A stretch of DNA of 64,000 nt from Acidocella aromatica (GTDB lineage: Bacteria; Pseudomonadota; Alphaproteobacteria; Acetobacterales; Acetobacteraceae): contig NZ_JACHFJ010000001.1 in the NCBI RefSeq assembly GCF_014201825.1, positions 1 through 64,000 on the forward strand, read 5' to 3'. The notes below the pieces were generated by a model, which was not told the origin of the DNA, did not search any database, and saw only the letters and a program-made list of their open reading frames with translations. The position numbers and the translations under genes are program-made. Position 1 is the stretch's first letter. Each line of letters opens with the position of its first letter. Shown here in pieces: positions 1 through 64,000 of the stretch.

Positions 1-34
1 TAATCTGCTCTTCAGAAAATCGGCTGCCCTTCAT
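1..34 (-). CDS. IS3-family transposase OrfA, N-terminal fragment at window edge
   Basis: Reading the minus strand from ATG at 34 gives MKGSRFSEEQI, the classic N-terminus of IS3-family OrfA proteins (helix-turn-helix DNA-binding subunit of the OrfAB transposase). A GGGGGATAG stretch lies just upstream and may serve as ribosome binding site. Only 11 residues are inside the window, so nothing can be said of OrfB or of whether the element is intact. Confidence 0.75.
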   Translation of the reverse strand, partial: MKGSRFSEEQI

Positions 35-90
35 CGGTCTATCCCCCAGGAACAGACTCTACACAAAAACGGTCACATTCCAGGGGAGCA
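1..90 (-). mobile_element. End of an IS3-family insertion sequence (rest lies left of the window)
   Basis: On the minus strand a transposase OrfA start sits at 34 and reads out of the window, so this is the 5' end of an IS element. The sequence between the OrfA start and corA is typical of a short IS leader. The exact end is unresolved: a TG...CA-type terminus could close at 82 or at 90, and the latter reads TGCTCCCC on the minus strand, which suits IS3-type ends. The matching inverted repeat is outside the window. The element abuts the 5' end of corA and points away from it. Confidence 0.65.
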
Positions 91-158
91 CGTCAAACGC
101 CTATGCCTGCGAAAATGGCAGGATTGTAAGCCTCGGCACCGAGGCGGCGCAACGCGCC

Positions 159-1055
159 GTGTGGTTCGACCTGGAAACTCCCGCGGCTGAGGAGCGCGCC
201 TTTGTCACGCGCATTACGGGCCTGTCCCTCCCCGACAAAGCGGCGCTGACCGAGATCGAGGCTTCCTCCCGCCTCTCCGCCAGCGGGCAGGTGCTTACCA
301 TGTCTCTGCCTATCGTTACCCGCGACACCGAGGGCGTGCTGCAAGCCAGCGTCTGCGGCTTTGTACTCGGCCCCGACTATCTGGTCACGCTGCGCTTCTC
401 CCCCAGCATCGTGTTCAGCCAATTCTGCGCCCAGCCGCATAATGTCTCCGACATCGCCTCCGCGCATATCTTCGCCGGGCTGCTGGAGGCGATCGTGGAC
501 CGCCAGGCCGATGCGCTGGAGCGGCTGCGTGACGAGCTGGACCATCTGAGCCACCGCGTGTTCCAGCGCCGGCTGAAAACCGAGCAGCGTATCCGCAACA
601 CCGAGGCCGAGCTGAAAGCCGCACTCGTGCTGCTTGGGCGCGATTACGACACCATTTCCTTCCTGCGCGACAGCCTTCTCGGCGTGGCGCGCATCGCGCC
701 CTACGCCATTGCCTCGGCCGACTGGCTGCCCGCCACCGTGCGCCAGAGGCTGAAATCCGTGCAGAAGGATATTTCCTCGCTCAACGAATACAGCGTGCAT
801 CTGACCGACAAGGTGCAATTCCTGCTGGATTCCACGCTGGGGCTGATCAATATCGCGCAGAACACGCTCATCAAGGTGCTCACCATTGTCAGCATAGCGG
901 GCATTCCGCCAACTCTCATTGCCGGGATCTATGGAATGAACTTCCATGTCATCCCGGAGTTGAGCTGGACCTATGGCTACGCCTATGCCTGGGTGGTCAT
1001 GATCCTCTCCGCCGTGCTGCCTCTACTTTGGTTTCGTAAAAAAGGCTGGATATGA
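159..1055 (+). CDS. corA: CorA-family divalent metal ion transporter, native start apparently lost
   Basis: A CorA-type Mg2+/Co2+ channel of the inner membrane. The 298-residue frame has a long acidic cytoplasmic domain, a coiled-coil stalk (about 110-230), two C-terminal membrane helices (about 238-257 and 276-292), and the YGMNF signature with GMN at 259-261 at the pore mouth. GTG 159 is the first usual start codon, but the same frame stays open upstream and encodes CorA-like N-terminal residues (NAYACENGRIVSLG, from 96) with no ATG, GTG or TTG. An IS end lies immediately before, so the insertion probably removed the real start; the product from 159 would lack the first beta strand. It overlaps sufE by ATGA. 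Confidence 0.8.
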   Translation: MWFDLETPAAEERAFVTRITGLSLPDKAALTEIEASSRLSASGQVLTMSLPIVTRDTEGVLQASVCGFVLGPDYLVTLRFSPSIVFSQFCAQPHNVSDIASAHIFAGLLEAIVDRQADALERLRDELDHLSHRVFQRRLKTEQRIRNTEAELKAALVLLGRDYDTISFLRDSLLGVARIAPYAIASADWLPATVRQRLKSVQKDISSLNEYSVHLTDKVQFLLDSTLGLINIAQNTLIKVLTIVSIAGIPPTLIAGIYGMNFHVIPELSWTYGYAYAWVVMILSAVLPLLWFRKKGWI

Positions 1056-1489
1056 CAGAGTATTTTCAACCCCAGGAGGATACGCCCGGGGCCGCTATCG
1101 AGGCGATCGGCGAAGATCTGGCGATGTTCGACGACTGGATGGACCGCTACGAATTCATCATCGAGCTGGGCCGCAAACTGCCCGCCTACCCCGCCGAATG
1201 GCAGAACGAGGCACATCGTGTGCAAGGCTGCCAATCGCAGGTCTGGCTGGCGGCGCATGAGGATGGCGGAAAGCTGTATTTTACCGGCGCGTCGGATGCC
1301 GCCATCGTCTCCGGCCTGGTGGCGCTGGTGCTGCGGGTTTATTCCGGGCGCACGCGGCAGGAGATCCTGGCCACCCCGGCGCAGTTTCTGCGAGATCTGG
1401 GGCTGATCGGCGCGCTCTCCACCAACCGGGGCAATGGCGTGGCCGCGATGGTGGAGCGCATTCAGGGAATGGCGCGCGCCGCCGCCTGA
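1052..1489 (+). CDS. sufE: SufE-family cysteine desulfuration protein
   Basis: SufE accepts persulfide sulfur from a SufS-type cysteine desulfurase and passes it to the SufBCD scaffold. The 145-residue product has the usual length, an N-terminal helix-rich start (DDWMDRYEFIIELG), and the acceptor cysteine C60 in HRVQGCQSQVW. The start ATG overlaps the corA stop (ATGA), so translation may be coupled to corA. It lies about 45 kb from the suf operon in this window, which carries the alternative partner SufU, so this cell has both kinds of SufS helper. Transcription may be affected by the IS upstream of corA. Confidence 0.92.
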   Translation: MTEYFQPQEDTPGAAIEAIGEDLAMFDDWMDRYEFIIELGRKLPAYPAEWQNEAHRVQGCQSQVWLAAHEDGGKLYFTGASDAAIVSGLVALVLRVYSGRTRQEILATPAQFLRDLGLIGALSTNRGNGVAAMVERIQGMARAAA

Positions 1490-1493
1490 GGCA

Positions 1494-1817
1494 TCACATC
1501 CAGTGGCCGGGGATCCATACCCAGATGCCACCACGCACGGCCCAATGGCCATCCACCCAGCGGTGCCAATGCGGGCCACGATGCACGTAATGGCCCGGCT
1601 CCCAGTGGTAGTTATAGCCGTCCCATGCCCAATGGCCGGGGCGCCAGATATAACCACGGCCCGGCGGCGGGGGCGGCATGGGTTCGCCGTGTAGAGGCGG
1701 GACCGGCCGGTAGCCGGGCGGATAAGGCGGAACCGGCTGGGCGCTGGCTCCAGCACCTGCCGCCAGGGAGGCGGCCGCGCCAAAAACCAGAGAGGCGAGA
1801 GAGAGACGTGTCGTCAT
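1494..1817 (-). CDS. Secreted YXWGXW-repeat protein
   Basis: A 107-residue protein with a Sec signal peptide (about 1-26, ending GASA-Q), a proline-rich linker (PPYPPGYRPVPP), then Trp/His/Gly-rich repeats such as RPGHWAWDG, WEPGHYVHRG and VWIPGHW that match the YXWGXW repeat class of alphaproteobacterial exported proteins. Function of the family is unknown; the cell envelope is the likely location. A GGGGAAAG ribosome binding site precedes ATG 1817. The stop lies 4 bases from the sufE stop on the opposite strand. Confidence 0.75.
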   Translation of the reverse strand: MTTRLSLASLVFGAAASLAAGAGASAQPVPPYPPGYRPVPPLHGEPMPPPPPGRGYIWRPGHWAWDGYNYHWEPGHYVHRGPHWHRWVDGHWAVRGGIWVWIPGHWM

Positions 1818-1883
1818 GGCAATCTTTCCCCTAAGTGCTGAGCTGCGACCCTGCCCCTGAAATAGGGCAAATTTTTGCCTGTC

Positions 1884-4103
1884 TCAGTCGCCGAACTTAT
1901 TGGAACGCGGGAAACCGTTGGGCGGCATCTTGCCCACGGAAGCACGAGCGCCCAGCCATTCGGTCAACTTCTGCTCCACGCGCAGCTTGTCGCCAATGCG
2001 CCAAGTAAGGCCCGCGGCTAGGCTGAAGGTCTTCACATCGGCCAGCCCGCCATCCTTATATTTTTGCAGCTGCACGCCAGTGCCCTTCGGCATTTCGGGG
2101 AGCTGGTCCAGCGGGAACACCAGCATTTTGCGGTTCTGGCCAATGACGGCGACATGATCGCCCCTCACCGGCACGCAGGCATGCCATTCCTCGCCGGGTT
2201 TGAGCACCAATATGGTCTTGCCCGCACGGCGCTCGGAGGCCAGCTCGGCACCGGGGAGCAGGAAACCACGCCCAGCCGAGGACGCCACCAGATATTTCTG
2301 CGCGGCATCGGGCACGAACAGCGCCAGCACGCCGTCTTCATTGGCCAGTTCCACCAGCAGTCGGATCGCCTGGCCATCGCCACGCCCGCGCGGAACATCC
2401 GAGGCCTTGATGGTGTAAACGCGGCCATTGGTGCCGAGCAGGGCGATCTTGTCCGTCGACTCGCAACGCAGCAGGAAGCCGAGCTTGTCGCCCTCCTTGA
2501 ATTTCAGCTCCACATCGTCGGCCAGATGCCCCTTCTGCGCGCGGATCCAACCCTTTTCCGAAAGGATGACAGTGATCGGCTCGCGCTCCACCAGCGCCTC
2601 GGCGACGATCTCCACCACCGGGGCGGCGGCGGAGATGAGCGTGCGGCGCGCGCCCAGCGGGCCGGAGCCGAATTTCTCGCGCACCTCGGCGATCTCTTTG
2701 CCGATCTTCTTCCAGCGCTTGCCCTCATCGGCCAGCAGCGCGCGCAGATCAGCCTGCTCCGCCGAGAGCTTCTTGTGCTCGTTGCGGATTTCCATCTCTT
2801 CGAGCTTGCGCAAGGCGCGCAGCCGCATGTTCAGGATCGCCTCAGCCTGCACCTCGGTCAGCTCGAAGGTGCGGATCAGCACCGCTTTCGGCTCATCCTC
2901 GGTGCGGATGATGCGGATCACCTCGTCGAGATTGAGGAAAACCTTGATATAGCCCTCAAGAATCTCCAGCCGGCGGGCAATGGCGTCTAGCCTGTGGTTG
3001 GAGCGGCGCACCAGCACCTCGTGCCGGTGGTCGAGCCACGCGCGCAGAATGGCCTTCAGCCCCATCACGCGCGGGGTGCGCCCGGCATCCAGCACGTTCA
3101 TGTTCAGGGCGAAGCGGGATTCGAGCTGCGTGGCGCGGAAGAGCGAGGCCATCAGCATCTCGGGGTCCACGGTGCGGCTCTTGGGCTCCAGCACCAGGCG
3201 GATGGTCTCGGCGGATTCGTCGCGGATATCGCCCAGCAGCGGCAGCTTCTTGTCGGTCAGCAGAATGGCGATCTGCTCGACGAGACGGGATTTCTGCACC
3301 TGATACGGGATCTCCGTAACTACGATGTTCCAGGTGCCGTGCTTACCCTCTTCCTTAGCCCATTTGGCGCGCGTGCGCAGGCTGCCGCGCCCGGTCTCAT
3401 AGGCGGCGCAGATCGTCGCCTCATCCTCCACCAGCTCGCCGCCAGTGGGGAAATCGGGGCCGCGCATATGGGTCAGCAGCTCGGCGGTGGTGGCGTTAGG
3501 GTTGCCGATGAGATGGATGGCAGCGGCGCAGACCTCGCCCGCGTTATGCGGCGGGATGGAGGTGGCCATGCCCACCGCGATCCCCGCCGCGCCATTGGCC
3601 AGCAGATTCGGGAACGCGCCCGGCAGCACAACCGGTTCCTGCTCCTCGCCATCGTAGGTCGGGCGGAAATCCACGGCGTTTTCGTCGATGCCGCGCAGCA
3701 GCAGCTCGGCGATCTCGGTGAGGCGCGATTCGGTGTAGCGCATGGCGGCGGCGTTATCGCCATCGATATTGCCGAAATTGCCCTGGCCCTCGATGAGCGG
3801 GAAGCGGGAGGAAAATTCCTGCGCCAGACGCACCAGCGCCTCGTAGATCGAGCTGTCGCCATGCGGGTGGAACTTACCCATCACGTCGCCCACCACGCGG
3901 GCGCATTTCTTGAAGCCCGAGCGCGGGTCCAGCTTGAGCTGGTGCATGGCGTAGATCAGCCGTCGATGCACCGGCTTCAGCCCGTCGCGCACATCGGGCA
4001 ACGAGCGGGACATGATGGTGGAGAGCGCATAGGCGAGGTAACGCTCGGAGAGCGCGTTGCTCAGGGGCAGGTCTTCGATCTGTCCGCCCAAATCATCCGG
4101 CAT
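1884..4103 (-). CDS. parC: DNA topoisomerase IV subunit A
   Basis: ParC cuts and rejoins DNA as part of topoisomerase IV (with ParE, not in the window), decatenating daughter chromosomes. From ATG 4103 the product is 739 residues. The catalytic tyrosine is Y123 in AAAMRYTE, and the quinolone region reads [12 protein letters not shown] with D83, S84 and E88, the susceptible-type residues. The C-terminal part is the blade-like domain. I chose 4103 over the upstream in-frame start at 4142 because a strong GGAGGAGAAG site sits just before it and 4103 fits the family N-terminus. Its start overlaps the recO 3' end by 11 bases, implying an operon. Confidence 0.96.
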
Positions 4104-4830
4104 GGTTCTGCTTCTCCTCCAGGCTGCGCGAGAGACGCTCATAAAGACCGGCCCGCGCCGGTGGAAGGGGGCGGTGGCGGCCGCCGAACACGTCGCGCTC
4201 CAGGAAATGGCCGGTGATGCGCAGGGCCGCCACGCAATCGGCCAGGGTGGAGGGTGCGTCGCCGAGCAAGAAATCCGGCAGCGGGAGCAGCTTGGGGGCC
4301 CAGTCCCCGGCCTCGGAAAGTGTCACCGCCCTGCCGGTACGGGGCGAAACGTAAGCCAGCCGGTCATTGCTCCCGGCCGAGGTGGTGAAATCCAGCCCAA
4401 AACCTAGTTCGCGCAGCAGCGTGACTTCCCAGCGGGCGAGTTCGGGCAGCGGGAAACCGGGGATGTCGATGCCCGCGAACAGCCTTACCAGCCCGGCGAA
4501 GCTTTCGGGTGCGGCCTCCCGCTCGGGCAGCGCGCCCACCGCCAGGGCGCAGGCGGCGTTCAATATCTCCAGCGCCTCGGGCGAGGGCATGGCTAGGGCC
4601 GCTACCGGGCGCACCAGTTCGGCGGTGAAGGCGCCCAACTGCTCGGCCACCCGCGCCACCCAACGCACCGAGAGAATATTGCCCCGCTGCCATGTGGCCA
4701 CCTGCCGCCGCGAGGCACCGCCCTTGGCCAGCCCCCGCCACAGTCCACGCGGGGTGAGCAGCGTGGCGACAAGATCGCCCTCGCCATGCAAGGCGGTCTC
4801 AAGAACGATGCCTGGCTCCTGCCACTCCAC
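4093..4830 (-). CDS. recO: DNA repair protein RecO
   Basis: RecO loads RecA on gapped single-stranded DNA in the RecFOR pathway and anneals complementary strands. The 245-residue protein opens with [18 protein letters not shown], the OB-fold start seen in alphaproteobacterial RecO, followed by [15 protein letters not shown] and a helical C-terminal domain. The four zinc cysteines of some RecO proteins are absent. The start is GTG 4830, 3 bases after the stop of the methyltransferase-like gene; the 3' end overlaps parC. Confidence 0.94.
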
Positions 4831-4833
4831 CGC

Positions 4834-5997
4834 TTACACGAAGGTCGCGGAGATGAACTCGGCCCAGGCGGCGTGATTGGAGGCGCCGTGCTCGGCCATC
4901 TGCGTGGAGAAGGCGATGCTGCACGGCCCCCGATACTCAGGCAGTTGCAGCACCACGCCGCGGGCCTTGCCGCCGGGCACCACCTCCATGGCCGAGGCCA
5001 GGATCGTCCCGGTCTCGCCGAGCATCTCAACCTTGAAACGCACCGAGGCGGATTCCTCACGCACCACACGCATGGAAACCTGCAATTCCGCGAAATCCAG
5101 ATTGCGCTGTGTCATGGTAACGCGCGCCAGAGGGGCGCCATACGGGTTGGGGTGCAGGCGGAAGCCCTCACGCCCCACCTGGAAGAAACCCGGCGGATCG
5201 GCGCTGACATTCTCCAGCGTCAGGCGCTGGAGCGGGCCATCGGGCATATAAACAGGTGTGGCGCGCGGCGGTTCCGGCAGGACTTTTTGCAGCGCCCGGC
5301 GGTAGAACAGCACGTAATCGCCGGAGATCATGGTCAGGAATTCCGCCATCGGCAGCTTCGCCATGGTCTCGGGCGGCAGCGTGGCGCCGCCCGTCTCCAC
5401 CGCCAACAGCCGCACACGGCGCGGCAAGGGCTGGTCCAGAATGCCGATCGAGGCGGCATCGGGGGTGAGAATAATGGTATCCACATCGTTCCAGCGCCGG
5501 TGGTTGAGCAGATGCGCCAGAGGCGTGGCGGTGATCTGTCCGGCCTCGTGGCGCATCAGCGCGGGGTATCCGGCCTCGCCCTCGCGGCCGAAGAAATCGT
5601 GGCGCGCGTTATCCGTGCCAATGGCGAGGTTGAGTACCGTGACGTTGCCATAAGGGACGGTGTTGAGCACCGCCACGCGCTGAAAGGCGGCATTGGGCTC
5701 GGTGGCGATGATCTCGGCCCCCGGATAGGCATGGGCCAGCGCCACGCTGCGATACCCCGCCCTGGCGCCAATCTCCAAGACACGGCGCGGCTCATGCACG
5801 AATTTGAGCCCGTTCATCTGCGGGTCGAAAGAGGCGGTGGCGGCGTCGGCATCGCCGGTGCCCGCGCGCAGCCAGAGCGGAAACGGCCTCTGCGCCACTG
5901 GTACCACCACAAGGCCTGACTTGCCAGCAACAGCGGAAGCGAAACGCTCTTCCAGCAGATCCGGCAATTCGGCGGACCAGGCTGTGCAGTGCGTCAT
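4834..5997 (-). CDS. FkbM-like SAM-dependent methyltransferase domain protein
   Basis: A 387-residue protein. The central part (about 70-240) has a Rossmann methyltransferase pattern: RRVLEIGARAGYRSVALA (SAM-binding loop), then IATEPNAAF (acidic end of strand 2), as in FkbM-family enzymes. The N-terminal 60 and C-terminal 130 residues are not recognised; the C-terminus looks beta-rich and may bind a substrate. The substrate is unknown. The start overlaps the amidohydrolase stop (ATGA), and recO follows within 3 bases, so it is co-transcribed with both. The fold call is good; the family name is tentative. Confidence 0.65.
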   Translation of the reverse strand: MTHCTAWSAELPDLLEERFASAVAGKSGLVVVPVAQRPFPLWLRAGTGDADAATASFDPQMNGLKFVHEPRRVLEIGARAGYRSVALAHAYPGAEIIATEPNAAFQRVAVLNTVPYGNVTVLNLAIGTDNARHDFFGREGEAGYPALMRHEAGQITATPLAHLLNHRRWNDVDTIILTPDAASIGILDQPLPRRVRLLAVETGGATLPPETMAKLPMAEFLTMISGDYVLFYRRALQKVLPEPPRATPVYMPDGPLQRLTLENVSADPPGFFQVGREGFRLHPNPYGAPLARVTMTQRNLDFAELQVSMRVVREESASVRFKVEMLGETGTILASAMEVVPGGKARGVVLQLPEYRGPCSIAFSTQMAEHGASNHAAWAEFISATFV

Positions 5998-7127
5998 GCC
6001 AAAGCAGCCTTGGCCACGGTGGCCATATACCGCGCCGCGAGTGGTAGGATGACATCGTTATAGTCATAACCCGGATTATGCAGCGGCGCGGTGGTGCCGT
6101 TGCCGATCCATGCATAGGCGCCCGGTAGAACCTCCAGGAACCGGCCGAAATCCTCCGCCGCCATGGAGCCACGCTGGGCCAGTTCCACATTCAGCCCCGC
6201 CTGCCGCGCCGCGCCAAGCGCCAGAGCCACCTCCGCCTCGCTGTTGATGGTCGGCGGCAGGTTGCTGAAGATATCGACATCCGCCGCCAGCTCATGCGCC
6301 TGCGCCGTATGGCGGGCGACATCGGCGAGCCGGGCCTGCAGCAATCGCATGGTCTGGGGTGTGAGGGCGCGGATGGTGCCCCCCAGCGTCGCCGAGCTCG
6401 GGATCTGGTTGCGCGCCTCGCCAGCCGAGAGCGTACAGGTGGAGATCACCCCGGCATCTTGCGGATCCTTGTTGCGGGAGGTGATGCTGTTGATCGCGAT
6501 GATGAGATACGCGAGGCCCTGCACCGGGTCGGCGCAGTCATGCGGCATGGCTGCATGGCCCGCTCGGCCGTGCAGGGTGATGGAGAAATTCGCCGCCCCG
6601 GCCATCACCGGGCCTTCGTGCAGCAGCACCTTGCCTGCTTCCAGGCCCGGCCAGTTATGGTAGCCGTAGATGCTCTGCATCGGGAAGCGTTCCAGCAGAC
6701 CGTCGGCCAGCATGGCCTCGGCACCGCCGAAGCCTTCTTCGGCCGGCTGGAAAACGAGGTAGATTTTACCCGACCAGCTATGGTCATGGCGCAGCAGCGC
6801 CGCGGCACCCAACAGCGAGGCCGTGTGCCCATCATGCCCGCAGGCATGCATCACCCCCACATGGCGCGAGGCATAGGCAAGCCCCGTGGTTTCGTGGATC
6901 GGCAACGCATCCATATCCGCCCGCAGCCCCACCGCACGGTCGCCGCCCCGCGAAAGCACGCCCACCACGCCGTGCCCGCCCACACCGGCGACATGGGGAA
7001 TTTCCAGTTCGGTCAGCCGGGCGCAGACGTAAGCCGCCGTTCCCGACTCCTTGAGCGACAGCTCCGGATGCGCATGCAGATGATGCCGCCATAAAGTCAG
7101 TTGCAGGGCCAGATCGTCAGGCATCAT
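5994..7127 (-). CDS. M20-family amidohydrolase (hippurate hydrolase/N-acyl-amino-acid deacylase type)
   Basis: A metal-dependent hydrolase that removes acyl groups from amino acids or related amides. The 377-residue protein shows the family signatures: WRHHLHAHPELS at the N-terminus, MHACGHDGHTASLLGAA with metal-binding Cys and His, and QPAEEGFGGA carrying the catalytic Glu pair. The dimerisation domain follows (about 180-290). The exact substrate cannot be told. Two ATG codons are adjacent; an AAGGGA site precedes 7127. It appears to be the first gene of the run down to parC. Confidence 0.88.
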   Translation of the reverse strand: MMPDDLALQLTLWRHHLHAHPELSLKESGTAAYVCARLTELEIPHVAGVGGHGVVGVLSRGGDRAVGLRADMDALPIHETTGLAYASRHVGVMHACGHDGHTASLLGAAALLRHDHSWSGKIYLVFQPAEEGFGGAEAMLADGLLERFPMQSIYGYHNWPGLEAGKVLLHEGPVMAGAANFSITLHGRAGHAAMPHDCADPVQGLAYLIIAINSITSRNKDPQDAGVISTCTLSAGEARNQIPSSATLGGTIRALTPQTMRLLQARLADVARHTAQAHELAADVDIFSNLPPTINSEAEVALALGAARQAGLNVELAQRGSMAAEDFGRFLEVLPGAYAWIGNGTTAPLHNPGYDYNDVILPLAARYMATVAKAALA

Positions 7128-7422
7128 GCGTCCCTTCCATTATTGCAGGGCGAGAGGAGGGAATCTCCCGCCGCATTCTTGCGCAAAATCAATTACAAAA
7201 TCCCGGGCAACCGGAACATCCTCATCCCGATTCATTGCGACGATTCAGTAGGTTACAGTTACAACAGCACCCATGCCGGAAACCCAGATTTATGTCACGT
7301 TAATTGTCGCAAGGTATTTCTACCTATGATTGCGGAATTTCCGCCAACACAGCCCGGCGTGGCGTCAGAGAAATGGCGTAACATATTGTTGCCGCGAGCA
7401 TTATCGGCTCTGGCGGAAGGCT
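7128..7422. other. Intergenic region between the amidohydrolase gene and ubiG
   Basis: About 295 bases with lower GC than the flanking genes. It must carry the promoter of the minus-strand amidohydrolase-fkbM-recO-parC run and the 3' end of ubiG. I see no convincing coding frame, no strong terminator hairpin and no -35/-10 pair I would defend. Confidence 0.4.
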
Positions 7423-8130
7423 TCAGCCCGCCACCGCCATCGCCAGATAATTCACCGACAGATCCCGGCTGACCTCGAAACGCCGGCGCGCGGGCGAGAA
7501 GGAAAGCCCTGCCGTATCGGCCAAGCGCAGCCCCGCCTCGCGGCAGTAATGGCCCAACTCCACCGGGGTGACGAATTTCTTCCAGTCATGCGTGCCCACC
7601 GGCAGCAGGCGCAGAATGTACTCCGCGCCGAGCTTCGCCGTGAGGAAGGATTTGGGGGTGCGGTTGAGGGTGGAGAGGAACAATACCCCATCCGGCTCCA
7701 GCAGGGCGGCGAGGCTGCGCAGGAACGCCACCGGGTCGGCCACGTGCTCGACGATCTCCAGCGCGGTGACGACCGGGAAGGTCCGCCCCTCGGCCACCAG
7801 CTCCTCGGCGGTGGCGTTGCGGTATTCCAGGTTCAGCTCCTGGCCCTGGGCGTGGCTGCGGGCGGCCTCGACCACCTCGGCCCCGGCGTCGATTCCCAGC
7901 ACATCGAACCCCTGTTTCGCCAGCGCCTCGGAAAGCAGGCCTGCCCCGCAGCCCACATCCAGGATCTCCACCCCCGGCCCCACGAGGTTGCGCACACGCT
8001 CCCCCACCCAGGCGGCGCGGGGGCCGTTCATCATGTGCAGGGGGCGCATCGGGCCGGTCTCGTCCCACCACTGGGCGGCCAGGGCGTTAAATTGGGCGAT
8101 TTCTTGAGGGATGACGGAAGGGTGCTGCAT
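7423..8130 (-). CDS. ubiG: Ubiquinone biosynthesis O-methyltransferase
   Basis: UbiG performs the two O-methylations of the ubiquinone ring using SAM. The 235-residue product has the UbiG start (FNALAAQWWDETGPMRPLH), the SAM loop EILDVGCGAGLLSEALA, and the following LGIDAGAEVV strand, plus TALEIVEHVADP. Size is normal. It is divergent from lysC with only 62 bases between the two starts, an arrangement common in alphaproteobacteria. Confidence 0.95.
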   Translation of the reverse strand: MQHPSVIPQEIAQFNALAAQWWDETGPMRPLHMMNGPRAAWVGERVRNLVGPGVEILDVGCGAGLLSEALAKQGFDVLGIDAGAEVVEAARSHAQGQELNLEYRNATAEELVAEGRTFPVVTALEIVEHVADPVAFLRSLAALLEPDGVLFLSTLNRTPKSFLTAKLGAEYILRLLPVGTHDWKKFVTPVELGHYCREAGLRLADTAGLSFSPARRRFEVSRDLSVNYLAMAVAG

Positions 8131-8192
8131 TGCCGAAACTTTTCTCCGCCGCTATGTGACGCCCCCGGCGGTTTTCCACAAGGGTTCATAGT

Positions 8193-9407
8193 ATGGCGCG
8201 TATCGTTATGAAGTTTGGCGGCACCTCGGTGGCCGATCTCGACCGCATCCGCAATGTGGCGAAGCGGGTAAAGGCCGAAGTGGACAAGGGCAACGAGGTG
8301 GCCGTGGTCGTCTCCGCCATGTCCGGCACAACGAACCAGCTGGTCGCTTGGTGCCAGCAGCTCTCCCCGCTGTTCGACGCGCGGGAATACGATGCCGTGG
8401 TCGCCACCGGTGAACAAGTGACCGCCGGGCTGCTCGCCATCGCCCTGCAGGAGCTGGGCCAGGAAGCGCGCAGCTGGCAGGGCTGGCAGATCGCCGTGGA
8501 GACCGACGGCGCGCACGGCAAGGCGCGAATCCAGTCGATCGAGGGTGAGGAGCTGATCTCCCGCATGAAGCAGGGCCAGGTGCCCGTGGTCGCCGGATTC
8601 CAGGGCATCGGCCCGGATAACCGCGTCACCACGCTCGGGCGCGGCGGGTCGGACACCTCGGCCGTGGCGCTGGCCGCGGCGCTGAAGGCCGACCAGTGCG
8701 ATATCTACACCGACGTGGACGGGGTTTATACAACCGATCCGCGAATCGTCCCTGGCGCGCGTAAGCTGAATAAGATTACCTATGAGGAGATGCTGGAACT
8801 CGCCTCCGTGGGGGCGAAAGTCCTGCAAACCCGCTCGGTGGAGCTGGCCATGAAGGAGCATGTGCGCGTGCAGGTGCTCTCCAGCTTCGCCGATATCCCG
8901 GGTACATTGGTTGTTGATGAGGAAGAAGTCGTGGAACAGGAAATCGTCGCAGGCATCGCGTATTCGCGGGATGAAGCCAAAGTCACCGTCCGCCGCGTGC
9001 CGGACCGTCCCGGCATCGCCGCCGCCGTGTTCGTGCCGCTGGCCGATGCGGGCATCAATGTCGATATGATCGTGCAGAACGTCTCCGCCGACGGCACGAC
9101 CGACGTGACCTTCACCGTCGGTAAGACCGACTTCCTGCGCGCCAAGGCCGTGCTGGACGGCGTGCAGAAGGAGATCGGCTTCGCCGAGATCGTCTCCGAC
9201 CAGAACGTGGCGAAGATCTCCGTCGTCGGCGTTGGCATGCGCTCCCACGCGGGTGTGGCGGGCACGATGTTCAAAACCCTGGCCGACCGCGGCATCAACA
9301 TCCAGGTCATCTCCACCTCCGAGATCAAGGTGAGCGTGCTGGTGGCCGCCGAGTACACCGAGCTGGCCGTCCGCGCCCTGCACACGGCCTATAAGCTCGA
9401 TGCTTGA
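8193..9407 (+). CDS. lysC: Aspartate kinase
   Basis: Phosphorylates aspartate, the first step to lysine, threonine, methionine and diaminopimelate. The 404-residue enzyme starts MARIVMKFGGTSVADLDRI (nucleotide-binding KFGGTS), continues with VVVSAMSGTTNQL and the GRGGSDTSAVALAAAL kinase segment, and ends in two ACT domains (about 265-400), which bind feedback-inhibiting amino acids. It lacks a fused homoserine dehydrogenase. It shares a short divergent promoter region with ubiG, and its last 8 bases overlap the next gene. Confidence 0.97.
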   Translation: MARIVMKFGGTSVADLDRIRNVAKRVKAEVDKGNEVAVVVSAMSGTTNQLVAWCQQLSPLFDAREYDAVVATGEQVTAGLLAIALQELGQEARSWQGWQIAVETDGAHGKARIQSIEGEELISRMKQGQVPVVAGFQGIGPDNRVTTLGRGGSDTSAVALAAALKADQCDIYTDVDGVYTTDPRIVPGARKLNKITYEEMLELASVGAKVLQTRSVELAMKEHVRVQVLSSFADIPGTLVVDEEEVVEQEIVAGIAYSRDEAKVTVRRVPDRPGIAAAVFVPLADAGINVDMIVQNVSADGTTDVTFTVGKTDFLRAKAVLDGVQKEIGFAEIVSDQNVAKISVVGVGMRSHAGVAGTMFKTLADRGINIQVISTSEIKVSVLVAAEYTELAVRALHTAYKLDA

Positions 9408-10434
9408 CGTGAACGCCTCCGCCACCGCCGAGTTCGAGGCGCTGACGCAACGGGGCCGGGAGTTTCTCGGCACCGAATACGCCATCATGGCTGGCGCGAT
9501 GAGCTGGGTGAGCGAGCGCCATCTGGTCTCCGCCATCTCCAATGCCGGCGGGTTCGGCGTGCTCGCCTGCGGGGCGATGCCGCCCGAGTTGCTGGAGAAG
9601 GAGATCGAGGCCACCAAAGCGCTGACGGATAAGCCCTTCGGCGTGAACCTCATCACCATGCACCCGCAGCTAGCGGATCTGATCCAGGTCTGCGTGCGGC
9701 AGAAAGTCAGCCATGTGGTATTCGCGGGCGGCATTCCCTCCTCCGCACATATCAAGGCCGCCAAGGAAGGTGGTGCCAAGGTTATCGCCTTCGCCCCGGC
9801 CCTAGTGCTGGCCAAGCGGCTGGTGAAGTCCGGCGTGGATGCGCTGGTGATCGAGGGCTCCGAGGCGGGCGGGCATATCGGCCCAGTCTCGCTGACCGTG
9901 CTGGCGCAGGAGATCCTACCACATATCCGCGAGGTGCCGGTATTCGTGGCCGGTGGCTTGGGACGTGGCGAGGCCATTCTGGGGTATCTGGAGATGGGTG
10001 CGGCTGGCGCGCAGCTTGGCACGCTGTTCGCGGCGTCCAAGGAAAGCATCGCGCACGAGAACTTCAAGAAGGCGTTCCTGAAGGCCGCGGCGCGCGACGC
10101 GCTGCCGAGCGTGCAACTCGACGATCGCTTCCCCGTCATCCCCGTGCGCGGGCTGATGAACGAGGGCACCAAGCGCTTCATGCGGCATCAGGCCGAGGTG
10201 GTGCAGAAATTCCAGGAGGGCAAGCTGGACAAGACCGCCGCACAGCTGGAAATCGAGCATTTCTGGGCGGGCGCGCTGCGCCGTGCGGTCATCGAGGGCG
10301 ATGTGGAACACGGCTCGGTCATGGCCGGGCAGTCCGTTGGTATGGTCACAGAGATCCTGCCGGTGGCCGAGATTCTGGCGGCGTTGAAGGCCCAGGCCAT
10401 CGCCGCCCTGGCCGCGCGTGCCGCCCGAAGCTGA
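9400..10434 (+). CDS. Nitronate monooxygenase / FabK-like flavoprotein
   Basis: A 344-residue FMN-dependent TIM-barrel protein of the 2-nitropropane dioxygenase family. Signatures: YAIMAGAMSWVSERHLVSAISNAGGFGVL at the start, KPFGVNLI, EGSEAGGHIG with the active-site His, and FVAGGLGRGEAILGYLEMGA for FMN phosphate binding. Members detoxify nitronates or act as enoyl-ACP reductases (FabK); sequence alone does not decide between them. It overlaps lysC by 8 bases and ptsP by 17 bases, so the three are probably one transcript. Confidence 0.85.
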   Translation: MLDVNASATAEFEALTQRGREFLGTEYAIMAGAMSWVSERHLVSAISNAGGFGVLACGAMPPELLEKEIEATKALTDKPFGVNLITMHPQLADLIQVCVRQKVSHVVFAGGIPSSAHIKAAKEGGAKVIAFAPALVLAKRLVKSGVDALVIEGSEAGGHIGPVSLTVLAQEILPHIREVPVFVAGGLGRGEAILGYLEMGAAGAQLGTLFAASKESIAHENFKKAFLKAAARDALPSVQLDDRFPVIPVRGLMNEGTKRFMRHQAEVVQKFQEGKLDKTAAQLEIEHFWAGALRRAVIEGDVEHGSVMAGQSVGMVTEILPVAEILAALKAQAIAALAARAARS

Positions 10435-12685
10435 AACCACGCCCAAGCGGCGCAAACGCAAGCCGAAACTCGGCGATACGCGGCATCTTTTTGCTGCACT
10501 GCGGGAGCATCTTGCCTCCGGCACCGCCAGCCTGGCCGATTTTGCCAAGCTGGTGGCCGAGGGGCTGGCGACCGATTCCAGCGTCATCTACGTCACCCGG
10601 CCGGGCGAACAGCTTGAACTCGCGGCTACCTTTGGCCTGAACGTCAGTGCCGTGGGGCATACAAGGCTGCGGGTGGGCGAAGGCATCATCGGCATGACCG
10701 CCGCCTCCGGCGACATCATGAACCTCGCCGACGCGCAAAACCATCCGCGCTACGCCTACCGCCCCGAGCTTGGCGAAGAGAACATGGCCTCGACACTCGC
10801 CGTGCCGGTGAAGCGCGCCGGGCGCACGCTCGGAGTGATCGCCGTGATGTCGCGCGAGGCGCGCGTCTACACGCCGCTGGAGGTGGAGGCGCTGGCCACC
10901 GTGGCCATGCTGCTAGCCGAGATCCTGGCCAAGGCCGGGGCCACCGATGTCGGCGAGGAAGGCTTCTCCGAGACCCTGCCCCGGCGCTATCCGGGCTATG
11001 TACTGTCCTCCGGCATCGCGCGCGGCAAGATATTACCCTATGGCGCCGCCGCTCCCATCGCCCGCCTGCTCACCGACGACCCGGAAGCCGAGCTGAAACG
11101 CCTCGATAAGGCCGTGGAGGAGGCAAACAAGAGCCTCGATGGGCTGATCGCCGGTACCCTGCCCGGCGGCGGCACCCCGCGCGACGTGCTGGACGCCTAC
11201 CGCATGGTGGCGCAGTCCTCTGGCTGGCTGACCCAGGTGCGCGACGCGATCAATGACGGCCTGACCGCCGAAACCGCCGTGGACAAGGTGGCGCGCAACC
11301 TGCGCGAGCGCATGCGCCGCATTGCCGACCCGTATTTGCGCGAGCGCCTTGCCGATATCGAGGACATGGTCGGGCGGCTGATGGTGGCCCTTGGTGGTAT
11401 GGCGCCCAAGCCCGAGCGGGCGGATGGCTACATCCTGTTGGTGCGCCGCCTAGGCCCTGCCGATCTGCTAGACTGGCATTCGCGCGGCATCGCCGGTGTG
11501 GCGATCGAGGAAGCCAGCCCCTCCGGCCATGCTGCCATCCTGGCCCGCGCGCTGGGGCTGCCCGCGCTGCAGGTGGACCGTGGCGCCGTGGAAATCGCGC
11601 AGGAGGACGACCCGGCCCTGCTGGATGCCGAGGGCGGCACGCTGATCCTACGCCCGGAGCCGGAGGTGGTGCAGGTTTATGACCGCGCGCTGGAAGCCCG
11701 CACGGTACGCGCCGCGGCACTGGCGGCGTACCGGGATCTTCCGGCCATCACCAAGGATGGCACCGAATTCACGCTGATGCTGAATGTCGGGCTGGCTATG
11801 GAGTTGGACCAGCTGGACAAGACCGGCGCGGATGGCATCGGGCTGTATCGTACCGAGATCGCGGCGCTGGCGGCGGGGGGCATCCCCGATGTAGCGGGCC
11901 AGGCGGCGGAATATGGCCGGGTGCTGGACCGCGCGAACGGTAAGAAGGTGCAGTTCCGCACGCTCGACCTCGGCGCCGACAAACTGCTGCCAGGCGAAGC
12001 CTCCATGGGCGAGGAAAACCCGGCCATGGGCTGGCGGTCGTTGCGCGTGGCGCTGGACCGCCCAGCCATTCTGCGCCGCCAGCTCCGCGCTCTGCTGCTC
12101 GGCGCACAGGGGCGGCCGCTCTCCATAATGTTCCCCATGGTGGCCACGGTGGAAGAATTCCGTACCGCCCGCGACCTGCTGGAAGCCGAGGCGGCGCGTA
12201 TCCGCCCCGCGCCTGAGCGGCTTGAGGCGGGCACCATGCTGGAAGTTCCCGCTTTGCTGTTCCAGCTCCCCGGCCTGCTGGCCGAGGCGGATTTCATCTC
12301 GGTGGGCACCAACGACCTGATGCAGTTCCTCTTCGCCGCTGATCGCGGCACGCCGGAACTGGTCGACCGTTACGACACGCTCTCCGCCCCGGTGCTGGAG
12401 TTGCTGGAAAAGCTGGTCACCTATTGCCAGGAAGCAGGGGTGCCGCTTTCCGTCTGCGGCGAGGCCGCCGGGCGGCCGCTCGACGCGCTGGCGTTCGCGG
12501 CGCTGGGAATCACCACGCTGTCGATGTCCGGCAACGCCATTCTGCCGGTGAAAGCCGTGCTGGTGGAGGCGGATTTGACCAAGCTGCGCCCGGTTCTGCG
12601 CGAGTTGCGCCGGGCGGGGGCAGCGGGTGGAAGCATCAGGGAACCGCTCGCGGCCTGGGCGCGAGAGCATAATCTGGCGATTTGA
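10418..12685 (+). CDS. ptsP: Phosphoenolpyruvate-protein phosphotransferase, nitrogen PTS enzyme I
   Basis: EI-Ntr takes phosphate from PEP and passes it to NPr in the regulatory nitrogen phosphotransfer system. The 755-residue protein has an N-terminal GAF domain (about 20-170; EGIIGMTAASGDIMNLADAQ), the PEP-utilising N domain, a swivelling phospho-His domain with H371 in SPSGHAAILARALGLPAL, and a C-terminal PEP-binding barrel with DGIGLYRTEI, FRTLDLGADK and the LSVCGEAAGRP cysteine. The start is GTG 10418, inside the previous gene. ptsP between lysC and prfA is a known alphaproteobacterial order. Confidence 0.95.
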   Translation: MPPEAETTPKRRKRKPKLGDTRHLFAALREHLASGTASLADFAKLVAEGLATDSSVIYVTRPGEQLELAATFGLNVSAVGHTRLRVGEGIIGMTAASGDIMNLADAQNHPRYAYRPELGEENMASTLAVPVKRAGRTLGVIAVMSREARVYTPLEVEALATVAMLLAEILAKAGATDVGEEGFSETLPRRYPGYVLSSGIARGKILPYGAAAPIARLLTDDPEAELKRLDKAVEEANKSLDGLIAGTLPGGGTPRDVLDAYRMVAQSSGWLTQVRDAINDGLTAETAVDKVARNLRERMRRIADPYLRERLADIEDMVGRLMVALGGMAPKPERADGYILLVRRLGPADLLDWHSRGIAGVAIEEASPSGHAAILARALGLPALQVDRGAVEIAQEDDPALLDAEGGTLILRPEPEVVQVYDRALEARTVRAAALAAYRDLPAITKDGTEFTLMLNVGLAMELDQLDKTGADGIGLYRTEIAALAAGGIPDVAGQAAEYGRVLDRANGKKVQFRTLDLGADKLLPGEASMGEENPAMGWRSLRVALDRPAILRRQLRALLLGAQGRPLSIMFPMVATVEEFRTARDLLEAEAARIRPAPERLEAGTMLEVPALLFQLPGLLAEADFISVGTNDLMQFLFAADRGTPELVDRYDTLSAPVLELLEKLVTYCQEAGVPLSVCGEAAGRPLDALAFAALGITTLSMSGNAILPVKAVLVEADLTKLRPVLRELRRAGAAGGSIREPLAAWAREHNLAI

Positions 12686-12719
12686 GAGTTGTGTTATTCA
12701 GGTATAGAAGCTGCACCAC

Positions 12720-13655
12720 ATGGCAGATGATCCGACCGATGTGATGGACCACGACCCGGGCGCCAGCGTGGCGCGCGTGGGGGCTGGCCTGCGCGAAGTG
12801 CGCGAGCGCCTGGGCTGGAAACTGCCCGATGTGGCGGAAGCCCTGCGCATCCGGCTTGAATATCTCGTGGCCATCGAGGAGGGCGACCTTACCCCCCTGC
12901 CCGGCCCGGCGTATCGCGTGGGGTTCGTCCGCGCTTATGCGCAGATTTTGGGGCTGGACGCCGAGGAAATCCTGCGCCGCTTCCGCCAAGCTGGCGGCCT
13001 GGGCGAGACGCAGAATGTGAGCCTGAAAGTGCTGGCCCCGGTGCCGGACCGAGGCGTGCCGCGCGGGGCTATCGCCCTGGTGGGCGTGGTGGCTGTGCTG
13101 GCCGGGTACGGCCTCTGGTACCATTTCACCGCCGATAACCAGCACCTGGCCTCCAAAGTGCCGCCCGTGCCCGCCGAACTCGCCCCCCTGGCCCTACCGC
13201 CCGAGGTGAAGCCCCCGGTCGCCGATACTCCCCCACCGACTACCGACAAGCCGGAAACCACTCCGGCCGCGCCTCAGACCGCAACCGCGCCCGCCCCCGA
13301 ATCACCGGCAACGCCGCCTCCTGCCGCAACGCCCGCCTCCCCGGCTCTCCTCGTTGCCCAACCCGCTGCGCCAGGCGCTGGCATGGTAATCACCGCCACG
13401 CAGGATGCCTGGGTGCAGGTGCAGGATTCCACCGGCAACATCCTGTTCAGCAAGGTGCTGCACGCGGGCGATAGCTGGCCCGTGCCGCAGGAATCCGGCC
13501 TGACCATGACCACCGGCAATGCCGGCGGCACCGAGATCGTCACCAACGGCACCGCCGGTGCGCCTTTGGGCGCCGTGGGCGTGGTGCTGCATAATTACGC
13601 GCTGACACCGCCAGCCGCGACCGCCAGCGCGCCCGCCTCTGGCACAACAAAATGA
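12720..13655 (+). CDS. RodZ-like helix-turn-helix membrane protein
   Basis: A 311-residue bitopic protein with the RodZ plan: cytoplasmic HTH domain (about 18-90; [20 protein letters not shown] and [16 protein letters not shown]), one membrane helix (about 116-136, [20 protein letters not shown]), a long Pro/Ala-rich periplasmic linker (about 140-225), and a C-terminal beta domain of the DUF4115 type (about 228-300; [20 protein letters not shown]). RodZ links MreB to the elongasome and sets rod shape. It lies just upstream of ispG, a common RodZ neighbourhood. Function is inferred from architecture. Confidence 0.85.
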
Positions 13656-13665
13656 TGGAGTGTGC

Positions 13666-14790
13666 ATGAACTACCGCGAATACCAGCAGATCGACCGCCG
13701 CAAGTCGCGCCAGATCAGCGTGGGCAATGTGAAGGTCGGTGGCGATGCGCCGATCTCCGTGCAGACCATGACCAACACGCTCACCACGGACGTGGAAGCC
13801 ACGGTGGCGCAGATCCTGCGCGCCGAGAAGGCGGGCGTGGATATCGTGCGCGTCTCCTGCCCGGATGAAGAGAGCACCGCGGCACTCAAGCACATCATCA
13901 AGCGCGTGAACGTGCCGGTGGTGGCGGACATTCACTTCCACTACAAGCGTGGGATCGAGGCCGCCGAGGCCGGTGCGGCCTGCCTGCGCATCAATCCGGG
14001 CAATATCGGCTCACCGGAGCGTGTCCGGGAAGTCATCAAGGCCGCGCGCGACCATAACTGCTCCATGCGTATCGGCGTGAACGCGGGCAGCCTGGAGAAG
14101 CATCTGCTGGAGAAATACGGCGAGCCCAACCCCGACGCGCTGGTGGAATCCGCGTTGGAGCACGCCAAGCTCCTACAGGACCACGACTTCCACGAGTTCA
14201 AGATCTCGGTGAAGGCGTCGGACGTGTTCATGGCCGTGGCGGCGTATCAGCAACTCGCCGAGCAATGCGACCACCCGCTGCATATCGGCATCACCGAGGC
14301 TGGCGGCAAGCGCGCGGGTACGGTGAAGTCCTCCATCGGCCTGGGCTCGCTGCTCTGGGCCGGTATTGGCGACACGATGCGCGTCTCCCTCTCCGCCGAG
14401 CCGGAAGAGGAAGTGCATGTCGGCTGGGACATCCTGAAATCGCTCGGCCTGCGTCATCGCGGCGTGCGTATCATCTCCTGCCCCTCCTGCGCGCGCCAGG
14501 GCTTCAACGTCATCAAGACCGTTGAAACGCTGGAGGAGCGCCTCGCGCATCTCGAGACGCCGATCACCCTCTCCATCATCGGCTGCGTGGTGAACGGCCC
14601 CGGCGAAGCGCTGATGACCGATATCGGCCTGACGGGCGGCGGTGGCGGACGCCACATGGTGTATGCCGCGGGCAAGACCGACCACACCATCCCCGAGGAA
14701 CAGATGATCGACCATCTGGTGGAGCTGGTGGAGACCAAAGCCGCGCAAATCGAGGCTGAAAAGGCCGCGGCCAAGCAAGCCGCGGAATAG
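13666..14790 (+). CDS. ispG: 4-hydroxy-3-methylbut-2-enyl diphosphate synthase (flavodoxin/ferredoxin)
   Basis: IspG converts methylerythritol cyclodiphosphate to HMBPP in the MEP isoprenoid pathway, using a [4Fe-4S] cluster. Cluster ligands C272 and C275 ([10 protein letters not shown]) and C307 ([10 protein letters not shown]) with the nearby Glu are present. The N-terminal TIM barrel starts at [14 protein letters not shown] chose ATG 13666 over GTG 13660 because the GATGGAG site ends about 7 bases before it; 374 residues result. A terminator-like hairpin follows the stop. The cluster links this enzyme to the suf genes in the same window. Confidence 0.96.
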
Positions 14791-14814
14791 TCCTCCCTTT
14801 TGCGTTTCATATCT

Positions 14815-14848
14815 TCCGGAGCGGGATGCCGCTCCGGATTTTTATTTT
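14815..14848 (+). terminator. Intrinsic terminator between ispG and hisS
   Basis: A perfect 10-base stem (14815-14824 with 14829-14838) with a 4-base GATG loop, followed directly by a T-rich run (TTTTTATTTT). It sits 25 bases after the ispG stop and ends about 12 bases before the hisS start, so either transcription stops here and hisS has another promoter source, or it is a partial terminator. Confidence 0.8.
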
Positions 14849-14860
14849 GATGGTGAACCT

Positions 14861-16084
14861 ATGGCGAATATCCTGCAACCTGTCCGTGGCACGCGCGATC
14901 TGATCGGCGAGGATGCCGCGCGGCATTTCCATGTCGTGGAGACGGCGCGGCGGATCACCTCGCTATACGGCTTCTCCGAGTGGCAGACGCCGATCTTCGA
15001 GGATACTAAGGTGTTCTCCCGCACGCTGGGCGAGACCTCGGACGTGGTGACCAAGGAGATGTACACCTTCGAGGATCGCGGCGGCGATTCCGTCACGTTG
15101 CGGCCAGAGGGCACGGCTGGGGTGTGCCGCGCTCTCATCACCAACGGCCTGACGCAGACCCTGCCGCAGAAAGTGTTCTACGCGGGCCCGATGTTCCGCT
15201 ACGAGCGCCCGCAGAAGGGCCGCTACCGCCAGTTCCACCAGATCGGCGTGGAGCTGCTTGGCCCGGCCACGCCGCTGGCCGACGCCGAAATCATCTCCAT
15301 GGGCTGGCGCATCTTGCAGGAGCTGGGCATCGCCAAGGATGTGGTGCTGCACATCAACACGCTGGGCGACACCGAATCCCGCGCCGCCTACCGGGCCAAG
15401 CTCGTCGAGTATTTCAGCAAGTTCCTGGGCGACCTCTCGGAAGACAGCAAGCTGCGCCTGGAGAAGAACCCGCTGCGCATCCTCGATTCCAAGGATGAGG
15501 GGGATAAGAAGATCGTCGCCGATGCGCCGCAGATGCAGGATTGCATGACGGACGAGGCCAAGGCGTTCTACGAAACGCTGCTAGGCTACCTCACCGCCTT
15601 CGGCGTGCCACACCAGCACAACCCGCACATCGTGCGCGGGCTGGATTACTATAACCACACCGCCTTCGAGTTCGTGACCACGGCGCTCGGCGCCCAGGGC
15701 ACCGTGCTGGCTGGCGGGCGCTATGACGGTCTCGTGGAACAAATGGGCGGCCCCGCCGTACCGGGCGTGGGCTGGGCGGCGGGCATCGAGCGCCTCTCCA
15801 TGCTCATCGACGCCCCTGCCCGCGCGGCCCTGCCGGTGGCGGTGATCCCGATGGCAGGCGATTGCGAGGCCAAGGCGCTGGAGATTCTTACGCAGCTCCG
15901 CGCCCATAACATCGCCGCCGAGATCGCCTATTCAGGCAACGCCAAGAAGCGCCTGGAGCGCGCCAACAAGTCCGGCTCCGTGTTCGCCGTGCTGGTGGGC
16001 GAGGACATCAAGCTCAAGAACCTCGCCAGCGGCGAGCAGCAGGATGTGACGTCCGAGGCGCTGCCCGGCCTTTTGCGCGCATGA
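14861..16084 (+). CDS. hisS: Histidine--tRNA ligase
   Basis: Charges tRNA-His. The 407-residue class II synthetase shows the start [15 protein letters not shown], motif 2 [21 protein letters not shown] (split here by eye), the histidine A loop [13 protein letters not shown], motif 3 [14 protein letters not shown] with [11 protein letters not shown], and an anticodon-binding C-terminal domain. Length is normal. No clear Shine-Dalgarno is seen before ATG 14861. It is preceded by a terminator-like hairpin and overlaps prfA by ATGA, so hisS-prfA-prmC look co-translated. Confidence 0.96.
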
Positions 16085-17142
16085 ACGCCAATCTGGAGCA
16101 GAAACTCGACCGCATTCTCGCCCGGGCCGAGGAGCTGCGCTTCATGCTCTCCGGCACGCTGGCGGGCGATGCGTTCGTGAAGGCGTCGAAGGAGTTGGCC
16201 GAGCTGGAGCCTGTGGAGGAGAAGATCACCGAACTGCGCGGTGCCGAGAAGCAGATGAAGGAGGCCGAAGCGCTGCTGGCCGACCCGGAGATGAAGGATC
16301 TGGCCGAAGCCGAATACCATGAGCTGAAGGCCCGGCTGCCGGAGATGGAAATGGCCGTGCGCCTCGCGCTCTTGCCCAAGGATGAAGCCGATGACCGCGC
16401 CGGCATCCTGGAAATCCGCCCCGCCGCCGGTGGCGATGAGGCCGGGCTGTTCGCGGGCGAACTGTTCGCGGCTTACCAGAAATACGCGCAATCCCAGGGC
16501 TGGCGCTTCGAGGTGCTGGAATACGACGAGAACGAGCTGGGCGGCGTGAAGAGCGCCATGGCCGAGATCACCGGCAAATCCGTGTTCGCCAAGTTGAAAT
16601 TCGAATCAGGCGTGCACCGGGTGCAGCGCGTGCCCGCCACCGAGACCCAAGGACGCATCCACACCTCCACCGTGACCGTGGCCGTGCTGCCGGAGGCCGA
16701 AGAGGTGGATGTGGATATCAACGAATCCGACCTGCGCATCGATGTCTACCGCGCCTCCGGCGCTGGCGGCCAACATGTGAACAAGACCGAGTCGGCGGTG
16801 CGAATCACTCATATCCCCACCGGTATCGTGGTGGCGATGCAGGAAGAGCGCAGCCAGCACAAGAACCGCGCCAAGGCGATGAAGATCCTGCGCTCGCGCA
16901 TGTTCGAGCAGCAGCGCGCCAGCGTGGATGCCAGCCGCGCCGCCGACCGTAAGGGCCAAGTGGGCACCGGCGACCGCTCGGAGCGCATCCGCACCTACAA
17001 CTTTCCGCAAGGACGCGTGACCGACCACCGCATCAACCTGACCCTGCACAAGATCGACCGGGTGATGCTGGGCGAGTTCGACGACATCATCGACGCGCTG
17101 ATCGCCGAGGACCAGGCGGCCCGGCTGGCGGCGGAGAATTGA
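16081..17142 (+). CDS. prfA: Peptide chain release factor 1
   Basis: RF1 recognises UAA and UAG and triggers peptide release. The 353-residue protein carries the GGQ motif at 229-231 ([15 protein letters not shown]), whose Gln is methylated by the product of the next gene, prmC. The codon-recognition loop is expected around [14 protein letters not shown], which contains the RF1 type PAT motif. The start overlaps hisS (ATGA) and the stop overlaps the TTG start of prmC (TTGA). Confidence 0.97.
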
Positions 17143-17963
17143 TCCGCACCGCCGACGCGCTGGCCCAGATCACTGCCCGCCTGAAAGACGCCGGCATCGA
17201 GGAACCGCGCCGCGAGGCGAGGCTGTTGCTGGCCGCCGCCCTTGGCACCAGCGCTGGCGGACTGCTGGCTCGCGATGAGGTGGACGAAACCGCCTACGAG
17301 CCTTTGCTCGCCCGGCGCGTGGCGCGTGAGCCGCTGGCCTATATCACCGGGCACAGGGAGTTCTGGGGGCTGGATTTCCTCGTCTCCCCGGCAACCCTCA
17401 TCCCCCGCCCGGATACGGAGACGCTGATCGAGGCCGTCCTCGATTCGGGACTGCAACCGCGCACAGTGCTGGACCTCGGCACCGGCACGGGCTGCCTGCT
17501 TCTGGCAACACTGCATGAATTCCGCGCCGCTTTCGGCGTGGGCGTGGATTTGAACCCGGAAGCTGCCGCCCTGGCCCGGCGCAATGCCGAGCACCTGGGG
17601 CTTGGCACTCGCGCGGTGTTCCTGGCCGGAAGCTGGGCTGACGCGCTGGATACGAAATTTGACCTTGTGCTTTCCAACCCGCCTTACATCGAAAGCGCTG
17701 ATATCCCTGAGTTAATGCCAGAAGTAGCAGGTTACGAACCGGGCCGTGCCCTGGATGGCGGCGCGGATGGGCTGGATGCCTACAAGGCGATTATTGCCGT
17801 CCTGCCCCAGATTTTATCGGAAAATGGCATGGCGGTGCTTGAACTCGGGGCGGGACAGGCACCATCTGTAACCCTGCTATCCGAGGCGGCGGGGTTCACC
17901 TGCGCCACGAAGCAGGATCTGGCCGGTATCGAGCGCGCTGCATTGCTCAGATTTCGCAAATAA
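17139..17963 (+). CDS. prmC: Peptide chain release factor N5-glutamine methyltransferase
   Basis: PrmC methylates the GGQ glutamine of release factors with SAM. The 274-residue protein has the N-terminal helical domain ([15 protein letters not shown]), SAM loop [16 protein letters not shown], and the catalytic NPPY motif starting at N180 ([11 protein letters not shown]). Translation starts at TTG 17139 overlapping the prfA stop, so synthesis is tightly coupled to that of its substrate. Confidence 0.95.
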
Positions 17964-18107
17964 ACAATTGGCAGAACGTCATAATACGGCTAAGCACAAG
18001 CTTGCGCGGGCTGTTTTGCCTCGAGTCTCCAAAAATCAAGGGGACGGCCACGAGTGGCGTATGACGCCGCAGCGCGCAAGTCAGCATACGAGGATAGACA
18101 AGAGCCT

Positions 18108-18953
18108 ATGAATATGAAGCGCATGCGTGGCCGCGGGCATCGCCAGGGGGGCGGTGGCGGAAGCGGGTTTCGCAACCAGCAGAACGGCATTCCGCTCAAC
18201 CGCAACCATGTGTTCGATAGCTCCGGCCCGGAAATGCGGGTACGTGGCACGGCGCAGCAACTCTACGACAAATACACCCAACTGGCGCGCGATGCCGCCA
18301 GCGGGGGCGACCGTGTGCTGGGCGAAGCCTATTACCAGCATGCCGAGCATTATTTCCGCATCATCAGCGCCATCAACCAGGCGCAGGGCCTGCCGCCTCC
18401 GGGCCAGGGCGGGCAGCAGCAGGGTGGCGAGTTCCAGCGCCGCGAAACAGCCGAGGGCGGCGAGACCCAGGGCGAGCACCGCGAACAGCAGCCGCGCCAC
18501 GAGAACCGCCAGGAAGGCCGTCAGGACAACCGCGAGCACCGGGAACACCGGCAGCAGCAGGAACGACGCTTCGAGCCGCGCCAGCAGCGCCAGGAATTCC
18601 AGCCGCGCGAGCGCAACGAGCAGCGCGGCGAGCGCCAGTTCCGCCCGGCGGCACCGATCGCGGAAACGCCAATCGACATCAGCTCCGCCCTGGAAGCCGA
18701 GTTGCAGGCCGCCGCGGCAGCGCCCGCCGGTCTTGGCGAACAGCCTAACGTGCAAGCTGAACAGCCAGTAGTGCAGGCCGAGCTGCCGATCGTGCCGGAG
18801 CCGCGCGCCATCCCCATCATTCCCGATGCCCCGCCCGCCCCGATTGAAGCCGTGGCGGAAGAGGAGCCTGCCGCTACCCCCGCGCCGCGCCGCCCACGAG
18901 GCCGCCCGCGCACCAAGCCGGTGGCAGCCGAGACTGAGAAAGTCTCCGAATAA
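18108..18953 (+). CDS. DUF4167 domain-containing protein
   Basis: The start MNMKRMRGRGHRQGG and the segment DSSGPEMRVRGTAQQLYDKY...GEAYYQHAEHYFRII (about 30-85) mark the alphaproteobacterial DUF4167 family, which regularly follows prmC. The rest is disordered: a Gln/Glu/Arg-rich middle (about 100-190) and an Ala/Pro-rich acidic end. The basic Arg/Gly-rich N-terminus suggests RNA or ribosome binding, but no function is established here. I chose ATG 18108 over the in-frame upstream start at 18054, because the family begins at MKRMRGRG. A terminator follows. Confidence 0.85.
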   Translation: MNMKRMRGRGHRQGGGGGSGFRNQQNGIPLNRNHVFDSSGPEMRVRGTAQQLYDKYTQLARDAASGGDRVLGEAYYQHAEHYFRIISAINQAQGLPPPGQGGQQQGGEFQRRETAEGGETQGEHREQQPRHENRQEGRQDNREHREHRQQQERRFEPRQQRQEFQPRERNEQRGERQFRPAAPIAETPIDISSALEAELQAAAAAPAGLGEQPNVQAEQPVVQAELPIVPEPRAIPIIPDAPPAPIEAVAEEEPAATPAPRRPRGRPRTKPVAAETEKVSE

Positions 18954-18956
18954 AAG

Positions 18957-18983
18957 AAAAGGCCGGGAAATCCCGGCCTTTTT
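18957..18983. terminator. Bidirectional terminator between DUF4167 gene and infC
   Basis: Inverted repeat AAAAGGCCGGGA / TCCCGGCCTTTTT with a 2-base centre. It has a T-run on the plus strand and, because of the preceding A-run, also on the minus strand, so it can end both convergent genes. Confidence 0.88.
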
Positions 18984-19010
18984 CGTATCTGCAAGAAATC
19001 GTGCGGCGCC

Positions 19011-19550
19011 TTATTTGGGCGCCAGCACCATCACCATCTGCCGGTTTTCCATCTTCGGCATCTGCTCGACCTTGGTATCGGTCTCCATATCGCCACGGAT
19101 GCGCTCCAGCACCTTCACGCCCAGCTCCTGGTGCGCCATTTCGCGGCCGCGGAAGCGCAGCGTGACCTTCACCTTGTCGCCCTCGCCGATGAATGACTTC
19201 ATCGCGCGCAGCTTCACCTGGTAGTCGTTCTCGTCGATATTGGGGCGAACTTTCACCTCCTTGATCTCGACGATCTTCTGCCTCTTGCGCGCCTCGTTGC
19301 GCTTCTTCTGCTGCTCGAACTTGAACTTGCCGTAGTCGAGGATCTTGGCCACGGGCGGTTCGGCGTTCGGGCTAATTTCAACCAGGTCGAGACCCACGGC
19401 GTAAGCACGTGCGATCGCGTCCCGGGTGCTGAGCACGCCGATCATTTCGCCGTCCTGGTCGATCAGACGAACCTGCGGAATTCTGATTTCTTCGTTGACC
19501 CGGGGCCCCTCGCGGGATGGCGGGGCGGGTGGCGCTGGCGGTCTGGCTAT
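19011..19550 (-). CDS. infC: Translation initiation factor IF-3, AUA start codon
   Basis: IF-3 keeps 30S subunits free and checks start-codon pairing. From 19550 the product is 179 residues, the normal IF-3 length: [20 protein letters not shown], then the N domain ([20 protein letters not shown]), the lysine-rich linker ([18 protein letters not shown]) and the C domain ending QMVMVLAPK. No ATG, GTG or TTG fits the N-terminus. The codon at 19548-19550 is ATA, 6 bases after a perfect AGGAGAC (19557-19563). Rare AUU/AUC/AUA starts are known for infC and underlie its autoregulation. A longer frame to 19973 would run into the divergent DUF2189 gene. rpmI and rplT do not follow. Confidence 0.93.
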
Positions 19551-19563
19551 TGGGAAGTCTCCT
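19548..19563 (-). promoter_or_regulatory. infC ribosome binding site and AUA start
   Basis: On the minus strand AGGAGAC (19563-19557) is followed by six bases and ATA (19550-19548) in frame with IF-3. This decides the start. Discrimination against AUA by IF-3 itself would give negative feedback on infC translation, as known for the AUU start of E. coli infC; that mechanism is inferred here. Confidence 0.75.
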
Positions 19564-19773
19564 GTTACGGTTACGGAGTATGGCCTTAGGGCAAAATGGC
19601 CCGGAAATGCAATCCGCTCGAGTGCTGGGGGATGAAATCTTCCCCGCCATGGGTTGCCGCGGGAGATTAGCTCAAATTCACCCAAGGTTAAGGCAAAACC
19701 GCCGGAACCTGCGGGAATAATGCCTATGTCCGCGCAATAGCCAAGAACAAACGCGGCTACGGAGGATAAGGTC

Positions 19774-20643
19774 ATGCATATCCGCAATCCCGTGGAGTGG
19801 GTTCTGGGGCAATTCCACGCCACAGAAATGCTCGGCAGCGCTGCGCCAGAGACATATTTCAGCACCACCGAATCCGGCCCGCCAATGGTGCGCCCTATCG
19901 GCTTCGCCGATGTCTTCCTCGCGCTGGGACAGGGGTGGGAGGATTTCACCGCGGCGCGCACCGACCTGATCATGCTCTGGCTGATCTACCCGGTGATGGC
20001 CGCGTATCTCGTCGCGGCGGATTTCTATGGCCAGCTTATCCCCCTGCTCTTCCCCGTAGCCTCCGGCTTCGCGCTGGTCGGGCCGTTATTTGCCATCGGG
20101 TTTTACGAGATGAGCCGCCAGAGGGAGCTGACCGGGCAAATGCACTGGCGGGATGGCTTTAACGTGCTGCGCTCCCCGGCCATCGGCGCCATTACCGGGA
20201 TGGGGCTGACACTGATTGCCCTGTTCCTGGCCTGGCTGGCGGTGGCCGAGCTGATCTACGACGTCACCCTTGGCCCAGTGCAACCCACTGGCTGGCTGCC
20301 CTTCTTCAGCGCCGTGCTGACCACGCCCAGGGGGTGGGAGATGATTGTGCTTGGTGTCGGCATCGGGGCGGTATTCGCCGTGCTGGTGCTGGTTATCGCC
20401 AGCATCTCCTTCCCTCTGCTGCTGGACCGCCCAGCCACACTCGGAACCGCTATCCGCACCTCGGTGGCGGCGATAATGCTCAACCCCGCGCCGCTGGCGT
20501 TGTGGGGGGCAATCGTCGGGGGCGGGCTGGTGCTGGGAACAATCCCGGCTTTTGCCGGGCTGATCGTGGTGCTGCCCGTGCTGGGCCATGGCACATGGCA
20601 TCTGTACCGGACCATGGTGCCACGGCCCGGTAGCGCAGCCTAA
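19774..20643 (+). CDS. DUF2189 integral membrane protein
   Basis: A 289-residue protein with about six hydrophobic helices after an N-terminal 60-residue cytoplasmic stretch. The pattern [18 protein letters not shown], then [16 protein letters not shown], then a SFPLLLDRP segment, fits the DUF2189 family found in alphaproteobacteria, often described near respiratory oxidase genes. No function is established. A strong GGAGGATAAGGTC site precedes ATG 19774. It is divergent from infC, and its stop overlaps the glycosyltransferase stop on the other strand by 3 bases. Confidence 0.8.
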
Positions 20644-21602
20644 AACAGGAAGTCGCGCTTCGCGTTCCAAGTTTCCACCAGAGCGCGGGCCTGGGGCGAT
20701 TCGTCGAGCAGGCGGCCATGCTGGATGGCCAGCCGCTCGGTGAAGCTGAGAAACATCTGTGCCGCCTTCATCGCCGGGTCTGTGGGCAGAGTGTGACACA
20801 GCGTCCCGCCCAGATAGTCGAGCGGCGCCTCAATAGCCTGGTCCAGCCCGAACTCGCGGGTGAAATAGCCGGAATTGCGGAACAGCTCGCCAGGCTTGTC
20901 GCGTATCGTCTCGAAGGGCGAACGGTAATGCTCGGAATGTCCGGCCTCGGCGGCGGGGTGCCCGGCGGCCAGGGCTTTCAGCCAGCCAGCGGCCATTTTC
21001 TGCAAAATCTGCCAGCCACTGCGGCGGGGGTAATGGGCAAAACTCACCAGATCGTGCCGCCGCGCGGGCAGGATCCCGCTGCCCAAAAAGGCGCAGTGAT
21101 TACCCGCCCCGATGGAAACCCCCGGCAGCCCGGCGCGCAGGATCAGCTTATCGACATTGGTCTCCCCGGCCCAGCGATGGCGCAGCCGCAACGGCACGAT
21201 CAGCTCGTTCGGGTCATCCAACTCAGTCTGGCCGTAATTGATGAGCTGAACGGTGATGGCAGGTGCATCCGCTGGCAGCAGCGTGGTGAGCGGGGCCGAG
21301 TCTTGGGTGGCGATGAACTCATCCGCATCGATGAACACCACCCAATCCGCGCCAAAGAGCTGCGAGGCGGCCTGATAACCCCAGCTGTTGAGGGAAACCT
21401 CGTCGAAACTGATCGAGTGCGTCTGCACCACGGAAAGGGGAAGCCCCTCGGCCTGGAGGGCGCGCAGGATGTCCAGCGTCCGGTCCGAGCTACCGTTATC
21501 GAGGAACAACATATGGCCGACATGCCGGGCGTTATGGCGGATAAACGCCTCGGCGATGTCATCCTCGTTGAGGATGCGGGTGACGGAAACGAGTTTGGGC
21601 AA
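20640..21602 (-). CDS. Glycosyltransferase family 2-like protein
   Basis: A 320-residue GT-A fold protein. SVTRILNEDDIAEAFIRHN and MLFLDNGSSDRTLDILRAL match the nucleotide-sugar binding start of family 2 glycosyltransferases, and WVVFIDADEFI carries the metal-binding DxD-type motif (DAD). The second half has the VDKLILR...HYPRRSGWQILQKM pattern of the Glyco_tranf_2_4 subgroup. Acceptor and sugar are unknown. No membrane helix. It stands alone, apart from any obvious polysaccharide cluster. Confidence 0.85.
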   Translation of the reverse strand: MPKLVSVTRILNEDDIAEAFIRHNARHVGHMLFLDNGSSDRTLDILRALQAEGLPLSVVQTHSISFDEVSLNSWGYQAASQLFGADWVVFIDADEFIATQDSAPLTTLLPADAPAITVQLINYGQTELDDPNELIVPLRLRHRWAGETNVDKLILRAGLPGVSIGAGNHCAFLGSGILPARRHDLVSFAHYPRRSGWQILQKMAAGWLKALAAGHPAAEAGHSEHYRSPFETIRDKPGELFRNSGYFTREFGLDQAIEAPLDYLGGTLCHTLPTDPAMKAAQMFLSFTERLAIQHGRLLDESPQARALVETWNAKRDFLF

Positions 21603-21721
21603 GCGTCATTCCTGGTTCCAAACTTGTTTATGCCTCCGCCACGACAAGTATGTATAGATTGTAATCATACGATTAGCACAAGTTCACGCGGATTTGAGCC
21701 GACATCAGTCGTCCGAGGACC

Positions 21722-21752
21722 TTGGCACCAGCGGCAGTGTTTCCAGTATAAA
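21722..21752 (+). promoter_or_regulatory. Possible promoter for the GlsB-type gene
   Basis: TTGGCA (21722-21727) and TATAAA (21747-21752) are separated by 19 bases (18 if the -10 is read as GTATAA). It is the best -35/-10 pair in the 265-base AT-richer gap before 21868 and would give a leader of about 110 bases. The spacing is longer than ideal. Confidence 0.3.
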
Positions 21753-21867
21753 ATTTTATCTTTCGGCAATCGGCGCAGCACGCCAAGACAGGTAAAATTC
21801 ATTTCACTAAAACAGCGATTTCATCGCCGAATAAAACATACTGACCACAGCAAGGGGGCGTGCTGCT

Positions 21868-22128
21868 ATGATTCACTTTATCGTCTGGATCGTGATTTCG
21901 GGTATCGCCGGCTTTATCGCTAGCAATATTATCAACAAGAGCGGCTCAGGCCTGTTCATGGACATCATCCTGGGCATCGTCGGCGGCATTGTTGGCGGTT
22001 TTATCGTGAACCACATTCCGCCGCTGGCCAATCTTGGCGGCGGCCTGATCATCGAGGCAATCGTGGCGACACTCGGCGCCATACTCGTGATTTTCCTGTG
22101 GAACCTCTTGTTCCACAGGAACCGGTAA
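21868..22128 (+). CDS. GlsB/YeaQ/YmgE-family small membrane protein
   Basis: An 86-residue, three-helix membrane protein with Gly-rich helices: IHFIVWIVISGIAGFIASNI, then MDIILGIVGGIVGGFIVNHI, then LIIEAIVATLGAILVIFLW. This is the transglycosylase-associated/GlsB pattern, generally linked to stress response with unknown mechanism. The 3' end of the gene contains a perfect 10-base inverted repeat (22095-22104 with 22110-22119), and a strong terminator lies just after. Confidence 0.88.
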   Translation: MIHFIVWIVISGIAGFIASNIINKSGSGLFMDIILGIVGGIVGGFIVNHIPPLANLGGGLIIEAIVATLGAILVIFLWNLLFHRNR

Positions 22129-22141
22129 CACCCATACAGAA

Positions 22142-22187
22142 AAGCCAGCCAAGCGGTGGATTCTCCGCTTGGCTGGCTTGCTTTTGG
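22142..22187. terminator. Terminator between GlsB-type gene and guaA
   Basis: Perfect 15-base stem (22142-22156 with 22165-22179) and 8-base loop, followed on the plus strand by GCTTTT. It lies between convergent genes and may serve both, though the T-run on the minus side is weaker. Confidence 0.85.
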
Positions 22188-22202
22188 TAGCCTAGCCCCT
22201 GG

Positions 22203-23753
22203 TTATTCCCACTCGATGGTGCCGGGGGGCTTGCTGGTGATGTCGTAGGTCACGCGGTTGATGCCGCGCACCTCGTTCACGATGCGCCCGGCAACACGGG
22301 TGAGGAAGCCGACATCATACGGATAGACCTCGGCGGTCATGCCGTCCGTGCTGGTTACGGCGCGGAGCGCGCACACGTTGTCGTAGGTACGGCCATCGCC
22401 CATCACGCCGACGGACTTCACCGGCAGCAGCACGGCGAAAGCCTGCCAAATGGCATCGTACAACCCCGCCGCGCGGATTTCTTCCAGGTAAATGGCGTCG
22501 GCCTTCTGCAACACCGCCACCTTCTCGCGTGTCACCTCGCCCAGCACGCGGATCGCCAGCCCCGGCCCGGGGAACGGATGGCGGCCCACGATGGTCTCGG
22601 GCAGGCCTAGCTCGCGGCCCAGAGCGCGGACTTCGTCCTTGAACAGCTCGCGCAGCGGCTCGACCAGCTTCAGCTTCATGTAAGCGGGCAGACCGCCGAC
22701 ATTATGGTGCGACTTGATGGTGACCGATGGCCCGCCAATGGCGGAGACGGATTCGATGACATCCGGGTACAGCGTGCCCTGGGCCAGGAATTCCGCGCCA
22801 CCGAGCTTCTGCGACTCTTCATCGAACACATCGATGAACAGCTTGCCGATGATCTTGCGCTTCTGCTCGGGGTCGGTAACGCCTGCGAGCTGGCCTAGGA
22901 ACAGATCGGACGCATCGCGGTGGATCAGCTTGATGTTGAACTGGTCGCGGAACACGCGCACCACTTCCTCGGCCTCGCCCGCGCGCAACAGGCCGTGGTC
23001 CACGAAGATACAGGTGAGCTGGTCGCCGATCGCCTCGTGGATCAGCGCCGCCGCCACGGAGGAGTCGACGCCGCCGGAGAGGCCGCAAATCACTTGGCCG
23101 GAGCCGACCTGGGCGCGGATCTTGGCGATCTCGGCCTGGCGGAAACCCGCCATCGTCCAGTTGCCGGAGCAGCCGCAGACCTTATGGGTGAAATTGCGGA
23201 TAAGCTGCGCGCCATGCGGGGTGTGCACCACCTCGGGGTGGAACATCGCGCCGTAGAAGCGGCGCTCGTCATTGGCGATGAGCGCGTAGGGCGCGCCCTC
23301 GGAGACGGCGACTGTGCGGAAGCCGGGCGGGGGAGCGGAGATGTGGTCGCCATGGGACATCCACACCTTCTCGCGCGCGCCCACGGACCACACGCCCTCG
23401 AACAGCGCGCAATCGGCCACCACATCCACATAGGCCGCGCCAAATTCGCGGATCTCGGCGCCCTTGGCCTCGCCGCCGAGCTGCACGCACATGGTCATCT
23501 GGCCGTAGCAGATGCCCATCACCGGCACGCCAGCCTCGAACACCCATTGCGGGGCGCGGGGCGAGCCTTCCTCGGCCACGCTGGCCGGGCCGCCGGAGAG
23601 GATGATGCCCTTGGGGGCAAAAGCCTGCATCCGCGCCACATCGGCGTTGAAGGGAATGATTTCGCAATACACGCCGCTCTCGCGCACGCGGCGGGCAATC
23701 AGCTGGGTAACCTGGCTGCCAAAGTCCAGGATCAGAATCTTTTCATCGCTCAT
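22203..23753 (-). CDS. guaA: GMP synthase (glutamine-hydrolysing)
   Basis: Converts XMP to GMP with glutamine and ATP. The 516-residue enzyme has an N-terminal class I amidotransferase domain ([10 protein letters not shown]; nucleophile C82 in VMGICYGQM; His in MFHPEVVHT), the ATP pyrophosphatase domain with P-loop [12 protein letters not shown], and the dimerisation domain ending [18 protein letters not shown]. Full length. The next gene downstream, a GNAT, ends 16 bases before it on the same strand. Confidence 0.98.
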
Positions 23754-23769
23754 GCGCTCACCTAGCGCA

Positions 23770-24303
23770 TCAGGCCGTCACGTCCAAGAGAGTCGTAAGC
23801 GGATCCCAGGCATAAGCGGTCTGCGGGATATCTTCTCCGGCCACCTGTGTCGTCCCCGCCGCGATGCATTTACCACCCAGGCGCTGATAAAAGTAACGGG
23901 AGAGATTGTCGCGCAGCACCCAGGCATAGGCGGAGCGGCACCCCATCTGGGCCAGATATTTGGCCGAGGCGCGCAGCAACTGGCCGCCAAGGCCCCGGTC
24001 GCGGTAATCGTCCAGCACGTAGAGCATCTCCACCTCGCCCTCGCCCAGACGCGGATCGCGCCCGCGTCCGGCGGTGGCAAAGCCCAGCACCGGCGGCTCG
24101 CCCGGCGCGTTGTAGCTGGCGGCGACATGCACACCAAAGCCAAGCCGGATGAGATGCTCGTATTGCCGGGCGAGGCGGGAGATGGAGAGACCGGCCAGGT
24201 AGGCTTCCGGCAGAATATCCGCATAGGCGCTGCGCCAAGTGGCGACGTGAACCGCGGCGATGCCGGGTGCGTCAGCCAGCCTGGCGCGGCGCAGCGCGAT
24301 CAC
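23770..24303 (-). CDS. GNAT-family N-acetyltransferase
   Basis: A 177-residue acetyl-CoA-dependent acetyltransferase. The core shows [23 protein letters not shown], where the [10 protein letters not shown] part is the pyrophosphate-binding Q/RxxGxG/A loop, and [20 protein letters not shown], the typical C-terminal GNAT strand. The start overlaps the rsmB stop (ATGA). The substrate is unknown; coupling to rsmB does not prove a role on the ribosome. Confidence 0.85.
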
Positions 24304-25577
24304 GTTTCGCGCCGGACCAGCACGGCGGCGAAGAACCCGTCCGTGCCATGCACGCGGGGCGAAAGCCTCAACGCAGCCCCGCGCAACGCCGCAGGAGCCT
24401 CGATGGGAAGCTGCTCGAACATCGGGTATCGGGCCAGGAACGCCTCCACCTGTGATTCGTTCTCATCATTGAGCACGGAGCACGTCGCGTAAACAAGTTT
24501 TCCGCCCGGCTTCACCAATTTTTGTGCCTGATCGAGAATCATCGCCTGTTTCTGCGTGAGTTCGGCAAGGTCCGCTTCGGTCAGGCGGGTCCTGGCATCG
24601 GGGTTGCGCCGCCAGGTGCCGGTTCCCGAACAAGGAGCATCGACCAGCACGCGGTCGAATTTCTGGCCCTGGCGCTTGAGCCATTTATCGCCCGGCTCCA
24701 GCAGATGCCTCTCGGCGTTATGCACCCCGGCGCGGCGCAGGCGCTTGATCGCGCCCTCAAGGCGGGGAACTGAGACATCGCAGGCGACTATATGGCCTTT
24801 GTTCTCCATGGTCATGGCGATGGCGAGCGTCTTGCCGCCCGCCCCCGCGCAGTAATCCACCACGCGCATGCCGGGGTGAGCGTCCACGGCCAGGGCTATG
24901 AGCTGGCTGCCCTCGTCCTGGATTTCCACCAACCCATCCTGAAACGCCTGGCCCTGCGTGACCGACTGCCGGTTGGCAAGGCGCAGCCCCCAAGGGGAAT
25001 AGGCGGTGGGCTCGGCCCGCAGCCCTTCCCGCGCCAGGGCGCCGATCGCGGCCTCGCGCGTGGATTTGAGCATGTTCACGCGCAGATCCAGCGGCGCGGG
25101 CTCGTTCATCGCCGCCATCTCGGCCTCCAGGGCCGAGCCGAACTGGGCCTTGAGCTTGGGCAGAATCCAATCCGGGATCTCGTATTTCACCGCCTCGGGC
25201 ATCTCGGGGTGCTCCAGCGTGTGCCCGGCGAAGCGTTCCAGGACAGCCGATTCTTCCGGTGATAGCGGCGGCGGGCCATAGCGCCCGGAGGTGAAGGCGA
25301 GCGCGATCTTATGCGGCGTCTGGCCGGAGAAAATGGCCTGGGCGGCGAGCAGCAGGCGTGGCGTTTGCGGCGCGCGGAGCTTTTCCAGCCACCAGCCGAG
25401 ATGCCGCCGCGCGCGCAGCACGCCCCAGACCAGCGTGCTGACGGCGCGCCTGTCTCCACCGCCGATGAAGCGGCGGTTGCGGAAGAAATGGTTGGCCACG
25501 GCGTCGGCCGGGCGCGGGTCGGCCTCGATCTCGGTCAGAAGGTCGATGGCGGCGGCAAGTTGTCCGGCGGGGGTCAT
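24300..25577 (-). CDS. rsmB: 16S rRNA (cytosine-C5)-methyltransferase, RsmB/NOP family
   Basis: A SAM-dependent RNA m5C methyltransferase. The 425-residue protein has an N-terminal NusB-like helical region (about 1-140), then the catalytic domain: VVDYCAGAGGKTLAIA (SAM binding), DRVLVDAPCSGTGTWRRNPD (release cysteine in PCSGTG) and KLVYATCSVLNDENE (catalytic cysteine in TCS). C967 of 16S rRNA is the expected target by family; other NOP-type targets are possible. Confidence 0.88.
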   Translation of the reverse strand: MTPAGQLAAAIDLLTEIEADPRPADAVANHFFRNRRFIGGGDRRAVSTLVWGVLRARRHLGWWLEKLRAPQTPRLLLAAQAIFSGQTPHKIALAFTSGRYGPPPLSPEESAVLERFAGHTLEHPEMPEAVKYEIPDWILPKLKAQFGSALEAEMAAMNEPAPLDLRVNMLKSTREAAIGALAREGLRAEPTAYSPWGLRLANRQSVTQGQAFQDGLVEIQDEGSQLIALAVDAHPGMRVVDYCAGAGGKTLAIAMTMENKGHIVACDVSVPRLEGAIKRLRRAGVHNAERHLLEPGDKWLKRQGQKFDRVLVDAPCSGTGTWRRNPDARTRLTEADLAELTQKQAMILDQAQKLVKPGGKLVYATCSVLNDENESQVEAFLARYPMFEQLPIEAPAALRGAALRLSPRVHGTDGFFAAVLVRRET

Positions 25578-25607
25578 GGGCGAGTGCTAAGAAGAATCAT
25601 ATCCCGG

Positions 25608-26051
25608 CTATAGCCGGGATGGTCCTGGCTTCATACCGGGTTCTTGGCGGGTGAATTCCAGCATCAGCTGGATCAGGCGCTGGCTCAGCCTTGCCGCCTG
25701 GGCCGGGGACGCGAGGGCAAAGAACGGCTCGATATAGTCATCCACATAGGTGGCATAGCCAGAATAGGCCATCGACCAGTTGGAAAAGCGGCGCACCGGC
25801 ACCTCTCCCTCGGTCAAGATCTTGACCTCGGCATGGCGCTGGTCGCGCCTGATGCTACTCATCAGTTCGGCCACGGCGGGCTGCGCCCCCTCCAGCACTT
25901 GAGCAAAATAAGAGGGGGTGGAGATGAGGGCTCCCGTAACATCCAGCCCGGCGTTACGGGCCAGCGAGACGGCAACGATATTCTTCACCTCTGCATTCCC
26001 GGCGGGGAATTTCAGCAAGGTCCTGCTGACGTAAAGCAGCGAATACGGCAT
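25608..26051 (-). CDS. BLUF-domain blue-light (FAD) photoreceptor
   Basis: A 147-residue single-domain BLUF protein. The flavin-binding residues sit where expected: Y7 (SLLYVSR), N33 (ARNAGLDVTGAL), Q51 (FAQVLEG), and W92/M94 (RRFSNWSMAY). Residues 1-95 are the BLUF domain; the rest (about 100-147) looks helical, like the short C-terminal caps of YcgF- or PixD-type proteins. No effector domain is attached, so it likely signals through a partner protein. ATG 26051 fits the family start better than the upstream in-frame start at 26084. It lies between rsmB and a cold-shock gene. Confidence 0.9.
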   Translation of the reverse strand: MPYSLLYVSRTLLKFPAGNAEVKNIVAVSLARNAGLDVTGALISTPSYFAQVLEGAQPAVAELMSSIRRDQRHAEVKILTEGEVPVRRFSNWSMAYSGYATYVDDYIEPFFALASPAQAARLSQRLIQLMLEFTRQEPGMKPGPSRL

Positions 26052-26143
26052 ATGCCTCGTCCGTTGCGGAACCAGGACCACCACGGCGCTGGCACGCTGA
26101 AGTTGTTTCTCTCATGGTTCGTGGCCAGCGCAAGCTGCCAGGC

Positions 26144-26176
26144 ACAAAAAAGGGCGGCGCGTTGCCGCACCGCCCT
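26144..26176 (-). terminator. Terminator of the cold-shock gene
   Basis: On the minus strand AAAGGGCGG...CCGCCCTTT forms a 9-base stem (26168-26176 with 26147-26155) extended by partial GC pairs, followed by TTTTTT. It lies 20 bases after the csp stop. Confidence 0.88.
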
Positions 26177-26196
26177 TTCCGTAAACTTTGAAAGCC

Positions 26197-26403
26197 TTAG
26201 ATGGCCTTCAGGTTCTCGGCCGAAACCTTGCCCTGCTGGCCCGGCTTGGCTTCATACTGAAGCTTCTGGCCTTCGTTCAGCGAGCCGAGATTCGCGCGCT
26301 CGACAGCCGAGATGTGCACGAAAACGTCCTTGGAGCCGTCATCCGGCTGAATGAAGCCGTAGCCCTTGGTGGCGTTGAACCATTTCACAGTACCTGATGC
26401 CAT
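26197..26403 (-). CDS. Cold-shock protein, CspA family
   Basis: A 68-residue single cold-shock domain that binds single-stranded RNA/DNA. MASGTVKWFNATKGYGFIQP contains RNP1 (KGYGFI) and KDVFVHISAVERAN contains RNP2 (VFVHI). ATG 26403 has an AAGGAGA site 7 bases upstream. The terminator downstream and the long leader upstream show a single-gene transcript. Which csp paralogue it is cannot be said. Confidence 0.94.
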   Translation of the reverse strand: MASGTVKWFNATKGYGFIQPDDGSKDVFVHISAVERANLGSLNEGQKLQYEAKPGQQGKVSAENLKAI

Positions 26404-26568
26404 GTCGCATCTCCTTAACAAACAGCGACCCGCAACATGCGGGCTAAAGAACTCTTCAGTTGTCAGGGAGGGGGCCGGACTGCGAAAGCAGGGGAAGCAC
26501 GCAACTAGTGATAACGAAAAGCGCCGTGCACACTCTATACGCCCTTACGCAGCAAACCGCAAACAATA
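26404..26568 (-). promoter_or_regulatory. Leader and promoter region of the cold-shock gene
   Basis: About 165 bases with no gene. On the minus strand a CCCGC/GCGGG hairpin (26429-26433 with 26439-26443) sits just before the AAGGAGA site, a layout seen in temperature-sensitive csp leaders, though no thermosensor is proven. The -35/-10 boxes are not clear. Confidence 0.35.
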
Positions 26569-27990
26569 TTACGGGGCAAATGGCAGCTTGGCCTGAATCT
26601 GTTCGGCGCTCGGCAGATCGGCGGCCGAGAACCCGCCGCCCAGGTCCTGAAACAGCGCCACGCTGGCCAGCAAACGGTTCTGCTGGATGGCGAGCTGGCT
26701 CTGCTGGTCCTGCAACAGCGTCACCTGCGCCTGCACCACGGTGGTGTAGGCCACGGTGCCAGCCTTGTATTCGTTAAGGGCAATCTGCACGGCGCGGGCG
26801 GCATCGGCCACGGCCTGTTCCTGCACCGCCGCCTGCTGCTCGTAGATCGTCAGGTTGGAGAGGTCGTTCTCCACACCCTGGAAGGCGTTCAGCACGGTCT
26901 GCCGGTAGGTCTCCACGCTCTGGTCATAGGCGTATTCGGCGGCCTTCACGTCGGCGGCGCGAATGCCGCCTTCGAACACCGTCTCGGAGACATCGGCGCC
27001 CAACGACCACAGCGCGCTGGACGTGTCGAACAGCCCCGTGATGGGGTTGGCGGCATAGCCGCCGAGGGCTGAAAGGGTGATGTCCGGGTAATAGGCGCCG
27101 ACCTGCACGCCGATCAGCGCATTCTCCTCGGCCATGGTGCGCTCGGCCGCGGCGATATCCGGGCGGCGTTCCAGCAACGTGCTCGGCACGCCGGGCGGGG
27201 TGACGGGCACGTTGGCGATCTGGCCTCCCGCCGGAATGGAAAGCTCGGCCGGGGCATGGCCCGTGAGCACGGCGATGGCGTGCTCATACTGCGCCCGCGC
27301 CGCCCCGGCATTGATGAGCTGGGACTGCGCGCCCTCCAGCGCGGTGCGGGCGGTAAGCACGTCCGACGGCGCTGCCGTGCCTGCCGCCGCCTGATTCTCG
27401 GTGATTCGCAGGCTGCGCTGATAGGCCGTGACCGTCTGCTGGTACAAGACGATGGCGGCATCGGCGGCGCGGAGATCGACATAGTCGGCGGCCAGCGCCG
27501 CCTGAACGCTCAGCGTGGCATTGGCGAGGTCGGCGGCGCTCACCTGGGCGGCGGCAACATCGCCCTGCACTTGGCGGCGGATCTTGCCCCAGATGTCGAT
27601 GGTCCAGGAGGCGCTGCCCTCGAACGTGCCGGAGGTGCTGGGGCCAACACCGCTGGAGCCGAACTGGCGCGTGGCGCTGCCGGTGAGGCCCAGGCTGGGA
27701 AAGAGGCTGCCGCGCTCGGCCTGGACGATCTGAATGGCCTGTTGATAGGCGAAATAATCCGCCTTGAGCGTGGCGTTGTTCACCGCCACCTGCGGTTCCA
27801 GCTGGTTCAGCACCGGATCGTTGAACACGCCCCACCATGCGCCCTTCGGCGCGCCGTCCTCGGGCTTTGCAGCCACCCAGCCGGGGGCGGTCTTGTAGGC
27901 GGTGGGCACCGGCAGCGCGGGCTTGTGGTAATCGGGCCCCACCATGCAGCCGGTCAGGGCCAATGCCCCCAGCACGCTCAACCACTTCAT
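26569..27990 (-). CDS. Outer-membrane efflux lipoprotein, NodT/OprM type
   Basis: The TolC-like channel of a tripartite RND pump. The 473-residue product from ATG 27990 starts with a lipoprotein signal (MKWLSVLGALALTGC, lipidated Cys 15) followed by MVGPDYHKPALPVP, a hallmark of NodT-type factors. Two coiled-coil/beta repeats follow, with SLFPSLGLTGS and AAYYPDI-like motifs (VQVGAYYPDITLSALGGY). ATG 27990 is chosen over the in-frame start at 28071 because of the GGAGGCG site and the lipobox; it overlaps the pump gene by ATGA. Confidence 0.92.
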   Translation of the reverse strand: MKWLSVLGALALTGCMVGPDYHKPALPVPTAYKTAPGWVAAKPEDGAPKGAWWGVFNDPVLNQLEPQVAVNNATLKADYFAYQQAIQIVQAERGSLFPSLGLTGSATRQFGSSGVGPSTSGTFEGSASWTIDIWGKIRRQVQGDVAAAQVSAADLANATLSVQAALAADYVDLRAADAAIVLYQQTVTAYQRSLRITENQAAAGTAAPSDVLTARTALEGAQSQLINAGAARAQYEHAIAVLTGHAPAELSIPAGGQIANVPVTPPGVPSTLLERRPDIAAAERTMAEENALIGVQVGAYYPDITLSALGGYAANPITGLFDTSSALWSLGADVSETVFEGGIRAADVKAAEYAYDQSVETYRQTVLNAFQGVENDLSNLTIYEQQAAVQEQAVADAARAVQIALNEYKAGTVAYTTVVQAQVTLLQDQQSQLAIQQNRLLASVALFQDLGGGFSAADLPSAEQIQAKLPFAP

Positions 27991-30900
27991 AACGCCTCCA
28001 CAATACCGCCCTTGCGCGGCGCCGCCTTGTCCTGCCCACCGCGCAGCTTCATCGCGAGCCGTTCCAGCCACAGATACACCACCGGCGTGGTGTAGAGCGT
28101 GAGAGCCTGGCTCACGACCAGCCCGCCGATGATGGTAAGCCCCAGCGGCTGGCGCAGACTTGCCCCCTGCCCCAGCCCGATGGCCAACGGCAGCGCCCCC
28201 AGAATGGCGGCGAAGGTTGTCATGAGAATCGGCCGCAGGCGCAGGCTGGCGGCGCGGAAGATCGCCTCCTCCGGCGCCAGCCCCTCGCCTCGCTCCAGCT
28301 GGATGGCGAAGTCGATCATCAGGATCGCGTTCTTCTTGACGATGCCGATGAGCAGGATGACGCCGATGAGCGCGATGATGGTGAGCGGCGTGTTGAGCAT
28401 GAGCAGGAACAGCGTGGCGCCCACTCCCGCCGAGGGGATGGTGGAAAGAATGGTGATCGGGTGGATCGTGCTCTCGTAGAGAATACCGAGCACGATATAG
28501 ACCGTGGCGATAGCCGCCAGAATGAGCAGCGGCTCGGAGGCCGATGAAGACTGGAACGCGGCGGCGGTACCGGCGAAGCTGCCGGTAATCGTCAGCGGCA
28601 CGTCGAGCTTGGCCATGGTGCTCTCGATGGCCGCGGCAGCGGTGCCGAGCGCAACACCCTGCGGCAGGGAGAAGGAGATGGTGGCGGCCACGCGCCCGCT
28701 CTGGTGGTTCACGGAGATTGGCGTGGTGCCGGGGCTGATCGTGGCGATGGCGGAGAGCGGCACCATGGTCTCGCTGTTGGTGCTCACCGCCGCGCCCGAG
28801 GACGCGCCGCCCCCGGTGCTGGTAGCGACGGAGTTGATCGCCGCGTTGGTCGCGGAATCCAGCGCGACGGTGGAGGTGGTGTTGGTGGTTTTGGTGTTCG
28901 TCACCACCGCGCCGGCGGCCAGCTGGCTGGAGGATGTGCCGCTCGCCTTGCCACCCGAGGTGCTGATGTAAATCCGCGCCAGATCCTGCGGTGTCTGCTG
29001 GTATTTCGGCGCCAACTCCATCACCACCTTGTATTGGTTCAGCTCGTTATAGATGGTGGAGACACCGCGCTGGCCGAAGGCGTCGTAGAGCGTGTTGTCG
29101 ATCTCGCTGGGGGTGATGTTGAGCCGTGCCGCCATGGGGCGGTTGATGTGGATATCCGTCTCCAGCCCGCCTTGCTGCATGTCGGAGTTCACGTCCACCA
29201 GCCGCTTGTCCTGCTTCAGCGCGGCCACGATCTTTGGCACCCAGGCGTAGAGAGCCGCCGCGTCGTCGCTTTGCAGCGTGTACTGATATTCGGCATTGCC
29301 CTGCCGCCCGCCAACTCGCAGATCCTGCGCCGGAACCAGGTAGATTTGCGCACCGGGCACCTGCCCAAGCGGACGGCGCAGCCGCGCCACAATCTGCGTG
29401 GCGCTGACATGGCGCTGGGCCATTGGCTTCAGCGTAATGAACAGCATCCCGGTATTGGTGGTCCGCCCGCCGGTGAAGCCCGCGACGGATTCCACCCCCG
29501 GGTCCTTCTGCACGATGGTCTGCAGTTGCAGCAGCTTCTGCTTCATCGCGGCGAAGGAGATGGACTGGTCCGCCTGCACTTGGCCCATGATCAGCCCGGT
29601 ATCCTGCTCGGGGAAGAAGCCCTTCGGCACCACCACGAACAGCACCACGTTAAGCACCACGGTAAGGATCAGCCCAAAGCCCACCAGCTTGGCATGGCGC
29701 AGCGCCCAGCGCAGCGAGTCCTCATACGCCGCGCGCGTGGCGACGAAACCGCGCTCCAGCGCCGTGAGGATGCAGCCCTCGGATTTCGCGGTTTCCTGGC
29801 GCAGCAGCAGGGCGCAGAGCATGGGCGTGGTGGTGAGCGAAACCAGCAGCGAGATGACGATGGTGAGCGACAGCGTCTCGGCGAATTCCTGGAACAATTT
29901 GCCCAGCAGGCCGGGCATCATCAGAATCGGCAGGAATACCGCGATCAGCGAGGCGCTCATCGAGAGTACGGTGAACCCCACCTCCGCCCCCCCCGCGTAG
30001 GGCGGCGTTCAGCGGGTCCATCCCGTCCTCCAGATGCCGTATGGTGTTCTCCGTCACCACCACCGCGTCGTCCACCACGAAACCGGTCGCAATGGTGAGC
30101 GCCATGAGCGAGAGGTTATCCACCGAGAAACCGAGCAGATACATCGGCCCGAACGTGCCGAGGATGGAGACCGGCACGGCAAGGCCAGGGATGAGCGTGG
30201 CGCGCGGCGAGCGCAGGAAGACGAACACCACCCCCACCACCAGCAGCACGGCGATGAACAGCGTGCGCTCGGTATCGTCCAACGCCGCGCGGATGGACTG
30301 CGAACGGTCCATGGCCACGCCGAAATTGATCGCTGGCGGCAAGGCGGCGCGCAGCTGCGGCAGCAGGGCTTTGATCTTGTCCACCGTGCGAATCACATTC
30401 GCCGTGGGGCTGGGATGGATGATGACCAGCACCGCGCGTTTGCCGTTATAATAGCCGGCATTCTGCAAGTTCTCGACAGAGTTCTCGACATCCGAGACAT
30501 CGGAGAGCCGTACCGCCTGGCCGTTGCGGTAGGCGATGACCAGATCTTGGTACTGCGCGGCGAGCTTGGCCTGGTCGTTGGTGTAGAGCTGGTAGCGGGT
30601 GGAGCCGATGTCAAAATAGCCCTTCGGCGAATTGGCATTGGCCGCGGCCAGGGCGGCGCGCACATCCTCCAGCCCGATGCCGTATTTGGCCAGCGGACCA
30701 GGCTGCAACTCCACACGCACGGCGGGCAGCGCCGCACCGCCGAGCTCCACGTTGCCCACCCCCTCGATCTGCGAGAATTGCTGGGCCAGCACGGTGTCAG
30801 CAGAATCGTAAAGCTGACCGGGCGTCATCGTGTCCGAGGTCATGGCCAGCACGAGGACCGGCGCATCCGCCGGGTTGAATTTCTCGTAGCTGGGGTTGGC

Positions 30901-31272
30901 GCGCAATGTTGTCGGCAGATCCGCGCGCGCGGCCTGGATCGCGGCTTCCACGTCGCGCGCCGCGCCGTCGATATCGCGGTCCAGCCCGAATTGCAGCGTG
31001 ATGCGGGTGACGCCGATGCCCGATTGCGAGGTCATCTCGGTAACGTCGGCGATGGTGCCCAGATGCCGCTCCAGCGGCTCGGCCACCGTGGCGGCCATCG
31101 TCTCCGGGCTGGCGCCGGCCATGTTGGCCTGCACCTGGATGGTGGGAAAGGCGATCTGCGGCAGCGGGGCCACCGGCATCTTCAGGAAGCCGAGAATACC
31201 CGAAAGCGCGATCCCGATTGTGAGAAGGATCGTCGCCACCGGGCGGCGGATAAAGATGCCGGGGATGTTCAT
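27987..31272 (-). pseudogene. RND efflux pump, MdtC-like, frameshifted in a G8 tract
   Basis: An inner-membrane proton-driven pump of the AcrB/MdtC group, split into two frames. The N-terminal part starts [20 protein letters not shown] at 31272 and is normal to RHLEDGMDPLNAALRG; the frame then fails at a run of eight C on the plus strand (29987-29994) and continues wrongly to 29722. In the next frame the protein resumes exactly with EVGFTVLSMSASLIAVFLPI and runs to 27987. With seven G the frame would read RGGAEVGFT and give one protein of about 1094 residues. That exceeds the usual length by about 60 residues because of a Ser/Thr/Ala-rich insertion (about 28766-28968). Either a sequencing error, a real mutation or slippage. 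Confidence 0.88.
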
Positions 31273-34200
31273 GCCCCGGCGCTCCCCAGGCGCAGACCGG
31301 AGCGGCGGGCCAGAGCGTCGAACGCCAGATAGATGACCGGGGTGGTGAACAGCGTGAGCACCTGACTCACCAGCAGCCCGCCGACAATAGCCATGCCCAG
31401 CGGCGTGCGCAGCTCCGAGCCCATGCCGCCGCCAAAGATAAGCGGCAGGCCGGAGAACATGGCGGCGAGCGTGGTCATCAGGATCGGGCGGAAGCGCAGC
31501 AGCGCGGCTTCGTAGATGGCATCGCGCGGGGATTTGCCCTCAACGCGCTCGGCGTGCAGCGCGAAGTCGATCATCATGATCGCGTTTTTCTTGACGATGC
31601 CGATGAGCAGCACGATGCCGATGATGCCGATGACGTCCAGCCCCTCGCCCGAGAGCCAAAGGAAGATGAGCGCGCCGATGCCCGCCGATGGCAAGGTGGA
31701 GAGGATCGTCACCGGGTGGATGAAACTCTCATACAGCACGCCAAGCACGATATAGACAGCGATGATCGCCGCGATGAGCAGAAACACTTCGTTGCTCAGC
31801 GCGTTCTGGAACGCCGCCGCCGCGCCCAGGAAGCTCGTCCGCATGGAGGCCGGGAGGCTGAGCGAGGCCTCGGCTTGCTGAATCGCCTTCACCGCCCCGC
31901 CAAGCGAGGCACCGGGCGCGAGGTTGAACGAAATGGTGGTGGCCGGAAACTGGCCCAGATGCTCAACCAGCAGCGGCGCGGACTGAACGGTGAAGCTGGC
32001 GATGGCGGAAAGCGGCACCTGCCCGCCCGAGGCGGCGGAGGATGGCAGGTAGATATTCCCAAGCGAGGCGGCCGAGGTCATCTTCGCCGGGTCCACGGTC
32101 ATGATCACACGGTACTGGTCAGTCTGCGTGAAAATGGTGGAGATGATGCGCTGGCCGAAGGAGTCGTAGAGCGCGGCGTCCACCGTCGCCGGGGTGATGC
32201 CGAAGCGCGCGGCGCTTGTGCGGTCGATATTCACGTACACGGATTGCCCAGCCGCCTGCAGCCCGTCGGCAACGCCCGTCAGCTCCGGCAGCGCCTGGAG
32301 CTTGGCCATGAGCTTGGGCACATAGGTTTGCAGATCGGCCTGGGCAGCTCCCTCCAGCGCGAACTGGTACTGCGTGGGCGAGATCGTGGTGTTGAGCGTG
32401 AGGCTCTGCACCGGTTGGAAATACAGCGCCACGCCCGGCACGCCCGCAACCTCCTGGCTCAGCCGGGGGATCATTCCCGCGGCGGAGAGGCTTCGCTGGC
32501 TCTTGGGCTTCAAGTTGATGAGGAACCGCCCCTGGTTGAGCGTGGTGTTACTGCCGTCGATGCCGATATAAGAGGTCAGGCTGACAACATCCTTGTCCTT
32601 CAATATCGCGTCGGCCAGGGCTTGCTGGTGTTCGGCCATGGCGGCGTAGGAGGTGCCCTGCGACGCCTGGGAGAAGCCCTCGATGACGCCCGTATCCTGC
32701 ACCGGGAAGAAGCCCTTGGGGATGAACACGTAGAGCAGCACGGTGAGTACCAGCGTACCCACCGCCACGACCAGCGTGAGCCGTGCATGTTTCAGCACCC
32801 AGGTGAGCGCGTACCCATAAGCCGCCAGCAGGCGCTCGAACTGCTTTTCGTTCCAGCGCTCGAAGCGGTTCGGATGTTCCTCGGCCTTGGCGTGCAGCAG
32901 GCGTGAACACAGCATCGGCACCAGGGTCAGCGAGACCACCGCCGAGATGATGATGGTGAAGGCCAAAGTCACCGCGAATTCGGAGAACAGCCGCCCGACA
33001 ACATCACCCATGAACAGCAGAGGGATCAGCACCGCGATGAGCGACACGGTGAGCGAGATGATGGTGAAGCCAATCTGCCCCGCGCCCTTGAGCGCCGCAT
33101 CGAGTGGCTTCTCGCCCATCTCCAGATAACGGGCGATGTTCTCGATCATCACGATGGAGTCATCGACGACGAAGCCCGTGGCGATGATCAGCGCCATGAT
33201 CGAGAGATTGTCGATGGAGAAGCCGGAAAGATACATGAAGGCCAGCGCGCCGATGAGCGAAACCGGCACCGAAATGCTGGGGATGATGGTCGCGCGCATG
33301 TTGCGCAGGAACACGAAGATGACGGCGACCACGAGCAGGATGGAGAGCGCCAGCTCGAACCCGGCATCGGAGACGGAGGCGCGGATGGAGCTGGTGCCGT
33401 CGCTCATCACGGCGACCTGCATAGCCGCCGGCAGCCCGGCGGTGAGCATGGGCAGCGCGCTCTTGATGGCATCGACCGTGGCGATGACATTGGCATTGGG
33501 CTGGCGCTGGATGTTGAGCACAATGGCGGGCGTGCGATTGGCCCAAGCGCCCAGCTCCGCATCCTGCGGCGCGGAGATGATCTTCGCCACGTCCCCAAGA
33601 TAGACCGGGTTGCCATTCTTGTAGGCGATCACCAGCCGCGTATATTCGCTGGCCTCGGTGATCTGGTCGTTGGCGTTGATGGTGAAATTCTGCTTCGGGC
33701 CGGAGAAGCTGCCTTTGGGCGAATTGACGTTGAGATTGCCGATATCGGTGCGGATATTGTCAATCGAGATGCCATATGCGGCGAGCGCCTGCGGGTTCAC
33801 CTCCACCCGCACGGAGGGCACGTTGCCGCCGCTCACCGTGACCAAGCCGACGCCAGGAATTTCCGACAGCTTAGAGGCAAGCCGCGAATTGGCGATGGTC
33901 TCGACATCGGTGAGGTTCATCGTCTTGGAGGTGATGGCAAGCGTCATCACCGGCGCGTCGGCGGGGTTCACCTTGGCGTAAACGGGCGGGGCTGGAAGGT
34001 CGGAGGGCAGCAGATTTCCCGCCGCGTTGATGGCCGCCTGCACCTCCTGCTCGGCCACGTCCAGGCTGAGGGAGAGATCGAACTGCAAGGTGATGACCGA
34101 CGCCCCCGCCGAGCTGGAGGAAGACATCTGGTTCAGCCCCGTCATCTCGCCGAGCTGGCGTTCCAGCGGCGCGGTGACGGCGGAGGTCATCACCTCCGGG

Positions 34201-34364
34201 GAGGCGCCGGGGTAGAAGGTCTGCACCTGGATGGTGGGGTAGGTCACATCCGGCAGCGCCGAGACGGGCAGGTATTTGAACGCCACCAACCCGACCAGCA
34301 CGAAGGCGATCATCAGCAGCGAAGTCGCGACCGGCCGGAGGATGAAAAGCTTGGACGGATTCAC
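31269..34364 (-). CDS. RND efflux pump, MdtB-like
   Basis: A 1031-residue inner-membrane RND transporter with the standard plan: first helix [20 protein letters not shown], large periplasmic loop, helices 2-6 including [13 protein letters not shown] (proton-relay Asp pair in TM4), second loop and TM7-12 ending [20 protein letters not shown]. It is intact. Paired with the second pump gene (31272-27987) and the upstream adaptor it matches MdtABC-type systems, which form heteromeric pumps for bile salts, novobiocin and similar compounds. Substrates here are unknown. ATGA overlaps at both ends. Confidence 0.94.
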
Positions 34365-35563
34365 TGCGCGGCGGCGGTATGGTGGCGATGGCGCTGCGCT
34401 GCCGGGCTATCCGCCGAGGCCACGGCCGTGGTGTTGGCGACCTGCACCTTCATGCCATCCGAGAGGCGGTCCACACCATCCGTCACCACCACATCACCGG
34501 CGGATAGGCCCTTGGTGATGACGGTGTTGGTGCCATCCGTGGGCCCGGTGGTGACGGGCTGCACACGCACCGTGTTGTCCGGCTGTACCAGGTACACGTA
34601 AGTGCCGGGCGCGCCGGTCTGCACCGCCTGGGTTGGCACCAGCGTGGCGTTCTGGAGCGTGTTCACCAATAGATGCACGTTCACGAACTCATTGGGAAAC
34701 AGCGCTCCGTCGGCGTTGGGAAAATCGGCGCGCAGCTTGACCATGCCGGTGGAGGTGTCGATCTGGCTGTCCACGGCGGAGAGTGTGCCATCCTCCAGCT
34801 TGGTCGTGTCGTCGCTGGAATAGGCGGTTGCCGGGAGCTGCGCCCCCTGCCCCAGCCGGGTGAGCACGGGTGCCAGATCGGTTTGCGAGACCGAGAAAAT
34901 GACCGTGGTTGGCGAGATGCTGGTGACCACGGCAAGGCCGGTGGAGCTGCCGGAGGTGACGTAGTTGCCGATATCGACGAGGCGCAGGCCGACACGGCCG
35001 GTGATCGGCGAGGTGATGTGGCAATAAACGAGGTCCAGCTTGGCGCTGTCGATATTCGCCTGGTCGGATTTCGTGGCGGCCTCATCCTGCGCCACCAGGA
35101 ATTGCTGGTCCGCCACCTGCTGCGCCGAGATGCTGTCCTGCGCCGCCAGCTTCTGATAGCGCGCAAGGTCGGAACGAGCCTGGGCCAGGGCTGCGCTGTC
35201 CTTGGCCAAGGCGGCCTGGTACTGCTCAAGCTGGATCTGGTAGGGGCGCGGGTCAATCTGGACCAGGAACTGCCCGGCGGTGACACTTTGCCCCTCGGTG
35301 AAGGCAACCTGGGTGATGTAGCCGCTGATCTGCGGCAGCACGGTCACGGTGGTGATGGGGGTGACGGTGCCAAGCTCGTCCAGCACCTCCGGCATGGAGC
35401 CGGAAACCGCCTTGGCCACGCCAACGGCAACTCCGCCACCGCCATGAGCCTGCGGCGCCGTGCCGCTATGCCGCCACCAGACAAACAGCCCCAGAATCAG
35501 CGCAAGCGCCACGAAAACCCAGCGTTTTCTGAACCGTCTGCGCTGCCCGCCCGCCTCTGCCAC
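34361..35563 (-). CDS. RND efflux periplasmic adaptor (membrane fusion protein), MdtA-like
   Basis: A 400-residue HlyD/AcrA-type adaptor linking the pump to the outer-membrane channel. One N-terminal membrane anchor (about 14-29, [14 protein letters not shown]), a lipoyl half-motif ([20 protein letters not shown]), an alpha-hairpin (about 105-175), the second lipoyl half ([20 protein letters not shown]), and beta-barrel plus membrane-proximal domains. The end is His-rich ([11 protein letters not shown]). The start is GTG 35563 with GGGGAG 9 bases before. First gene of the efflux operon. Confidence 0.92.
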
Positions 35564-35620
35564 GCTCTTTGTCTCCCCATAAACCGGCCATGCCTATAGC
35601 CTTTTATGGATTGGATGTCC

Positions 35621-35636
35621 CGGTCACCCGGTTACC
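35621..35636 (-). promoter_or_regulatory. Candidate operator upstream of the efflux operon
   Basis: Tandem near-identical 8-mers CGGTCACC and CGGTTACC lie about 60 bases before the adaptor start. GGTNACC halves are themselves palindromic. The position fits a repressor or activator site, but no regulator gene is adjacent. Confidence 0.3.
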
Positions 35637-35667
35637 TGTTAATGACAAAGAGTAACCCCGTCGCTCG

Positions 35668-36939
35668 TCAAGCGGCGGTAATTTTTTCCTGCCCGCCCAT
35701 ATAGGGGCGCAGCGCAGCCGGGATGGTGATGGAGCCGTCCTCGTTCTGGTAGTTCTCCAGCACCGCGATGAGGGCGCGCCCCACCGCCACGCCCGAGCCG
35801 TTGAGCGTATGCACAAAATCCGGCTTGGCCTCGCCCGCGCGGTAGCGGGCGTTCATGCGCCGGGCCTGGAAGGCGCGGGTGTTGGAGCAGGAGGAAATCT
35901 CGCGATACGTCTCCTGCCCCGGCACCCAAACCTCGAGGTCATAGGTCTTGACGGCGGAGAAGCCGGTATCGCCCGCACAGAGCAGCATGCGCCGATAGGG
36001 CAGTTCGAGGCGTTCCAGGATCGTCTCAGCCGCGCGGGTCATGCGCTCATGCTCGGCCCCGGACTCCTCGGGCTTGGTGATGCTGACCAGTTCCACCTTG
36101 TGGAACTGGTGCTGGCGCAGCATGCCGCGCACGTCGCGCCCGGCGGACCCAGCCTCGGAACGGAAGCAGGGAGTGAGTGCGGTCAGGCGCATAGGCAGCT
36201 TGGCGGCGGGCAGGATTTCACCAGCGGCGAGGTTGGTGAGCGAGACTTCCGCGGTGGGGATGAGCCAGCGGCCATCTGTGGTCTGGAACAGATCCTCGGC
36301 GAATTTGGGTAGCTGGCCGGTGCCGAACATGGTGGCGTCGTTCACCAGCAGGGGCACGGTGGTCTCGGAATAGCCGTGCTCGGTGGTGTGGACATCGAGC
36401 ATGAACTGCCCCAGCGCGCGTTCCAGCCGCGCCAGAGCGCCCTTGAGCACTGTGAAGCGCGCGCCCGCGAGCTTGGCCGCACCGGAGAAATCCATCAGCC
36501 CCAGGGCTTCGCCAAGCTCGAAATGCTGCTTCACGGGGAAGGCGAAATCGCGCTTCTCGCCCCAGTGCTTAAGCATCTTGTTGTCGGCCTCATCCCTGCC
36601 CTCGGGCACGGCGGCGTCGAGCAGGTTGGGGATCTTGGAGAGCATGTCTCGCAGCAGGGCATCGAGGCGCGGGCCTTCGGCGTCCAGTGCCTCCATCTCG
36701 GCGCGGATCTTCGCCCCCTCGGCTTCCAACTCGGCCGTGTCGGCCTTGGCGCGCTTGGCCTCGCCAATGCGCTTGGCCAGGGCGTTGCGGCTGGCCTGCA
36801 ATTCCTGCTGCTTTGCCAGGGCGGCGCGGCGCTGTTCGTCCAGCTCCAGCAGCTCCTTGGAGACCGGCAGGATGCCGCGGTGGGCGAGCCCGACATCGAA
36901 CCCGGCGGCATCGTCACGAATTGTCTTTATGTCATGCAT
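35668..36939 (-). CDS. serS: Serine--tRNA ligase
   Basis: Charges tRNA-Ser and tRNA-Sec. The 423-residue class II enzyme has the N-terminal coiled-coil arm (about 30-105; [20 protein letters not shown]), motif 2 [20 protein letters not shown] and motif 3 region [18 protein letters not shown]. The start overlaps the tatC stop by 8 bases, the usual tat-serS order in alphaproteobacteria. Confidence 0.97.
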
Positions 36940-37717
36940 TGTCAGCGTCCATCTTTGGCTCGACCAACTTCACCGAGAAGACCGAGATTTCGAACAGGAA
37001 GATCAGCAGGCCAGCCATCAGCACCTGGGAGGGCACATCCGGCGGGGCCATGATTGCGGCGAGGATGAAGCAGCCCACATAGGCGTAGCGGCGGTATTTG
37101 CGTAAAGCGGCGGCGTTGATGATGCCGACCTTGCCGAGTAGCGTGAGCAGCACCGGCAGCTCGAACGACAGCCCGAAGGCGAAGATCAGCTTCATCACGA
37201 TGTCCAGGTAATCGCTCACCCGGGCCATCAGCGAGATTTCCACCCCGCCCGTCATCTGCTGGAAAGAGAGGAAGAATTTCCAGGCCACGGGAAAGAACAC
37301 GTAATAGGCCAGCGCCCCGCCCGCGAAAAACAGGATCGGCGTGACGACAAGGAACGGCAGCAGGGCCCGCTTCTCGCGTTTATACAGCCCCGGCGCGATG
37401 AACAGCCAAAGCTGCGAGGCGACCACGGGGAACGAGATGAACGCGGCGGCGAAGACAGAGACCTTCACATAGGTGAAAAATGCTTCGTACAGCGCGGTGT
37501 AGATCAACTCCGGCTTCTCGCCCCTGGCTTCAAGCGCATGGGCCAGAGGGGCGGCGAGGAACTCGTAGATCTTGGGCGCGAAATGGTAGCAAACGAGGAA
37601 AGCCACGATGAAGGCCAGCGCCGACCAGATCAGCCGGCGGCGCAGTTCGGCCAGATGCTCCAGCAGAGGCATTTCCTTATCGTTGATTTCGTCGTTATCC
37701 GGCTTGGCGTCGGCCAT
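36932..37717 (-). CDS. tatC: Sec-independent protein translocase subunit TatC
   Basis: TatC is the receptor for twin-arginine signal peptides. The 261-residue protein has the conserved cytoplasmic start [18 protein letters not shown], six membrane helices, and the loop [20 protein letters not shown] 37717 is preferred to GTG 37720, three bases upstream; both are open. It directly follows tatB, within 3 bases, and overlaps serS. Confidence 0.96.
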
Positions 37718-37720
37718 CAC

Positions 37721-38170
37721 TTAAAATCCCCAGCGCTTGGTACCGGGCGGAATGAAGCCCGGCACGGGCGGTTTACGGGCGGCATCGGGCGGGATGAAAT
37801 CCGGCGCCTCGGGCGGCTCCTCCACCACCACGGGCGGCGGAGTGTAGGCCGGCGTGGCCGTGGTGGCCGCCTGAGTGGCCTGCCTCACCTCGCTCACGGT
37901 CTGGCGCAGCGCGCCATCCGGGTCCACGGCCTGCTCGGCGGCGGTTTTGAAGTCGAAGCGGCGGAGCTTGTCGATCTCGGTCTTCACGTCCGAGAGATTG
38001 GCCTCGCGCATCATCTCATCGACATGGCCCTGGAACTCGGCGGCCATGCCGCGGGCCTTCTTGATGAAGCCGGTAACGGTGCGGATGGCGACAGGCAGAT
38101 CCTTCGGCCCGATGGCGATAAGCGCCACAGCCAGGATCAATGCGATCTCACCCCAGGACAATCCGAACAT
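37721..38170 (-). CDS. tatB: Sec-independent protein translocase subunit TatB
   Basis: A 149-residue TatB: one N-terminal membrane helix MFGLSWGEIALILAVALIAI followed by GPKDLPVAIRTVTGFIKKAR, an amphipathic helix, and a Pro-rich acidic tail with repeated PPV/FIPP motifs. The start FGLSWGE and the GPKDLP hinge separate TatB from TatA. No tatA precedes it: the upstream gene is chaC, 19 bases away. TatA must be encoded elsewhere, or TatB may act for both. Confidence 0.94.
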   Translation of the reverse strand: MFGLSWGEIALILAVALIAIGPKDLPVAIRTVTGFIKKARGMAAEFQGHVDEMMREANLSDVKTEIDKLRRFDFKTAAEQAVDPDGALRQTVSEVRQATQAATTATPAYTPPPVVVEEPPEAPDFIPPDAARKPPVPGFIPPGTKRWGF

Positions 38171-38189
38171 GGCGGTGTGCTAGCAGGCT

Positions 38190-38858
38190 CTAGCGTTTCG
38201 GCAAAGCTGCGGCGATGCGGGTGAGCCCCATATCGCGCACGCCGAGCTGGCGCAGATGCGCGATGGTGTTCTCCAGATACTCGCGGCAGGTGCCTAAATC
38301 GCCCTTGGCGGTGTCGATGATGGCGGCAATCTGCTCCACGGTCAGCTCGCGCGTATAACGCGGATGTGCATGGTTGATGACAAAGGTGAGCGCACGGAAG
38401 CTCTCCCCACCAGCCTGCAACGTGACCCAGCGGGAATTGTAGGACCCGCCATACATCTCACGCTGCCAGAGCAACCCCAGCTCCTGCGGCACTTTCGCCG
38501 CCTCGATGCGGAAGGCCACCCCCCGGCAGGCCCCGCCCCGGTCCAGCGCCAACATCAGCCCCGGATTTTCCGGCGTGCCACGCCCCATATACATCTTCAG
38601 GCAAAAGCGCCGGTGCCAGCCGCGCAGCAGGGCGCAGCGCCTCTCCACGAACTCAAAGGCTGGGTTCCAGATGAGCGAGCCGTAGCCGAACACCCAGAGA
38701 TCCTGCCCCTCCCCCAACTCGGCCAGGGCCTGATGCAGCAGCCGGGCCATCTCGGCCTCGGTGCGCCAGTGCATATCCGGATGGGTGCTGGCATGGTGGC
38801 GCTGCATCTCCCGCACGGTGCCGTTGAGCAGCGTTTCCCGGGTGATGCGCAGGGTCAT
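38190..38858 (-). CDS. chaC: Glutathione-specific gamma-glutamylcyclotransferase, ChaC family
   Basis: ChaC splits glutathione to 5-oxoproline and Cys-Gly. The 222-residue protein shows the substrate-binding loop WVFGYGSLIWNP (about 55-66), then CLKMYMGRGTPENPGLMLAL, with the catalytic Glu expected in GTPENPG, and the LWQREMYGGSYN segment. It sits between scpB (ATGA overlap at its start) and tatB, in the position usually held by tatA. Confidence 0.92.
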   Translation of the reverse strand: MTLRITRETLLNGTVREMQRHHASTHPDMHWRTEAEMARLLHQALAELGEGQDLWVFGYGSLIWNPAFEFVERRCALLRGWHRRFCLKMYMGRGTPENPGLMLALDRGGACRGVAFRIEAAKVPQELGLLWQREMYGGSYNSRWVTLQAGGESFRALTFVINHAHPRYTRELTVEQIAAIIDTAKGDLGTCREYLENTIAHLRQLGVRDMGLTRIAAALPKR

Positions 38859-39439
38859 GGAGCTTCGTCTCGCGCCTCGGGCAGAAACACCGAGGCCGGT
38901 TGCGGCGCGGGGGCCGGCCCCGCGGGATCGATGAGCAGCTCCTCGCGCTTGGGCAAATCGCGCAAATCGTTCAGCCCAAACTGCGCCAGAAAGGCTGGGG
39001 TGGTGGCCCAGAGCGTGGGGCGTCCCGGCGTCTCCTTGCGGCCCTTGGGCGTGACCAGCGCATTCTCCAGCAACAGGTCCAGCGTCGCCTGGGAGAGCGC
39101 GGCGCCACGGATTTCCTCGATCTCGGTGCGGGTGACCGGCTGGTGGTAGGCGATGATCGCCAAAGTCTCCATGGCCACGCGCGGCAGGCGGCGCGGCAGT
39201 TCCACCACCTTGCGCAAATGTGGTGCAATGTCGGGCGCGGTGCGGAACTGCCAGCCGCCGCCCACCTGCACCAGATTTACCCCGCGCTCGGCGTAGGCCG
39301 TGGTGAGCGCGCCCATCACGGCGTCCACATCGGTGTTCTCGGGCAGGATCGTGGCCAGCATGCGCGGCGTGACCGGCTGGGTGGCGGCAAATACCGCCGC
39401 TTCCGCCACGCGCAGGGCCTGGATCATGTCGTTACTCAT
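38855..39439 (-). CDS. scpB: SMC-Scp complex subunit ScpB
   Basis: ScpB dimerises through two winged-helix domains and joins ScpA and SMC in chromosome condensation. The 194-residue protein has RVAEAAVFAATQPVTPRMLA at the start, and the second winged helix with RVAMETLAIIAYHQPVTRTEIEEIRG, the most conserved ScpB segment. ATG 39439 (MSNDMIQ) is preferred over 39451 because GAGGCAGGCG lies before it. The start overlaps the scpA stop by 8 bases. Confidence 0.95.
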   Translation of the reverse strand: MSNDMIQALRVAEAAVFAATQPVTPRMLATILPENTDVDAVMGALTTAYAERGVNLVQVGGGWQFRTAPDIAPHLRKVVELPRRLPRVAMETLAIIAYHQPVTRTEIEEIRGAALSQATLDLLLENALVTPKGRKETPGRPTLWATTPAFLAQFGLNDLRDLPKREELLIDPAGPAPAPQPASVFLPEARDEAP

Positions 39440-40181
39440 CGCCTGCCTCAAGCTCCGTCCGGTTGCTAACCAGAATCGGGCCGAATTTCCGGTCCTGGCG
39501 CAGATTCAAGCGGCCATCTTTGGCCATTTCCAAGCCCGCAATCAAGGTTGCTGCGATGGCGGCGCGTTTGGGGATGCCTTCTTCCAGCCCCTCGGGCAGG
39601 AATTGCTCCAGCGAGGCCCAGTCCGGCAACGCACCGAGCAGCTTGCCGATACGGTCCAACGCCTCACGCACAGAGAGATAGACCATCGGCTTGGGCCGGT
39701 AGCGCTGCTTGGCCCCGGCACGGCGGCGCGCGGCCAGATAGGCAGAGAGCAGGCCGGCGAGGTCGAGCTTGAGCTTGGAGCGGTCGGTCTCGGTAAAATC
39801 CTCCGGCTCGCCACGCGGGAATACGTCCCACCCCAGTTGCGGGCGCTGGCCCAGCCAAGCGGCGGCCTGACGCGTGGCTTGCAAGTCGATAAGCCGGGCG
39901 GCAAGCGTCTCGGCGGCCAACTCCACATCCTCGGGTTCGCCGAGCTGCGGCACCAGTAGGCGGGATTTCAACCAAGTGAGCCAAGCCGCCATCACCAGCC
40001 AATCGGCGGCCAGCTCCAGGCGGACGCGCCGCGCGCCCTCGATGACCGCCAGGAACTGCTCGACCAGTTGCAGGATGGAGATCTTGGCGATGTCCACCTT
40101 CTGCGTGCGGGCGAGTTCGAGCAGCAGGTCCAACGGGCCGTCATACCCCTCCAGATGCAGGACGAGGGCTTCAGTTTCCAA
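39432..40181 (-). CDS. scpA: SMC-Scp complex subunit ScpA (kleisin)
   Basis: ScpA bridges the SMC heads. The 249-residue protein starts with LHLEGYDGPLDLLLELARTQKVDI, the universal ScpA N-terminal signature, followed by ELAADWLVMAAWLTWLKSRLLVP, and ends in a winged helix. It overlaps the M50 protease gene by 11 bases upstream and scpB downstream. Confidence 0.95.
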   Translation of the reverse strand: METEALVLHLEGYDGPLDLLLELARTQKVDIAKISILQLVEQFLAVIEGARRVRLELAADWLVMAAWLTWLKSRLLVPQLGEPEDVELAAETLAARLIDLQATRQAAAWLGQRPQLGWDVFPRGEPEDFTETDRSKLKLDLAGLLSAYLAARRRAGAKQRYRPKPMVYLSVREALDRIGKLLGALPDWASLEQFLPEGLEEGIPKRAAIAATLIAGLEMAKDGRLNLRQDRKFGPILVSNRTELEAGDE

Positions 40182-40854
40182 CGTCGTTCCCCGTAAGCGC
40201 GAGGACCAAATGCTCGGCCCAGGGCAAAATCACGCTCATCGCGTCCTGGAACGGGTCGAAGGCGACGCCAAACTGCCCCAGCACGGCGGGCAGGATGAAC
40301 AGCACCAGCAACACCAGCAGGATGCCCAGGCGCTCGGTACTGGCCAGCCGGATGGCCAAAGGCAGCGGCAACAGAGCCACGGCAACGCGCCCGCCATCCA
40401 TGGGCGGTAGCGGGATGAGGTTGAACAGCCCCAGCACCAGATTGATCTCGATGAAATAGGCCAGATATTCCAGCCCCACCCCGCCATGAATGGCGAACCC
40501 GGCGGCGAGTGCGAGGGCAAAGTTCATCGCCGGGCCCGCGATGCCAACAACGCCCATCAGGCGGCGCGGGTTGTAGCGGCCCTTGATGTTGAGGTTCATC
40601 GGGTTGACCGGCACCGGTTTGGCCCAGCCATAGAGGAACTCAACATGACCGATGGTGGCAAGCTGCCCGAGGGCCAGCAGCAAAGGCAGGCCAATGGAGC
40701 CGAATGGGTCGATATGCTTGAGCGGGTTGAGGGTGAGCCGGTCGGCATTCTTGGCCGTATCGTCACCGAGCAGATGCGCGACATAGCCATGCGCCAGCTC
40801 GTGCAGGATGATCGCCGGAGCCAGCGCCAGCAGCAGAAGCATGGCGCCACTCAT
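40171..40854 (-). CDS. M50-family site-2 protease-like membrane metalloprotease
   Basis: A 227-residue membrane protein with the zinc motif HELAH at 18-22 inside the first helix and a second metal site region NLIPLPPMDGGRVAVALL. These match the short bacterial M50B proteases that cut within membranes. About five or six helices. No PDZ domain, so it is not RseP. Its substrate is unknown. ATG 40854 overlaps the nagZ stop (ATGA). Confidence 0.9.
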   Translation of the reverse strand: MSGAMLLLLALAPAIILHELAHGYVAHLLGDDTAKNADRLTLNPLKHIDPFGSIGLPLLLALGQLATIGHVEFLYGWAKPVPVNPMNLNIKGRYNPRRLMGVVGIAGPAMNFALALAAGFAIHGGVGLEYLAYFIEINLVLGLFNLIPLPPMDGGRVAVALLPLPLAIRLASTERLGILLVLLVLFILPAVLGQFGVAFDPFQDAMSVILPWAEHLVLALTGNDVGN

Positions 40855-41702
40855 GCCAGGGCCTCCAGCACGGCGCGGTTGCCCTCCATGTCGCCGGGGC
40901 AATAGAGGGCGATGTCGCACCCCGCCGCCAGCGCGGCCAGCGCCCGCTCGGCCGGGGTGGCTCCAGAAAGCGCGCCCATGGCCAGATCGTCCGACACCAG
41001 CGTGCCGGTAAAGCCGATTTTGCCCCGGATGATCTCGCGGATGACGATGGGCGATAGCGTACCGGGGCGCGCGGGGTCGATGGATTCATAGACCACATGC
41101 GCGGTCATCGCCCAAGGCAAATGCTTGTTGCGGATGAAGGGCAGCAGGTCGTCGTTGGTCAGTTCAGGCACGCGGGGCAGCGAGACGTGGCTGTCCACCA
41201 GCGCGCGGCCATGGCCGGGGATGTGCTTCATCACCGGGGTGATGCCCTCGGCCATGATGCCCCGGGCGATCTCACCACCGAGCGCGGCCACGGTTTCGGG
41301 ATCGCCGGTGATGGCGCGGTCGCCCACCACGTCCGACGCACCGGGGACACGTAGATCCAGCACCGGAGCGGCGGTCATGGTGAAGCCGGCCTCGCGCACC
41401 ATAACGCCCAGGGCGCGGCCATGGGCGAAGGCTTCCTCCGCTGTGCGCAGGCTGCCTGCGGGGGGTAAAGCGGGCCAGTGCGGCGGCTTCAGTCGGGCCA
41501 CGCGCCCGCCCTCCTGGTCCACCATCAGCACGGCCCCGGGCGGCAATGCTTCGCGCAGCTGGGCCATCAGCGTCGCGAGTTGAGCCGGGTCCACGATGTT
41601 ACGGCCGAACAGGATTACACCGCGCGGGCGGTGCGCCAGGAACAGATCGCGCTCTTCCGGCATCAGCGCCGGGCCGGAAATGCCGAGAATGACAGGCTTC
41701 AT
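40851..41702 (-). CDS. nagZ: Beta-N-acetylhexosaminidase
   Basis: NagZ removes GlcNAc from muropeptides in cytoplasmic peptidoglycan recycling. The 283-residue GH3 enzyme has VLMVDQEGGRVARL (substrate pocket), KHIPGHGRALVDSHVSLP at 159-176 (His/Asp dyad on the catalytic loop, D170-H172), and the nucleophile D238 in TLVSDDLAMGAL. No signal peptide, as expected for a cytoplasmic enzyme. ATG 41702 meets the SPOR gene stop (ATGA). Confidence 0.95.
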   Translation of the reverse strand: MKPVILGISGPALMPEERDLFLAHRPRGVILFGRNIVDPAQLATLMAQLREALPPGAVLMVDQEGGRVARLKPPHWPALPPAGSLRTAEEAFAHGRALGVMVREAGFTMTAAPVLDLRVPGASDVVGDRAITGDPETVAALGGEIARGIMAEGITPVMKHIPGHGRALVDSHVSLPRVPELTNDDLLPFIRNKHLPWAMTAHVVYESIDPARPGTLSPIVIREIIRGKIGFTGTLVSDDLAMGALSGATPAERALAALAAGCDIALYCPGDMEGNRAVLEALA

Positions 41703-42406
41703 CAGAACGCCGCCACCGCGCATTGCGCGCCCTTGGCGGTGAGCTGGGCACAGAAGGATTTCGCCTCGTCAGCGCTGGCAAAACCGCTGACGCGCAGGCG
41801 CCAAACGCTCTTGCCGTTCACCACGGCGGGAATGATCACGGGCTTCTTGTTCCCCAACAAATCCGGGTACTTCCTTTGCAGACTGGCCCAAGTGGCGGCG
41901 GCGCTGGGCTCGTCCGGCGTGGCGGCAAGCTGCACATCGGCGGGGCCGCCGGGCTTGGCGGGCGCGGGTACCGGGGGGCTGGCGGCCTGAGGGGCCGGGG
42001 TGGGTGCCGCGGCTGTAGGCCGCACCGGGGCTGACGGAGCGGGTTGCGGCGGCTGGTTCAGCCCGGCGGCCTGGTCCAGCTCGGCCACGGCGGGAGCCTG
42101 GGATGTTGGGGCCAGCTGTGGCGTACCCTGCGGCGCAGTCTGGCCGGACATGATGGGCACATCCGCCCCTGGCACCTCGAGCCCGCCTGGGCTCTGCGGT
42201 GCCACGCGCAGGGGCACATCCGGCGGATTGACCACAGGCGGCGGGCCGAACCCGCCGGTGCGGAGGCCGCTCCAGCCCAGCGCCACGACGATGACGAGCA
42301 GCGTTACCCCGCCCGCCCCAAGCACCATGCGGCGCAAGGCGGGGTCGAGGCGCTCGCCCCTCTCCCGATGCGGCTGGTAGAGAAAATCGTCGTCCGGGTC
42401 CTGCAA
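41702..42406 (-). CDS. SPOR-domain inner-membrane protein
   Basis: A 234-residue bitopic protein: short cytoplasmic part (1-26), one membrane helix (about 27-48, MVLGAGGVTLLVIVVALGW), a long Pro/Ala/Gln-rich periplasmic linker, and a C-terminal SPOR domain (about 155-234; TWASLQRKYPDLL...GKSVWRLRVSGFASADEAKS). SPOR domains bind denuded glycan at the division septum, so a divisome role is likely. It sits between argS and nagZ, a common order in this group. Confidence 0.88.
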   Translation of the reverse strand: MQDPDDDFLYQPHRERGERLDPALRRMVLGAGGVTLLVIVVALGWSGLRTGGFGPPPVVNPPDVPLRVAPQSPGGLEVPGADVPIMSGQTAPQGTPQLAPTSQAPAVAELDQAAGLNQPPQPAPSAPVRPTAAAPTPAPQAASPPVPAPAKPGGPADVQLAATPDEPSAAATWASLQRKYPDLLGNKKPVIIPAVVNGKSVWRLRVSGFASADEAKSFCAQLTAKGAQCAVAAF

Positions 42407-42408
42407 GC

Positions 42409-44148
42409 CTATCTCATCTCCTCGACCGGCTTCACGCCAAGCACGGCAAGACCCGAGCGAAGCACGATCGCCGTGGCGGCGACAAGCGCGATGCGCGCTG
42501 CGGTCTCGGTGGGCTTGTCCTCCTGCAGAAAGCGCAAGGCGGCATTGTCACGCCCGGCATTCCACAGCGCATGGAAATCACCCGCCAGCTCGTAGAGGAA
42601 GAAGGCCACGCGGTGCGGCTCGCGCGACTCGGCGGCCTGCTCGACCAGACGCGGCCACGTAATGAGGCGGCGGAGCATGGCCTGCTCCTCGGGCGCGCTG
42701 AGGCTGGAGAGATCGGCCGCCGGATTCACCCCGGAGGCCGCGCGCAGCACCGAGCGGCAGCGGGCATGGGCGTATTGCACATAGAACACCGGGTTGTCGC
42801 GCGTCTGCGCCACGGCGGCGTTAAGGTCGAAATCCATCTGCGCATCGGATTTGCGCATCAGCATGAGGAAGCGCACGGCATCCGAGCCGACCTCGTCGAT
42901 CAGGTCGCGCAGTTCCACGAAGGTGCCCGCGCGCTTGCTCATGCGCACCGGCTCGCCATTCTTCATCACGCGCACGATCTGGCAGAGTAGCACGTCCAGC
43001 CGGGCCGGGCGGCCATCGGCCAGGGCTTTCACCGCCGCCTGCATGCGCCGCACATAGCCGCCATGGTCCGCACCCCAGACATCGATCATGGCGTTGAAGC
43101 CGCGTGCCATCTTGTCGGCGTGATAGGCGATATCGTTGGCGAAATAGGTGTAGGAGCCGTCGGATTTGGCGATGGGGCGGTCCACGTCGTCGCCAAATTC
43201 GGTGGCGCGGAACAGCTCCTGCTCGCGCGGCTCCCAATCGTCCGGGGTCTTGCCCTTGGGCGGCTCCAGCACGCCGCGATAGATCAGCCCCTGGTCGCGC
43301 AGGGATTGCAGCCCGCGCGCCACGCCACCGGCTTCCACCAGCGCGCGCTCGGAGGAGAATACGTCATGCACCACGCCCAGGGCGGCGAGATCCTCGCGGA
43401 TCAGGTCCATCATCCGGTCCACGGCGAAGTCGCGGAAGGTGTCGAGCCAGTTGGCCTCGGGGGTTTCGGCGAACTGGTCGCCGTACTGCTTGGCCAGCGC
43501 CTCGCCGATGGGGATGAGATACGCCCCGCCATACTGCATGCCGCCTGGCACGGTCTCGATATAGGCTTCCGGCGAAAGCTTCAGCGCCTCAAGGTAGCGG
43601 ACATAGACCGAGCGGGCCAAGGCCAGCACCTGCGCGCCGGCGTCGTTGATGTAATATTCCTTGGTGACGTCATACCCCGCCTTGGACAGCAGGTTGGAAA
43701 GAGCATCGCCCACCACGGCACCGCGGCAATGGCCAACATGCAGCGGCCCGGTGGGGTTGGCGGAGACGTACTCAACGTTGATCTTGTGGTCACGCGCGGC
43801 GCCCTGACCATAAGCCTCACCGGCTTTGAGAATGACGGGCAGCTGCGACAGCAGCAGTTCCGGGGCCAGGGTCAGGTTGACGAAGCCCGGCCCGGCGGCC
43901 TCGGCCTTGGCGATGCCCGGCTGCGCGGAAAGCCTCTCGACTAGCCCAGCCGCCAGCTCGCGCGGGTTCTTGCCTGCGGGCTTGGCCGCGATCATGGCCG
44001 CGTTGCTCGCCATATCGCCATGCGCGGGGTCCTTTGTCGGGGTCACCTCGATTCGGGCCAGCACATCCTCGGCCAAGCTGGGGGCCAGCTCGGCCAGCTC
44101 ACGCAGGACAATGCCGCGCAGGGCGGCGTAAAGATTCTCTTCGCTCAT
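42409..44148 (-). CDS. argS: Arginine--tRNA ligase
   Basis: A 579-residue class I synthetase with the HIGH-like motif in ANPTGPLHVGHCRGAVVGD, the KMSKS-like VRMSKRAGTFVELRDL, and the DALR anticodon-binding domain ending AVLGVKPVEEM. ATG 44148 (MSEENLYAAL) is taken over 44154, which is 2 codons upstream; neither has a strong ribosome binding site. It follows dgt by 10 bases. Confidence 0.96.
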   Translation of the reverse strand: MSEENLYAALRGIVLRELAELAPSLAEDVLARIEVTPTKDPAHGDMASNAAMIAAKPAGKNPRELAAGLVERLSAQPGIAKAEAAGPGFVNLTLAPELLLSQLPVILKAGEAYGQGAARDHKINVEYVSANPTGPLHVGHCRGAVVGDALSNLLSKAGYDVTKEYYINDAGAQVLALARSVYVRYLEALKLSPEAYIETVPGGMQYGGAYLIPIGEALAKQYGDQFAETPEANWLDTFRDFAVDRMMDLIREDLAALGVVHDVFSSERALVEAGGVARGLQSLRDQGLIYRGVLEPPKGKTPDDWEPREQELFRATEFGDDVDRPIAKSDGSYTYFANDIAYHADKMARGFNAMIDVWGADHGGYVRRMQAAVKALADGRPARLDVLLCQIVRVMKNGEPVRMSKRAGTFVELRDLIDEVGSDAVRFLMLMRKSDAQMDFDLNAAVAQTRDNPVFYVQYAHARCRSVLRAASGVNPAADLSSLSAPEEQAMLRRLITWPRLVEQAAESREPHRVAFFLYELAGDFHALWNAGRDNAALRFLQEDKPTETAARIALVAATAIVLRSGLAVLGVKPVEEMR

Positions 44149-44158
44149 GATCACGCTT

Positions 44159-45301
44159 TCAGGCAGGGACCGACGGGTCGGTCAACCGGGAAAATTCATC
44201 GAGGGCGTAGCGGTCGGTCATGCCCGCCACGTAGTCGCGCACCACTTCGGCTGCCTGGGCGGTGCCGCCCTTGCCCGCACGATCGCGCCAATCATCGGGC
44301 AACAGGTTGGGCTGGTGCAGCAGCAGGTTCGCCAGGGTCTTGGTCACATGCTCGGCCTTATGCGTCTGGCGGTTAACGCGCCAGTGCCGGTACATACGGG
44401 CAAACAGGAAGCGCTTGAGCGCCACGTTGGCCACGCGGATCTCTTCGGAAAAGCCGATGACCGGGGTGGCGGCGTTGCGGATATCCTCGGTACTTTGCGG
44501 GTTCAGCGCGGCAAGGCGGCGCTCGCTCTCCTTCAGCGCATCATGCACCAAAGTGTTGATGACCGAGCGGCTGAGTTCGTGGCGGATGCGGTTCTTGGCC
44601 GTGGTCAGCGCCTGGGCGCGGCGGACCAGATCGCCGATCACCGGCAGGTCCAGTAGATCCTCGAACTCGAACAGCCCGGCGCGCAGCCCGTCGTCGAGGT
44701 CATGGGTGTTGTAGGCCACATCGTCCGAGAATGCGGCCACCTGGGCCTCGGCGGAGGTCTGGCGGTTAAGGTCGAGCGGCATCGCCTCGTTAAAGGCGGC
44801 GATGGTCGGCGGCGGGTTCTTCAGCGGGCCGTTATGCTTGGCCAGCCCCTCCAGCGTCTCCCAGGAGAGGTTCAGGCCATCGAACGCCGCATAACGCTGC
44901 TCCAGCAGTGTCACCACGCGGAAGGACTGGTCGTTATGGTCGAACCCGCCGAACTCCTTCAGCGCCTCGTTGAGCCCGCGCTCCCCCGCATGGCCGAAGG
45001 GCGGATGGCCGAGATCATGCGCCAGGGCCAGGCATTCGGTCAGGTCCTCGTCCAGCCCCAGCGTGCGGGCGATGGAGCGGGCGATCTGCGCCACCTCCAG
45101 GCTGTGGGTCAGGCGGGTGCGGTAGAAATCCCCCTCGCGCGTGACGAAGACCTGGGTCTTGTATTGCAGCTTGCGGAAGGCCGAGCAATGCACAACGCGG
45201 TCGCGGTCGCGCTGGTAGGGGCTGCGATCGTCCGAATCAGGCTGGGCGTGCTGGCGGCCGCGCGAATCCCGCGCTTGCACCGCATAGGGGGCTTTTGTCA
45301 T
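44159..45301 (-). CDS. dgt: dGTPase-like HD-domain triphosphohydrolase
   Basis: Hydrolyses dGTP (or other dNTPs) to the nucleoside and triphosphate. The 380-residue protein has DRSPYQRDRDRVVHCSAFRK, the substrate region TRLTHSLEVAQIARSIAR (first metal His), and LALAHDLGHPPFGHAGE, the HD metal pair. This is the shorter alphaproteobacterial type 2 form. It is divergent from erpA with about 62 bases between starts. Confidence 0.93.
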   Translation of the reverse strand: MTKAPYAVQARDSRGRQHAQPDSDDRSPYQRDRDRVVHCSAFRKLQYKTQVFVTREGDFYRTRLTHSLEVAQIARSIARTLGLDEDLTECLALAHDLGHPPFGHAGERGLNEALKEFGGFDHNDQSFRVVTLLEQRYAAFDGLNLSWETLEGLAKHNGPLKNPPPTIAAFNEAMPLDLNRQTSAEAQVAAFSDDVAYNTHDLDDGLRAGLFEFEDLLDLPVIGDLVRRAQALTTAKNRIRHELSRSVINTLVHDALKESERRLAALNPQSTEDIRNAATPVIGFSEEIRVANVALKRFLFARMYRHWRVNRQTHKAEHVTKTLANLLLHQPNLLPDDWRDRAGKGGTAQAAEVVRDYVAGMTDRYALDEFSRLTDPSVPA

Positions 45302-45363
45302 GCGCGGAGGCTTACCCCATCCGCGCCCTACCCTCCAAGGCCTTGGGCAACTATATAGGGGGC

Positions 45364-45690
45364 ATGAGCTTTACCATCTCTTCCAATGCAGCCGCCCGAG
45401 TGGCGGAAATCCTGGCCAGCGAGCCCGGCGCGCAGGCGCTGCGGGTGGAGGTGCTAGCGGGCGGCTGCTCCGGCCTGCAATACCGCTTCGACCTCACCGA
45501 CAAGCAAAACCCCGACGATCTCGTGGTGGAGCTGAACGGCGCGAAGGTGCTGGTGGACCCGGTGAGCCTCGACTTCCTCGGAGGCTCCGAGCTGGACTTC
45601 AAGGACAGCCTGATGGGCGCGCATTTCCTGGTGAAGAACCCCAACGCCACCGCCTCCTGCGGCTGCGGGACCTCGTTCTCCGTTGATTAA
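45364..45690 (+). CDS. erpA: A-type iron-sulfur carrier, ErpA-like
   Basis: An HesB/IscA-fold carrier that delivers Fe-S clusters to apoproteins. The 108-residue product from ATG 45364 has three cluster cysteines: C35 (LAGGCSGLQY), C99 and C101 (SCGCGTSFSVD). ATG 45364 is chosen because the family starts there; an upstream in-frame start at 45295 would overlap the divergent dgt start. It overlaps xthA by 8 bases. A second A-type gene, sufA, lies convergent beyond xthA. Confidence 0.93.
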   Translation: MSFTISSNAAARVAEILASEPGAQALRVEVLAGGCSGLQYRFDLTDKQNPDDLVVELNGAKVLVDPVSLDFLGGSELDFKDSLMGAHFLVKNPNATASCGCGTSFSVD

Positions 45691-46459
45691 GGTCACAACC
45701 TGGAACGTGAACTCCGTGCGCATGCGCGAGGCGCATGTGGCGGATTTCCTCACAAGCGAGCAGCCCGATTATCTGCTGCTGCAGGAGATCAAATGCGAGG
45801 AACACCAGTTCCCCGCCCTCACCTTCCGCCAACTCGGCTACGAGGCCGTGATTGTCGGGCAAAAATCCTATAACGGCGTCGCCATTCTGCACCGCGCCCC
45901 GGTGGAGGTGACCTTGCGCAAGCTGCCAGGCATGACGGAGGCGGATGCGCATTCGCGCTATGTCGAAGTGTCGGCGCAGGGGATGCGCATTGGCGGGCTG
46001 TATCTGCCCAACGGCAATTCCGGCGGCGAGGCAGGCTATGCCTACAAGCTGGAATGGATGGAAAATCTGCGCCTGCACGCGGCGGCGATGCTGGAGGCGG
46101 ATGAGGATTTCATCCTGGCCGGGGATTACAACGTCTGCCCGACCGACGCCGATTTTGCCCCGCGCGCTTTGCCGCCAGGGGACGCACTGATCCGCCCCGA
46201 GACCCGTGCCGCCTTCAACGCGCTCATCTATACCGGGTTGACCGAGGCCGTGCGCGCGCTGCATCCGCGAGAGACGCTCTACACCTTCTGGGATTATCAG
46301 GCCGGGGCGTGGGATAGGAATTCGGGGTTGCGCATCGACCATGCGCTGCTTTCCCCGCGTCTGGCGGAACGGCTGGTCTCGGTGACCATCCATAAGGATG
46401 AACGCGGCAAGCCACAGCCTTCCGACCATGTGCCGGTAACGGTGACGCTTTCGGCTTAG
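45683..46459 (+). CDS. xthA: Exodeoxyribonuclease III / AP endonuclease
   Basis: A class II AP endonuclease and 3'-5' exonuclease of base-excision repair. The 258-residue EEP-fold enzyme has KVTTWNVNSVRMRE, LLLQEIKCEEHQFP (metal Glu), SYNGVAIL, LAGDYNVCPTDAD (catalytic Asp/Asn), GLRIDHALLS and PSDHVPVTVTL (catalytic Asp-His). The start is TTG 45683 (LIKVTTWN) overlapping the erpA end; no better start exists. A terminator follows the stop at once. Confidence 0.94.
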   Translation: MIKVTTWNVNSVRMREAHVADFLTSEQPDYLLLQEIKCEEHQFPALTFRQLGYEAVIVGQKSYNGVAILHRAPVEVTLRKLPGMTEADAHSRYVEVSAQGMRIGGLYLPNGNSGGEAGYAYKLEWMENLRLHAAAMLEADEDFILAGDYNVCPTDADFAPRALPPGDALIRPETRAAFNALIYTGLTEAVRALHPRETLYTFWDYQAGAWDRNSGLRIDHALLSPRLAERLVSVTIHKDERGKPQPSDHVPVTVTLSA

Positions 46460-46488
46460 TTTAAAAGCCCGCTTAGCGGGCTTTTAAA
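46460..46488. terminator. Bidirectional terminator between xthA and sufA
   Basis: TTTAAAAGCCCGC and GCGGGCTTTTAAA form a perfect 13-base stem with a TTA loop, U-rich in both directions. On the minus strand it overlaps the last codons of sufA (stop at 46484), so it also ends the suf operon. Confidence 0.9.
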
Positions 46489-46852
46489 CGTGGAAGCTTT
46501 CGCCGCACCCGCAGCGGCCTTTCTCGTTCGGATTCTCGAAGGTGAAGCCGCGCGTCAGCTTGTCTTCCCTGTAATCCATCGTGGTGCCGATGAGGAACAG
46601 CGTCGCCTTGCGGTCTACCAGCACTGTGAGGTTCTGGCTCTTCACCACCTCATCCTGCGGCCCGGCTTCTGCCACCCAGTTCATCTCGTAGGACATGCCA
46701 GAGCAGCCCTTTGTGGAAACGGAAATGCGCAGCAGCTTGCCTGCCTCCGCGCCCTCATACAGCTTGCGCAGGCGCGTGGCGGCGGCCTCGGTGAGCTGCA
46801 TCAGCGGCGGGAGTTCGCGCTTCGGCGTGGCGGGCGTGAAAGTCGTGCTCAT
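46484..46852 (-). CDS. sufA: A-type iron-sulfur carrier of the SUF operon
   Basis: An HesB/IscA-fold protein of 122 residues with cluster cysteines C50 (KGCSGMSYEM), C114 and C116 (CGCGESFHV). It has an N-terminal extension of about 20 residues compared with ErpA. It is the last gene of the suf operon, 10 bases after sufT; it receives clusters from SufBCD and hands them on. The 3' end is inside the terminator hairpin. Confidence 0.93.
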   Translation of the reverse strand: MSTTFTPATPKRELPPLMQLTEAAATRLRKLYEGAEAGKLLRISVSTKGCSGMSYEMNWVAEAGPQDEVVKSQNLTVLVDRKATLFLIGTTMDYREDKLTRGFTFENPNEKGRCGCGESFHV

Positions 46853-46862
46853 AGCGTTTTCC

Positions 46863-47228
46863 TTAGAACATGTTCAGCATGAGGCGGGCTTCCTCGCTCA
46901 TGCGGCTCTGATCCCACGGCGGGTCCCACACGGTATCCACCGTTATGTCGCCCACGCCATCGACACACGCCACGGCATTGCGCACCATCTCCGGCAGTTC
47001 CTGCGCTGAAGGACAGCCGGGCGCGGTCAGCGTCATCTCGATCTTCACATCGTTATTATCGTTGATCTCAATGGCGTAGATCAGCCCGAGTTCGTAGATA
47101 TTCACAGGGATTTCCGGGTCAAACACCGTGGCGATGGCGCCGATCACGGCATCCTCGGACACATGCGGGTGCGTCTCGCCCTCGGGCGTCCAGGCGGTTA
47201 CGGGAACCATTTTCTCAGCGTCAGACAT
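46863..47228 (-). CDS. sufT: SUF system protein SufT (MIP18/DUF59 family)
   Basis: A 121-residue MIP18-type protein that helps mature Fe-S proteins. The core TVFDPEIPVNIYELGLIYAI and MTLTAPGCPSAQELPEMV (conserved Cys) are typical, as is VWDPPWDQSRMSEEARL near the end. It overlaps sufU by 8 bases. The family was found in suf operons and is required mainly when Fe-S demand is high. Confidence 0.92.
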   Translation of the reverse strand: MSDAEKMVPVTAWTPEGETHPHVSEDAVIGAIATVFDPEIPVNIYELGLIYAIEINDNNDVKIEMTLTAPGCPSAQELPEMVRNAVACVDGVGDITVDTVWDPPWDQSRMSEEARLMLNMF

Positions 47229-47622
47229 GGTGCAGAGCCTCGGCCAGCGCGCTCCAGGGCAGCGTGGCGCAACGAATGCGGGAGGAATAGGCGGCCAGCC
47301 CGGCGAGCGCGTTCAACTCGCCTAGGTCCGGGTTTTCCTCGCCAGTGGTCACAAGCTTTTCAAAATCATGGTGCAGCTGCTCGACCTGCTCGGGCGTCTT
47401 GCCCGCCACGGCATCCGCCATCAGGTCCGCACTGGCATTCATGATGGCGCAGCCTTCGGTTTCGTAATACACATCCATGCCCTTACGGGAGACGTACACA
47501 TGCACAGCATCACCGCAGATCGGGTTTTCCCCCTGCCCTTGTGCATCGAAATGCGCAGGCTTGCCGGCATGGAGGGGATGTTTGTGGCGCTCGACAATGA
47601 GGGCCTGATATGGATGGCTCAT
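47221..47622 (-). CDS. sufU: SufU/NifU-like sulfur-transfer protein
   Basis: A 133-residue IscU-fold protein. In Gram-positives SufU is a zinc protein taking sulfur from SufS. The zinc ligands are present: C36 and D38 (NPICGDAVHV), C58 (EGCAIMNASADLM) and C118 (SRIRCATLPWSAL). ATG 47622 overlaps the sufS stop (ATGA); a longer in-frame extension to 47751 lies inside sufS and is rejected. With sufE elsewhere in the window, two SufS partners coexist. Confidence 0.92.
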   Translation of the reverse strand: MSHPYQALIVERHKHPLHAGKPAHFDAQGQGENPICGDAVHVYVSRKGMDVYYETEGCAIMNASADLMADAVAGKTPEQVEQLHHDFEKLVTTGEENPDLGELNALAGLAAYSSRIRCATLPWSALAEALHHV

Positions 47623-48857
47623 GCGAAGATCTGCCTGATACGTTGCATCCCATGCGCCAGCGCGTCGATCTCCTCCGTTGTGGTGTAGAGCGCGAAGGAT
47701 GCACGCGCGGTGCTGGTAACACCCAGGCGACCCATCAGAGGTTCGGCGCAATGATGCCCAGCGCGCACGGCAATACCCTGGCGGTCAAGCAAGGTGGCGA
47801 TGTCATGCGCATGAGCGCCGCGCATGGTGAAAGAGATGACACCACCACGGTCCTGCGCTTGGCCGAGGATGTTCACGCCTTCAAGAGTTCCAAGCGTGGC
47901 CAAGGCATGTTCCGTCAGCGCCCGCTCATGCGCCGCGATGGCCTCGAAACCAATGGCGTTGACATAGTCGATGGCAGCACCTAGCCCAATGGTCTCAATG
48001 ATCGCCGGCGTACCAGCCTCAAAACGGAACGGCGGTTTGGCGAAGGTCGTTTTCTCGTAGCTTACGCTGGCGATCATTTCGCCACCGCCCATGAAGGGCG
48101 GCATCTCCTCCAGGATTTCCCGCTTGGCGTAAAGCACGCCGATGCCTGTAGGGCCGTAGAGCTTATGGCCGGAGAAGGCGAAAAAATCAGCGTCGATGGC
48201 CTGCACATCTATAGCGCGATGAACAATAGCCTGGCAGCCGTCGATGAGGATCTTCGCACCGTGCTCATGAGCGAATTTGGCAAGCCGCTCCACCGGCGTG
48301 TAGGTGCCGAGCACGTTTGACATCTGAGTGATGGCCAGCAACTTCACCTTGCCGTCGGCAAACACCTGCTCCAATGAATCGAAATCGATCTCGCCGGAAT
48401 CGGTGATCTTGACGATCCGCAGCTCGGTGCCATGCGCGTCGCGCAGCATCTGCCAGGGGACGAGGTTGGCGTGATGCTCCATCTCGGAGACCGCCACCGC
48501 ATCGCCGGGCTTCAGCGCCGTGCGCCCCCAGGTATAGGCCACAAGGTTGATGGACTCCGTGGCATTGCGCGTGAAGATGATCTCTTCACGCGAGGCAGCG
48601 TTGATAAACCCCGCCACCTTGTCGCGCACCGCCTCGAAGGCGTCGGAGGTTTTCTCCGACATATAATGCAGCCCGCGATGCACATTGGCGTATTGCGCCT
48701 CCATCACATGGCACATCGCGTCGATCACCGCGCGGGGCTTCTGCGCCGAGGCGGCGGAGTCCAGAAACACCAGCTTCTTGCCATGAACCTGCTGCTTGAG
48801 GATCGGGAAATCATCGCGGATGGCGGCAACGTCAAAAGTTTCCAGTGTGGCGCTCAT
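47619..48857 (-). CDS. sufS: Cysteine desulfurase SufS
   Basis: A PLP enzyme that takes sulfur from cysteine for cluster assembly. The 412-residue group II desulfurase has VFLDSAASAQKP, YANVHRGLHYMSEKTSDAFE, the PLP lysine in FAFSGHKLYGPTG, and the persulfide C370 in VRAGHHCAEPLM. ATG 48857 (MSATLETFDV) overlaps the sufD stop (ATGA) and is preferred over 48872. Confidence 0.96.
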   Translation of the reverse strand: MSATLETFDVAAIRDDFPILKQQVHGKKLVFLDSAASAQKPRAVIDAMCHVMEAQYANVHRGLHYMSEKTSDAFEAVRDKVAGFINAASREEIIFTRNATESINLVAYTWGRTALKPGDAVAVSEMEHHANLVPWQMLRDAHGTELRIVKITDSGEIDFDSLEQVFADGKVKLLAITQMSNVLGTYTPVERLAKFAHEHGAKILIDGCQAIVHRAIDVQAIDADFFAFSGHKLYGPTGIGVLYAKREILEEMPPFMGGGEMIASVSYEKTTFAKPPFRFEAGTPAIIETIGLGAAIDYVNAIGFEAIAAHERALTEHALATLGTLEGVNILGQAQDRGGVISFTMRGAHAHDIATLLDRQGIAVRAGHHCAEPLMGRLGVTSTARASFALYTTTEEIDALAHGMQRIRQIFA

Positions 48858-49951
48858 TGTTTCACCCACCAATTATCGATGGCCTCTTCCAGCAGCGCCC
48901 GCGCCTCGGGCTGGGTCACAGGCTCCAGCGCCTCCTCCAGGAAGGCACGGATGAGCATGGACCGCGCCTGATCGTCGGGGATGCCGCGCGAGCGCAGATA
49001 GAAGAGCTGCTCGGCATCCAGCGCGCCGATGGTGGCGCCGTGGCTGCATTTCACGTCGTCTGCGAAAATCTCAAGCTCGGGCTTGATGTCCATCTCGGCG
49101 CCCGGCGAGAGCAGCAGCGCTTGGCTGAGCTGGAAGCCGTCGGTCTGCTGGGCCACGCGGTCCACCTCGATGCGCCCCTGGAACACCCCGCGCGCCGTGC
49201 CCGCGAGCACGGATTTCACCGTCTGGCGCGAGGGGCAGCCCGGTGCCTTGTGCGCCACCACCGTTGTAAAATCGCCATGCTGCGTGCCTGTGAGCAGTTG
49301 CGCGCCGTTGAGATGCGCTAGCGCCCCTGTGCCGGTGAGCGTGGCGCTGATCTCGGTGCGCGAAAGCTTGGCACCGATGGTGGCGGTAAAATGATCGTAG
49401 GCTGCCGCCTCGGCCACGCGCGCGCGGATAGTGGCGAGGTGGAAGGCCTCGCGACTTTCATCCTGCAGGCGGATATGCGCGAACTTCGCCCCTTGCTCCA
49501 GCGAGATATCGATGACCGGGTCGTGCCAGTACACGCCTTCGCCCTTGGCGATCTCAATCAGTGTCAGCTTCGCGCCCTCGCCCAGCGTGATGCGGTGGCG
49601 TAGATGGAACGCGAACGGTACCGAACCCGCCGCATAGGAGATGAGCAGCAATGTTCCCGCATCCACGCCCGCGGGAACGTGCAGTGTCATGCCGTCATGC
49701 GCTTTCTCGGCATTGATGAGCGCCAGAGGCTGCGTGGAGTCTTCAGCAATTGTCTGGAAATTGTGCACGTACTCAAACGGCGAGGACAGCTCCTTTGCCA
49801 ACGTGCCGTTGAGGAACACGAGGCGCGGCAGATCGATATTGGGCAGCGTCGGAGCCACCACGGGCGGCGGCGCGGCGAATTCTATGCTGGCGAGCTGGCG
49901 CAGATCGGTATAGCGCCAAGCTTCCAGCTTTCTGGTGGGCAGGGCTGTCAT
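48854..49951 (-). CDS. sufD: Fe-S cluster scaffold component SufD
   Basis: A 365-residue beta-helix protein that pairs with SufB in the SufBC2D scaffold. It is identified by the start RKLEAWRYTDLRQLASIEF and by the C-terminal segment KCSHGATIGALDAEQLFYLRSRGI (His in CSHGA) followed by QARSMLIRAFLEEAL. It lies 3 bases after sufC and overlaps sufS by ATGA. Confidence 0.95.
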   Translation of the reverse strand: MTALPTRKLEAWRYTDLRQLASIEFAAPPPVVAPTLPNIDLPRLVFLNGTLAKELSSPFEYVHNFQTIAEDSTQPLALINAEKAHDGMTLHVPAGVDAGTLLLISYAAGSVPFAFHLRHRITLGEGAKLTLIEIAKGEGVYWHDPVIDISLEQGAKFAHIRLQDESREAFHLATIRARVAEAAAYDHFTATIGAKLSRTEISATLTGTGALAHLNGAQLLTGTQHGDFTTVVAHKAPGCPSRQTVKSVLAGTARGVFQGRIEVDRVAQQTDGFQLSQALLLSPGAEMDIKPELEIFADDVKCSHGATIGALDAEQLFYLRSRGIPDDQARSMLIRAFLEEALEPVTQPEARALLEEAIDNWWVKQ

Positions 49952-49954
49952 GGC

Positions 49955-50697
49955 TTACGCGGCTTCCAGCCCGGCATAGCCATGGGCTTCGAGCTCCAGC
50001 GCCAGCTCCTTCGGTCCCGAGCGCACGATGCGCCCAGCCGAGAGCACATGCACCACATCCGGCACGATGTGGTCCAGCAGGCGCTGGTAATGGGTGATGA
50101 CGAGGGCGGAGAATTTCGGCCCGCGCAGCGCGTTCACGCCATCGGCCACGATCTTCAGCGCGTCGATATCCAGGCCGGAATCGGTTTCGTCGAGAATGGC
50201 GAGGCCCGGCTGGAGCAGCGCCATTTGCAGCATCTCGTTGCGCTTCTTCTCGCCCCCCGAGAACCCGACATTCACGTTGCGCTTGAGGAAATCCTCCTTC
50301 ATGTGCAGCGACTTCACCGCCGCACGCGCCTGCTTGAGGAAGGCGACGGCGTCCAGTTCCTCCTCGCCGCGCTTGCGGCGGATGGCGTTCAGCGCCGTGC
50401 GCAGGAAATTGGCGTTACCCACGCCGGGCAGCTCCACCGGGTACTGGAAGGCGAGGAAGATGCCGGCGGCCGCTCGGTCCTCGGGAGCCAGATCAAGAAT
50501 GTTCTGGCCGTCATAAATCGCTTCGCCCTCGGTCACCTCATAGCCATCGCGCCCGGAGAGCACGTAGGAGAGCGTGGACTTGCCGGCGCCGTTCGGGCCC
50601 ATGATGGCGTGGATCTCGCCATCCGGCACCACCAGATTCACGCCGCGCAGGATTTCCTTCTCGCCAATGCGCGCATGCAGATTCTTGATTTCCAACA

Positions 50698-50698
<1 letters not shown>
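49955..50698 (-). CDS. sufC: Fe-S cluster assembly ATPase SufC
   Basis: The 247-residue ABC-type ATPase that drives SufBCD. Walker A GPNGAGKST, ABC signature FSGGEKKRNEM, Walker B LAILDETDSGLDIDAL and the switch His in VITHYQRLLDHI are all present. ATG 50698 (MLEIKNLHAR) overlaps the sufB stop (ATGA); an in-frame extension to 50974 lies within sufB and is rejected. Confidence 0.96.
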
Positions 50699-52134
<1,436 letters not shown>

Positions 52135-52584
52135 TTACGCAACCTCGTTGATCGGTTGGGACAGGCGCAGGCCCGGCGGCAGCGCCGCGGCGGCCATGTC
52201 AGCCAGGGTAATGTTGGACAATGCCTCGCGGATCGCCTGGTTCACCGGGTCCCAGCGCCCCGCCACGGGACAAAGAGACTGGCTCTCGCAGGTGCCGGAG
52301 CCTCCCTCGACGCAGGATGTGAGCGCTATCGGGCCATCGATGGCGCAGATCACCTCGGCCACCGCAATGCCCGAGAGCGGCCGCCCGAGCCGGTAGCCGC
52401 CTCGCGCGCCACGGGTGGAAATCACCAGCCCCTGCCCAGCCAGGGCCTTGAGCACCTTGGCCACGGTGGGCTCGGGTACGCCGATAGCGGCGGCGATGCC
52501 GGGGGAGGTTTCCACCCCTTCCGCCGCGCTGAGGCGCACCAGGGCCGCCACGGCGTAATCGGTCAGGCGCGAGAGTTTCAGCAT
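52135..52584 (-). CDS. sufR: SUF system Rrf2-family regulator
   Basis: A 149-residue Rrf2/IscR-type winged-helix regulator: MLKLSRLTDYAVAALVRLSA start, recognition helix in PEPTVAKVLKALAGQGLV, the wing RGARGGYRLGRP, and three cysteines C91, C99 and C105 (CVEGGSGTCESQSLC), spaced nearly as in IscR, that should bind an Fe-S cluster. It probably senses cluster status and controls the suf operon it heads, including itself. The symbol follows use for operon-linked Rrf2 regulators; it is not the cyanobacterial SufR. Confidence 0.9.
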   Translation of the reverse strand: MLKLSRLTDYAVAALVRLSAAEGVETSPGIAAAIGVPEPTVAKVLKALAGQGLVISTRGARGGYRLGRPLSGIAVAEVICAIDGPIALTSCVEGGSGTCESQSLCPVAGRWDPVNQAIREALSNITLADMAAAALPPGLRLSQPINEVA

Positions 52585-52600
52585 TGACGCTCCAGTAAGC

Positions 52601-52620
52601 GGACCTGTTTGGTCCTGTTT
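52601..52620 (-). promoter_or_regulatory. Candidate SUF regulator operator
   Basis: Two tandem decamers GGACCTGTTT and GGTCCTGTTT lie 16-36 bases before the regulator start. The first with the next five bases forms a perfect palindrome, GGACC-N5-GGTCC (52601-52615). The place and the symmetry suit an autoregulatory Rrf2 site; a TTGACG box lies further up (minus strand, 52651-52646) but a matching -10 is unclear. Confidence 0.45.
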
Positions 52621-52667
52621 GCCAAATGGGACATGCCAAGCCCCTCGTCAACCCCGATTCCTGTGGT

Positions 52668-53297
52668 TCAGCCCCCCAGTTTGGCGATGAGTCCGAGCAG
52701 CTCGCCGGGACTGTGCGCCACGAAGCTGGACTGTCCCTGTCCATAGCCCCAGGTGACGAAAATCCCCTGCACGCCGAGCCCCTCGGCGGCCAGCATATCG
52801 TTCTCGTGGTCGCCGATCATCACTGCCTCGCCCACCTCCATCTCCGCCAGAGTGGCGGCCAGATGGCGCGGGTCGGGCTTTTTATAAGGCGTGGAATCCC
52901 CGCCTGTCACGGCGGCAAAGAAAGGCGCAAGGTCCAGGGCAGCCAGAATCTTACGCGCGGGGCCGATGGGTTTGTTGGTGCACAGGCCAAGCAGATGCCC
53001 GGCCTCACGCAATACCCCCAGCGCCGGGAGGATACCGTCGTAAATCCGCGTTTCCACCACCGGGTTATCCTGGTAATCGGCGATGAAGGCGGCGAGATGC
53101 CGGGGCTCCGCCACTCGCCCATGCGCGGCGAAGGCACGTTCCAGCAATTGCTTGGCACCGTCGCCGATCATTCCCCGGATCGCGTCCAGCGAATGCGGGG
53201 CCAGATCATCCGCCGCCAGCACGCGGTTCACCGAGGCGGCGATGTCCGGCGCCGAGTCGATCAGCGTGCCATCCAAATCGAAGATCACAGCGCGCAT
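52668..53297 (-). CDS. gph: Phosphoglycolate phosphatase-like HAD hydrolase
   Basis: A 209-residue HAD enzyme. Motif I AVIFDLDGTLIDSAPDIAAS (nucleophile D7, acid D9), motif II LGLCTNKPIG, and motif III/IV KPDPRHLAA...AVMIGDHENDML. The helical cap (about 15-80) and IDSAPDI start fit Gph, which removes 2-phosphoglycolate from DNA repair or photorespiration. Substrate assignment within the HAD family is probable, not certain. It is divergent from glmS. Confidence 0.88.
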   Translation of the reverse strand: MRAVIFDLDGTLIDSAPDIAASVNRVLAADDLAPHSLDAIRGMIGDGAKQLLERAFAAHGRVAEPRHLAAFIADYQDNPVVETRIYDGILPALGVLREAGHLLGLCTNKPIGPARKILAALDLAPFFAAVTGGDSTPYKKPDPRHLAATLAEMEVGEAVMIGDHENDMLAAEGLGVQGIFVTWGYGQGQSSFVAHSPGELLGLIAKLGG

Positions 53298-53333
53298 GAA
53301 ACACTCCGTCGTACAAATTGAATTTGCGCTCCT

Positions 53334-53362
53334 TTGACACGTAAGCGGCCCCGGGGCTACCG
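53334..53362 (+). promoter_or_regulatory. Possible glmS promoter
   Basis: A consensus TTGACA lies at 53334-53339 in the gap between gph and glmS. With 17-base spacing the -10 would be CTACCG, a poor match, so only the -35 is convincing. Confidence 0.25.
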
Positions 53363-53391
53363 CAGGAGGAGGTTTACAGAGGGTTAGGCTG

Positions 53392-55209
53392 ATGTGCGGA
53401 ATCGTCGGGGTTGTTGGTCTTTCTGCGGCGGCGCCGTTGCTGCTGGATGGGCTGAAGCGCCTGGAATATCGCGGCTATGATTCCGCCGGAATCGCCACGC
53501 TGGTGGACGGACAGATCGAGCGCCGCCGCGCCGAGGGCAAGCTGAAGAACCTGGCCGCCGTGGTGGAGCGCCAGCCACTGGCCGGGACCACGGGCATCGG
53601 CCACACGCGCTGGGCCACCCATGGCGCGCCCACCGAGAGCAACGCCCACCCGCACGCCACCTCCCGCGTGGCGGTGGTGCATAACGGCATCATAGAGAAC
53701 CACAACACCCTGCGCGCCGAACTGGAGGCCAAGGGGCAGAAATTCGCATCCGAGACCGACACTGAGACCGTGGCCCAGTTGCTCGACTTGCTGCTCGCAG
53801 AAGGGCTGCCCCCGGTGGAGGCGGCCAAACAAGCCTTTGCCCGGCTGGAGGGCGCTTACGCCCTGGCGCTGATTTTCACCGGCTACCCAGACCTCATCAT
53901 CGCCGCTCAGCGCGGCGCTCCGCTGGCCGTGGGCTATGGCGATTCAGAGATGTATCTCGGCTCCGACGCCTTGGCCCTCGCCCCGCTGACCCGCGAGATC
54001 GCGTATCTGGAGGATGGCGACTGGGTGGTTGTAACCCGCGCCGGTGCCGTCTTCTACGACCACGACAATCGAGAGGTGACGCGCACCAAGAAGCTGACCA
54101 GCCTGACCGGGGCTGCCATCGGCAAGGGCAATTTCCGCCACTTCATGGAAAAGGAGTTGCACGAGCACCCGGTGGTGATCGGCGACGTGCTGCACCGTAT
54201 GCTCGATGGCGGCACACCCCGCCTGCCCGCCCTGCCCTTCGACCTCGCGGCAGTGAAGCGTATCACCATGAGTGCCTGCGGCTCAGCCTTTTATGCCGGA
54301 CTCACCGCCAAGTTCTGGCTGGAGAACCTAGCCCGCGTGCCAGTGGAGGCGGATGTCGCCTCCGAATTCCGCTACCGCGCCCCGCCTCTGGATGAAGGCG
54401 GACTGGGACTGCTGGTCAGCCAGTCCGGCGAGACAGCCGACACCCTGGCCGCACTGCGTTACATGAAGACGGCGGGGCAGAAAATCCTGTCCGTTCTTAA
54501 TGTGCCGGAAAGCTCCATGGCGCGTGAGAGCGACGCCATTCTGGAGACCATCGCCGGGCCGGAGATCGGCGTGGCGTCCACCAAGGCCTTTACCGCCCAG
54601 CTCACCGTGCTGGCCGTGTTCTCCCTGGCCCTGGCCCAGGCCAAGGGCGTACTACCCTCGGCCGAGGTGGAGCGCCTTGCCGCCAGCCTGCTGGAGATCC
54701 CAGCCAAGGCGGCGGAGGTCCTGGCCAACGAAGCGCCGATCCGCCAGCTCGCCAAACGCATCGCCGAGGCGCGGGACGTGCTGTATCTGGGCCGTGGCGG
54801 GTGCTTCCCTATCGCGCTCGAAGGCGCGCTGAAGCTGAAGGAGATCAGCTATATCCACGCCGAGGGCTATGCCGCGGGCGAGATGAAGCACGGCCCCATC
54901 GCGCTTATCGACAAATCCGTGCCGGTCATCGCCATCTGCCCCTCCGGCCCGCTCTTCGAGAAAACCGCCTCCAACCTACAGGAAGCCGCCGCCCGTGGCG
55001 GGCAGATCGTGGTGTTCTCCGACAAGGAGGGCGCCGAGAAGCTCGCCCCCATCGCCGCCGAGACCATCCTGCTGCCGGAGATCGACCCGTTCGCCGCCCC
55101 CATCCTGCATGCTATTCCGGTGCAGATGCTGGCCTACCATGTGGCCGTGCTGAAGGGCACCGACGTGGACCAGCCGCGCAACCTTGCCAAATCCGTTACC
55201 GTGGAATGA
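53392..55209 (+). CDS. glmS: Glutamine--fructose-6-phosphate aminotransferase (isomerizing)
   Basis: Makes glucosamine-6-phosphate, first step to UDP-GlcNAc, peptidoglycan and lipid A. The 605-residue enzyme starts MCGIVGVVGL, with the nucleophile Cys 2 exposed after Met removal; the amidotransferase domain has GHTRWATHGAPTESNAHPH; two SIS domains follow (SACGSAFYAGLTAKFW; LYLGRGGCFPIALEGALKLK) and the end LAKSVTVE is standard. No glmS ribozyme is expected or seen. A strong terminator follows. Confidence 0.98.
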   Translation: MCGIVGVVGLSAAAPLLLDGLKRLEYRGYDSAGIATLVDGQIERRRAEGKLKNLAAVVERQPLAGTTGIGHTRWATHGAPTESNAHPHATSRVAVVHNGIIENHNTLRAELEAKGQKFASETDTETVAQLLDLLLAEGLPPVEAAKQAFARLEGAYALALIFTGYPDLIIAAQRGAPLAVGYGDSEMYLGSDALALAPLTREIAYLEDGDWVVVTRAGAVFYDHDNREVTRTKKLTSLTGAAIGKGNFRHFMEKELHEHPVVIGDVLHRMLDGGTPRLPALPFDLAAVKRITMSACGSAFYAGLTAKFWLENLARVPVEADVASEFRYRAPPLDEGGLGLLVSQSGETADTLAALRYMKTAGQKILSVLNVPESSMARESDAILETIAGPEIGVASTKAFTAQLTVLAVFSLALAQAKGVLPSAEVERLAASLLEIPAKAAEVLANEAPIRQLAKRIAEARDVLYLGRGGCFPIALEGALKLKEISYIHAEGYAAGEMKHGPIALIDKSVPVIAICPSGPLFEKTASNLQEAAARGGQIVVFSDKEGAEKLAPIAAETILLPEIDPFAAPILHAIPVQMLAYHVAVLKGTDVDQPRNLAKSVTVE

Positions 55210-55212
55210 GCC

Positions 55213-55282
55213 AGGGCCGGGGCTCGCGGCCAATTTCACGCGAAGCCCCGGCCCTCAACACCTGATTTTAAAAAATTTTTCC
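55213..55282 (+). terminator. glmS terminator
   Basis: AGGGCCGGGGCT (55213-55224) pairs with AGCCCCGGCCCT (55244-55255), with an inner CGCG/CGCG pair. T-rich stretches, GATTTT and AATTTTT, follow at a distance of 8-25 bases rather than at once. Confidence 0.7.
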
Positions 55283-55373
55283 CCAAGCCGACAAAAAGGC
55301 GGCGGGAAATCTTGGTAAAAATCTGGCAAAACTGTGTTTTGTGATTTGAATTTAGAAGAGTTTTGTAGGTAAT

Positions 55374-55395
55374 CTCTTGTTCCTAACAAGAGGAA
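55374..55395 (+). promoter_or_regulatory. Hairpin overlapping the ribosome binding site of the 70-residue gene
   Basis: CTCTTGTT and AACAAGAG form a perfect 8-base stem with a CCT loop. The last bases of the stem are the start of the AGAGGA site (55390-55395) that serves ATG 55403, so folding would hide part of it. The segment upstream (55283-55373) is AT-rich and probably carries the promoter. Confidence 0.45.
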
Positions 55396-55402
55396 ATCCG
55401 AG

Positions 55403-55615
55403 ATGCCACTGAACGGTGCACTGATTGGCCAAGCCCGGATCGTAGCCCTGCTGGGCGGTGCTGGACCTCATGTAGGTGCGGCGCAGGAGAAGTTTTATAT
55501 CGAGGACGGCTGGGTGTTCCGGGAACACCACGGCAAATACGTCGAATGCATCTGCCGGAGCGAGGATATTTCCACCTCCCCGGCTCAACTCCTCCCTATC
55601 AAGCAACTGGCCTGA
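55403..55615 (+). CDS. Small hypothetical protein, 70 residues
   Basis: Not recognised. The product begins MPLNGALIGQARIVALLGGAG and has a polar middle KFYIEDGWVFREHHGKYVEC with two cysteines (ECIC) and no signal peptide. Support for a real gene: an AGAGGA site 8 bases before the ATG, an AT-rich promoter-like leader after the glmS terminator, and a hairpin just after the stop. A weaker open frame on the opposite strand (55352-55606) is less likely. Confidence 0.5.
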   Translation: MPLNGALIGQARIVALLGGAGPHVGAAQEKFYIEDGWVFREHHGKYVECICRSEDISTSPAQLLPIKQLA

Positions 55616-55624
55616 CTTAAAACT

Positions 55625-55663
55625 GCCCGCGGCGTTGGAATGTCCTGCCGCGGGCGGAGCTTT
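55625..55663. terminator. Hairpin between the two small genes
   Basis: GCCCGCGGC (55625-55633) and GCCGCGGGC (55647-55655) make a 9-base GC stem with a 13-base loop, followed by GGAGCTTTAT on the plus strand. It lies between convergent small genes and may stop both, but the U-run is short. Confidence 0.6.
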
Positions 55664-55669
55664 ATCTGC

Positions 55670-56011
55670 TTACTGGTTAATGCCGGGAATCTGCACCGCG
55701 GGAGCCGGCATCCCCACCGGAGATTGGGTGGTGCCACCAGGGCCGCTGATCTCGACTGGGGAGCCGATTGTCGCCGTCGGGTGCTGGGCAATTGTCGGCA
55801 GGGTCGGCACATTCCCGCCCAGGTTGCTGAAATCGGCCTGGTTACGCTTAAAGTGCTGCGGCGGCAAAGTGCCGGCCGGCGGCTTGGCGATGCCCGTCTG
55901 CCCCCCACTCTTGGTGGTCGCGCTGCCGGTGGTGGTGCTGGCCGAAGTCTGGGCGAAAGCGGCACCCGAAAGCGCCAGCACAAACACGCAGGCCAATGGT
56001 AGACGGGTCAT
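55670..56011 (-). CDS. Small secreted hypothetical protein
   Basis: A 113-codon gene (112 or 113 residues). MTRLPLACVFVLALSGAAFA is a clear Sec signal peptide with cleavage after AFA. The mature part is Ser/Thr/Gly/Pro-rich (TSASTTTGSATTKSGGQ), then has LPPQHFKRNQADFSNLGG and repeated P-rich turns, likely unstructured. No Cys in the mature chain. No family recognised. AGGAG lies 7 bases before ATG 56011. It is divergent from the kdp operon. Confidence 0.65.
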   Translation of the reverse strand: MTRLPLACVFVLALSGAAFAQTSASTTTGSATTKSGGQTGIAKPPAGTLPPQHFKRNQADFSNLGGNVPTLPTIAQHPTATIGSPVEISGPGGTTQSPVGMPAPAVQIPGINQ

Positions 56012-56116
56012 ATCCGTACTCCTGAAGTTCACGACTTTCAGTATATAAGAAGCAACGGGACGGCAATCATGCGACATGAGCAACCCAGGGGCCAGCAGCG
56101 TTAAGACGTTAGCACC

Positions 56117-56173
56117 TTTTTATCTACCCTTTACGCCCGCTCTGTCACTTCCGCATGTAAAGTTTACGTCCCG
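56117..56173 (+). promoter_or_regulatory. Candidate KdpE-binding/promoter region of the kdp operon
   Basis: The segment TTTTTATCTACCCTTTACGC (56117-56136), followed by CCGC, resembles the E. coli kdp operator known for KdpE (T-rich block, TTTACACCCCG core). A second TTTACGTCCCG copy lies at 56163-56173. Binding here is inferred from resemblance and position upstream of kdp. Confidence 0.4.
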
Positions 56174-56208
56174 AGGCGCATCTCCCCAGGCTGAAAAGGA
56201 GGCTCCTT

Positions 56209-56292
56209 ATGAGCGACATCATCGCCATCCTATCCGGTCTCGCGATCTTCGCGCTGCTCTTCCTCTACGTCCCCCTGGCGGAGCGCGTGTGA
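56209..56292 (+). CDS. 27-residue membrane microprotein upstream of kdpF
   Basis: ATG 56209 is preceded by a strong AAGGAGG (56196-56202, 6-base spacing). The product MSDIIAILSGLAIFALLFLY plus VPLAERV is one membrane helix with an acidic start and a charged end. It overlaps kdpF by one base (TGATG). Similar one-helix proteins ending in CER or AER-like residues occur before kdpF in other genomes, to my recollection; they are often left unannotated. It may be an extra small subunit or regulator of Kdp. Confidence 0.65.
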   Translation: MSDIIAILSGLAIFALLFLYVPLAERV

Positions 56293-56378
56293 TGCTGGAC
56301 CTCACATTGGGCGGCATCATTTCCGCCGGACTGCTGGTTTACCTGATCTGGGCCATGCTGCGCCCGGAAGATTTCTGA
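56292..56378 (+). CDS. kdpF: Potassium-transporting ATPase subunit KdpF
   Basis: A 28-residue single-helix protein, MLDLTLGGIISAGLLVYLIW then AMLRPEDF. The L-V-Y-L-x-x-A-L/M-L-R-P-E-x-F ending is the KdpF signature. KdpF sits at the edge of the KdpA-KdpB interface and stabilises the complex. The start overlaps the preceding microprotein stop by one base; kdpA follows after 12 bases. Confidence 0.9.
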   Translation: MLDLTLGGIISAGLLVYLIWAMLRPEDF

Positions 56379-56390
56379 AAGCCCCACAAC

Positions 56391-58088
56391 ATGACAACCC
56401 AGGGTTTGCTTTACATTGCGCTGGTGTTCGCGCTGGTGCTGGGGGCGGCGCTTCCGCTCGGCCGCTACATAGCGGCGATCTTTGAGGGCCGGGTACGGTT
56501 TCTGCGCCCGGTGGAACTTGGCTTCTACCGCCTCGCCGGGGTGGATGAAACACGCCAGATGACTTGGCAGGCCTATGCCGTGGCGCTGCTGCTGCTCAGC
56601 CTCATCCATTTCCTGCTGCTCTACGCCATTTTGCGGCTGCAATATTACCTGCCGTTCAACCCGCAGCATATTGCCGGAATGTCCCCGCGCCTGGCGTTCA
56701 ACACGGCGGCTAGTTTCACCACCAACACCAACTGGCAAGCCTACGTGCCAGAGGGGCAGATCTCCAACGGCGCACAGATGCTCGGCCTTGCCGTGCATAT
56801 GTTCCTCTCGGCCGCCGCGGGCATCGCCGCCGCCGCCGCGGTGATGCGCGCCTTCACAGCCAGCGCGCTCAAGAGCCTTGGCAATTTCTATGTCGATCTC
56901 ACGCGCATCACCCTCTATCTGCTGCTGCCCATCTCTTTGATCGCCGCCGTGCTGCTGGTTGTGGCGGGTTGCCCGCAGAGCTTCGCGCCGTTCATCTCCG
57001 CGCACACGTTGCAGGGTGGTTCGCAGACCATCGCCATCGGCCCCGCCGCACTGCAAGAGGCCATCAAGGAACTCGGGACCAATGGCGGCGGCTTCTTCAA
57101 CGCCAATTCCGGCCATCCGTTTGAAAACCCTAACGCCTGGACCAATTTGCTGGAGAACTGGCTCCTTCTGGTCATCGGCTTCGCCCTTCCCATCGCCTTC
57201 GGGCATATGGTGAAAGACAAGGCCCAGGGCCGTGCCCTGATGGCGGCGATGGCGATCATCCTGGCGCTTGGCTGTGTCGGCGCCTACGCGGCCGAAGCCA
57301 CAGGCAACCCGCTGCACATCGCGGCGGGCGTGGCGCAGAGTGGTGGCAACTGGGAGGGCAAGGAGGTGCGCTTCGGCATCCCCGCCAGCACCACCTTCAA
57401 TGTCTCCGCCACCGGCACCTCCACCGGCGCGGTGGACAGCTTCACCGACTCCTACACCCCTCTCGGCGGCGCGGTGCCGCTCTTCCTTATGCAGCTCGGC
57501 GAGGTCTCCCCCGGCGGCGTGGGCTCGGGCTTCTACACCGTCATCGTCTTCGCCCTGTTCTCCGTCTTCGTGGCCGGGCTGATGGTCGGGCGCACGCCGG
57601 AATATCTGGGCAAGAAAGTGCAGGAGAAGGAGATCAAGCTCGCCATGCTCGGCGTGCTGATCCTAACTCTGTTTATCCTGGCCGGTGCCGGGTTCTCGCT
57701 CGTCACCGCCTCGGGGGTTGGCTCGCTCGCCAATGCCGGGCCGCATGGCCTCACCGAGATGCTCTATGCCTGGACCTCGGCCACCGAGAATAACGGCAGC
57801 GCCTTCGCCGGCATCTCCGCCGACACGCCGCTGCTCGACTACGGCCTGGGTGCGGCCATGCTGTTCGGGCGCTTCGCCTTCATGATCCCGGTTCTGGCCA
57901 TCGCCGGATCGCTCGCGGCCAAGCCCAAGCTGCCCGAGAGTGCTGGCACCTTCCCCACCACCGGTCCGCTGTTCATCGGTTTGCTCATTGGCGTCATCAT
58001 CATCCTCGGCGGCCTGCAATTCATGCCCGCCGATACGCTGGGGCCACTCGCCGAGCATTTCCTCCTCCATGCCGGAAAGACCTTCTGA
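56391..58088 (+). CDS. kdpA: Potassium-transporting ATPase subunit KdpA
   Basis: The channel-like K+ binding subunit of the high-affinity Kdp pump. The 565-residue membrane protein has about ten helices and the four selectivity-filter loops, including [39 protein letters not shown] and [16 protein letters not shown]. Full length. It is followed by kdpB after 2 bases. Confidence 0.97.
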
Positions 58089-58090
58089 AA

Positions 58091-60124
58091 ATGGCACACG
58101 CTGAAACAATCTCGTTGTTCGACGGCGCGATCATCCGCCGCGCGGCGTTGGATTCCATCGCCAAGCTCAACCCCATAACCCTGATGCGCAACCCAGTGAT
58201 CTTCTTCACCGAGGTTATCTCCGCGCTCACCAGCTTCGTCGCCGCCGAGGACGCGCTGAAACACCAGCCTTACGGCTTCCCGCTGGTCATCGCCATCTGG
58301 CTGTGGCTGACGGTGCTGTTCGCCACCTTCGCCGAGGCGGTGGCGGAAGGCCGTGGCAGGGCGCGGGCCGAAAGCCTCAAGCGCGCCCGCTCCGAGACCA
58401 TGGCCAAGCTTCTCATCGACCCGCGCGACCGCGTGATCTTCAAGCCCACCCCGGCCCCGGATCTGCGCCAGGGGGACATCGTGCTTGTCGAAGCTGGGGA
58501 CATCATCCCCTCGGACGGTGAGGTGATCGAGGGTGTGGCCAGCGTGAACGAGAGCGCGGTGACGGGTGAATCCGCCCCCGTGGTGCGCGAGGCGGGCGGC
58601 GACCGCTCGGCCGTGACCGGCGGCACGCACCTAGTCTCCGACTGGCTGGTCGTGCGCATCACCGCCGATGCCGGGTCCACCTTCCTCGACCGCATGATCG
58701 CGCTGGTGGAAGGCGCCGAGCGGCGCAAAACGCCCAACGAGATCGCGCTCAACATCCTGCTCGCGGGGCTGACGCTGATCTTCCTCATCGCCGTGGTCAC
58801 GCTGGTCGGGTTCGGGCATTACGCGGGCACCAGCTTCTCCATCCCCGTGCTGGCGGCGCTGCTGGTCTGCCTGATCCCCACCACCATCGGCGGGTTGCTC
58901 TCGGCCATTGGCATCGCGGGCATGGACCGTCTGGTGCGCTTCAACGTCGTCGCCACCTCGGGCCGCGCCGTGGAAGCCGCGGGCGACGTGGACGCCCTGC
59001 TGCTGGACAAGACCGGCACCATCACCTTCGGCAACCGCATGGCCTCGGGCTTCTACCCGGCTTCCGGCGTGGCCGAGCGCGATCTCGCCGAAGCCTGCGC
59101 CCTGGCCTCGCTGGGTGACGACACACCGGAAGGCCGCTCCATCCTGGCCTTGGCGCGTGAGCGTTACAGCATCGCGCCGCAACGGCCCGAAGGTGCTGCC
59201 ATCATCCCATTCTCGGCCAATACCCGTATGTCCGGCGTGGATTTCGCGGGCCATAGCTACCGCAAGGGCGCGGTGGACTCCGTGCTGGCCTCGCTCGGCA
59301 CCCAGGCCGACGCGGTGTTCTCCGAGGCTGTGGCCCGCATCGGCCGCGCCGGCTCCACGCCTCTGGCGGTCGCCGCCAATGGTAGGGTTCTGGGTCTCAT
59401 CGAGCTGAAGGACATCGTCAAACCCGGCATCAAGGAGCGCTTCTCGGCCCTGCGGTCCATGGGCATCCGCACGGTGATGGTGACCGGCGATAACCGCGTC
59501 ACCGCCGCCGCCATCGCCGCCGAAGCTGGGGTGGACGACTACATCGCCGAGGCCACGCCACAGAACAAACTCGACTATATCCGCAAGGTCCAGGGCGAGG
59601 GCCGTCTCGTCGCCATGTGCGGCGACGGCACCAACGACGCCCCGGCCCTGGCCCAGGCGGATGTGGGTGTGGCGATGCAGACCGGCACCCAGGCCGCGCG
59701 CGAGGCAGGCAACATGGTGGACCTCGACAGCGACCCCACGAAGCTGATCGAGATCGTGGAGATCGGCAAGCAGCTGCTCATCACGCGCGGTGCGCTCACC
59801 ACCTTCTCCATCGCCAACGACATCTCGAAATACTTCGCGATCCTGCCCGCGATTTTCGTCACCACCTACCCGCAGCTCGCGGCCCTGAACGTGATGCAGC
59901 TGCGCACGCCGGAGAGCGCGATCCTCTCCGCCGTGATCTTCAACGCGCTCATCATCGTGGCCCTGGTGCCGCTGGCGCTGCGCGGGGTGAAGTTCCGGCC
60001 CATCGGAGCGGCGGCGCTGCTTAAGCGCAACCTGCTGGTCTATGGGCTGGGCGGCATCGTCGCGCCTTTCGCGGGCATCAAACTCATCGACATGGCGCTC
60101 GGCGCCTTCAACATCTTCTCGTAA
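58091..60124 (+). CDS. kdpB: Potassium-transporting ATPase ATP-binding subunit KdpB
   Basis: The P-type ATPase subunit, 677 residues. Phosphorylated Asp D306 in [13 protein letters not shown], dephosphorylation motif TGES ([11 protein letters not shown]), hinge [20 protein letters not shown], and seven or so membrane helices, ending with [20 protein letters not shown]. It couples ATP hydrolysis to K+ import through KdpA. Confidence 0.98.
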
Positions 60125-60136
60125 CGGAGCAGGACA

Positions 60137-60712
60137 ATGCTGATCCTTCGCGAACTCCGCCCGGCGCTCTCGCTGGTCGTTCTCTTCACCCTCATCCTCG
60201 GACTAGCTCTGCCCGAGGCCTTTACCGGCGCGATGCAAGCGGCCCTGCCCTGGCAGGCCAATGGCTCGCTCATCACCAAGAACGGGCAGGTCATCGGCTC
60301 GGCCATCATCGGGCAGAACTTCACCGGGGCGAATTATTTCGCCCCGCGCCCCTCGGCGCTGGGCACAGCCTATGACGCCAGCACCTCCGGCGCTTCCAAT
60401 CTCGGCCCGACCAGCGCCGCGCTGCTCGCCACCGTGCAACAGCGCGTAGCCGCCTACACCAAGGCGTTCGGCCCCGGCCCGGTGCCGGCCGACGCCGTCA
60501 CCGCCTCCGGCTCGGGGCTTGACCCGGATATCTCCGTGGCCAACGCCCTGCGCCAAGCTCCGGCCGTGGCCGCCGCGCGGCATCTACCCACGCAGGCGGT
60601 GGCGGATCTGGTCAACAAGATGAGGCATCACGCCACCTTCAGGATTATCGGCACCGATCATGTCAACGTGTTGCGGCTCAACCTTGCGCTGGACGCGCTG
60701 CCCGCAACATAA
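60137..60712 (+). CDS. kdpC: Potassium-transporting ATPase subunit KdpC
   Basis: A 191-residue subunit with one N-terminal membrane helix (LRPALSLVVLFTLILGLALP) and a periplasmic domain with QANGSLITKNGQVIGSAIIGQ and FAPRPSALGTAYDASTSGASN. The stretch ASGSGLDPDISVANAL is the KdpC hallmark. A GGAGCAGGAC site lies before ATG 60137. Required for pump assembly and activity. Confidence 0.97.
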   Translation: MLILRELRPALSLVVLFTLILGLALPEAFTGAMQAALPWQANGSLITKNGQVIGSAIIGQNFTGANYFAPRPSALGTAYDASTSGASNLGPTSAALLATVQQRVAAYTKAFGPGPVPADAVTASGSGLDPDISVANALRQAPAVAAARHLPTQAVADLVNKMRHHATFRIIGTDHVNVLRLNLALDALPAT

Positions 60713-60718
60713 CGGCTC

Positions 60719-63337
60719 ATGGAAAAGCCCCGCCCGGGCGATGCCCGCCCTGACCCCGATGCGCTACTGGCCAGCCTGCGCCAAACCGGGCGCGGTCACC
60801 TGAAGATTTTCCTTGGTGCCGCGCCTGGCGTTGGCAAAACCTGGGAGATGCTCGCCGCCGCGCATGACCAGCACCGTAAGGGCCTGGATGTGGTGGCGGG
60901 GCTGATCGAGACCCATGGCCGCTCGGGCACGGCGGAGAAACTCGGCGAGCTGGAGCTGCTGCCCCGGCTCGCCATGCCGTATCGGGGGCAGGTGCTGGAG
61001 GAATTCGACCTCGATGCCGCCCTCGCCCGCCACCCGCAATTGCTGCTGGTGGATGAACTGGCCCACACTAATGCACCGGGCCTGCGCCACGCCAAACGCT
61101 GGCAGGACGTGCAGGAGTTGCTGGAGGCGGGGATCAATGTCTGGACCACCGTCAACGTCCAGCATCTGGAGAGCCTGAACGATCAGGTAGCGCGCATCAC
61201 CGGCGTGCGCGTGGCCGAGACCATCCCCGACACCGTGCTCGACCTCGCCGATGAGATCGAGCTGATCGACCTGCCCCCCGGCGAGCTGCGCACCCGCTTG
61301 CAGGAAGGGCATATCTACCGCCCCGATGTCGCCCGCCGCGCGCTGGAAGGCTTCTTCCGCGAGGGCAATCTCGGCGCGCTGCGCGAGATCGCGCTCCGCC
61401 GCGCCGCACAGCGTATCGACAAGGACGTGGCCAACTACATGCGCCTCACCGCCATCCCCGGCCCCTGGCCGGTGGCCGAGCGCGTGCTGGCGCTGGTGGG
61501 GCCAGATGACACGGCGCAGAACGTGGTGCGCCACGCCACGCGGCTGGCCGATGCCCTGCGCGCGCCGCTGGTGGCCTTCCATGTTGAGCGCGGGGACAGC
61601 ACCCAGGTGCAGACGGCGCTGGATCTTGCCGTGCAGCTTGGCGGCACGGTCGTGACCGTGACCGCGCGGGACTTGGCGCAGGCGGTGCTGGATTATGCCG
61701 CGAACAACAATGTCACGCATATCGTGATGGGCCGCACCACGGCACGCTGGCGCCCCCGGCGGCGGATTACCGAGGCTCTGACACGCCAAGCCACGGCCTT
61801 TACCCTGCATCTGGTGCCTCTGCCCGCCGCCCCGCCGCCTCATCCCTCGGCTCCGGCGCGCAAGGGAACGTGGGAGCCCTATCTGCTGGCAAGTGTGCTG
61901 CTCGGGGTGGTCACGCTGATCGGTTATATCGCCAAGGACTATATCCCACAGGAGGCGATGGGGCTGGTCTTCACCGGGCTGATCGCCGCCATGGCCAGCC
62001 GCTCGGGGCGCAATGCGGGGCTATTCACCGCCGCTTTCGGCTTCCTTCTGTGGAATTTTTTCTTCCTGCCGCCGCTCTACACCTTCTCCGTATCCGACCC
62101 GCAGGACGTGGTAGCCCTGCTGGTGTTCCTGCTGATCGGGCTGCTCACCGGCCAGCTTGCCGGGCGGGTGCATCTGGAGGCTTCCGCCGCCGCCGCTCGG
62201 GTCGAGGCGCTGCGGCGCATCTCGGCGTTCAGCCAGCGCTTCTCCCGCGCCGCCACGCTGTCCGACGTTCTACGCGGCGCCGCTGAGGAGGCAGCGGCGA
62301 TCACTGGCGCGGGCATCGTGCTGATGCTGGGCGCGAACGGGCTGGAACCCGAGGCCCGCATACCCGCAGAAACGGCGCTGGACGAGGCGGCTAGCGCTGC
62401 CGCCGAATGGTGCGCGAACCATGATGTGGAAACAGGCATTGGTACCTCCACCCTGCCCTCCGTGGCGTGGCGGTTTGTCCCCCTGCATGCCAACGGCAAA
62501 GTGAGCGGCGTACTGGGCGCACGGCCCCCGGCAGTGCCACCGCCGCTGGCGCAAACCCTGTCCACACTAGCGGGGCAGGCCTCCATGGCGATCGAGCGCG
62601 CTCGGATGGCCATGCAGACTGCCCGTGCCCAGGCGCATGAAGACAGCCAGAAATTGCGCACCGCCCTGCTTTCCTCACTGAGCCACGACTTGCGCACGCC
62701 GCTCACCGCCATACGCGGCGCCGCCGAGACACTGGAACAGGCCGGCGCGGCGCTGGACCCGGCCACCCGCGCCGACCTTCTCGCCAGCATCAGCCAGAAC
62801 ACAGCGCTGATGACGAAGTTCCTCGCCAACATCATGGACATGGCGCGGGTGGAAGCTGGAAACGTCACTGTAAAGCGCGAACGGCTGCGCCTTTCGGAAC
62901 TGATCGAGGCCGCGATCTCCCGTGTGCAGGGTGCGGAGTACACTGGCGTGAACATCGCCCCCGATGCCAGCCACGCCCTGGCCGACCCGATGCTGCTGGA
63001 ACAGGTGCTGGTGAACATTCTGGAAAACGCCGTGAAATACGCCCCCCCAGGCAGCCGCATCGCGGTTACGGTCACACGCCAAACGGACAAGGTGCGCATC
63101 GCCGTGGCCGATGAAGGTGTCGGCATCCCGCCCGCCGAACTGGACGCGGTGTTCGACAGTTTCTTCCGCGCGACACGGGGCGACCGCGTCGCCCCCGGCA
63201 CCGGGCTTGGGCTGTCCATCGCCAAGGCCTTCACCGAGGCCATGGACGGGCGTATCTCGGCGCAAAGCCCGCGCCTCGACCTGCCAGCCGATGGTCTGCC
63301 GGGCACCATCATCACCCTGGAGTTGCCAGCCGCATGA
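60719..63337 (+). CDS. kdpD: Osmosensitive K+ sensor histidine kinase KdpD
   Basis: Membrane sensor of low K+/osmotic stress that phosphorylates KdpE. The 872-residue protein has the N-terminal KdpD domain with Walker A GAAPGVGKTWEML and DELAHTNAPGLRH, a universal-stress-protein domain (about 245-365), a four-helix DUF4118 membrane domain (about 385-485), a GAF-like domain (about 510-630), the dimerisation helix with H656 (SSLSHDLRTPL), and the HATPase domain (NILENAVKYAPPG, GTGLGLSIAKAF). It overlaps kdpE by ATGA. Confidence 0.96.
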   Translation: MEKPRPGDARPDPDALLASLRQTGRGHLKIFLGAAPGVGKTWEMLAAAHDQHRKGLDVVAGLIETHGRSGTAEKLGELELLPRLAMPYRGQVLEEFDLDAALARHPQLLLVDELAHTNAPGLRHAKRWQDVQELLEAGINVWTTVNVQHLESLNDQVARITGVRVAETIPDTVLDLADEIELIDLPPGELRTRLQEGHIYRPDVARRALEGFFREGNLGALREIALRRAAQRIDKDVANYMRLTAIPGPWPVAERVLALVGPDDTAQNVVRHATRLADALRAPLVAFHVERGDSTQVQTALDLAVQLGGTVVTVTARDLAQAVLDYAANNNVTHIVMGRTTARWRPRRRITEALTRQATAFTLHLVPLPAAPPPHPSAPARKGTWEPYLLASVLLGVVTLIGYIAKDYIPQEAMGLVFTGLIAAMASRSGRNAGLFTAAFGFLLWNFFFLPPLYTFSVSDPQDVVALLVFLLIGLLTGQLAGRVHLEASAAAARVEALRRISAFSQRFSRAATLSDVLRGAAEEAAAITGAGIVLMLGANGLEPEARIPAETALDEAASAAAEWCANHDVETGIGTSTLPSVAWRFVPLHANGKVSGVLGARPPAVPPPLAQTLSTLAGQASMAIERARMAMQTARAQAHEDSQKLRTALLSSLSHDLRTPLTAIRGAAETLEQAGAALDPATRADLLASISQNTALMTKFLANIMDMARVEAGNVTVKRERLRLSELIEAAISRVQGAEYTGVNIAPDASHALADPMLLEQVLVNILENAVKYAPPGSRIAVTVTRQTDKVRIAVADEGVGIPPAELDAVFDSFFRATRGDRVAPGTGLGLSIAKAFTEAMDGRISAQSPRLDLPADGLPGTIITLELPAA

Positions 63338-64000
63338 GTATCGTCTCGGGCCGTATCCTGGTGGTGGATGACGAGCCGCAGATCCACCGCTTCCTTACCC
63401 CCGCCCTCACCGCCGCGGGCTTTGAGCCGTTGCGCGCCGAGCGCGGCGACGCGGCTTTGCGCATGGTGGCGGCGAATACACCGGACCTCGTGCTGCTGGA
63501 CCTAGGCCTGCCGGACATGGACGGCCAGGACGTGCTGCGCCGCCTACGCGCATTCTCCGCCGTGCCGGTCATCATCCTCTCGGCGCGCGACCGCGAGGCC
63601 GAGAAGATCGCGGCCCTGGACGCCGGCGCCGACGACTACGTGGAAAAACCCTTTGGCCTCGGCGAGTTGCTGGCGCGCATCCGCACCGCTTTGCGCCATA
63701 AGGGGCAGCAGGAACCAGCCGGACCGGAATTGGCCCTGGACGGTCTCGTCATCACCCAGCAAGGCGCCGCCCTGAACGGCGAGAAGCTGGTGCTGACCAA
63801 GCGCGAGCACGCGCTGCTGTTGCTACTGGCGCGCAACCATGGCCGGGTGCTGACGCACCGGCAGATCCTCACCGCCATCTGGGGCCCGGCGCATGCCGAG
63901 GACCTAGCTTACCTGCGCGTTTATATTGGCCAGTTGCGCAAGAAGCTCGGCCCGGACTTCTCAGCCAAGCTGAAGACCGAACCCGGCGTGGGCTACCGGC
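63334..64000 (+). CDS. kdpE: Response regulator KdpE, cut by the right window edge
   Basis: ATG 63334 overlaps the kdpD stop (ATGA). The first 222 residues are present: receiver domain with ILVVDDEP, phospho-acceptor D56 in VLLDLGLPDMDG, VIILSARD and the Lys in DDYVEKPFG; then an OmpR-type winged helix with LTKREHALLLLLARNHGRVL and LRVYIGQLRKKLG. Only the last few residues are missing. It should activate the kdp operon, where a matching upstream box is proposed. Confidence 0.95.
   Translation, partial: MSIVSGRILVVDDEPQIHRFLTPALTAAGFEPLRAERGDAALRMVAANTPDLVLLDLGLPDMDGQDVLRRLRAFSAVPVIILSARDREAEKIAALDAGADDYVEKPFGLGELLARIRTALRHKGQQEPAGPELALDGLVITQQGAALNGEKLVLTKREHALLLLLARNHGRVLTHRQILTAIWGPAHAEDLAYLRVYIGQLRKKLGPDFSAKLKTEPGVGYR

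Follow-up and report, generated by a model that had tools for sequence, protein, structure and literature searches.

The gene of initiation factor IF3, infC, starts with ATT in Escherichia coli and with ATC in Streptomyces, and IF3 exerts a feedback on its own translation (PMC5472188). The E. coli gene, for which this source refers to Butler 1986/1987 and Sacerdot 1996, has a start codon other than AUG, GUG or UUG at a conserved site behind a strong Shine-Dalgarno (SD) sequence, and it lies between thrS and rpmI (annotated as thrS-infC-rpmI). For Streptomyces, the same source describes repression by IF3 of a gene whose start is non-canonical, the experiments reported there being concerned with sigR (GTC), and states that such starts are often misannotated. 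In Staphylococcus aureus, a member of a distant phylum, retapamulin-enriched ribosomes (Ribo-Ret) were found at an AUA start of infC, and the same feedback was suggested, autoregulation being called likely by analogy to E. coli (PMC13009471). According to this source, other AUA and AUU starts in S. aureus reporters reach, relative to AUG, about 10% in poor medium and, for one of them, up to 30% in rich medium. Listeria reporters rank in the order ATG > ATA > ATT (PMC13068326). Within the Alphaproteobacteria, infC genes with ATA behind an SD sequence are known from the annotation of plasmid records of Azospirillum and Falsirhodobacter.

Here, we examine infC of Acidocella aromatica. The window, i.e. 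the whole stretch of DNA analysed, comprises 64,000 nucleotides. Its relevant features are the following:

19550-19011, minus strand: infC, encoding IF-3 of 179 residues, with stop codon 19013-19011 (reading frame and profile matches)
19548..19550, minus strand: ATA, proposed start codon (conserved in genus and family loci)
19557..19563, minus strand: putative SD sequence AGGAGAC, 6 bases ahead of the start codon (sequence; SD-like 5-mer in relatives)
19527..19547, minus strand: codons 2-8, with hardly any synonymous variation within the genus (synonymous identity; folding tests)
19584..19612, minus strand: promoter-like pair TTGCAT-N17-CTAAGG (genus alignment)
18957..18982, minus strand: terminator-like hairpin 3' of infC, adjoining the end of the convergent gene (terminator scan)
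19774-20643, strand opposite to infC: divergent DUF2189 gene (Pfam)

The reading frame is open from the ATA at 19550 down to the stop codon at 19013-19011 and encodes, as the preliminary description of this DNA had it, a normal IF-3 of 179 residues. Both IF3 domains are matched in order (Pfam; IF3_N, residues 18-87; IF3_C, residues 94-179), and the infC equivalog profile TIGR00168 scores 248.8 bits against a cut-off of 60. IF3_N is matched once in the own genome, whose 29 contigs total 2.88 Mb; infC is thus present in one copy. The closest relatives of the protein come from two MAGs, one of an unclassified proteobacterium (98% identity) and one of Acidocella (92%), followed mostly by Acetobacteraceae. 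Neighbouring genes encode RF-1, PrmC, DUF4167, DUF2189, a glycosyltransferase and GMP synthase (Pfam). The DUF4167 gene comes next and is convergent, and a terminator-like hairpin stands at 18982-18957 (the scan gave 3 terminator-like sites in all, against 1.1 expected by shuffling); infC therefore looks like a single-gene unit and its mRNA monocistronic, in contrast to the arrangement in E. coli. An Rfam scan of the window gave zero matches at gathering thresholds.

The preliminary description had placed the start of infC at this ATA, in frame and 6 bases behind AGGAGAC, which is confirmed on the minus-strand sequence. An SD sequence is thus present; calling it perfect was a slight overstatement, as its consensus part is limited to the five bases AGGAG, 8 bases ahead of the ATA. 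The anti-SD GGATCACCTCCTT is intact in the own genome. Also correct was the claim that no ATG, GTG or TTG fits IF-3: none occurs in frame in the 60 codons that precede the conserved RVNEEIR core, and the first canonical codon downstream, the ATG of residue 36, lies within the IF3_N match. SD energy alone was rejected as proof of the start, since a similar rule, applied to the 51 long ORFs of the window, found the best SD at CTG, ATC, ATA or ATT in 27. With SD strength being that unspecific, the case for ATA rests on conservation and not on a single SD match.

IF3_N was matched in 32 of 38 genomes of the genus, from which 30 loci were obtained, the window's own and 29 others; one fetched locus was dropped because a contig end cuts it, leaving 28 usable. 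All 28 carry ATA at an equal distance to the core, followed by GCC AGA as second and third codons. Of the 300 Ile codons inside the same genes, 7 are ATA. Of the 90 family loci fetched, 89 could be used, and their start is ATA in 76, ATC in 7 and CTG in 6 after four hand corrections, the automatic rule having given 73 ATA, 8 ATC, 6 CTG, 1 TTG, 1 ATT and 1 without a start; here ATA makes up 9 of 779 internal Ile codons. One of the corrected loci, L204, had been assigned a TTG, which lies 10 codons before the ATA and has a stronger SD. All usable loci keep an SD-like 5-mer (genus 28/28, family 89/89). In many members of the family an ATG follows the ATA in frame, five codons downstream; by eye, it lacks a strong SD of its own. 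Genus and family together give 117 usable loci, none of which was assigned a canonical start, as compared to 5 of 147 usable class and phylum loci. Relatives with ATG at a different position, which the preliminary description had named as grounds for refutation, thus did not refute its proposal. Conservation across genus and family settles the choice of the ATA, and AUA 19550 is well supported as the start of infC by these comparisons.

A sequencing or assembly error that turned ATG into ATA, for which nothing speaks except the rarity of AUA starts, is already refuted by the relatives (ATA stands in all 28 usable loci of the genus and in 41 of the 80 named infC loci, sets that partly overlap), and its probability is negligible. 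Translation could also begin elsewhere in the frame, either upstream, around the ATG at 19973, up to which the frame of the window is open, or downstream, with residue 36 (ATG); two of seven alphaproteobacterial records inspected are indeed annotated from a downstream ATG. However, in 22 of the 28 usable genus loci an in-frame upstream stop is followed by no ATG, GTG or TTG before the core, and in several loci this stop directly adjoins the SD. The window's infC, with its open frame, is outside these 22, but the upstream part of the frame overlaps the divergent DUF2189 gene, so that the ATG at 19973 lies in that gene and beyond a conserved promoter-like element, and residue 36 is within the IF3_N match. 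We consider a start elsewhere highly improbable.

The promoter-like element, TTGC(A/T)-N16/17-CTAAG or similar, was seen in 27 of 29 sequences (the window and 28 genus loci) about 60 bases before the start, by means of a loose pattern composed after the alignment had been viewed. A strict sigma-70 scan of 18930-19800 gave no promoter match. The position of the pair makes far-upstream starts of infC unlikely, and, if it is functional, the leader would measure about 27 bases.

Regarding annotation, it had been predicted that gene finders will misplace this start. This holds for two of the seven alphaproteobacterial records, Azospirillum ramasamyi and Azospirillum lipoferum 4B (the L467/L469 pair), which are annotated from a downstream ATG, SD and ATA standing upstream of it. 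It does not hold for the four annotated at ATA (Azospirillum brasilense Cd, Azospirillum argentinense Az39, Azospirillum sp. B510 and Falsirhodobacter algicola) and for Sinorhizobium meliloti, annotated at ATT like E. coli N3. Given these four records and the AUA on infC of S. aureus, the present gene is a further, well-conserved case of a known type. The AUA assignment fixes the N-terminus of an essential gene which is still misannotated in some relatives. The open-access literature searched yielded no N-terminal or profiling data on alphaproteobacterial infC; the main text of the N-terminome study of Ruegeria (R.) pomeroyi (PMC3305630) gives shares of ATG, GTG and TTG only and leaves infC unmentioned, as does the main text of a Zymomonas study.

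Concerning the start codon of infC beyond the family, 82 of 90 class loci were usable, with 50 ATA, 22 ATC, 6 ATT and 4 ATG, and the 65 loci of the phylum set, which contains some alphaproteobacteria too, gave 24 ATT, 20 ATA, 20 ATC and 1 GTG. The genus, family, class and phylum sets together (274 loci, 264 usable) comprise 174 ATA, 49 ATC, 30 ATT, 6 CTG, 4 ATG and 1 GTG. The 80 named closest infC loci, partly overlapping these sets, comprise 41 ATA, 25 ATT, 10 ATC, 1 CTG and 1 ATG, 2 being dropped; ATA is found in records of Rhodobacter, Gemmobacter, Yoonia, Gluconacetobacter, Komagataeibacter and Acetobacter, ATT in those of Rhizobium, Shinella and Bartonella, and ATC in Thauera and Acidisoma. 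With each family code represented by its commonest start, the 80 alphaproteobacterial codes for which a start was usable show ATA in 45, ATC in 21, ATT in 11 and ATG in 3, and the 32 codes of other Pseudomonadota show ATC in 15, ATT in 8, ATA in 8 and GTG in 1. The statement that AUA is rarer than AUU thus fails for infC, with ATA in 50 of 82 usable class loci and commonest in 45 of 80 alphaproteobacterial family codes. As the loci are the best-scoring ones per search, plus one per family picked from the best matches listed, divergent infC genes are under-sampled in all these counts.

Seven starts were changed to ATA by hand, namely L011 (was CTG), L111 (ATC), L142 (CTG), L200 (another ATA), L204 (TTG), L230 (ATT) and L283 (ATG). 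Four loci were dropped, L017 and L027 for a broken frame and L093 and L215 at contig ends. Eight class loci (L161, L165, L261, L282, L289, L294, L296 and L307), several with little or no SD, were left ambiguous, the automatic rule having given 3 TTG and 1 CTG among them. Before hand changes the class read 49 ATA, 22 ATC, 9 ATT, 5 ATG, 3 TTG and 2 CTG.

On a FastTree phylogeny of 265 IF3 sequences (the 264 loci and the window) over about 100 residues, the start codon would have to change at least 48 times, a raw figure that is inflated by the roughness of the tree. On the same tree at least 4 changes between canonical and non-canonical starts are required. ATG is a single transition away from ATA. 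In the sequences compared, the letters of the infC start vary without, as a rule, entering the canonical set, and the contrast is large. Base composition was rejected as a cause of ATA, because loci with ATA are richer in G+C (median in class and phylum loci 0.578, versus 0.530 for ATC and 0.472 for ATT) and internal Ile codons avoid ATA.

A Met-tRNA with anticodon cat is present on two contigs (ARAGORN; L414:19-95 and L415:1-77) and was taken, by eye, for the initiator; an earlier search pattern was discarded, having matched a spot at which ARAGORN gave no tRNA, and a second pattern found the Met-tRNA. As the presumed initiator keeps CAU, AUA would be a third-position mismatch. The anticodon stem of an initiator tRNA usually has three G-C pairs. 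In the presumed initiator (TCAGG-CTCATAA-CCTGA) an A-U pair stands, by eye, in place of the first of them, which may bear on start-codon stringency. This replacement would also suit a change in the initiator tRNA or the genetic code that makes AUA an ordinary strong start. Against this speak the cat anticodon assigned by ARAGORN on both contigs and the start of infA (IF1), which is never ATA: it is TTG in 30 of 30 genus loci (L384-L413, with L409 from the own genome; 31 of 38 genomes matched), and across the family it is ATG in 29 of 30 loci, with TTG in L461 alone. Changed decoding is accordingly a very remote prospect. By these assignments infA is a second initiation-factor gene with a weaker start in the window's genus. 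A further control gene, rpsJ, starts with ATG in 23 of its 26 loci, a count of little weight because the search pattern itself demanded Met there.

The region that follows the start is conserved beyond its coding content. Synonymous identity in codons 2-8 of infC averages 0.885 over 28 genus sequences, versus a maximum of 0.722 in 160 seven-codon windows of the gene body. The same codons of rpsJ (0.638, 23 sequences; reached by 80 of 85 body windows) and infA (0.698, 30 sequences; reached by 15 of 57) show no excess. The native 5' end of infC, i.e. a 28-base leader and 14 codons, is predicted to be less structured than a mean of 95.8% of its synonymous variants (29 sequences), compared to 62.7% for rpsJ and 72.9% for infA. 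Predicted accessibility from SD to start was no better than in synonymous variants (0.61 versus 0.60). According to the folding model, the frozen codons 2-8 may keep the mRNA start unstructured.

The locus shares with E. coli infC the start outside AUG, GUG and UUG, the strong SD and the conserved site, and it differs in having AUA and not AUU; it carries the sequence features expected of an IF3-autoregulated infC gene, i.e. a non-canonical start, a normally spaced SD, an intact anti-SD, a conserved start class and a CAU anticodon in the presumed initiator tRNA. Together with the precedents of E. coli, Streptomyces, S. aureus and Listeria, this makes self-regulation of infC most likely here. 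Translation from AUA with E. coli-type autoregulation through a codon rejected by IF3 is the best reading of the locus and in our judgement very probable. The preliminary description had proposed just this, and its view is upheld as the best explanation of an ATA conserved against codon bias in a genome with CAU Met-tRNA and anti-SD. The initiator tRNA would read AUA 19550 as formyl-methionine despite the third-base mismatch, and IF3 would destabilise 30S complexes at this codon, so that high IF3 would lower and low IF3 would raise its own synthesis. Start-codon checking by IF3 would then be the limiting step, as we infer from the strength of the remaining initiation region (AGGAG, good spacing, little-structured 5' end). 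The repression, the feedback loop, the N-terminal Met and the limiting step are presumed by analogy to E. coli and Streptomyces; the Streptomyces examples concern other codons and actinobacteria.

As a rival explanation, AUA might be a fixed start of low efficiency that sets IF3 dosage, IF3 feedback having no part in this lineage. Weak starts can simply cut yield, as the S. aureus AUA and AUU reporters at about 10% of AUG illustrate (PMC13009471), and the genus also uses TTG on infA in 30 of 30 loci. For fixed dosage, however, GTG, TTG or a weaker SD would suffice, and the site is ATA, ATC or CTG in the 117 loci as assigned, the SD 5-mer is kept in 117 of 117, and in the genus the 5' end has unusually little structure. 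Strong rejection by IF3 is not expected for a TTG start. Fixed dosage is therefore the less attractive explanation and appears rather unlikely.

Beyond autoregulation of this one gene, the start of infC in the Pseudomonadota may be a conserved "not-AUG" character, which drifts among AUA, AUC, AUU and CUG while reversion to AUG, GUG or UUG is selected against, since it would break the self-control of IF3. Self-control would be tuned by clade, and a weak codon deliberately paired with a very strong, unstructured site. We lean towards this proposal with reservation. It would extend the E. coli textbook case to a clade-wide natural experiment with AUA, AUC, AUU and CUG lineages and a few AUG or GUG exceptions. 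With this variety of lineages one can ask directly if feedback is what maintains the non-AUG start, and if the level of IF3 or its stringency depends on which codon is used. The open-access literature searched gave no account of AUA dominance in Alphaproteobacteria, of a CUG genus or of drift within the rejected set.

The CUG lineage involves a mismatch at the first base. Six infC loci of the family carry CTG at the homologous site behind CAGGAG, in the context CTG GCC CGA GGC CCN. In the genus of one of them CTG stands behind CAGGAG in 17 of 17 genomes (L117, L125, L417-L431); 11 of these lack ATG, GTG and TTG in the stretch from the upstream stop to the core, and the other 6 have a TTG seven codons before the core. 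We call this genus Roseomonas-like because Roseomonas sp. GC11 (L016) has the same CTG start; Roseomonas ponticola has ATA. An infC with a CUG/CTG start was not found in the open-access literature searched. In E. coli a CUG start is quoted as yielding 0.86% of AUG (PMC11497404).

Lineages with a canonical infC start are few, namely ATG in 4 of 82 usable class loci and in 1 of the 80 named loci, and GTG in 1 of 65 phylum loci. Among the infC genes of Alphaproteobacteria, a few (L151, L167 and L074) have a short N-terminus and an ATG behind a strong SD. These are possibly natural losses of the non-AUG start.
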